Source: a virus. From it: 28,326 bases of DNA. The stretch lies in IMG/VR virus record IMGVR_UViG_3300037961_002238, positions 1 to 28,326 of that record. One strand, given 5' to 3'. Under the pieces are notes generated by a model that did not search any database, was not told where the DNA came from, and saw only the letters and a list, made by a program, of their open reading frames with translations. The translations under genes were made by a program, and so were the position numbers. Shown piece by piece: positions 1-28,326 of this stretch; position 1 is the stretch's first letter; each line of letters opens with the position of its first letter.

Positions 1-132
1 GATATGTTGATGTTGCAGGTGATGGTTATGTTACTAACTGTCAAAATCAAGAAGTAATGAGATTAGGCTGGATTAATGAAAGAGGGGCATGGGACTATTA
101 CAATTTTAGAGGTGGTTTTGTAGAAACATTGA
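1..132. repeat. Terminal overlap, copy 1 (circular contig join)
   Basis: The first 132 bases match the last 132 bases of the window except at positions 30 (G here, A at 28224) and 82 (G here, A at 28276). The tail gene beginning at 27123 stays in frame across the join, so this is the same locus sequenced twice. Both differences change one residue conservatively (Val/Ile and Arg/Lys). Inference: assembly overlap of a circular or circularly permuted genome with strain variation, rather than a true terminal repeat. Confidence 0.9.
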
Positions 133-494
133 CTACTGAAAGATCAAATTATTCTAGTATGATAGGTTCAGAAGAATTAAACGAAGGGACTGTATATACA
201 TTTGATACTTGGAGTAGAGGAAAAAGGGTTTTAAAAACTAATACAAAACTAACAGCAAAAGTAGAAACTCAATTTATTTCACAAGAAACGGCTGAATTTT
301 TAGAACCACTGTTTTCTTCTCCTGCTGTAATGATTATTGATAATGGTTTAACTACACAAACTTTTGAAGATTATTCGCAACCTGTTATTATTACCAGTAA
401 ATCTTTTGAACGTAAAACAACAGAAAAAAATAGAATAGAAATCAAATACACATTTGATATAGAGTACGCAAGTCAATTAAATACTATACAATAA
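1..494 (+). CDS. Distal tail structural protein, C-terminal part (gene begins at 27123)
   Basis: This is the 3' end of the gene that starts at 27123. The reading frame is open from base 3 with no start needed, and the ATG at 57 is internal. Joined across the contig ends, the product is about 521 residues. The segment near the join reads RLGWINERGAWDYYNFRGG, a Trp/Tyr/Gly-rich beta motif that I associate with distal-tail or baseplate proteins of Bacteroidota phages (recognition from memory, not a search). The remainder is beta-rich with no enzymatic motif. The stop overlaps the next gene's start (TAATG), indicating translational coupling. Role inferred: tail-tip or baseplate component. Confidence 0.75.
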   Translation, partial: YVDVAGDGYVTNCQNQEVMRLGWINERGAWDYYNFRGGFVETLTTERSNYSSMIGSEELNEGTVYTFDTWSRGKRVLKTNTKLTAKVETQFISQETAEFLEPLFSSPAVMIIDNGLTTQTFEDYSQPVIITSKSFERKTTEKNRIEIKYTFDIEYASQLNTIQ

Positions 495-3400
495 TGAGTA
501 AAAGAGTAAGGTTAGTAGCTTATAGAAATGCTGACACATCTACAACAGTAGAAACAGGGTATGAATTAGATTTACAGGGTGAGCCACAAGTGGCTTTAAA
601 CTTTCAATTTAGTGATATTAAAGAACCACAAACACGTAAAGCTAGTTATAGTCAGACATTTAAGTTACCATTTTCAGACAATAACAATGAGTTCTTTCAA
701 AACTGGTATAATGTAAATTCAGAAACATTAGTTTTTGATACTAGAACTAAATTTAGTGCTGCTCTTTTTGTTGGAACAACTTTACAATTTGAAGGCTTTA
801 TACAACTTAAAGCAGTATATAAAAAGGCTGGATTGTACGAAGTGGTTCTCTTATCTAATACAGCAGACTTGTTTACCAATGTAGGTAGTAAACTCTTAAA
901 AGAGGCTTTTTTATTGCCTAATGGATTCGACTACACACAAGAATATAATCACGATTTCACAGATACTAATATTAAGGCTAGTTGGGACGGAACAGCAGAT
1001 AACTTTTTAAATATCGATAATGAGTCATTAAGAGATACTTCAGTTGATGTTCAGAAGATAATGTATGATATTAGGGTTACAAAACCTGAATTTTTCTTTC
1101 AACAAGGTACAGGACTATTTTTAGATATGTCAGCATCAGACGTTCTTGCTTTTCCAGGTGGCTATCCACAAGCACAAAATTATCAAGTTCCTATTACACA
1201 GCTTAGACCCTCAATGCAAATTAAAGAGATACTTAATAGAATTATAGAAAATGCTGGGTTTACTTATACATCAGCTTTTTTGTCTGGTTCATATTTTGGC
1301 AAACTTTATATGACTTTAGGTGGTTACTTAGGAGATCAACAACTACCTATGTTTAATTCAACAAGTTTTGAAGGTGGCGAAATGTGGGCTGCTTGGCAGA
1401 TTGATTTTACCCCAACCCAGCCTGATGATGACTGGGGATACATTCCAAGAGAGGATATGCTTGATCTTAATGGCGATCCCTTACCACCTATAAGTGCAAC
1501 GTGTGTAAGTCCTGAAAGTTTGACAAGACATTTTCAAGCTAATACAGAGGCTGGACCGAGTTGCTTGGGTGATCCTTATAATATGTGGAATACTGAATAT
1601 CATTATATTACTAGATTATTCCCTTCAATGATTGATATAGAAGTTGGCAATTATTTAAATATAAATAATGCTCAGGCTTGTGATGACGGTGTTTTTATAT
1701 ATTTTAAAGTATGGCTTCAAGAATGGGACGCTGTTAATAATGTTTTGTTAGATACAATTGTGAGTCCTGTAATATCATATAATATATTTTTACCAGGACC
1801 ACCAAGTACATTACAAGACTATGATAACCTATACGTACATAATATACCTCTTACTTCTATGGGTATTGGTCAAAGTGCTAGGATAATGTTTACTTTGGAA
1901 AATTTTAAAACTTTAGGAGTTGGTAGCTCTGTTGATTATAATTACTATATAGGTTCTGGTGGAGCAATTCCATGTAGTGTTGGTTATTCGGCTTCAGTGA
2001 GGGCTCAATGGCTTCCATTTTCATCATCAGTATATGGTGCAGGGCAAGGTGGTGTTGACATTCCTTCTTGTATCGATCCATCACATACTCAAAAAGATTT
2101 TTTAATCGATATAATACAGCGTTTTAACTTAGTAATTATACCTGATCCTGAAAACCCTAATAACTTACTTATAGAGCCTTACAGCGATTTTCTAGCTTCT
2201 GGTGACCTAAAGATGTGGACAGATAAATTGGACTTGTCTAAAGAGATTATAGTTAAAGACACCACATCACTACAAAAGCAAAATGTTTTATTAACTGACT
2301 TACCTGATATAGATTTAGCAAATAAAAGGATAGCAGAAACTACTCCTGAATTAGATGTATATGGTAAATATGATGAACTAACAACGAACAACGAATTTGC
2401 ACAAGGAACATTTACAAATAACCCATTTTTTGCACCATACATAAATGCACGTATACATCAAAATGTAGATGATCAGTTACCCTCACAGATAGTAAATATG
2501 CCTGTTCATTATGAGTATACTTATGAAGAAGTTGTAGGTGGATATGAAAATCCATGTAAACCAACAAAGCCTAAATTATTCTTTTATAGAGGTACGCCAG
2601 CTAGTTCTTTATCAGATACTACAAATGTAGTTACGTATTATATGCACAATCAAGATGCTGCTGATGCCGAAATAGATACTTTTTCTTTTAATACTTTTCC
2701 TATATGTACACCTTTTGATATAGGGGGAACAGATGATACATATACTCTAACTTCAGCTACTAGCTCTTTATATTTCAGTGCTAAACCCCCTTTAGTAGGG
2801 CAATTAACTGTTTTTAATTATGAAGACGTCCAGGGAACATGGTTTGACAATGCTCTTTACGGCAAGTATTGGAGAACATATTTAAATAGCATATATAGTA
2901 CAGATGCTAGAATGATGGAATGTTATCTTAATTTAGATGAAGTAGATATAGCTACCTTTAAATTTAATGACGAAATCTTTATTAAAGATACATATTGGAG
3001 AATTTTAAAAATATCTAACTATCAAGTAGGGGCAAGAGTAACAACAAAAGTAACATTATTAAAAGTATTAGATACTTCTATACCTTGTGTTGATTGTAAC
3101 TTTGTAGTAGGGACAGATTCAGCAGGGAGTAATACTTATATGGACGCCTTTTATTATTGGTGTCCTGAAGATGATCCATCATGTAACCCTACAACTTTGC
3201 CTTTAAATATCTTAGCTAATGAATCTTGTTGTACTTGTCAAGGTGGAACTCCTTTAACAATGTATCAACTTATAGCTGGTGAGGACTTATATCTTTGTTT
3301 AGCTGATACAGGTAGTTTTCCTATTGGTGTATTAAGTAGGTTTGGAGTAAAAAACATATTACAAAAAGGAGTAACAAAAACTATATTTAGTGGCTTATTT

Positions 3401-4033
3401 GGAAAACAAGGATTGATAACAGGTTCTAATACATCTAAGTTTGCACAACCTATTTTAACTCCTAATGCAGACGATATAGTTATTAAGTATACTAATAATC
3501 AACCTAATACTCCTAAAGTGTCAGGTGAAACGCATAGAATAGTAATGAGTGGATATACTAGGGGTAGCGTTAGGGGTTATGCTTATCCACAAGGTAATAG
3601 TGCAAATGAACAAATTAGAATACCTTACAATACAAATATGGCTGTTCGCATCTACTGTATTTCTACTGTTGTTGGTGGTTCTAATACGACTTATACTGTA
3701 GGTTCTACTGAGGCTCTAGTTTATTTAACAGCATTTGTAAATAGTGGTGGAAATATAACGCAATTAGGAACAGCAAACGGAAAGTTGGAATCAGAATTAT
3801 TAGAAAGTGGAAAAGCAAAGACGTGTAGTTTAACAATAGTAAATAGTCATGGGGTAATGCAGATAGGTTTAAATGATACTCAAACAGACACAATAAGAAC
3901 TTGGCAAGTTATGATAGACCTTTCTATAAATGAAATATCAAATTTAATTACACCTTTTGACGAAAACTTTGCAATTTATCAAAATAGTAACGGAATATTA
4001 TTCCAAGATGCACGTAGATTAATATGGAACTAA
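494..4033 (+). CDS. Large tail/baseplate protein (1179 aa)
   Basis: This is the largest gene of the genome. The N-terminal 130 residues contain a KASYSQTFKLPFSDNNNEFF segment and a following beta-rich block, the kind of N-terminus I associate with large tail-tip or baseplate hub proteins of Bacteroidota phages. The middle is beta-rich and aromatic. Around residues 870-930 there are many cysteines (CVDC, CCTC and others), which may be a metal or disulfide knot. The last 250 residues look like an independent beta domain, possibly host-binding. No lysozyme or peptidase motif was seen. It lies between another tail gene and the tape measure. Start ATG at 494 overlaps the previous stop. Function is inferred from size and position. 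Confidence 0.75.
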   Translation: MSKRVRLVAYRNADTSTTVETGYELDLQGEPQVALNFQFSDIKEPQTRKASYSQTFKLPFSDNNNEFFQNWYNVNSETLVFDTRTKFSAALFVGTTLQFEGFIQLKAVYKKAGLYEVVLLSNTADLFTNVGSKLLKEAFLLPNGFDYTQEYNHDFTDTNIKASWDGTADNFLNIDNESLRDTSVDVQKIMYDIRVTKPEFFFQQGTGLFLDMSASDVLAFPGGYPQAQNYQVPITQLRPSMQIKEILNRIIENAGFTYTSAFLSGSYFGKLYMTLGGYLGDQQLPMFNSTSFEGGEMWAAWQIDFTPTQPDDDWGYIPREDMLDLNGDPLPPISATCVSPESLTRHFQANTEAGPSCLGDPYNMWNTEYHYITRLFPSMIDIEVGNYLNINNAQACDDGVFIYFKVWLQEWDAVNNVLLDTIVSPVISYNIFLPGPPSTLQDYDNLYVHNIPLTSMGIGQSARIMFTLENFKTLGVGSSVDYNYYIGSGGAIPCSVGYSASVRAQWLPFSSSVYGAGQGGVDIPSCIDPSHTQKDFLIDIIQRFNLVIIPDPENPNNLLIEPYSDFLASGDLKMWTDKLDLSKEIIVKDTTSLQKQNVLLTDLPDIDLANKRIAETTPELDVYGKYDELTTNNEFAQGTFTNNPFFAPYINARIHQNVDDQLPSQIVNMPVHYEYTYEEVVGGYENPCKPTKPKLFFYRGTPASSLSDTTNVVTYYMHNQDAADAEIDTFSFNTFPICTPFDIGGTDDTYTLTSATSSLYFSAKPPLVGQLTVFNYEDVQGTWFDNALYGKYWRTYLNSIYSTDARMMECYLNLDEVDIATFKFNDEIFIKDTYWRILKISNYQVGARVTTKVTLLKVLDTSIPCVDCNFVVGTDSAGSNTYMDAFYYWCPEDDPSCNPTTLPLNILANESCCTCQGGTPLTMYQLIAGEDLYLCLADTGSFPIGVLSRFGVKNILQKGVTKTIFSGLFGKQGLITGSNTSKFAQPILTPNADDIVIKYTNNQPNTPKVSGETHRIVMSGYTRGSVRGYAYPQGNSANEQIRIPYNTNMAVRIYCISTVVGGSNTTYTVGSTEALVYLTAFVNSGGNITQLGTANGKLESELLESGKAKTCSLTIVNSHGVMQIGLNDTQTDTIRTWQVMIDLSINEISNLITPFDENFAIYQNSNGILFQDARRLIWN

Positions 4034-4215
4034 TACAAAAACACATAAAGCTATCAACAGAAATGATGGTTACAGAATTAAAGATTGTTAATACGATTGA
4101 CATATATGGACATAAAGATTTGAATTTCGTATATGGAATGAATGAAAAACATACAAGTATAAAAAGAATGTTTAAAGAAATAAAACGGATATTATGGCAG
4201 AAGAAGTCACAGTAA
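4024..4215 (+). CDS. Small hypothetical protein (63 aa)
   Basis: This small ORF fills the roughly 160-bp gap between the large tail gene and the tape measure. It overlaps the first by 10 bases and the second by 22. It encodes a basic, mostly helical protein with no recognised motif and no membrane segment. Its support is positional: packed overlaps are the rule in this genome and no other frame explains the gap. Function unknown. Confidence 0.5.
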   Translation: MELIQKHIKLSTEMMVTELKIVNTIDIYGHKDLNFVYGMNEKHTSIKRMFKEIKRILWQKKSQ

Positions 4216-5798
4216 ATATAAAAGTCACAGGAGCAGACAAGGGAACTAAGGCTGTAAAGGACTTAGGCAAAGCTGCAAAAAAAACCACTAAAGAAACTAA
4301 GGACATGCAAACAGGTGTTATGGACGCATGGGGTGAAGTTAATATATTAGGTACTAGCTTAGGTTCAGTAGGAAAAGCGTTTACAGCAACAACTGGGTCA
4401 GCTAAGTTAATGTTTTCTTCTATTAAAATTGGTTTAGTATCTACAGGTATAGGTGCGTTTGTCGTTGTTTTAGGGTCTATGGTTCAGTATTTTAAGGATA
4501 ATGAGGAGGGAGCTAGTAAATTTAGAGAAATTACTTCACAAGTAGGCGTTGTGTTAGGTAATGTAACAGACATTATTTCCGATTTTGGTGGTGCTATTAT
4601 AAAGTTATTTTCAAGAGATTTAAAAGGCTTTAAAGATGGAATAAAATCTGCCATAGATGGTGTTAAAAACTTTGGTGAAACTACCAAACAAGAAATGGAA
4701 ATGGCTAGAAATCTTGAGAAAGAGAGAGCTGAACTTATTATATTTGAAAGAGATGCTAACGTATCAAAAGCTAAATCTGAAGCTGAAATAATGAAATTAA
4801 GAATGAAAGCTAGAGATGAAGAAGCTTTTACAAATGAACAACGTCTATCATTTATGCGACAGGCTAATAAATTAGCAGATGAACAGTTACAAAAAGATTT
4901 ACATATAGCCCAAAAGAAATTAGAATTTCAAAAAATCGAAAATAGTTATAGTAAATCAAGCACAGAAAACTTAAATAAAGAAGCAGAATTAGAAGCCCAA
5001 TTATTTAATATACAAAGATCAAATTTCTCTGAAAGAAAGAGAATGAAGTCTGAAGAACAGGCGATAGTTAAAAGAATAAATGCAGAATCAGAAAAGGCAA
5101 CAAAAGACGAAGAAGCAAGAATTAAGAAAGATGAAGAATTAAAACAAAAAGAACTAGAGACTTTAAGGTTATCAGGAATGACCGAACAAGAAATAGCGAT
5201 TGAACAAGCTACTACAAAATACAATAAGTTACTAGAGTTAGCAAATAAATATGGTCAAGACAGTGCACATCTTACAAAACGACATGAAGAAACAATATTA
5301 GCAATAAATAAAAAATATAATAAAGAAGCAGTAAAAGACGAAGAAGTTACCCAAGAAACTAAAAATAAAATGATAATGAGTAGCATGTCAGCTTTGACAG
5401 GAGCTTTAGAAAAAGATTCGGCAGCGGCTAAAGGTATAGCGGTAGCACAAGCATTAATGAATACTTATCAAGGTATTACGGCAGCGTTAGCTATGAAGCC
5501 TTCAGGGCCTTGGAATTTTGTTCAAGCTGCTGCAATAGGAGTACAAGGTTTTGCTGCTGTAAAGAATATAATGAAAACTAATCCTACAAACCCTTCACCA
5601 GACACAAGTGGTGTAGATGGTGGGGGCGATAATGCTCCGTCCCCTACAGGTATTGGTGGTGAATCTTTAATACCTTCACAACTTACTGAACAGCTTTCTG
5701 GTACTGGAACACAGCCTGTCCAAGCGTATGTTGTAGAAACAGATATTAGTGAGAGTCAAGCACTACAACAAGAACTAGATTTACAGACAACATTATAA
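4194..5798 (+). CDS. Tail tape measure protein (534 aa)
   Basis: The protein sets tail length and occupies the tail lumen. The N-terminus MAEEVTVNIKVTGADKGTKA followed by Lys/Thr-rich helices is a familiar tape-measure opening. A hydrophobic segment lies around residues 75-105, a long charged coiled coil around 160-400 (E/K/A-rich), and a second Ala/Gly-rich hydrophobic segment around 410-460. The C-terminal tail is Gly/Ser/Pro/Asp-rich. There is no peptidoglycan hydrolase motif. At the customary 1.5 angstrom per residue it would predict a tail of about 80 nm (inference). It is smaller than most siphophage tape measures. It follows the large tail genes and precedes the capsid block. Confidence 0.85.
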   Translation: MAEEVTVNIKVTGADKGTKAVKDLGKAAKKTTKETKDMQTGVMDAWGEVNILGTSLGSVGKAFTATTGSAKLMFSSIKIGLVSTGIGAFVVVLGSMVQYFKDNEEGASKFREITSQVGVVLGNVTDIISDFGGAIIKLFSRDLKGFKDGIKSAIDGVKNFGETTKQEMEMARNLEKERAELIIFERDANVSKAKSEAEIMKLRMKARDEEAFTNEQRLSFMRQANKLADEQLQKDLHIAQKKLEFQKIENSYSKSSTENLNKEAELEAQLFNIQRSNFSERKRMKSEEQAIVKRINAESEKATKDEEARIKKDEELKQKELETLRLSGMTEQEIAIEQATTKYNKLLELANKYGQDSAHLTKRHEETILAINKKYNKEAVKDEEVTQETKNKMIMSSMSALTGALEKDSAAAKGIAVAQALMNTYQGITAALAMKPSGPWNFVQAAAIGVQGFAAVKNIMKTNPTNPSPDTSGVDGGGDNAPSPTGIGGESLIPSQLTEQLSGTGTQPVQAYVVETDISESQALQQELDLQTTL

Positions 5799-5829
5799 AC
5801 AAATAAGTAGTTTATATATTTATAAAAAA
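5797..5829 (+). promoter_or_regulatory. Composite promoter-like element, copy 1
   Basis: AAACAAA (5797-5803), an 11-base spacer, then TATATTTATAAAAAA (5815-5829). The ATG of the downstream protease gene lies 41 bases from the first A of the element. The same sequence, spacing and ATG distance recur at 9213, so this is probably a phage-specific promoter or translation-leader element upstream of structural genes. The class is inferred from recurrence. Confidence 0.55.
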
Positions 5830-5837
5830 TACATAAA

Positions 5838-6794
5838 ATGAAGAAACCAAAAATTGTAGAATTAATCATAGATGAAACAGAGGACATATTTGGAATACAA
5901 GCTATTAGCTTAGTATCTAATCCAGCTATTGAGAGAGGCTGGGTAGCTATGTCAAAAGACAAGTTTGTATCATTAGCAAAAATAGATGAAGAAAAAAGAA
6001 CACTTATAGGCGTTGCTCTTATTCCTGACAAGCAGATTCCTAGATTTGACCAAGAAAAAAACGAAGACTATCTAGTATTCTTTTCTAAGGAAACTATTGA
6101 AAAAGCACAAGAGCTATTTATGAATGGTCTTAAAAATAACAATGCAACAGTAGAACACGCAAAAGATGTTGATGGTGTAAGCGTTATAGAAACATGGATA
6201 AAAGAAGATAAAAACGACAAATCTAATTTGTATGGCTTTCAAGACGTACCAGTAGGCAGTTGGTTTGTAAAAATGAAGATATATAATGACGAAGTATGGC
6301 AAGAAGTAAAAGAAAATAAATTGCGTGGATATAGTATAGAAGGCTATTTTGTTGATAAGGTAGTAGAGATGAAGAAACAAGACATTTTGGACTTAGCAGA
6401 AGAATGTACTGAGTGTCAAGAAAAAGAGCTATTAGAAGGTATTAAAGACATATTATTAAATGCAGAATTAAAACCAGATAAGACATTAGACGGAACACCT
6501 GTTTATAGAGATATAGAAAAAGCTGAGTTATATGGTGAACTATTCTTTGATTGTTCTGGTAGCCATGCACACGAAATAGATGGCGAAACGTTCTACATGG
6601 GCTGCAAGACACACGCAGAATTGCTTAAGAAACGTAAAAAGAAAATTAAGTATAAGTCAGCAAAATATAGAACTAAGGATATGGCTAAATATTCATGGGA
6701 CGAATGTATGCGTGATCAAATGCGAGAATATGGAAATGAAGAAACAGCAGCTAAGGTCTGTGCTGCAATAAAGAATAAAACTGTTAATCGATAG
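5838..6794 (+). CDS. Prohead protease, XkdF-like (318 aa)
   Basis: A capsid maturation protease of the Peptidase_S78_2 (XkdF) type. The N-terminus contains GIQAISLVSNPAIERGWVAM, a hallmark of the family in Bacteroidota phages. Catalytic candidates are His107 in TVEHAKD and Ser166 in RGYSIEGYF, with VPVGSWFVKMKI between them. The C-terminal third is an accessory region with HAHEIDGETFYMGCKTH (about 243-259) and YSWDECMRDQ through AAKVCAAI (about 285-311), which may bind metal. It is followed by the scaffold-like and major capsid genes, the expected order. Start ATG 5838 sits behind the composite element at 5797. Confidence 0.82.
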   Translation: MKKPKIVELIIDETEDIFGIQAISLVSNPAIERGWVAMSKDKFVSLAKIDEEKRTLIGVALIPDKQIPRFDQEKNEDYLVFFSKETIEKAQELFMNGLKNNNATVEHAKDVDGVSVIETWIKEDKNDKSNLYGFQDVPVGSWFVKMKIYNDEVWQEVKENKLRGYSIEGYFVDKVVEMKKQDILDLAEECTECQEKELLEGIKDILLNAELKPDKTLDGTPVYRDIEKAELYGELFFDCSGSHAHEIDGETFYMGCKTHAELLKKRKKKIKYKSAKYRTKDMAKYSWDECMRDQMREYGNEETAAKVCAAIKNKTVNR

Positions 6795-6811
6795 TTTTTA
6801 AATTTGAAAAG

Positions 6812-6846
6812 GAACAATAAGTAATAATTAATATATATAAAAAAAG
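6812..6846 (+). promoter_or_regulatory. Composite promoter-like element, degenerate copy
   Basis: GAACAAT (6812-6818) matches AAACAAA at 5 of 7 positions. After the same 11-base spacer, positions 6830-6839 match TATATTTATA at 8 of 10, followed by an A run. The distance from element start to the ATG at 6853 is 41 bases, as in the copies at 5797 and 9213. Weaker in sequence but exact in geometry. Confidence 0.4.
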
Positions 6847-6852
6847 ATTCAA

Positions 6853-7506
6853 ATGGATTCAATTAAAAAAATTAAGGAACTATTAAAGTTTACAAAGAAA
6901 AAAACATATAAAATAAATATGTACGCAGAAGCTATCCTAGATGATGCGAGAGTAATTGCAACTGACTCAGAACAATTTGAAATTGGTGCTGAGGTTTACG
7001 TTATTAATGACGAAGGTGCAGTAGAAAGTTTAAGCGAAGGTATTTACAATATGGAAGATGGCTCGAAAATAAGAATTGATGCCAACAGTATAGTAGTTGG
7101 TTTTGGTGAAGAAGAAGAAGAAGTAGTAGAAGAAGAAGTAGTAGAAGAATTATCTGAAGAAAAAGAAGAAGGAAAAGAAGAAATGGCAGAAGAATCAGAA
7201 GCAGAAGAAACTGACTGGGCTAAGACATTTGAAGAAATGAAAGACCGAGTTGCTGAATTAGAAAAAGCAGTATTCGGTGAAAAGGCAGCTGAGGATACAG
7301 AAGATTTATCTGCTGAAGTACTTGGAGAGGTTATGACTAGAATGAATTCTATTGAAGAAAAATTCAGTGCTTTAAATGACACAGCATCAAATGAAGGTGT
7401 AAATATTACTCCAGCTAGTTCTGAAGAAAATAAAATAGATTTACAACCAAAAGTAAGGCTATCAAGACAAGAAAAAGTCAGAGAATTAATAAATAAATAT
7501 AACTAA
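6853..7506 (+). CDS. Acidic scaffold-like capsid assembly protein (217 aa)
   Basis: The gene lies between the prohead protease and the major capsid gene, the usual position of a scaffolding protein. The first 85 residues form a basic helix followed by a small beta region (VINDEGAVESLSEGIYNMED). Residues about 86-120 are an almost pure Glu/Val stretch, followed by a helical segment (about 120-180) that could form a coiled coil. The C-terminus is basic (RLSRQEKVRELINKYN), compatible with binding the capsid shell. High charge and low complexity make homology hard to judge, so the scaffold role is inferred from position and composition. Confidence 0.65.
   Translation: MDSIKKIKELLKFTKKKTYKINMYAEAILDDARVIATDSEQFEIGAEVYVINDEGAVESLSEGIYNMEDGSKIRIDANSIVVGFGEEEEEVVEEEVVEELSEEKEEGKEEMAEESEAEETDWAKTFEEMKDRVAELEKAVFGEKAAEDTEDLSAEVLGEVMTRMNSIEEKFSALNDTASNEGVNITPASSEENKIDLQPKVRLSRQEKVRELINKYN
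7108..7149 (+). repeat. In-frame GAA/GTA microsatellite in the scaffold-like gene
   Basis: A run of GAA and GTA codons with an approximate 15-base period encodes alternating Glu blocks and Val-Val pairs. Such triplet runs can expand or contract without frameshift, so the linker length may vary between relatives. Confidence 0.7.
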
Positions 7507-7530
7507 CAATAATTTTAAATATCTAATCAA

Positions 7531-8493
7531 ATGAGTAACAATAACAAAAAATATGAGTTTGCTAATCCAACAATAGGGGCAAACACTTACGCAGGACAGT
7601 TGGCTTTGCCATACGTTTCTGCTGCCGTTAAAGCAAATTCTACTGTTCAAAATGGTGGGATTAGAACTATTGATGGTTTTAACAGCAAAGCAGTAATTTC
7701 TAGTTTAACAGTAGCAGATCCATTAGGAGCTGGTAACTGTGACTTTAATCCTACTGATTCTACAATCGGTGAAAGCGTTATCACCTTAACTGAATTTAAC
7801 GTAAATGTTCAATACTGTCGTAAGACAATTTATCCTACATGGATAGGTCAAGGCATGGACAGAAATGGTAATCTTCCACAATCTTTTGAAGCGTTTATGC
7901 TAGAAACTGTTGTTGCTAATGTAGGACAAGCAATTGAAAATGAAATGTGGCAAGGTGGTGGTAACTGGGGCGTAGGCTTCTTATCTAATGATGGAACACA
8001 CGATGCAGCAGGATTTGCAGCATCAGCTATGGCTTCATTTACTACACAAGAATTAAGTGCTGATCCAAGTACAGCTAATATACTTGCTAACTTGAATGAG
8101 GTTTATTCTAAGGTTGTTTCAGACAAACCAGCTTTATTATCAAAAGAAGGATTTGGATTTTATATGTCACAGCAAATGTATTCTTACTATGCTATGTCAT
8201 TAGGTTCAGCTACTACTTTCCAACAATTAGGAGCTGCTGGAACTTTTACAGGATTAACATTTATGGGCTTTCCTATTTATGTTTGTAATGGTATGTTTAA
8301 CGACGTTATTATTGCTACATATCCTGAGAACTTAGTACTAGCTTCTAACGCACTTTCAGACATGACTGAATTGAGAGTAATACCAGCTTATGAATATGAT
8401 GGTAGTGATAATATAAAGGTTGCTATGAGATTTGCAGCAGGTGTTGGTTGTAGTGTACCAGCAGATGGAGTTATAGGTTATAACTTTGCATAA
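7531..8493 (+). CDS. Major capsid protein (320 aa)
   Basis: Main shell protein, probably HK97 fold. It follows the protease and scaffold-like genes and is followed at once by a strong terminator, the usual arrangement for the most abundant product. The N-terminus is short and polar (MSNNNKKYEFANPTIGANTY). The body contains EFNVNVQYCRKTIYPTWIG and AFMLETVVANVGQAIENEMW, resembling the long helix and surrounding strands of HK97-type subunits. A late segment, RVIPAYEYDGSDNIKVAMRF, resembles the conserved P-domain strand near the C-terminus. Identification is by position, size and these features. Confidence 0.8.
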   Translation: MSNNNKKYEFANPTIGANTYAGQLALPYVSAAVKANSTVQNGGIRTIDGFNSKAVISSLTVADPLGAGNCDFNPTDSTIGESVITLTEFNVNVQYCRKTIYPTWIGQGMDRNGNLPQSFEAFMLETVVANVGQAIENEMWQGGGNWGVGFLSNDGTHDAAGFAASAMASFTTQELSADPSTANILANLNEVYSKVVSDKPALLSKEGFGFYMSQQMYSYYAMSLGSATTFQQLGAAGTFTGLTFMGFPIYVCNGMFNDVIIATYPENLVLASNALSDMTELRVIPAYEYDGSDNIKVAMRFAAGVGCSVPADGVIGYNFA

Positions 8494-8504
8494 TACTTTT
8501 AAAT

Positions 8505-8532
8505 GGGGGTTGTAAAAAACCCCCTTTTATTT
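8505..8532 (+). terminator. Rho-independent terminator after the major capsid gene
   Basis: GGGGGTT (8505-8511), a 6-base loop, AACCCCC (8518-8524), then TTTTATTT. The 7-bp stem is exceptionally G+C-rich for this genome. It lies 12 bases after the capsid stop codon. Confidence 0.88.
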
Positions 8533-8552
8533 AACTTTTAATAATAATATAA

Positions 8553-9152
8553 ATGGCTAATAAATTATATAATTTTGCTTGTGACATTAATGCTGGAAGG
8601 CTTGTTGGCTGTAAAGATGTAATTGGTGGTATTAAGAAAGTATTTCTTATGCCTTATGATGAAACGCTTGTAAGTAAATTGACTACTAGTGGTTCTAATG
8701 ATTATTTGATAGAAGAGATTGCATCAATAACAGTCTATCAATTCGATTTGAGAACGAATACTTCTAGTTATACATCTAATATAACTAGTGATGATGCTAA
8801 TGGAACAACGTATTTTGAGCAAGTTTTGGAATTACAACTACAAAAAATTGCCCCTCTTGACTTTCCTACTATCACAAATTTAGCACAGGGACGTGTTCAA
8901 GCATTCGTTACAGATGCTAACGACAACACCTTTTTAATGGGTACTATCTTTGGTTGTACTGTAACAGGTGGTTCTATGCAGACAGGAACAGCGAAAGCTG
9001 ATCTTTCAGGCTTTACAATAACACTAACAGCTCAAGAAGAATTCAACTATATTTTGGATAAATCAGCAGGTCAAGGGACACAGTATTATCCTTTTGATGG
9101 CTTAGATAATGCAGATAACGTAACAGTAACAACAGGATCATATCCAGCATAA
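8553..9152 (+). CDS. Major tail tube protein, probable (199 aa)
   Basis: A beta-rich protein beginning DINAGRLVGCKDVIGGIKKV, an opening I associate with tail tube proteins of Bacteroidota phages. The alternating beta segments and the region VRVQ-like (GRVQAFVTDANDNTFLMG) fit the single-domain tube fold, and 199 residues is a normal length. The gene stands alone between two strong terminators, so its dose can be set independently, as expected for an abundant structural protein. No signal or membrane segment. The alternative is a head decoration protein. Confidence 0.65.
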   Translation: MANKLYNFACDINAGRLVGCKDVIGGIKKVFLMPYDETLVSKLTTSGSNDYLIEEIASITVYQFDLRTNTSSYTSNITSDDANGTTYFEQVLELQLQKIAPLDFPTITNLAQGRVQAFVTDANDNTFLMGTIFGCTVTGGSMQTGTAKADLSGFTITLTAQEEFNYILDKSAGQGTQYYPFDGLDNADNVTVTTGSYPA

Positions 9153-9181
9153 AAAATTGTTTTTCTATTCTGTTTTAAAAG

Positions 9182-9209
9182 AAGGGGCATTGTGTCCCTT
9201 TTTTTATTT
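9182..9209 (+). terminator. Rho-independent terminator after the tail tube gene
   Basis: AAGGGGCA (9182-9189) and TGTCCCTT (9193-9200) pair over 8 positions including one G-T wobble, around a 3-base loop, and run into T7. It is followed within a few bases by the composite element at 9213, so transcription appears to stop and restart here. Confidence 0.82.
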
Positions 9210-9212
9210 AGT

Positions 9213-9245
9213 AAACAAAATAGAATTTATTATATTTATAAAAAA
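9213..9245 (+). promoter_or_regulatory. Composite promoter-like element, copy 2
   Basis: AAACAAA (9213-9219), 11 bases, TATATTTATA (9231-9240) and an A run. The downstream ATG (9254) is 41 bases from the element start, the same geometry as at 5797. Its place immediately after a terminator favours a promoter over a purely translational signal. Confidence 0.58.
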
Positions 9246-9253
9246 GTAGTACT

Positions 9254-9427
9254 ATGATAACAGTAAAAAAAGAATACTTAGAACGATATATTGGTAGTAA
9301 AAGACTTACGCTAGGTGAAATGAAACAAGGGCAATTAGAATCAGTAAGAGCTATACATGGTGACAAGTATTTTGAAACAGTAAAAGAAACTAAAAAACCT
9401 AAAAAGAGTGATACAAGCGATAGCTGA
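9254..9427 (+). CDS. Small charged protein (57 aa)
   Basis: A short ORF beginning MITVKKEYLERYIGSKRLTL and ending in a Lys-rich tail (KKPKKSDTSDS). The middle, LGEMKQGQLESVRAIHGDKYF, is predicted helical. It is the first gene after the composite element at 9213 and overlaps the next gene by 20 bases, so it is probably translated. I do not recognise the family. Its neighbours are structural, so a small virion or assembly factor is possible. Confidence 0.6.
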   Translation: MITVKKEYLERYIGSKRLTLGEMKQGQLESVRAIHGDKYFETVKETKKPKKSDTSDS

Positions 9428-9854
9428 TAAAGACCAAGCCTTAACACCCAATTCTTTTTATGTGATGATAGGTGATGAGCTTGATAATTCTTATAAGCCT
9501 CTTATTCTCATACAAAGTCAAATGACAAGCGTAGATACTCGTTTTCTGCCTTTTAGTTGGGACTTTACATCACACCCTAAGAGATATGCGAAATTTGAGT
9601 TTAATATAAGTAATGATGGCACTGGTGATGCAGGTGTGGGAAAATTAGGAGTAGGAACTGAGACTAGACCATTTGGGTTTTATAATTTGAAAATATATCA
9701 AAACATATCAGATAGTAATACAGATATTAATTTAGTAAGTAAAATAATATATAAATCAATGATGTACATTAATACTGTTAATAATGACAATGTAGAGTAC
9801 AAAGAATATAGTCCAAAAACAAACTCTCCTATATATATAACTAATCCACTTTAA
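9408..9854 (+). CDS. Putative minor structural protein (148 aa)
   Basis: The frame opens with GTG at 9408, overlapping the previous gene by 20 bases. An in-frame ATG at 9465 (residue 20) is the alternative start. The protein is beta-rich with aromatic strands (RFLPFSWDFTSHPKRYAKFE, RPFGFYNLKIYQN) and no membrane segment. It sits directly before the portal gene with a 1-base gap. I cannot assign a family. Context suggests a virion component of neck or tail. Confidence 0.65.
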   Translation: MIQAIADKDQALTPNSFYVMIGDELDNSYKPLILIQSQMTSVDTRFLPFSWDFTSHPKRYAKFEFNISNDGTGDAGVGKLGVGTETRPFGFYNLKIYQNISDSNTDINLVSKIIYKSMMYINTVNNDNVEYKEYSPKTNSPIYITNPL

Positions 9855-9855
9855 G

Positions 9856-11802
9856 ATGGCAAAAAATAAATCAAAATACAATATGTCAGTAGTGAATATG
9901 TCACACTACAATATCCCTCATATTATAGAAAATGATAATAAAGACTATATATCTTTTGGTATAAATAATCTATATCCACAATACCTGATTGAGCTATTTA
10001 CTGGCTCAGGTATTAATTCAGCTATAATAAAAGGGGTTGCATCAATGATAGCAGGTGACCAGCAAGGAACATATCAAGGTCTTGATGTAGTTGATAAAGA
10101 TATATTAGAGGGGGGAGAAAAAGAGCAATATTTACAGTTTGCTAAGTTAATGAACAAAGGCGACAGAAACACCCTTAAAAACTTAGCGTTTGATTTAAAA
10201 CTATTTGGAACGTGTTACATTAATACTATATATAATAAAACAAAGACAGCAATAGCTGAAATAAAGCACGTACCAGCACAATACATACGAAGTGGAAAAG
10301 TAGATAGTTATGGTAAAGTAAATGAATTTTACTATTCTTATGACTGGTCTAATGAACGTAAATACAAGCCACACGTTATAAAGGCATTTGATCCTGATAA
10401 TAGAACAGATACTTCACAACTATTACAAGTTAAAGAATACAACCCTCAATCATTTTACTATGGTATTCCTGACTATGTTGGTGGGACTGACTACATACAG
10501 CTGGATATGAGTATCGCTGAACTACATCTTGCCAACATAGACAATAATTTTATGCCTAGTTGTATGCTTAATTTTTCTAATGGAATACCATCAGACGAGG
10601 AGAGAATGCAGCTAGAACGTAAAATTAATGAAAAATTTAGTGGATCAGGAAATAGTGGAAAACTAATTATTACTTTTAACGACGGAAAAGAAACAGCACC
10701 AGAAGTAGTGCCATTAAACACAGGTGACAATGATGACAAATATCAATTTTTGTCTAGTGAAGTAAATAGAAAAGTATTAACAGCACATAGAATAGTTAGC
10801 CCATTATTATTTGGGGTAAAAGCTGAAAGTGGTTTTGGTAACAATGCAGAAGAAATCAAAGATAGTTTTGAACTATTATTATCTAGCGTTATAAAACCTT
10901 TCCAGCACACGCTTTTAGAAGGTTTAGGTCAGATATTTAGAGTAAATGGTATAGATAGCTTAGATATATACTTTAAGACTGTTAAGCCTGCTGAATTCAT
11001 GGATGTTGAAAAAGTAGTAGATGAAGTAAAAGAAGGTATTGATATAGAAGATGTTACTATTGAAAAGATGGAAAACCTTATTTCTAAGCACAAAAAAAAA
11101 AATTTTAATGCAATAGAAGTTGAAGACGACAAGGTTTGCTTGGATTATTTTGATGATATAGGTATTACATTAGATGATGAGGAGTGGTTTGAAGCACATG
11201 TAGACGAAATAGAAGATCATAAGCTAGACAAAAGATACCATGAGTTTGCTTATGCTCCAGCAGGAACTCCAAACGTAGCTGACAGCTCATCTGACGTTGG
11301 AATGTTTAGAATACTATACAGATACTCTCAAACACTATCTGTAAATAAAAAGACAGGACAAATAAGTAGTAGAGAATTCTGTCAAAAGATGGTAGCTAAG
11401 TCAGTAGCAGGAACATTATACAGAATGGAAGACCTAGAGAAAGCATCTACAAAGGCTGTAAACAAAGGATTTGGAGCTGGTGGATCAAATACTTATAATA
11501 TCGCGCTTTATAAAGGTGGGGCGAATTGTCGTCATAAGTGGGAACGAGTGTTCTATTTTAGAAGAAAAGTACCTAAAGGAATGACGTTTGTTGATACAGA
11601 CGGAAAAGAGTATCAAGAAGGTGAGTTTTTGCCTAATGGTACACTAAATAACTTTAAACTAGTATCACAACAATTTGCTAGTGGAAAAGTAGATATGCCA
11701 CAAGATTCAGAAATGAGAAAAACAACGTGGAGAATGAGAAATCATGGGTTCTTAAAACCACGAAAAGAAAAAGAAAGGAGTTATAATACTAAAGTAGGAT
11801 AA
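9856..11802 (+). CDS. Portal protein with C-terminal Cys/His region (648 aa)
   Basis: The portal ring is the DNA channel of the capsid. Residues about 1-375 show portal-like features: FGINNLYPQYLIELFTGSG, then AFDLKLFGTCYI, a VPAQYIRSG segment, and a helical stretch around HRIVSPLLFGVKAESGFGNN before the C-terminal helices. The region about 470-620 is additional. It contains SREFCQKMVAKS (about 505) and YKGGANCRHKWERVF (about 551-565), which recall the Cys/His end of Mu gpF/SPP1 gp7-type head-morphogenesis proteins (inference). No separate minor head gene follows, consistent with a portal plus minor-head fusion. Confidence 0.8.
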   Translation: MAKNKSKYNMSVVNMSHYNIPHIIENDNKDYISFGINNLYPQYLIELFTGSGINSAIIKGVASMIAGDQQGTYQGLDVVDKDILEGGEKEQYLQFAKLMNKGDRNTLKNLAFDLKLFGTCYINTIYNKTKTAIAEIKHVPAQYIRSGKVDSYGKVNEFYYSYDWSNERKYKPHVIKAFDPDNRTDTSQLLQVKEYNPQSFYYGIPDYVGGTDYIQLDMSIAELHLANIDNNFMPSCMLNFSNGIPSDEERMQLERKINEKFSGSGNSGKLIITFNDGKETAPEVVPLNTGDNDDKYQFLSSEVNRKVLTAHRIVSPLLFGVKAESGFGNNAEEIKDSFELLLSSVIKPFQHTLLEGLGQIFRVNGIDSLDIYFKTVKPAEFMDVEKVVDEVKEGIDIEDVTIEKMENLISKHKKKNFNAIEVEDDKVCLDYFDDIGITLDDEEWFEAHVDEIEDHKLDKRYHEFAYAPAGTPNVADSSSDVGMFRILYRYSQTLSVNKKTGQISSREFCQKMVAKSVAGTLYRMEDLEKASTKAVNKGFGAGGSNTYNIALYKGGANCRHKWERVFYFRRKVPKGMTFVDTDGKEYQEGEFLPNGTLNNFKLVSQQFASGKVDMPQDSEMRKTTWRMRNHGFLKPRKEKERSYNTKVG

Positions 11803-11803
11803 T

Positions 11804-12385
11804 ATGAGTACAATACAACACGCACTCTTACTAAGTGCAGAAATGCTAAAAAGAACAGTTCCAATCAGTCAATCTTGTGACGATAACTTAATTCACACAA
11901 TTATACTACAAGCACAAGACAAATACATATTGCCTGTACTTGGACATGACTTATTTGAAAAAATTAAATCTGACATTGCATCTGATTCACTAACAGGTGT
12001 TTATGCAACACTAGTAAAAACATATATTAATAAAGCAATATGTCAATTCACTTATGCTATGTTACTGCCCAATTTAAGAATCAGAAGTGTTAGGCATTCA
12101 GTAGTACAAATGGACAACGAGCAAGGAACATCAGTTAGTGCTGATGATATTGCACCTCTTGTTTCTCAGGCTATGGATATGGGTGAGTTCTACAGAGAAA
12201 GATTAATAGAATACTTGCTTGACAATTCTAGTTCTTTTCCAGAATATAGCTCTAATACAGGGCATGAATTAAGTCCAACAACAAGAAATTATTATAGTGG
12301 GATTAATATGGATCGTAATTATAATGATTCTAATTTATTAAAAAAAGCTGTTTTATCAGCTATGGGAGTTAAGAACGTATGTTGA
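11804..12385 (+). CDS. Head-tail adaptor-like protein (193 aa)
   Basis: A mostly helical protein starting one base after the portal stop. The segment ILQAQDKYILPVLGHDLFEK followed by helices with YINKAICQFTYAMLLPNLRI matches the pattern of head-tail connector (gp6/gp15-like) proteins in Bacteroidota phages. The C-terminus, after RNYYSGINMDRNYN, is flexible. Position after the portal supports an adaptor role at the neck. Family recognition is from memory of the pattern. Confidence 0.65.
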   Translation: MSTIQHALLLSAEMLKRTVPISQSCDDNLIHTIILQAQDKYILPVLGHDLFEKIKSDIASDSLTGVYATLVKTYINKAICQFTYAMLLPNLRIRSVRHSVVQMDNEQGTSVSADDIAPLVSQAMDMGEFYRERLIEYLLDNSSSFPEYSSNTGHELSPTTRNYYSGINMDRNYNDSNLLKKAVLSAMGVKNVC

Positions 12386-12510
12386 GAGGAAAATACAATA
12401 CTAAGTTTGCGAAAAGCAACTTTGCTAAATTAAAAAACTATATTAAAAAATTAAGTAATGGCAAATCAAAGATTAACAGACCGGACAGCACTCGCATCTC
12501 AGACAGCTAA
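12379..12510 (+). CDS. Possible very small basic protein (43 aa)
   Basis: The ATG at 12379 overlaps the end of the adaptor gene by 7 bases and the frame runs 53 bases into the next gene. It would encode a Lys/Asn-rich peptide, with MLRGKYNTKFAKSNFAKLKN at its start. It accounts for the 72-bp gap between the two neighbours, but there is no motif, and the long overlap makes it uncertain. Confidence 0.3.
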   Translation: MLRGKYNTKFAKSNFAKLKNYIKKLSNGKSKINRPDSTRISDS

Positions 12511-12985
12511 TGATGATCTCTATATGGTGGTTGATACCTCAGATACTACTGGGTCATCATCAGGCACTTCTAAAAAGGTCGATGCAAAATTCGTAATTCA
12601 AACAGATATAAAAAATGTAAATTTAGACCTAGACACAACACCTCTAACTTTAGTTGCTGCACCAGGAGCTGGACATATTATACAACCAATTACAATCACC
12701 CTTATTTATACTTATGGAACTACAGATTCAACTCTTAGTAATTATGTGTATGTGGGTTATGATAGTAGTGATACAGGCAATTATTTAGTACGTCAAAGAG
12801 ATTTTATAAAAAATCAATCTACTAATGGAACTTATGTTCTTGGAGCACCAAACGCAACTTCAGCTCTAGGAACTCTTGAAGAAACAATAGATAATAAGGC
12901 TCTATATCTATATTCTAGTGTAGATTTAGGTGGTGATGGAACAATAAAGGCTTACGTAACATATCAAATAGTAAAGATTACTTAA
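12458..12985 (+). CDS. Fibre- or decoration-like virion protein (175 aa)
   Basis: The first 50 residues (RLTDRTALASQTANDDLYMV, then VDTSDTTGSSSGTSKKVD) match a widespread phage module found at the N-terminus of head-fibre and tail-fibre proteins, where it acts as a virion anchor. The remaining 120 residues form a compact beta domain (TLIYTYG, YVYVGYDSSDTG, IKAYVTYQIVKIT). A short protein of this plan could be a head decoration or short fibre. The stop overlaps the ATG of the outer-membrane protein gene (TAATG). Confidence 0.65.
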   Translation: MANQRLTDRTALASQTANDDLYMVVDTSDTTGSSSGTSKKVDAKFVIQTDIKNVNLDLDTTPLTLVAAPGAGHIIQPITITLIYTYGTTDSTLSNYVYVGYDSSDTGNYLVRQRDFIKNQSTNGTYVLGAPNATSALGTLEETIDNKALYLYSSVDLGGDGTIKAYVTYQIVKIT

Positions 12986-14007
12986 TGATTAGATTCATAT
13001 TAATATTAATTCCATTTGTGAGCTATGGTCAGTTTTATAAATACTCTACCATTTATGGTGGTCTGTCTTTACAAAGCGAAATAGCACCAATAGAAACATA
13101 TCAATATATTAATAATGAACTAATAGAAACAACTCCAGATTTTGGTGATAACTATAGGTATTTTATTGGAATAAAGAAATTATCAAGATTTAAGTTTGAA
13201 AAAAAACCTAAATTCTATTATGACGGACTTGAGCAAAATGCAAGTCAATATCGGTCGCCTGTAAATAAGTTTGAGTATCTACTACAATATGAAAGAATAA
13301 AACAATATGGTAGGGAGTTTAACAATCACACAATTTGGTTTAGATATGTAGGTGAATATACTAGTACTAAAATAATATCAAGCAACAATGGTTATATAGA
13401 TCTAGTTTATAAATCTTTAGACATACGTTTTAAACGCGATTTTAAAGGTTTTAGAGCCACTTTAGGCGCTATTATAAGGAATCACCCCACTTATGGCATA
13501 AACCCCTTTAAAAACGATTTTCCAAATTACAATGATTTTAAAGAAACAGCAATAGCTTTGGGTTATGAGCAAGAATTTTACTATATAGATGCAAACCAAA
13601 ATGGACATTTAGATAGACTAGAGCAGTCATTTTTTAGATGGATTAAAGATGGTAATATAGTTGCACAAAATAATGCACAGTTTTTACAATATTATGGTAC
13701 TATTCCAACAAGATACAATCAACAAAAACTAGAAGAACTGGGCAATCAATACAGTATAAGTGGTGTAGTAGGTTTGTCTTATTATTATTATCAAGACAAT
13801 TATTTTATACTAGCTTATGGCAATTACTTTTTTGTAAATAAAGAAATTACAGAATATGGTAGTACTAGCAATGATTATGACTATGGTGTTATAGGTAATT
13901 ACAAGCTATCTAAGACACTATCTATATACACGCAAATAGAATACCTTAATTACTTTGGTAGAGAAAATAAAAATATAAATATTGGATTAAATTATATAAT
14001 ACTATGA
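12985..14007 (+). CDS. Secreted outer-membrane beta-barrel-like protein (340 aa)
   Basis: MIRFILILIPFVSYGQF is a short signal peptide ending in the SYGQ form common in Bacteroidota. The rest is a succession of amphipathic, Tyr/Phe-rich strands separated by polar turns (for example YILAYGNYFF, DYGVIGNYKLSKTLSIYTQI), ending in NINIGLNYIIL, which resembles the C-terminal beta-signal of outer-membrane barrels. Residues 202-213 (DANQNGHLDRLE) fit the EF-hand loop pattern with acidic or Asn ligands at 1, 3, 5, 9 and 12. It sits at the head of the lysis/envelope cassette. Function is unknown: superinfection exclusion, envelope disruption or a virion role are possible. Confidence 0.6.
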   Translation: MIRFILILIPFVSYGQFYKYSTIYGGLSLQSEIAPIETYQYINNELIETTPDFGDNYRYFIGIKKLSRFKFEKKPKFYYDGLEQNASQYRSPVNKFEYLLQYERIKQYGREFNNHTIWFRYVGEYTSTKIISSNNGYIDLVYKSLDIRFKRDFKGFRATLGAIIRNHPTYGINPFKNDFPNYNDFKETAIALGYEQEFYYIDANQNGHLDRLEQSFFRWIKDGNIVAQNNAQFLQYYGTIPTRYNQQKLEELGNQYSISGVVGLSYYYYQDNYFILAYGNYFFVNKEITEYGSTSNDYDYGVIGNYKLSKTLSIYTQIEYLNYFGRENKNINIGLNYIIL

Positions 14008-14087
14008 AAAGATTAATATGTAAAATAATTAAATTTTTAACCTTTGGCAGCTTTTGTGGTGGTTGCTGTAATAAATGTGACAAATGA
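14004..14087 (+). CDS. Cysteine-rich 27-residue peptide
   Basis: This tiny gene has ATGA overlaps at both ends: its ATG overlaps the stop of the barrel gene (14004-14007), and its TGA overlaps the ATG of the next gene (14084-14087). Such exact coupling strongly favours real translation. The peptide starts with a basic hydrophobic helix (MKRLICKIIKFLTFG) and ends FCGGCCNKCDK, with four cysteines within eight residues plus one earlier. I have seen similar short Cys-tailed peptides in phages of this host group but know no function. A membrane-active or disulfide-linked role in lysis is only a guess. Confidence 0.6.
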   Translation: MKRLICKIIKFLTFGSFCGGCCNKCDK

Positions 14088-14359
14088 AAATAAACGAAAA
14101 AAGCGAGTTTACACTTGATCTAAAAACAATTATACTTATTGTAGGCTTTATAATATCACTATCAGCTACATACTATACCCTACAAGCTGACATTGAAGAA
14201 GCTAAAAAACTTCCTAAGCTACCTATAAGTGAAAAGGAATTTGAACTTAAGGACGAACTGATACGGACGACAATTATGAGCAACGCAGATAGGCTTGAAA
14301 AAATAGAAAATAAATTAAATAAAATAGATGAAAGGTTGTATAACATTAATAATAAGTAG
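14084..14359 (+). CDS. Membrane-anchored coiled-coil protein, lysis-cassette type (91 aa)
   Basis: One transmembrane helix (residues about 13-33, LKTIILIVGFIISLSATYYT) follows a short cytoplasmic N-terminus. Residues about 36-91 are highly charged and predicted to form a coiled coil ending in RLEKIENKLNKIDERLYNI. This architecture resembles i-spanin-like or holin-accessory proteins. It lies between the Cys-rich peptide and a secreted thioredoxin-like protein, upstream of the endolysin. Role inferred from topology and context. Confidence 0.6.
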   Translation: MKINEKSEFTLDLKTIILIVGFIISLSATYYTLQADIEEAKKLPKLPISEKEFELKDELIRTTIMSNADRLEKIENKLNKIDERLYNINNK

Positions 14360-14654
14360 TATAGCTTTTCTGTGTTATTCACAAGTATCTGTTATACATT
14401 TTAACAGTAGTTGGAATACGGAAAATTCTATTGATATAAGTGAGCTTAAAGATTGTAAAAAACAAAGTGTTCTAATTTGTCACAATGAAGATTTAAAAGA
14501 TAAATACAATATTAAGTCTGTACCTACAATAGTAATACTAGACGAAGGTGCTGAGGTTACAAGGTTTGAAGCAAATATAATGATGGAACTAAATGTAACT
14601 AGAAAAGACATACAAAAACAAATAGACAAAATATACTTAGCTAAATTTGAATAA
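14328..14654 (+). CDS. Secreted thioredoxin-fold-like protein lacking CXXC (108 aa)
   Basis: The start ATG lies 32 bases inside the previous gene. The first 19 residues, MKGCITLIISSIAFLCYSQ, form a signal peptide. The mature part follows the thioredoxin pattern: a first strand VSVIHFNSSWN at the place where WCGPC would follow, a later YNIKSVPTIVILDEGAEVTR with the conserved cis-proline context (VPT), and a C-terminal helix. The redox CXXC is absent and replaced by NSSWNTEN. It is probably a periplasmic protein with the thioredoxin fold used for binding rather than redox chemistry (inference). Confidence 0.6.
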   Translation: MKGCITLIISSIAFLCYSQVSVIHFNSSWNTENSIDISELKDCKKQSVLICHNEDLKDKYNIKSVPTIVILDEGAEVTRFEANIMMELNVTRKDIQKQIDKIYLAKFE

Positions 14655-15151
14655 TGTTAATAAGCAAAAATTTTACATTAGCAGAACTTACTAAAAGCAA
14701 TACAGCTACAAGACTTGGTATTTCTAACACACCCGACAAGGAAGGAATACACAAACTCAGACTTTTAGCCACCGAACTCTTACAACCACTCAGGAATGCA
14801 GTTGGTCCTCTAAGGGTAACAAGTGGCTATAGGTCTGAAAGCCTTAACTCAGCAATAGGTGGCTCAAGTAAGTCACAACATACTAAATGCGAGGCTGTGG
14901 ACTTACAGTTTGTTAAGCGTGGACGTATGGACAATATGCGAATCTTTAATGCTATTGTTACATTAGGTTTAGATTTTGACCAATTGATATTAGAGTTTGG
15001 TGGTGCAACAGCAGAAAAAGACAGCGACAATCCTGATTGGATTCATATAAGTTGGAAGATAACAGGAAACAGAAGGCAAATTTTAGTTGCTTATAAAGAT
15101 GAAAACAATAGAACTAAATATAGACCTAAAAAAAACTATTACGCAATATGA
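14654..15151 (+). CDS. Endolysin, peptidase M15 family (165 aa)
   Basis: A zinc-dependent D-alanyl peptidase that cuts peptidoglycan cross-links at lysis. The M15_3 signature is present: VTSGYRSESLNSAIGG (55-70), SQHTKCEAVDL (74-84) with zinc ligands His76 and Asp83, a Glu114 candidate catalytic base in LILEFGG, and WIHISW (129-134) with the third ligand His131. The usual Gly after HTK is Cys79 here, an unusual substitution next to the active site. No signal peptide, so export depends on the holin. It overlaps the next gene by ATGA (15148-15151). Confidence 0.88.
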   Translation: MLISKNFTLAELTKSNTATRLGISNTPDKEGIHKLRLLATELLQPLRNAVGPLRVTSGYRSESLNSAIGGSSKSQHTKCEAVDLQFVKRGRMDNMRIFNAIVTLGLDFDQLILEFGGATAEKDSDNPDWIHISWKITGNRRQILVAYKDENNRTKYRPKKNYYAI

Positions 15152-15528
15152 GTATCTTAAGTAAATTATTCGGCAATATGTCATTAGATGTTAATAAGTT
15201 GGTTGATAACGTAGTAACAACTGATGCTGAACGTAAAGAATTAAAGATTAAATTGAAGCAAATGATTTTAGATGCTCAAGCAAATGCAGAGGAACAAATA
15301 ACTAGAAGGTGGGAAAGTGATAATAAAGCTGGGTGGTTACCAGCTAACATTAGACCTTTGACATTAGCCTTCTTAATTATATCAACAGTGCTACTAGTAT
15401 TTATTGATAGTGGTACAATTAGTTTTAATGTAGATGATAAATGGAAATCACTTTTAGAAATATGCCTAATAACAACAATAGGAGCTTATTTTGGGAGTAG
15501 AGGGTTTGAAAAAATTAAAAAGAAATAA
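15148..15528 (+). CDS. Holin-like protein, 3-TM type (126 aa)
   Basis: The N-terminal half is a charged amphipathic helix (VTTDAERKELKIKLKQMI), followed by ITRRWESDNKAGWLPANIRP, the signature before the first membrane helix in GTA_holin_3TM-type proteins. Two clear hydrophobic helices follow (LTLAFLIISTVLLVFIDSG and LLEICLITTIGAYFG), and the protein ends in a basic tail (KKK). It follows the endolysin with a 4-base overlap. It probably permeabilises the inner membrane to release the M15 enzyme. Confidence 0.75.
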   Translation: MSILSKLFGNMSLDVNKLVDNVVTTDAERKELKIKLKQMILDAQANAEEQITRRWESDNKAGWLPANIRPLTLAFLIISTVLLVFIDSGTISFNVDDKWKSLLEICLITTIGAYFGSRGFEKIKKK

Positions 15529-15548
15529 AACAACTCAAAGAATATAGG

Positions 15549-16295
15549 TTGCGGTTAACAAAGTCGGAACACGACTTAATAAAAAATATACGCCAATCTG
15601 AAGGCAACACCCTAAACAACGTCTTGTGCGTGGGTGATTTACATGAGCCATTTTGTTTATCAGGATATAAAGAACATTGTGTTGATGTTTACAATAAATA
15701 TGACTGTAATACTGTTGTATTTTTAGGTGACATTATTGATTCACATTTTAGCAGCTTCCATACAGCTGACCCAGATGGCTATGGAGCAGGTGAAGAACTA
15801 GACAGAGCAATAGACAAAATACAAGAATGGTATAAGTTATTTAACAATAAAACAGTTCCTAATGGAGTGTCAGTTTGCATAGGCAACCATGACGCCATAG
15901 TAAGGCGTAAGAGTTTTGAAGCAGGTATAAGCAAGAAATGGGTGAGAGATTATAATGAAGTTTTACACGTTCCTGATTGGGATTTTAAAGAAGTACACAA
16001 AATAGATGGAGTTATATATACACATGGCACAGGAAGTTCAGGAAGAAATGCGGCTGTAAATAAAGCCTTACAATTTGGTGATTCCACTGTGCAAGGTCAT
16101 ATCCATACTGAAAGTTCAATAATTTATGCTGGTAAATCTTGGGGAATGCAAGTCGGTTGTGGTGTGGACAGGGAGCAATATGCTATGAACTATAGTAAAT
16201 TTTTTCCTAAAACTTATAAGATTTCTTGTGGAGTCGTTTTAAATAATGGAAAAATTCCGTTAATTTTACCTTTAACTACATTATCTAAACAATAA
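15549..16295 (+). CDS. Metallophosphoesterase (248 aa)
   Basis: All calcineurin-type metallophosphoesterase motifs are present: GDLHE (Asp30, His32), GDIID (Asp61), GNHDA (Asn113, His114), THG (His159) and GHIH (His184, His186). The substrate is unknown; phage members act on nucleotides, RNA or phosphoproteins. The only conventional start is TTG at 15549, giving MRLTKSEHD. The same frame extends back to an ATA at 15525 that overlaps the holin stop TAA by the 4-base ATAA, and would add KQLKEYR, a more natural N-terminus. An AUA start is therefore possible. Confidence 0.85.
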   Translation: MRLTKSEHDLIKNIRQSEGNTLNNVLCVGDLHEPFCLSGYKEHCVDVYNKYDCNTVVFLGDIIDSHFSSFHTADPDGYGAGEELDRAIDKIQEWYKLFNNKTVPNGVSVCIGNHDAIVRRKSFEAGISKKWVRDYNEVLHVPDWDFKEVHKIDGVIYTHGTGSSGRNAAVNKALQFGDSTVQGHIHTESSIIYAGKSWGMQVGCGVDREQYAMNYSKFFPKTYKISCGVVLNNGKIPLILPLTTLSKQ

Positions 16296-16296
16296 T

Positions 16297-16500
16297 ATGA
16301 GTGAAAATAAACACATATACGTAAAAGATATAAAACTAGATGCAGAGTATAGCTACGACAAAAATCGTAACAAAGTGTATAACACTAAAAAACTACGCAG
16401 ACATTTTAATCTTATACTAAAGTTGTGTTCGATGCAGGTGCTTATTCTATCCAGTACGACTTTACATTGGCTGTATTGCCATATCTGGTGTTCACAGTAA
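16297..16500 (+). CDS. Hypothetical protein at the convergent boundary (67 aa)
   Basis: The ATG follows the phosphoesterase stop by one base. The first 40 residues (VKDIKLDAEYSYDKNRNKVY, then NTKKLRRHFNLIL) look like real protein. The last 26 are Cys/Leu/His-rich and read through the 3' end of the opposing HTH gene (overlap 16442-16500), where codon use is dictated by the other strand. It could be a gene with a decayed or shifted end. Function unknown. Confidence 0.42.
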   Translation: MSENKHIYVKDIKLDAEYSYDKNRNKVYNTKKLRRHFNLILKLCSMQVLILSSTTLHWLYCHIWCSQ

Positions 16501-16657
16501 TGTATTTAGATTGTATGTTTACTCCTATTTCTTTAAGCTGTCTAATTACTCCTTGCAAGTCAGCAATCCCAAGATCGTACATAGCATTAAAAGTTGATAT
16601 TGTTTTACCTTCTTTTAGGTAGTTATATAATGTGTATTTTTGTGTTCCTTTTTTCAT
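16442..16657 (-). CDS. HTH_39-like DNA-binding protein (71 aa)
   Basis: The sequence follows the small HTH_39 pattern: TQKYTLYNYLKEGKTISTF, then AMYDLGIADLQGVIRQLKEI with the helix-turn-helix, then a wing with VNTRYGNTANVKSYWIE. Seventy residues is the usual size. It is the last gene of the leftward operon, 2 bases after its upstream neighbour. It is probably a regulator or a small DNA-binding accessory protein. No enzymatic motif. Confidence 0.7.
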   Translation of the reverse strand: MKKGTQKYTLYNYLKEGKTISTFNAMYDLGIADLQGVIRQLKEIGVNIQSKYITVNTRYGNTANVKSYWIE

Positions 16658-16659
16658 AA

Positions 16660-16908
16660 TTAAGTAGTTAATAAATTTTTGTAGTATTCTTCTTCTTCTG
16701 GGTTGTCTTCATAAACCCCTATTATTTTAAACTCAGATTCACCTTTTAGTGTTAGATATTCTAATAGTCCGTCAAGTTGCTCGTCAGTACCTTTGTAGTT
16801 TATAAAACCATATCCATATATTAAATCTGAGTATTCTTTGTTAAAATAGGCACTATCTGTTATCATAGCAGGTATATTACCCTTTATGTGTATTGTATAT
16901 TTATTCAT
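16660..16908 (-). CDS. Hypothetical protein of the leftward operon (82 aa)
   Basis: A small acidic alpha/beta protein. It starts with a beta strand (MNKYTIHIKGNI) and ends in an acidic helix (EDNPEEEEYYKNLLTT). Its start overlaps the upstream gene's end by 4 bases, and 2 bases separate it from the HTH gene. I do not recognise it. The compact acidic fold and early position would suit a host-takeover or anti-defence factor, but nothing in the sequence shows that. Confidence 0.6.
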   Translation of the reverse strand: MNKYTIHIKGNIPAMITDSAYFNKEYSDLIYGYGFINYKGTDEQLDGLLEYLTLKGESEFKIIGVYEDNPEEEEYYKNLLTT

Positions 16909-17087
16909 AATTTTTCTATATATTTTAATGTTTGCTCTTTAATATATTTCATATCTAACCATTCTAATAGTTCTAAAGAGTTTAAAACTATAGTGGTATC
17001 TCTGCCATTTTCATCTTTGCCAACTAGAAAAACTTCATTTTCTATACATTGGAAAGTATTTATATCGTGTAAATTTTTATATCTCAT
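16905..17087 (-). CDS. Hypothetical protein of the leftward operon (60 aa)
   Basis: A short protein starting MRYKNLHDINTFQCIENEVF, with strands followed by two helices (LNSLELLEWLDMKYIKEQTL). It is linked by a 2-base gap upstream and a 4-base overlap downstream. No family recognised. Confidence 0.55.
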   Translation of the reverse strand: MRYKNLHDINTFQCIENEVFLVGKDENGRDTTIVLNSLELLEWLDMKYIKEQTLKYIEKL

Positions 17088-17089
17088 AT

Positions 17090-17491
17090 TTAAAATTTCA
17101 ATGATTCCTTTTTATAATTCTTATTAAAAACTTCTATTATTTCTTCCTTAGTTATTGGGTAGTCAGATAATTTTTCTACACAATCTGTAATATCACCAGA
17201 CCAAAAACATTCGTGATTATATAATTCTCTTAATATAACATTGTCTTTTCCTTGCTTCATATCATCAACAATACTTTCCTTATAGATTTTATCTAATTGC
17301 TCATTTACTTCTTTTGCATTTTTTTTAGGACAAAACATACCAGCCCCCATATTAACTATTTTATCATTACTGGTTAAATAGTATTTTTTCATACCTTCTT
17401 TAAATTGTTCTTCATTAAAAGCGAAAAAAACTTTTTTCTTTTCCCATAATTCGCTTTGTCTGTTTTCCATTATTTCTGATAAATACTTCAT
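17090..17491 (-). CDS. Conserved hypothetical protein of the leftward operon (133 aa)
   Basis: The sequence pattern VFFAFNEEQFKEGMKK, VNMGAGMFCPKKNAKEV and HECFWSGDITDCVEKL is one I associate with a recurrent hypothetical family on Bacteroidota phages and plasmids. It has three cysteines, no membrane segment and no catalytic motif I can name. It is the largest gene of the leftward operon, with 2- to 3-base gaps to its neighbours. Function unknown. Confidence 0.65.
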   Translation of the reverse strand: MKYLSEIMENRQSELWEKKKVFFAFNEEQFKEGMKKYYLTSNDKIVNMGAGMFCPKKNAKEVNEQLDKIYKESIVDDMKQGKDNVILRELYNHECFWSGDITDCVEKLSDYPITKEEIIEVFNKNYKKESLKF

Positions 17492-17494
17492 AGT

Positions 17495-17575
17495 TTATAT
17501 ATTAAAAATTAGTGTTATTATAAATCTTCCTATAAAATAGCTTGTAGCTATTGTTAAAAATATTCTTGTTTTCAT
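17495..17575 (-). CDS. Possible 26-residue single-helix membrane peptide
   Basis: The minus-strand ORF starts at 17575, 2 bases after the stop of the upstream 50-aa gene, and ends 3 bases before the next start at 17491. The peptide is almost entirely hydrophobic (MKTRIFLTIATSYFIGRFII at its start) and would make one membrane helix. Tight spacing on both sides is the main support. Confidence 0.45.
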   Translation of the reverse strand: MKTRIFLTIATSYFIGRFIITLIFNI

Positions 17576-17577
17576 AT

Positions 17578-17730
17578 CTATTTATTTAATTTTCTTACTA
17601 GGTCTTCTGCATCTACTAATAAATTAGCTAGTTTTTTTTGGTCATCTTTATTTTCTATATCATGGCTAAGTATTATAGCATCATACAGTATAGACATTAA
17701 TTGGTCTTGTGATTTATGTGGTATGTTCAT
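17578..17730 (-). CDS. Small helical acidic protein (50 aa)
   Basis: This is the first gene of the leftward operon. It starts at 17730, about 25 bases after a promoter-like sequence. The peptide (MNIPHKSQDQLMSILYDAII, then a Lys/Asp/Leu-rich helix ending DLVRKLNK) is predicted as two helices. No known family. It is first in the operon and the next ORF starts 2 bases after its stop. Confidence 0.55.
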   Translation of the reverse strand: MNIPHKSQDQLMSILYDAIILSHDIENKDDQKKLANLLVDAEDLVRKLNK

Positions 17731-17755
17731 TTTTATATTATTTAATAATTATACA

Positions 17756-17783
17756 CAAATATAAAGAAAATTTTATATACAAA
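17756..17783 (-). promoter_or_regulatory. Putative leftward promoter (Bacteroidota type)
   Basis: On the minus strand, TATATTTG (plus-strand positions 17763-17756) matches the TAnnTTTG -7 element exactly. A TTTG (17783-17780) lies 16 bases upstream, slightly closer than the usual -33 spacing. It would serve the leftward operon starting at 17730. Confidence 0.45.
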
Positions 17784-17812
17784 GGAAATAGCTATTAAAA
17801 AAACTTTATAAG

Positions 17813-17837
17813 TTATTAACATTTGTATTGTTAATAA
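17813..17837. promoter_or_regulatory. Candidate operator: 9-bp inverted repeat
   Basis: TTATTAACA (17813-17821) and TGTTAATAA (17829-17837) are perfect inverted repeats around a 7-base centre. The site lies between the leftward promoter and the Cro-like gene at 17908. The symmetry and length fit a dimeric HTH repressor. A weaker repeat, TTTAC-N7-GTAAA (17871-17887), with the same 7-base centre, lies closer to the rightward gene. Confidence 0.5.
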
Positions 17838-17907
17838 GTATTAAATATATTTTAGTTTATTACAAAAAAATTTACTAGTATTGTAAAATAATTATAAATA
17901 AATTAAT

Positions 17908-18108
17908 ATGGATTCAAAAATAAAAGACTTAATAGAATATGGAATGTATAAGAAAAAAATTAATAAAGTACAGTTGGCTTCTTATATGAATATGTCATAT
18001 CCTACAATAAGCACTAAGATTAATAATGGTAGTACACTAAAGTTTAGTGAAGCTAAAAGACTAGGTAATATATTAGATATAGACTTAGGTAAATTTTTAA
18101 AAGATTAA
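17908..18108 (+). CDS. Cro/CI-like HTH regulator (66 aa)
   Basis: A single helix-turn-helix domain: KVQLASYMNMSYPTISTKIN is the helix-turn-helix core, followed by FSEAKRLGNILDIDLGKFL, as in XRE/Cro proteins. At 66 residues it is a DNA-binding domain only, like Cro. It is the first gene of the rightward early operon, just downstream of the inverted repeat at 17813, so autoregulation or control of the divergent operon is likely. Start ATG 17908 has only an A/T-rich leader. Confidence 0.8.
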   Translation: MDSKIKDLIEYGMYKKKINKVQLASYMNMSYPTISTKINNGSTLKFSEAKRLGNILDIDLGKFLKD

Positions 18109-18110
18109 AT

Positions 18111-18506
18111 ATGAATAAAAAAGATATATTAAATAGATTATTTGTAGAAAATAATTTAACAGATGAAGACGTTTTTTCGCATCAGCATTATAAAATTATA
18201 ACTAGAGCAGGTATTGAAAAGATACAGGCAAATAATAATATAACTATTGTATACGATGTTATTAGATGTGAGCCTAATTTCGCTGTAGTTAAAGCTAAAG
18301 CTAAAATGGGTGATAAAGAAATAGAAACATTTGGTAGTGCCTTAAAAGGTAGTACATTTAAAGATGGAAATACTAATAGTTGGTATTTAATCGAAATGGC
18401 AGAAAAGAGATCTTTGAGTAGAGCCTGCCTTAAACTCGCAGGTTTTTATGCTTTAAATTGTTTTGGCGAAGACGAAAGCGAATCATTTAAAAGAAGTAAT
18501 AATTAA
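18111..18506 (+). CDS. Early protein, possibly ssDNA-annealing-like (131 aa)
   Basis: The core, NSWYLIEMAEKRSLSRACLK (residues 89-108) then LAGFYALNCFGEDESESF, is a motif found in a recurrent Bacteroidota phage family. Its layout recalls the RA/GED region of Erf/Rad52-like annealing proteins. The middle (VYDVIRCEPNFAVVKAKAKM) forms strands. It starts 2 bases after the HTH gene and precedes an OB-fold protein, a context that favours DNA metabolism. The annealing role is only inferred. Confidence 0.6.
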   Translation: MNKKDILNRLFVENNLTDEDVFSHQHYKIITRAGIEKIQANNNITIVYDVIRCEPNFAVVKAKAKMGDKEIETFGSALKGSTFKDGNTNSWYLIEMAEKRSLSRACLKLAGFYALNCFGEDESESFKRSNN

Positions 18507-18519
18507 TAAATAAAAAGAT

Positions 18520-18846
18520 ATGTATAAAATTAACGGAAGAATAACAAATATAGAAAATCAAAATATAAACACAGCAAATGGTGATTTTGTTAAAAAACTA
18601 ATTACAATTGAAGAATCAGACTCAGGATTTAGTCATACTATGCAGTTTGAATTATTTGGTAAAACTAAAGCTGATATAATAGAACACTCACAAAAATTAG
18701 CTGTAAATCAATATGTAGATATTGACTTTTACATAAAGTGTAGAGAATATAAAGGTAAGTTCTACAATACTCTAATGATTAAAAATTGTAGAATAAAATC
18801 AGAAGAAACTATGGAATCTTTAGCAAGTGATAATGCACCATTTTAA
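18520..18846 (+). CDS. DUF3127-like OB-fold ssDNA-binding protein (108 aa)
   Basis: The protein begins MYKINGRITNIENQNI and has FVKKLITIEESDSGFSHTMQ, FELFGKT and VDIDFYIKCREYKGKFYNTL, matching the Bacteroidota DUF3127 pattern of an SSB-like OB fold. It ends in an acidic DNAPF, similar to the SSB C-terminal tip that binds partner proteins. It probably coats single-stranded DNA in replication or recombination. A strong terminator follows directly. Confidence 0.75.
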   Translation: MYKINGRITNIENQNINTANGDFVKKLITIEESDSGFSHTMQFELFGKTKADIIEHSQKLAVNQYVDIDFYIKCREYKGKFYNTLMIKNCRIKSEETMESLASDNAPF

Positions 18847-18851
18847 TTATT

Positions 18852-18880
18852 ACCCCCTTGAAATATAGGGGGTTTTTTAT
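18852..18880 (+). terminator. Rho-independent terminator after the OB-fold gene
   Basis: ACCCCCT (18852-18858) and AGGGGGT (18867-18873) form a 7-bp stem with an 8-base loop, followed by TTTTTT. It separates the regulator/SSB cluster from the replication initiator gene. Confidence 0.86.
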
Positions 18881-18890
18881 ATATTTAACT

Positions 18891-19655
18891 ATGAAAAAAA
18901 CATATTTTAATCACGATAGTACAGCTAGGAATGATTATCGCATAATAAAACTTAGAGCTACACTAGGTTATGAAGGGTATGGCATATTCTGGGCAATACT
19001 AGAAATGTTATTTACAGAAGAAAACAAGATTTGTAAAAGCCAATACGATATTCTTGCCTTTGGTTTACAATGTGAAACAGAAAAACTAAGAGCTGTAATA
19101 GAAGATTTTGATCTATTTGTTATAGAAGACAATTGTTTTTATTCTAAACGTTTAAATAATCAAATAGAGCAGATTAATAATAAATCTATTAAAGCAAAAG
19201 AAAATGCGTCTAAAAGATGGAATAATGCAAAAGCTATGCCAACGCAAAGCAATAGCAATGCTAGTAAAGTAAATAAGAGTATAAGTAAAGTAAATAAAAA
19301 TATAGAAGAAAGAATAGAGGACTTTAAAAAGTCCATACACGCAATAGAAGAAATAAGTGAAGATGATAAAAATGCTTTCTTCCTTTACTGGACAGAAAAA
19401 AACAAGAGTAAAACTAAATTTAGAGCTGAGCTGCAACGAACATTCGACATAAATCTAAGATTAAAAAGGTGGGCATCTAATGGCTTTAATAAAAACCAGC
19501 AATCTAAATTTCCTGAATATTTTGATGAATATATATTTAAAAAGCTAGATGCAAAAGGACAGCAAGAGTATACTAAGTATTTAAAGAACTTAGGATTTGA
19601 AACAGTATATAGTCCAACAGCAGGTACAGTATGGAGAAAAAAGCATAAAGTATGA
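18891..19655 (+). CDS. Replication initiator, DUF4373/DnaD-like (254 aa)
   Basis: The N-terminal domain (MKKTYFNHDSTARNDYRIIK, then GYEGYGIFWAILEMLF) is the Lin1244/Lin1753 (DUF4373) winged-helix module of phage replication initiation proteins. A Lys/Asn/Ser-rich linker (about 100-135) leads to a C-terminal domain with FFLYWTEKNKSKTKFRAELQ and RTFDINLRLKRW, typical of this group. I chose ATG 18891 because the upstream TTG (18858) lies inside the terminator hairpin. It probably recruits the host helicase, since the genome encodes none I can see. The stop overlaps the next start by ATGA. Confidence 0.8.
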   Translation: MKKTYFNHDSTARNDYRIIKLRATLGYEGYGIFWAILEMLFTEENKICKSQYDILAFGLQCETEKLRAVIEDFDLFVIEDNCFYSKRLNNQIEQINNKSIKAKENASKRWNNAKAMPTQSNSNASKVNKSISKVNKNIEERIEDFKKSIHAIEEISEDDKNAFFLYWTEKNKSKTKFRAELQRTFDINLRLKRWASNGFNKNQQSKFPEYFDEYIFKKLDAKGQQEYTKYLKNLGFETVYSPTAGTVWRKKHKV

Positions 19656-19870
19656 AAGAACAAAAATATATATTTAGTAGAAGTTTAGGAGTTGATAAAG
19701 ATGGTACGGAATGGTTAGAAAAGAATATAGATACTTATAAGGGAATGATGAAAAGAAAAGAAATGAGAAAAAAATATCCATTAAGTATATTCAAAATAAC
19801 CCCACTAATTGAGGAGGGTGAAACGTATAAGGAAGATCCTTTAAATACTAAACAATTAACTTTACTATGA
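19652..19870 (+). CDS. Hypothetical protein (72 aa)
   Basis: The gene is coupled by ATGA overlaps to the initiator before it and the small membrane gene after it. It encodes a basic helical protein (GMMKRKEMRKKYPLSIFKIT). The end, PLNTKQLTLL, contains a QLTLL that resembles the QL(S/D)LF-type beta-clamp-binding motif, an unproven idea. No other motif was seen. Confidence 0.6.
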   Translation: MKEQKYIFSRSLGVDKDGTEWLEKNIDTYKGMMKRKEMRKKYPLSIFKITPLIEEGETYKEDPLNTKQLTLL

Positions 19871-19983
19871 TAGAAGTATTAAAACATTTATTTGGTATTT
19901 GTGGAGAGCCACATATTAACATATTTACTATACTAATGACAACACCAATAATATCATATATAATTTATAAATTTTACAGATGA
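19867..19983 (+). CDS. Small membrane protein (38 aa)
   Basis: A short gene with ATGA overlaps at both ends (19867-19870 and 19980-19983). It encodes MIEVLKHLFGICGEPH followed by a hydrophobic segment (about 18-34) and the basic end YKFYR. I associate the FGICGEPH segment with small proteins found at the same spot in related phages. One membrane helix; function unknown. Confidence 0.6.
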   Translation: MIEVLKHLFGICGEPHINIFTILMTTPIISYIIYKFYR

Positions 19984-20366
19984 AAAAAAGGACATTAAAT
20001 CAAAACACAGAATATCAATTGCAAATAGCAGTGTGCAAGTATTTAGATCTACAAGGATATTTATATTGTGCTACAATGGGTGGACAATATCAAAAATATT
20101 ATAGCCAACGAAACAAAGCAAAAGCGACAGGTTATAAAAAAGGAATACCTGATATAATTATTTATGAACCAATTAAAAAGCTAGATTCAGATGAATATTT
20201 TCATGGACTAGCTATTGAATTAAAAGTTGGTTATAATAAACCTACAGAACATCAATGGTATTGGATAGAAATGTTAAGACAAAAAGATTATATTGCTGAA
20301 GTGTGTTATGATTTAGATACTGCAATTGATGTAATAGAAACATATATGGGCGGATTTATAAAATAA
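19980..20366 (+). CDS. VRR-NUC nuclease (128 aa)
   Basis: A PD-(D/E)XK nuclease of the VRR-NUC family. Motifs: GIPD (55-58, catalytic Asp58), AIELKVG (78-84, Glu80 and Lys82), and KPTEHQWYWIEMLRQKDYIA (87-106) with Gln92. The N-terminal NTEYQLQIAVCKYL helix is typical. Stand-alone phage members act on branched DNA, so a role in recombination or resolving replication intermediates before packaging is likely. It is the last gene before the structured locus at 20365. Confidence 0.85.
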   Translation: MKKRTLNQNTEYQLQIAVCKYLDLQGYLYCATMGGQYQKYYSQRNKAKATGYKKGIPDIIIYEPIKKLDSDEYFHGLAIELKVGYNKPTEHQWYWIEMLRQKDYIAEVCYDLDTAIDVIETYMGGFIK

Positions 20367-20395
20367 AAAAAATTAAAAAAAATTAAAAAAAATTT
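20365..20395. other. Phased A-tracts (predicted curved DNA)
   Basis: Three A8 runs begin at 20365, 20375 and 20385, separated by TT, giving an exact 10-base period. A-tracts in phase with the helical turn bend DNA. They lie directly upstream of a TATATTTATA element and the tandem hairpins, a position suited to an UP-like activator of that promoter. Confidence 0.7.
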
Positions 20396-20420
20396 AATAA
20401 AAAGTATATATCTTAAAAAA

Positions 20421-20436
20421 TATTTGTATATTTATA
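20421..20436 (+). promoter_or_regulatory. Putative promoter of the tandem-hairpin RNA
   Basis: TATTTG (20421-20426) runs into TATATTTATA (20427-20436), identical to the downstream half of the composite element seen before structural genes, but without an AAACAAA upstream. With the phased A-tracts 25-55 bases upstream it would start a transcript at or just before the first hairpin. Weak on sequence alone. Confidence 0.35.
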
Positions 20437-20543
20437 TTAATAATCAATCAATTTAGTACTTATTAGGAACTTTGCTTCTGATTATTAAAAGAGATCAACA
20501 ATTTAGTACTTTTTAGGAACTTTGCTTAGATCTCTTTTTTTTT
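20437..20543 (+). ncRNA. Tandem stem-loop RNA with conserved loops
   Basis: There are two hairpins in a row. Hairpin 1 has a perfect 10-bp stem (20437-20446 with 20479-20488) and a 32-base loop (20447-20478). Hairpin 2 has a perfect 10-bp stem (20487-20496 with 20529-20538) and a 32-base loop (20497-20528). The loops agree at 29 of 32 positions (core ATTTAGTACTT and TAGGAACTTTGCTT). The stems, TTAATAATCA and AAAAGAGATC, are unrelated yet each pairs fully, which argues for selection on structure. Within the loop CAA/TTG and AGT/ACT could pair further. A T9 run ends the second hairpin. No ORF explains it. It may be a small RNA, a regulatory leader, or a protein- or polymerase-binding element. 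Confidence 0.7.
20487..20543 (+). terminator. Intrinsic terminator formed by hairpin 2
   Basis: The AAAAGAGATC/GATCTCTTTT stem is followed by an uninterrupted T run (20535-20543). This could end both the early operon and the small RNA. The 32-base loop is much larger than in the three other terminators of the genome, so termination may be conditional. Confidence 0.55.
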
Positions 20544-20586
20544 GGATATATTTTAATAGAATAGGTGAGATAATTAAAATAATACA

Positions 20587-20952
20587 ATGAAAGTAAAGCC
20601 TACATTCTTTAATAGTAGAAATGAAAGATTGCATTGGGATTATGAAGATACTAACAATTGGTTGTTTAAAATAATCTATAGAATAGGTACAACATGTAGA
20701 GAACAAAATTATATATTGAGGGACTTAAAACAAGACAAAAACATCATTGGATATATTTATAAAAAAATACACCAAAAATTTGATGTCATTGAAATTGAAG
20801 TCGATAGGTTCACAAAAACAGAATACGATATGGCTAAAAACATTGGAGTACCAACAGTATTAGATTGTGTTAAAACTAAACCAGTATATAGAAAAAAACT
20901 ACGAAAAGCTAAAACAAATAGCCGAAAAAATTACCAGTTGCAAGAAGTATGA
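20587..20952 (+). CDS. Hypothetical protein overlapping the sigma-like gene (121 aa)
   Basis: This is the first gene after the tandem hairpins. It encodes a basic protein (FFNSRNERLHWDYEDTNNWL, YKKIHQKFDVIEIEV) with a Lys/Arg-rich tail. No known motif; mixed alpha/beta, no membrane segment. Its last 86 bases overlap the next gene in another frame, unusually long for this genome. The end may be flexible, since that overlap codes for a low-complexity basic tail. Confidence 0.55.
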   Translation: MKVKPTFFNSRNERLHWDYEDTNNWLFKIIYRIGTTCREQNYILRDLKQDKNIIGYIYKKIHQKFDVIEIEVDRFTKTEYDMAKNIGVPTVLDCVKTKPVYRKKLRKAKTNSRKNYQLQEV

Positions 20953-21424
20953 TTGCGACGATTTATTGCACGATACAATAGTAGCTTTATACGATAGTGA
21001 CAAAGAAAAAATAGAAAAACTAATAGACAAAAATGAACTTATATTTTGGATAGCACGAATTATGGTCAATCAATATCACAGTAAAACGTCACCCTTTTAT
21101 AAAAAGTATAGAAAATATTATACTCTTTTAAATGACAAATTTGTATTAGGTACATGGCAAGACCAATATATTAATGCAACCCCTGAAAGAATACACAGAA
21201 TAATAGAAGAAGATGGAGTAGAACTAAAAAAACAATTTGAAAAGGACTTAGAACGTGTAAATGAAAAGCTAAAACAAATACACTGGTTTGATTCAGAATG
21301 TTTTAGAATATATCACCAAACAGGAATGTCATTGAATGAATTTTCTAATCAATGTGGTATTAATAGAAATACGTTATATAAATCGATTATTAAAGTAAAA
21401 AATATATTTAATGAAGAATTCTAA
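20867..21424 (+). CDS. Sigma-70-like transcription factor (185 aa)
   Basis: The start GTG at 20867 is the only reasonable one, because there is no in-frame ATG before residue 66. Residues 1-80 resemble sigma region 2: KYDCDDLLHDTIVALYD (about 27-43) followed by IFWIARIMVNQYHSKTSPFY. Residues about 140-180 resemble region 4: WFDSECFRIYHQTGMSLNEF, then SNQCGINRNTLYKSIIKVKN, a helix-turn-helix. It probably directs RNA polymerase to phage promoters. The composite elements at 5797, 9213 and 25243 are the obvious candidate targets. Confidence 0.7.
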   Translation: MLKLNQYIEKNYEKLKQIAEKITSCKKYDCDDLLHDTIVALYDSDKEKIEKLIDKNELIFWIARIMVNQYHSKTSPFYKKYRKYYTLLNDKFVLGTWQDQYINATPERIHRIIEEDGVELKKQFEKDLERVNEKLKQIHWFDSECFRIYHQTGMSLNEFSNQCGINRNTLYKSIIKVKNIFNEEF

Positions 21425-21782
21425 ACCACGTGGACTTGGAGATCAAATTGAAAAGTTTACAGAAAAAACAGGAATAAAAAAGGTAGTAAAAAAGATATTC
21501 GGCGATGACTGTGGCTGTTCTGAAAGACGAGATAAGCTCAATGCTATGTATCCAAACTTTAAAAACATACGTCCCTTTACTAAAGATGAAAAGGCAATAT
21601 ATGAAGAAGTAATGCCAGAAATAGATAAAATCAATAGAATTAATAAAGAACAAAAGTATATATTAAATAAAATATATAAAGCAGTATTTAATGTAGATGG
21701 AAAGTTTAATTCTTGTGGTTCTTGTACTGAAAAAACCTTAAATAATTTGAGGAAAGTATATGAAAAAAGCTGTGACATATGA
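21411..21782 (+). CDS. Conserved Cys-containing hypothetical protein (123 aa)
   Basis: The N-terminus, KPRGLGDQIEKFTEKTGIKK, followed by DDCGCSERRDKLNAMYPNF, is a pattern I recognise from phages of this group without known function. A second pair of cysteines (SCGSC, about 101-105) may combine with the first (CGC) to bind zinc. It overlaps the sigma-like gene by 14 bases and the next gene by 4 (ATGA). Confidence 0.6.
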   Translation: MKNSKPRGLGDQIEKFTEKTGIKKVVKKIFGDDCGCSERRDKLNAMYPNFKNIRPFTKDEKAIYEEVMPEIDKINRINKEQKYILNKIYKAVFNVDGKFNSCGSCTEKTLNNLRKVYEKSCDI

Positions 21783-21937
21783 ACCAGAAATTTAGATTTT
21801 GTTGTAGTTGCGTAAGAGTAACACTAATGGAAAAAGGCAAATGTCACTTTTGTAATGGTGATTTTATATTAACTTTACCTAGTGATAACTTACATAAAAT
21901 AGATAAACGTGCAAAAGCATACGAAAGTATATTTTGA
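21779..21937 (+). CDS. Small zinc-ribbon protein (52 aa)
   Basis: The protein has a clear zinc ribbon: FCCSC near the N-terminus and CHFC ten residues later (Cys8/Cys11 with Cys22/Cys25). The rest is a helical tail (HKIDKRAKAYESIF). It is coupled by ATGA to the preceding gene and overlaps the HNH gene by 29 bases. It may be a small nucleic-acid-binding or polymerase-binding protein. Confidence 0.65.
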   Translation: MNQKFRFCCSCVRVTLMEKGKCHFCNGDFILTLPSDNLHKIDKRAKAYESIF

Positions 21938-22214
21938 TTTTTTTGGTTATGATGAAAGCTCATTTATAGAGTGTGAGTTCTGTGGTTCAAAAGCAGTAGA
22001 TATACACCACCTTGAACGTAGAACAGGAAATAAAATTACTAATAACTACATAGAGAACTTGGTCGCTTTGTGTCGTGATTGTCATAATAAATGTAACGAA
22101 AGTAGTTTTAATATGTATGTTAGGATAAAACACTTGGAGCTAGTATGTATGCAAATACATGGATTAATACAAATAAATAAAAGATTAAATGGAATTAGAA
22201 AAAATAAAAATTGA
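21909..22214 (+). CDS. HNH endonuclease (101 aa)
   Basis: A zinc-bound HNH nuclease: CEFCG (Cys22, Cys25), VDIHHLERR (His33-His34), NYIENLVALCRDCH with Asn50, Cys55, Cys58 and His59. All active-site and zinc positions are present. The GTG start at 21909 overlaps the zinc-ribbon gene. HNH enzymes near terminase genes of this kind often help packaging; a homing role is less likely because it is not inserted into another gene. Distance to the terminase is about 1.5 kb. Confidence 0.82.
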   Translation: MQKHTKVYFDFFGYDESSFIECEFCGSKAVDIHHLERRTGNKITNNYIENLVALCRDCHNKCNESSFNMYVRIKHLELVCMQIHGLIQINKRLNGIRKNKN

Positions 22215-22698
22215 AAAATTAGAACCAGCAACGTACAATCCAAGACAGATAAGTACAAAGCAATATAAAGATTTAAAAGAATCAATTACTAAATTTGGAA
22301 TAGTTGATCCTTTAATAGTAAATAAAAACTCCTATACAATAGTTGGTGGTCATCAACGCTATAAAATATGTAAGGAATTAGGTTATAAAGAAATAGGCTG
22401 TATAATATTAGATTTAAATACAGAACAAGAGAGAGAACTTAATATCAGACTTAACAAAAATACTGGTGATTTTGATATGGATATTTTAGCTAATGAATTT
22501 GACATAGAGGAACTTACAGACTGGGGGTTTAAGGAAATTGACTTAGGTCTTAATATAGATAAAATACCTGATGATTTATCAGATAAATTAGAATTACAAT
22601 ATAAATTAGAAGTTGATGTTACATCTGAAAAAGAACAGGAAGAATTATATAATGAATTAACTAAAAAAGGATATATATGCCGAATTTTAACATTGTAA
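22189..22698 (+). CDS. ParB/Srx-fold protein (169 aa)
   Basis: The ParB N-terminal domain fills the first 90 residues: YNPRQIS (16-22), SITKFGIVDPLIVN, and GGHQRY (53-58), the nucleotide-binding core. The tail LNIRLNKNTGDFDMDILANE then EFDIEELTDWGF is the usual partner segment in phage ParB-like proteins linked to DNA modification. There is no ParB HTH, so it is not a plasmid-partition ParB. It overlaps the ABC/GNAT gene by 22 bases, indicating coupled translation and joint action. Confidence 0.82.
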   Translation: MELEKIKIEKLEPATYNPRQISTKQYKDLKESITKFGIVDPLIVNKNSYTIVGGHQRYKICKELGYKEIGCIILDLNTEQERELNIRLNKNTGDFDMDILANEFDIEELTDWGFKEIDLGLNIDKIPDDLSDKLELQYKLEVDVTSEKEQEELYNELTKKGYICRILTL

Positions 22699-23753
22699 AA
22701 GAAGTAAAGCCTAAAAAAAGCTTTAGAGTGTCTTCTGTAATAGGTAAGTTTGATTTACAGACTGAACATATAAAAGAAGAATTTACAGGTCAAATAGATT
22801 TAGATAGTAATTGGCAAATAGGAATAATTGTTGGTAGTAGTGGAAGCGGTAAAACAACAATAGCAAAAGAATTATTTCCTGATAGTTATATTACAGACTT
22901 TAAATATAATGCTGAAACTATTTTAGATGATATGCCTGAAGATAAGAGTGTAGATGAAATAACAAGAACTTTTAATAGTGTTGGTTTTTCATCGCCACCA
23001 AGTTGGTTAAAACCATATTCAGTATTATCTAATGGTCAAAAGATGCGAGTTGACTTAGCTAATGGATTATTGCAAGACAATAAATTAATGGTTTTTGATG
23101 AATTTACAAGCGTTGTAGACAGGAATGTAGCACAGATAGGAAGTTATGCAGTTCAAAAGGCAATACGAAAAACAAAAAGAAAATTTATTGCTGTTAGCTG
23201 TCATAATGATATAGTAGATTGGCTATTGCCTGATTGGATATTTAATACTGATTCTATGACCTTTCAAAAACTTGAAGGGCAAAAAAAAAATAGACCAAAA
23301 ATTAAATTTGAAATATACAATACAAGAGATAAAACAATTTGGAAAATGTTTGCTAAACATCACTATTTAAGTCATTCACATAATAACGCTGCTAATGTTT
23401 ATGTAGCATTTGTAAATCAACAATTAGCAGGGTTTATAAGTATATTACATTTTCCACACGCAAAAGTAAAAAACATAAAAAGGGTACATAGACTTGTAGT
23501 TATGCCTGATTTTCAAGGAATTGGTGTTGGTGTTAGATTATTAGAATATATAGGTAAAAAATATATCAATAATAAATATAGATATAGAATTACAACATCA
23601 GCACCAAGTTTAATAAATTACTTTAAAAATAACATTAATTGGCTTTGTTCAAGTTATGGTAGAAAAAAAAATCACGGTGGTACATTAAAGGCTGAAAAGT
23701 TTGGTAGTGAAAATAGAATAACTACAAGTTGGGAGTATAAATTAACGGAATAA
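22677..23753 (+). CDS. ABC-ATPase/GNAT acetyltransferase fusion (358 aa)
   Basis: Residues about 45-200 form an ABC-type ATPase: Walker A GSSGSGKTT (53-61), signature LSNGQ (117-121), Walker B KLMVFDE (136-142) and switch His176 in SCHND. There is no transmembrane part. Residues about 207-358 form a GNAT acyltransferase: MFAKHHYLSHSHN, HRLVVMPDFQGIGVGVRLLE with the acyl-CoA loop QGIGVG (280-285), and TTSAPSLINYF. GNAT enzymes such as Mu Mom modify DNA bases, so with the overlapping ParB-like gene this may be a DNA-modifying unit. The small-molecule or protein substrate alternative remains open. Confidence 0.8.
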   Translation: MPNFNIVKEVKPKKSFRVSSVIGKFDLQTEHIKEEFTGQIDLDSNWQIGIIVGSSGSGKTTIAKELFPDSYITDFKYNAETILDDMPEDKSVDEITRTFNSVGFSSPPSWLKPYSVLSNGQKMRVDLANGLLQDNKLMVFDEFTSVVDRNVAQIGSYAVQKAIRKTKRKFIAVSCHNDIVDWLLPDWIFNTDSMTFQKLEGQKKNRPKIKFEIYNTRDKTIWKMFAKHHYLSHSHNNAANVYVAFVNQQLAGFISILHFPHAKVKNIKRVHRLVVMPDFQGIGVGVRLLEYIGKKYINNKYRYRITTSAPSLINYFKNNINWLCSSYGRKKNHGGTLKAEKFGSENRITTSWEYKLTE

Positions 23754-23764
23754 AAACGGAAACA

Positions 23765-24091
23765 ATGAATAAATTTCCTAATAAAGCAACAAGATTTAGT
23801 TCTGAAAATCAACCAGAAAAACGTGGACGACCTAAAGGTAGTAGGAATGTAGCAACTGTATTAAAAGAATTATTATCAGCACAAGATACTAATATGGGTG
23901 GTGTCGGTGACTTTGGTAGTCCTATTGCAAAGATGTTAATACAAATAGCATTCCATAAGGATAGTAACAATAATGAAAAGCTAAAAGCAATAAAAGAAAT
24001 ACTAGACAGAATAGAAGGATTGCCAGATCAGAATGTTAATGTTTCAGCTAAGCCCCCGTCTTGGATTAATGAAGATGACGAAACAAGCTAA
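23765..24091 (+). CDS. Terminase small subunit-like protein (108 aa)
   Basis: The protein begins with a DUF5681-type DNA-binding opening (FSSENQPEKRGRPKGSRNVA), followed by helices with LKELLSAQ and LKAIKEILDRIEGLPDQNVN. It lies directly before the large terminase and overlaps it, the usual place for the DNA-recognition subunit. ATG at 23765. It probably binds the packaging site. Confidence 0.72.
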   Translation: MNKFPNKATRFSSENQPEKRGRPKGSRNVATVLKELLSAQDTNMGGVGDFGSPIAKMLIQIAFHKDSNNNEKLKAIKEILDRIEGLPDQNVNVSAKPPSWINEDDETS

Positions 24092-25244
24092 GCCATATTT
24101 TGATTTAAAAAGCTCTAATAAGCGAATATGTGTATTGCAAGGGGGTACAAGGAGTGGCAAGACATACAGCGTTCTAATAGCGTTAATTGAGTTTGCGTAT
24201 AAGAATAAGGGCAAAGGTCTATACATTACAATAGCACGTCAAACCTTGCCTAGCTTAAAGGCTACATCAATGCGTGATTTCTTTGATATACTAAACAAAG
24301 AGGGATTGTATGATGAACGCAATCATAACAAATCAAATCACATTTACATATTATATGGCAATTATTTCGAATTTATAAGCTGTGATTCTGAGCAGAAGGT
24401 TAGAGGAAGACAGCGTTCGGTGTTATTTATGAATGAAGGAAATGAGTTCAGCATGGACAGTTTTATCCAGTTGTCGCTTAGAACTAAATACAAAATAATA
24501 ATTGACTTCAACCCTAGTGAGGAGTTTCACTGGTTATATTCACAAATCATAGACTCAGATAGAAATGATGTGGATTTCTTTATATCAACATATAAGGACA
24601 ACCCATTCTTAGAGCCTGCAACAATAAAAGAAATAGAACGTCTAAAAGAAGTAGACGAAAATTTATACAGGGTTTTTGGTGAAGGTTTGCGTGGGGTATC
24701 AACTGAAACCATCTTCCCTGTATTTAACATAGTAGACGAAATACCAGACAATGCAAAAGAAGTGGCACTAGGATTAGATTTTGGATATAGTGCTGATCCT
24801 ACAAGTTTGGTTAGAGTTTATAGACATGACTTAGATTTGTATATAGATGAGCTAATATATGAACGAGGCTTAACAAATCAAGACATTGGAAATAGAATAA
24901 AAGAACTAAATATAGACAGAAGGTCTGAATGTTTTGCAGACTCCAGTGAGCCTAAGAGTATTGAAGAAATCTTTAGAATGGGTGTTCTAAATATAAAGGG
25001 AGCTAAAAAGGGACACGATTCTGTCCGTATTGGAATAGACGTTATGAAAAGACACAAAATTAACATAACAAAAAGAAGTGTCAACACAATAAAAGAATTT
25101 AGGAATTATAAGTGGATTAAGGACAAGAACAATCAAATTACTAACAAGCCAATAGACGCTTTTAATCATACTATAGATGCTGTTAGATATGTATGTTTAA
25201 ATAAGCTGATGGTGTCTTATTCAGGCAAGTATTATATTAGTTAA
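24069..25244 (+). CDS. Terminase large subunit (391 aa)
   Basis: The packaging motor and nuclease. ATPase: Walker A GGTRSGKT (about 26-33 from this start), Walker B VLFMNEGNE, then KIIIDFNPSEEFHWLY. Nuclease: LDFGYSADPTSLVR, CFADSSEPKSIEE and DAFNHTIDAVRYV supply the metal-binding acidic residues. The order is that of PBSX-type (Terminase_3) large subunits. I chose ATG 24069 (MKMTKQAKPYFDL) over the upstream ATG 24033, whose extra residues read through the small-terminase gene in another frame. ATG 24075 is equally possible. Confidence 0.93.
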   Translation: MKMTKQAKPYFDLKSSNKRICVLQGGTRSGKTYSVLIALIEFAYKNKGKGLYITIARQTLPSLKATSMRDFFDILNKEGLYDERNHNKSNHIYILYGNYFEFISCDSEQKVRGRQRSVLFMNEGNEFSMDSFIQLSLRTKYKIIIDFNPSEEFHWLYSQIIDSDRNDVDFFISTYKDNPFLEPATIKEIERLKEVDENLYRVFGEGLRGVSTETIFPVFNIVDEIPDNAKEVALGLDFGYSADPTSLVRVYRHDLDLYIDELIYERGLTNQDIGNRIKELNIDRRSECFADSSEPKSIEEIFRMGVLNIKGAKKGHDSVRIGIDVMKRHKINITKRSVNTIKEFRNYKWIKDKNNQITNKPIDAFNHTIDAVRYVCLNKLMVSYSGKYYIS

Positions 25245-25275
25245 ACAAATTATTAAAATTTATATTTATAAAAAA
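25243..25275 (+). promoter_or_regulatory. Composite promoter-like element, copy 3
   Basis: AAACAAA (25243-25249), 11 bases, TATATTTATA (25261-25270) and A5. The first A overlaps the stop of the terminase gene. The ATG (25275) comes 32 bases after the element start, 9 fewer than in the other copies, so any transcript from here would be almost leaderless. Confidence 0.52.
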
Positions 25276-25844
25276 TGAAGCAGATAAAATTAACTGTTCC
25301 GAATAATTGGAATGACATAACAATAAAGCAGTATCAAGAACTTATTAAGATACTTGATAGCAAGAAAGAAGAAAAACAAAGGATAATGGAGATGGTGTCA
25401 TTATTCTGTGGTATAAGTAAAAAGGACTTAAATAACTTTGCTTATGGTGACGTTGAAAAGATAGGTAATATTTTAAAAAAGATGACTAATGAAGACCCCA
25501 CAGATATTAAAATGACTAAGCATGTTAAGTTTAAAGGGCATAACTATTCTGTTATTCCTAATATGTCAGAAATGACAACAGGTGAGTTTGTTGACTTAGA
25601 GAGCTATTGTGAAGACGTGACAGCAAACCTACATAAAATAACAGGTGTTTTGTATAGAAAACAAACAGAAAAAGTAAATAGGTGGGGACGTTATAAGGTT
25701 GAGGATTACGATCCTAACCCTGAAAAACAGGAACTGATGTTGGATTTTCCAATGGGTTATGTGCTGGGTGTCCTTAATTTTTTTTTTCATTTAGGCGAGA
25801 CACTTTTGATAGGTTCAGCCAATTATTTGGAAAAACTGAGGTAG
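25275..25844 (+). CDS. Tail-assembly-chaperone-like protein, frame-0 product (189 aa)
   Basis: A helical protein beginning MKQIKLTVPNNWNDITIKQY and continuing KQRIMEMVSLFCGISKKDLN, a layout typical of tail assembly chaperone N-terminal parts in Bacteroidota phages. The frame-0 product ends after residue 171 (the T10 run) with a short tail, LGETLLIGSANYLEKLR. The -1 frame after the T10 run carries another 88 residues of well-formed protein and has no start of its own, so this is probably the shorter of two products. It lies directly downstream of the composite element at 25243. Confidence 0.72.
   Translation: MKQIKLTVPNNWNDITIKQYQELIKILDSKKEEKQRIMEMVSLFCGISKKDLNNFAYGDVEKIGNILKKMTNEDPTDIKMTKHVKFKGHNYSVIPNMSEMTTGEFVDLESYCEDVTANLHKITGVLYRKQTEKVNRWGRYKVEDYDPNPEKQELMLDFPMGYVLGVLNFFFHLGETLLIGSANYLEKLR
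25778..25787 (+). other. Slippery T10 run, candidate -1 frameshift site
   Basis: Ten consecutive T encode Phe-Phe-Phe in frame 0. Moving back by one base puts the ribosome into the frame that stays open to 26053. The TTTTTTT heptamer is a classic -1 slippery sequence, and polymerase slippage on T10 would have the same effect. Confidence 0.6.
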
Positions 25845-26053
25845 TACAAAACGAGGGTGAACCCAACCAAAGAATAGTAAGAACAGAAGATAGATACACT
25901 GAAAAGTGGGGTTGGTATGCGATTTTGTATGATTTAGCAAATGGTGACATACTAAAGATGGAAGAGGTAACGAATATAAAAATATATCAAAGTTTAACAT
26001 TCCTGTCATACAAACAAGACAGGTTTATATTAGAAAGAGAAAATGGCAAATAA
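25787..26053 (+). CDS. -1 frame extension of the chaperone-like protein (88 aa)
   Basis: Reading from the -1 frame at the T10 run gives FRRDTFDRFSQLFGKTEVVQ, then WGWYAILYDLANGDILKMEE and SLTFLSYKQDRFILERENGK, ending at 26053. The WGWY...LANGD...LTFLSYKQ pattern is the usual C-terminus of this family. The segment has no start codon near its beginning; its first ATG is deep inside. The -1 frame has a stop at 25775-25777 just before the run, so it can only be entered by shifting. The fused product would be about 259 residues. It overlaps the next gene by 11 bases. Confidence 0.65.
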   Translation, partial: SFRRDTFDRFSQLFGKTEVVQNEGEPNQRIVRTEDRYTEKWGWYAILYDLANGDILKMEEVTNIKIYQSLTFLSYKQDRFILERENGK

Positions 26054-26540
26054 CAGTAATCCTACACCAAACAATATGACGTATCGTCAAATGATTGATA
26101 CGTTTAGTACAATAGCTACCAATCACTATCAAATACAATCTTTCAATTCAGGTAGTTTAAATGATGTAGATTTAGAAAAGCTAGATGTTACTAACTTCCC
26201 TTTGCTATATGTAACCCCTAATCCTGCTGTTGTAGATGCTCAAACACTAACGTATAGCTTTGATGTTATAGTAGCCACAATAATACAAGAAGATTTTGCA
26301 GATTTAGATGATGCTTATACTGAAATGCTATTAATACTAAAAGACGTGATTGCAGAATACAGACAAGCACAAGAAACAGCTAGTTATGTAGATCAACGTA
26401 CAGACCTTGTATTGCCTATAACGTGTGAACCATTCACTAGCAGATTTGCTAATATGCTAACTGGATGGGGTGCAACATTCCAAATAGTATGCAATAATGA
26501 GAACAACCTTTGTGCTGTTCCTATAAACCCTAATACATAA
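26043..26540 (+). CDS. Putative tail terminator/neck protein (165 aa)
   Basis: An alpha/beta protein: TYRQMIDTFSTIATNHYQIQ, FPLLYVTPNPAVVDAQTLTY with SFDVIVATIIQ, a helix DAYTEMLLILKDVIAEYRQA, and LVLPITCEPFTSRFANMLTG with WGATFQIVCNN. This sequence of helix, strands, helix and strands resembles tail terminator proteins of siphophages. It lies between the chaperone-like gene and a gp10-like gene, consistent with the neck. The stop overlaps the next ATG by one base. Role inferred. Confidence 0.6.
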   Translation: MANNSNPTPNNMTYRQMIDTFSTIATNHYQIQSFNSGSLNDVDLEKLDVTNFPLLYVTPNPAVVDAQTLTYSFDVIVATIIQEDFADLDDAYTEMLLILKDVIAEYRQAQETASYVDQRTDLVLPITCEPFTSRFANMLTGWGATFQIVCNNENNLCAVPINPNT

Positions 26541-27121
26541 TGGCTTACGAGAACAGCATACAAGTACTACAAAGGTTTGGACTAAAGCAAGTAGAGGACG
26601 CTAAACGAGGATTAAAGGATTCTAAGAACTTATCCAGAAAAATTAAGTCACAAGTAATAGGTAGCTTTAACACAACTCCTGTGGTTAAATTTACTATGCC
26701 TAAGTATGGTGCTTTTGTAGATACTGGTGTTAAAGGTACAGGCATAAAGCCAAAAAGTCCTAATGCACAGCCTTTAAAGATGAAGAAGGTATTGAACAGC
26801 AAATATGCAAATAATATATTTAAATTTAAGAGTGGACAGCCTAAGTTTAAAAAAACAAAGTCAATGATACCCCCTAAAGTATTAGACAAATGGGTTATTC
26901 AAAAAGGAATAAAAGGAACTAGAGATGCTAAAGGTAGATTTATATCTAGGAATTCTATTAAGTTTGCTATGGCTATTTCTATACACAGACAAGGACTTGC
27001 AGGCACAGGATTCTTTACTAAACCATTACAACAAAATGTTAAACAAATGACATCTGACTTAAATGTTGCTTACGCAAAAGATTTAAAAGAAAATTTAATA
27101 AAACAAGAATACTTCGTATAA
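26540..27121 (+). CDS. HK97 gp10-like tail completion protein (193 aa)
   Basis: A basic protein with KFTMPKYGAFVDTGVKGTGI (about 49-68), the YG..VDTG core of the HK97 gp10-like / virion morphogenesis group that joins head and tail. Further in, FAMAISIHRQGLAGTGFFTK matches the second conserved region. High Lys content. It lies next to the putative terminator, in the order usual for siphophages. A single base separates it from the next ATG at 27123. Confidence 0.68.
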   Translation: MAYENSIQVLQRFGLKQVEDAKRGLKDSKNLSRKIKSQVIGSFNTTPVVKFTMPKYGAFVDTGVKGTGIKPKSPNAQPLKMKKVLNSKYANNIFKFKSGQPKFKKTKSMIPPKVLDKWVIQKGIKGTRDAKGRFISRNSIKFAMAISIHRQGLAGTGFFTKPLQQNVKQMTSDLNVAYAKDLKENLIKQEYFV

Positions 27122-27122
27122 T

Positions 27123-28326
27123 ATGGCTACAATAAGAATAATGCAAATACCAACGGAAACTGGAACTTATACAGGAACTAATACTTTTGATGAGTGCTTA
27201 CCTTCTAACTACTGGCCAATAGCACCTGTAACAGTAAGAATAGATGATGATTTGTCATCATTTTATAAAGTTAAATATATACTCAAAATATATAAAGATA
27301 GTGTATCAGTATCAAATCAGTTAATGACATTAAAGCAAAGAACAAACAACAATTCTTCAACTACAAATCAAGTAGCTATTTTTGACATAAAAGATGTTGT
27401 TAATACACAGCTTAAATTCACTAATAATGATTCTAATAATACTTCATATACAGTACATAAAATAGGTTCTAACGATGTAGATAAATTATTTTCTAAAAAT
27501 AATGGAACAATAAAAACTATTGTAGTAGTAGCTACATGGGAAAGGGCTACATCAGCAACAGCAGCACCAGAAGAACAAACAGGAGATACTGTTCAAATGA
27601 CAATGTATTTTAGTCCAGCTACATTTAGACTATTTCAAATTGTTAATGAAGATATAAACCCATTAAATAAATACTTTATAAATGATTCTATAAGCAAAGC
27701 CTTAACAAATGTAGGTATGCAATATGACACTAGAATTAGAAATGCTCCTGAAGGTGGTACTGGTATATTTGGAACTAAGTTAATAGGTAATATTAATTAC
27801 GTTTCAGAAAAGTTTTGTTATCATACCTTAGGCTTTTTAAATAAAACTGGGTGGGGTTCTGATGGTCAATATATTTCATTACAATATTATAACAAAGATG
27901 GTTCAACAAATGGAAGTCTATATACTATACAAAATAACTCATCACAAGGAGGTGTAGCCCCTACTTCTGCTACAGATGATGAGTCGTACATGTTATTTGT
28001 AGGTGTTGGCACAGCCAACTTACAAACTTATACAGGTGCATGTTTTAAGGATGGAGTATCAACAACAAATTTTGATGGACAACCTTCCGAAATGGGTGAC
28101 TGGGCTTATTATAGAGTGCGTTTTTGTAATAGTAGTGATGGCACAGGTTTTAAATCTACACTATATTATTTTGTAAAAGATACTACAATTAAAAGATATG
28201 TTGATGTTGCAGGTGATGGTTATATTACTAACTGTCAAAATCAAGAAGTAATGAGATTAGGCTGGATTAATGAAAAAGGGGCATGGGACTATTACAATTT
28301 TAGAGGTGGTTTTGTAGAAACATTGA
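27123..28326 (+). CDS. Distal tail structural protein, N-terminal part (continues at 1-494)
   Basis: The gene opens at ATG 27123 and remains open to the window end. It continues in the same frame at the start of the window to the stop at 492-494, for a total of about 521 residues. The N-terminal 130 residues are beta-rich (TVRIDDDLSSFYKVKYILKI). The centre has Gly/Ser/Thr-rich strands (FGTKLIGNINYVSEKFCYHT), and the segment at the join is RLGWINEKGAWDYYNFRGG. No enzyme motif. It is probably part of the tail tip or baseplate, like the following 1179-residue protein. Confidence 0.75.
   Translation, partial: MATIRIMQIPTETGTYTGTNTFDECLPSNYWPIAPVTVRIDDDLSSFYKVKYILKIYKDSVSVSNQLMTLKQRTNNNSSTTNQVAIFDIKDVVNTQLKFTNNDSNNTSYTVHKIGSNDVDKLFSKNNGTIKTIVVVATWERATSATAAPEEQTGDTVQMTMYFSPATFRLFQIVNEDINPLNKYFINDSISKALTNVGMQYDTRIRNAPEGGTGIFGTKLIGNINYVSEKFCYHTLGFLNKTGWGSDGQYISLQYYNKDGSTNGSLYTIQNNSSQGGVAPTSATDDESYMLFVGVGTANLQTYTGACFKDGVSTTNFDGQPSEMGDWAYYRVRFCNSSDGTGFKSTLYYFVKDTTIKRYVDVAGDGYITNCQNQEVMRLGWINEKGAWDYYNFRGGFVETL
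28195..28326. repeat. Terminal overlap, copy 2 (circular contig join)
   Basis: Second copy of the 132-base sequence at 1-132, differing at 28224 and 28276 only. The tail gene is continuous through either copy. The differences point to two closely related genomes in the sampled population. Confidence 0.9.

What the first reader, a model, noticed from the sequence alone, without database searches (positions are those of the whole stretch)
20365..20543. Compact RNA-like locus: phased A-tracts plus tandem hairpins with conserved loops and different stems
Seen directly: two hairpins, each with a perfect 10-bp stem and a 32-base loop. The loops agree at 29 of 32 positions, while the stems (TTAATAATCA and AAAAGAGATC) share no clear similarity yet both pair completely. 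That is the internal signature of selection on structure in the stems and on sequence in the loops. Upstream are three A8 tracts with an exact 10-base period and a TATATTTATA element; downstream is T9. The whole looks like a self-contained small RNA gene of about 100 nt. Possible roles: a small RNA acting on host or phage, a pair of protein-binding sites, or an antiterminator RNA analogous to the tandem put hairpins of phage HK022. I know no named RNA family with this loop.
Basis: partly seen in the sequence, partly recalled or inferred. Interest (0 to 1): 0.88.

Follow-up and report, generated by a model that had tools for sequence, protein, structure and literature searches.

The report
Phage small-RNA cassette with twin hairpins
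A phage, probably of Flavobacteria-like hosts, carries a self-contained gene for a roughly 110-nucleotide RNA made of two hairpins with the same structured head on different stems; two related phages carry versions at another genome position, so it is probably a new interchangeable RNA add-on gene, and we guess that it soaks up a host or phage RNA-binding protein.

Summary
Two hairpins at 20437-20538 have perfect 10-bp stems of unrelated sequence and 32-nt loops identical at 29/32. They share bases 20487-20488, so both stems cannot be complete at once. The locus is an insertion between two genes that abut in the closest relative (L004). It reads as a transcription unit: phased A-tracts, a Bacteroidota -7-like box, two hairpins, T9. 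A third copy of the loop lies on a terminator hairpin in related phage L052, after terL, with two compensatory stem changes and one (A-U to G-C) inside the "loop". The loop is therefore probably folded: CRA/UYG pairs plus AGUA...GAA, resembling the bulged-G (sarcin-ricin) module. A third phage, L038, carries a different RNA at the same post-terL place, with similar A-tracts, the same T9-N3-TATATTT end and a diverged core (p=0.009). No other convincing copy was found in viral, genome, phage or plasmid collections, and no Rfam family matches. Best explanation: an exchangeable RNA moron whose twin structured motifs bind a protein in trans, by analogy with two-motif type III/AbiF antitoxin RNAs but without a toxin gene, perhaps as a decoy. 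The RNA gene is well supported; the target is inference.

The parts
20369..20581 (+). Inserted cassette between the VRR-NUC gene and the next gene; window up to 20368 and from 20582 on aligns to the gene-gene junction of L004
   Evidence: blastn window vs L004: alignments end at 20368 and resume at 20582, adjacent in L004; L005, L012, L024 also have the two genes abutting
20365..20392 (+). Three A8 tracts at 10-base period, at about -66 to -39 of the predicted start: UP-element-like / curved DNA; the first tract begins inside the stop codon of the VRR-NUC gene
   Evidence: L038 has a similar TAAAATA8GTA7G...TTTAAT block before its RNA
20419..20426 (+). Predicted -7 box AATATTTG (7/8 of TAnnTTTG); start predicted at 20431. 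No good -33 TTG is present
   Evidence: sequence; box at -12 to -5 in Flavobacterium psychrophilum, PMC9723704
20427..20436 (+). TATATTTATA element; same TATATTTAT box as upstream of three structural genes of this phage. Alternative -7 box, but then the start would fall inside stem 1
20437..20488 (+). Hairpin 1: 10-bp stem TTAATAATCA/TGATTATTAA around core copy 1 (29-nt repeat 20449-20477)
20487..20538 (+). Hairpin 2: 10-bp stem AAAAGAGATC/GATCTCTTTT around core copy 2 (29-nt repeat 20499-20527); also serves as intrinsic terminator stem; homologous to the L052 hairpin at about 4597-4645
20499..20527 (+). Core (copy 2; copy 1 at 20449-20477): CAA-UUU-AGUA-CU-UNUU-AG-GAA-CU-UUG-CUU. CAA/UUG pairs (CGA/UCG in L052); AGUA/GAA fits the bulged-G (loop E / sarcin-ricin) module
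   Evidence: the module itself is inferred from sequence
20535..20543 (+). T9 run: intrinsic terminator tail; predicted RNA 20431 to about 20543
   Evidence: same T9 after the RNAs of L052 and L038
20547..20554 (+). TATATTTT box 3 nt after T9, followed by AATA; same T9-N3-TATATTTN-AATA in L052 and L038. Possible restart promoter for the downstream genes (inferred)
19980..20366 (+). VRR-NUC domain gene immediately upstream (flank, not part of the cassette)
   Evidence: Pfam PF08774 E=3e-7
20587..20952 (+). 121-aa gene immediately downstream (flank); present in relatives that lack the RNA, no toxin-family match, so not a cognate toxin

Best explanation
The locus is an 'RNA moron': a complete, separately transcribed small-RNA gene dropped between two genes of a phage of Bacteroidota. 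An A-tract-activated promoter makes an RNA from about 20431 to 20543 with two hairpins. Each presents the same folded ~29-nt head (3-bp CRA/UYG stem, AGUA...GAA bulged-G-like module, 2-bp cap with a UNUU loop) on a stem whose sequence is free as long as it pairs; the second hairpin also terminates transcription. The unit belongs to a set of exchangeable cassettes with similar ends that sit at different intergenic sites in related phages (window: after VRR-NUC; L052 and L038: after terL). Most likely action (inferred): the twin heads bind an RNA-binding protein in trans, two sites per RNA, in the way that two-motif antitoxin RNAs (AbiF RNA, TenpI/CptI) bind their dimeric or oligomeric toxins. 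As the phage carries no recognisable partner gene, the likeliest use is as a decoy or antitoxin mimic against a host effector, or a sponge for a host RNA-binding protein. Shown: anatomy, insertion, homologous copy with compensatory changes. Inferred: transcription, fold of the head, protein binding, target.
For: Anatomy and chance tests. Clean insertion relative to L004/L005. Third hairpin with the same core in L052 at about 4597-4645, in another gene interval; homologous stem with A-U to G-C and C-G to U-A double changes and one G-C to G-U, and inside the core CAA/UUG to CGA/UCG. The two core differences between copy 2 and L052 are exactly those two paired positions, and the only difference between copies 1 and 2 within the 29 nt is an apical loop base. 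Cassette ends shared by window, L052 and L038: among 37 relative records T8-N2..4-TATATTT occurs only in these three and in one unrelated promoter of a fourth. Diverged core 13 nt into the L038 RNA, p=0.009. Bulged-G modules are often protein-binding (PMC7247131). The C. difficile phage AbiF antitoxin RNA has two 33/35-nt motifs 19 nt apart in a 98-132-nt transcript and works in trans (PMC12373285); here two 29-nt motifs lie 21 nt apart in ~113 nt. Phage antitoxin mimicry has a precedent, pseudo-ToxI of phage PhiTE (PMC5449768).
Against: Only three phages carry it, so covariation rests on few events, and the shuffling control on three sequences is not decisive (172/500). No transcript data. 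No good -33 promoter element in the window. Rfam abiF and ToxI models do not match at E<=10. No host or plasmid source of the core was found, so the proposed partner is hypothetical. L052 has a single head, so two sites per RNA is not essential. L038's head does not keep the closing pairs.
Confidence: 0.4

Rival explanations
1. Trans-acting antisense sRNA: the conserved core base-pairs with a phage or host mRNA or stable RNA, and the stems merely display it.
For: Loop sequence more conserved than stems; sRNAs often display seeds in loops; two copies would double the dose.
Against: No complementarity to this phage above shuffled cores: best exact match 9 nt (shuffles mostly 9-12), best duplex with any start region -16.0 against a shuffled mean of -18.2 kcal/mol. 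Conservation extends over the whole 29 nt and includes a compensatory pair, which fits a fold better than an antisense seed. Host RNAs were not tested.
Confidence: 0.2
2. Cis-acting transcription element: tandem hairpins with T9 terminate or attenuate read-through of the operon, with the conserved head as the docking site of a host or phage factor; the TATATTTT box restarts transcription downstream.
For: Hairpin 2 and the L052 hairpin each end in T9; TATATTTN follows 3 nt later in all three cassettes; the unit sits inside an operon.
Against: Closest relatives need no such element at this junction; a terminator does not need a conserved 29-nt head; hairpin 1 has no T run; the cassettes begin with a promoter-like block of their own.
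Confidence: 0.2
3. DNA-level element: the hairpins act as single-stranded DNA, for example a recombination or transposition site (REP/IS200-like, dif-like) that inserts itself in different intervals.
For: Same core at different genome positions; near-perfect palindromic arms; phages differ by presence or absence.
Against: Stems, which such enzymes usually read, are the variable part; there is a promoter-like block and T9; only one insertion in this genome; compensatory changes fit RNA and DNA hairpins alike, but the G-U pair in L052 is a wobble better tolerated in RNA.
Confidence: 0.07
4. Put-like antiterminator RNA of the HK022 kind acting on the RNA polymerase that makes it.
For: Two tandem stem-loops near a promoter, about 70-100 nt.
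Against: Put lies in a leader and suppresses terminators downstream (PMC9378689); here the element itself ends in a T9 terminator, and L052 has a single hairpin at the RNA's 3' end.
Confidence: 0.04

Closest known systems
AbiF antitoxin RNA (abiF motif, Rfam RF03085; RCd22 of a C. difficile prophage)
   Same: Short independent RNA with two copies of a conserved hairpin motif about 20 nt apart; stem sequence free where pairing is kept; phage-borne (PMC12373285)
   Different: No Rfam match, no AbiF gene next to it, and here the second motif hairpin is itself the terminator
Type III antitoxins ToxI / TenpI / CptI and the pseudo-ToxI of phage PhiTE
   Same: Tandem repeat RNA (TenpI: 50-nt unit, 2.1 copies; here 50-nt spacing, 2 copies); a phage without the toxin can carry a mimic (PMC5449768, PMC12373285)
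   Different: ToxI repeats are pseudoknots without long variable stems; no Rfam match; no toxin gene here
HK022 putL/putR antiterminator RNAs
   Same: Two stem-loops near a promoter of a phage
   Different: Cis-acting leader without terminator; different shape and size (PMC9378689)
Bulged-G module (loop E, sarcin-ricin loop of 23S rRNA: AGUACGAGAGGA)
   Same: UAGUAC...AGGA order with closing C-G pair: UAGUAC-UUNUU-AGGAAC here
   Different: Apical UNUU capped by C-G/U-A instead of GAGA; fold not tested experimentally
Phage protein morons
   Same: Extra transcription unit with own promoter and terminator between genes that abut in relatives
   Different: The product appears to be RNA, not protein

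Membership tests
Type III toxin-antitoxin antitoxin RNA (ToxI/TenpI/CptI) or abiF RNA | Tandem repeated RNA motif, two or more copies | tested here: met
   Two 29-nt copies at 50-nt spacing, 97% identical
Type III toxin-antitoxin antitoxin RNA (ToxI/TenpI/CptI) or abiF RNA | Cognate toxin gene directly downstream | tested here: not met
   Downstream 121-aa gene has no Pfam, PADLOC or PHROGs match and occurs in relatives lacking the RNA
Type III toxin-antitoxin antitoxin RNA (ToxI/TenpI/CptI) or abiF RNA | Match to the family's covariance model | tested here: not met
   Rfam scan of the 261-bp locus lists only a chance-level Yfr10 hit (E=3.6) up to E=10
Type III toxin-antitoxin antitoxin RNA (ToxI/TenpI/CptI) or abiF RNA | RNA binds and neutralises a protein | not testable with these tools
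   Needs binding and toxicity assays
HK022 put antiterminator | Leader RNA that suppresses downstream terminators and is not itself terminated | tested here: not met
   Second hairpin ends in T9; the L052 copy is a 3'-terminal terminator hairpin; read-through itself not assayed
Bulged-G (sarcin-ricin / loop E) module | AGUA opposite GAA, closed by a Watson-Crick pair | tested here: met
   All three close copies read AGUA-C...G-GAA; sequence signature only, three-dimensional fold not tested. L038 keeps AGUA and GAA but not the closing pair
Any Rfam family | Score above the gathering cut-off | tested here: not met
   No match in the whole window
Phage moron | Insert with own promoter and terminator between genes adjacent in relatives | tested here: met
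   Insert 20369-20581 vs L004; promoter-like block and T9 by sequence; transcription not measured

The most novel reading that the evidence does not exclude
A new class of phage 'RNA cassettes': small structured-RNA genes with common ends (phased A-tract promoter, T9-N3-TATATTT restart) and exchangeable contents at hypervariable gene junctions. One content, a twin bulged-G-headed RNA, is an orphan antitoxin-like decoy that shields the phage from an RNA-binding host defence protein.
Probability: 0.2. Interest if true: 0.82.

Novelty: new variant of a known kind. Interest (0 to 1): 0.58.

Why it matters
Accessory genes of phages are looked for almost only as proteins. An RNA-only moron that moves between phages, keeps a 29-nt structured head and changes its stems would be a compact example of an accessory RNA gene, and would give a handle (the head) to fish out a host or phage RNA-binding protein in Bacteroidota, where few RNA-binding regulators and few anti-defence RNAs are known.

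Tried and rejected
Rfam scans of window, locus and relatives: nothing for this RNA. tRNA/tmRNA: none in the window or cassettes. Phage and plasmid records: no match for the window's locus, only chance-level matches for L052 and L038 units. Covariance model over 48 relative records: only the three known hairpins score strongly; the next, E 0.01, is a chance alignment with a shortened loop. An ORF in the L052 cassette was considered and set aside: no start codon, and the stretch folds (z -2.4). The L052 5' domain occurs in no other contig by an exact 18-mer. Antisense to the phage's own mRNAs: not above chance. The post-terL inserts of other relatives are mostly genes such as DNA methylases, not RNAs.

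Full report
OBSERVATION. The sequence is as described. Hairpin 1 runs 20437-20488 and hairpin 2 runs 20487-20538; each has ten Watson-Crick pairs, and the 32-nt loops agree at 29 positions. The two hairpins share two bases (20487-20488), so the fold gives 9 bp for the first stem. Shuffling the flanks around the repeated core yields such stems with p=0.002 and 0.00025, and arms of copy 1 and copy 2 do not pair across copies. The A8 tracts start at 20365, 20375 and 20385; T9 is 20535-20543. The core occurs nowhere else in the genome.

IT IS AN INSERTION. In the closest relative with this region (L004, terL 95% identical) the VRR-NUC gene and the 121-aa gene overlap directly. The DNA alignment stops at window 20368 and resumes at 20582. 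L005, L012 and L024 also have no spacer there. The unit therefore looks like a moron.

TRANSCRIPTION SIGNALS (inferred from sequence). The Flavobacterium -7 box TAnnTTTG sits at -12 to -5 (PMC9723704). AATATTTG at 20419-20426 would start RNA at 20431, six bases before hairpin 1, with the A-tracts at about -66 to -39, the place of an UP element. TATATTTAT at 20427, which also precedes three structural genes, would start RNA inside stem 1 and is less likely. No good -33 element is present. The RNA would be about 113 nt.

A THIRD COPY. L052 (related phage, terL 78%) has, between terL and the next gene, a promoter-like block (TTG-N20-TATATTTA), a ~160-nt RNA-like stretch, and at its end AAAGGGATTA-[core]-TAATCCTTTT-T5. 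It aligns with hairpin 2 of the window, including ~20 nt beyond T9. Between them two stem pairs changed on both sides (A-U to G-C, C-G to U-A) and one became G-U (my reading of the alignment, with the 3' arm of L052 shifted by one base). Within the core the only two differences are partners: CAA/UUG became CGA/UCG. So the 'loop' is probably itself folded. The formal shuffle control on three sequences is weak (172/500), but sliding the partners by one column drops pairing from 100% to 40-53%.

SHAPE OF THE HEAD. Read as CRA-UUU-AGUA-CU-UNUU-AG-GAA-CU-UYG, the head carries the AGUA/GAA signature of the bulged-G module, as in the sarcin-ricin loop AGUACGAGAGGA (PMC12737465). Such modules often bind proteins (PMC7247131). 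This is a sequence signature, not a solved fold; the thermodynamic fold uses AGU/ACU pairs instead.

A SET OF CASSETTES. L038, another relative, holds after terL a 279-nt RNA-like unit with a consensus promoter TTTG-N21-TATATTTG, strong folding (z -3.4), a terminator with T9, and no Rfam match. Its A-tract block resembles the window's (TAAAATA8[GT]TA7-8...TTTAAT). All three units end T9-N3-TATATTTN-AATA; among 37 relative records this end occurs in these three and in one unrelated promoter. Its RNA begins with AACAATTTTAGTAGTAGTTGGAACTT, similar to the core (p=0.009 by shuffling), flanked by CACG/CGTG. I take L038 as a probable, not proven, member. The final TATATTTN may restart transcription of the downstream gene (inferred).

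DISTRIBUTION. Scans of IMG/VR with patterns of decreasing stringency found L052 and L038 and otherwise chance matches. GTDB genomes, GenBank phages and PLSDB plasmids gave no convincing copy. A covariance model over 48 relative records scored only the three close copies strongly. The RNA is thus rare and patchy in the collections, as accessory genes are.

HOW IT MAY WORK. The core shows no pairing with the phage's own messages above chance. What is conserved is a whole structured head on free stems, twice in one RNA. The nearest working parallel that I could check is the AbiF antitoxin RNA of a C. difficile prophage: two conserved 33/35-nt motifs 19 nt apart in a 98-132-nt RNA; mutations that keep the stem are tolerated, mutations that break it are not; it binds the toxin in trans (PMC12373285). 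TenpI antitoxins repeat a 50-nt unit 2.1 times (same source). Here the cognate toxin gene is absent, which would fit a mimic, as with pseudo-ToxI of phage PhiTE (PMC5449768). It is not a member of those families (no Rfam match, no toxin); 'works like' is the claim, at about 0.4 for trans protein binding in the broad sense.

VERDICT. Real, ordered and probably functional RNA gene; a new variant of phage accessory RNA. The partner is unknown and the evolutionary sample is three phages.

Noticed in passing
L038:11206-11579: A 279-nt RNA-like gene after terL with consensus Bacteroidota promoter, strong fold (z -3.4), T9 terminator, no Rfam match: a separate candidate structured RNA.
   Followed up: partly
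L005:4285-4350 and 4625-4690: Two pistol ribozymes in tandem (62.8 bits each), each just before a short ORF beginning MKNQL; a processed polycistron or duplicated gene unit.
   Followed up: no
window 5815, 9231, 25261; also before the gene after terL in about 60 relatives: AAACAAA-N9..11-TTATATTTATAAAAA motif just before structural genes: a probable phage promoter or start signal.
   Followed up: partly
window 22677-23753: ABC-type ATPase fused to a GNAT acetyltransferase (phrog_11143), after a ParB-like gene; not seen in the fetched loci of 80 relatives, where other genes stand; weak match to mad3.
   Followed up: no
window 1-132 and 28195-28326: Contig ends repeat each other at 98.5% (2 mismatches): circular or circularly permuted genome assembled across strain variation.
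   Followed up: yes
L052:4490-4594: The 5' part of the L052 RNA folds into a domain of its own (z -2.4) and has no match elsewhere in IMG/VR by an exact 18-mer.
   Followed up: partly
L049:1060-1132, L063:9633-9705: tRNA-Gly (acc) genes upstream of terL in two relatives.
   Followed up: no
L323:4835-4871: An ordinary terminator hairpin whose loop AACTTTGCTTCT resembles the 3' part of the core; probably chance.
   Followed up: no
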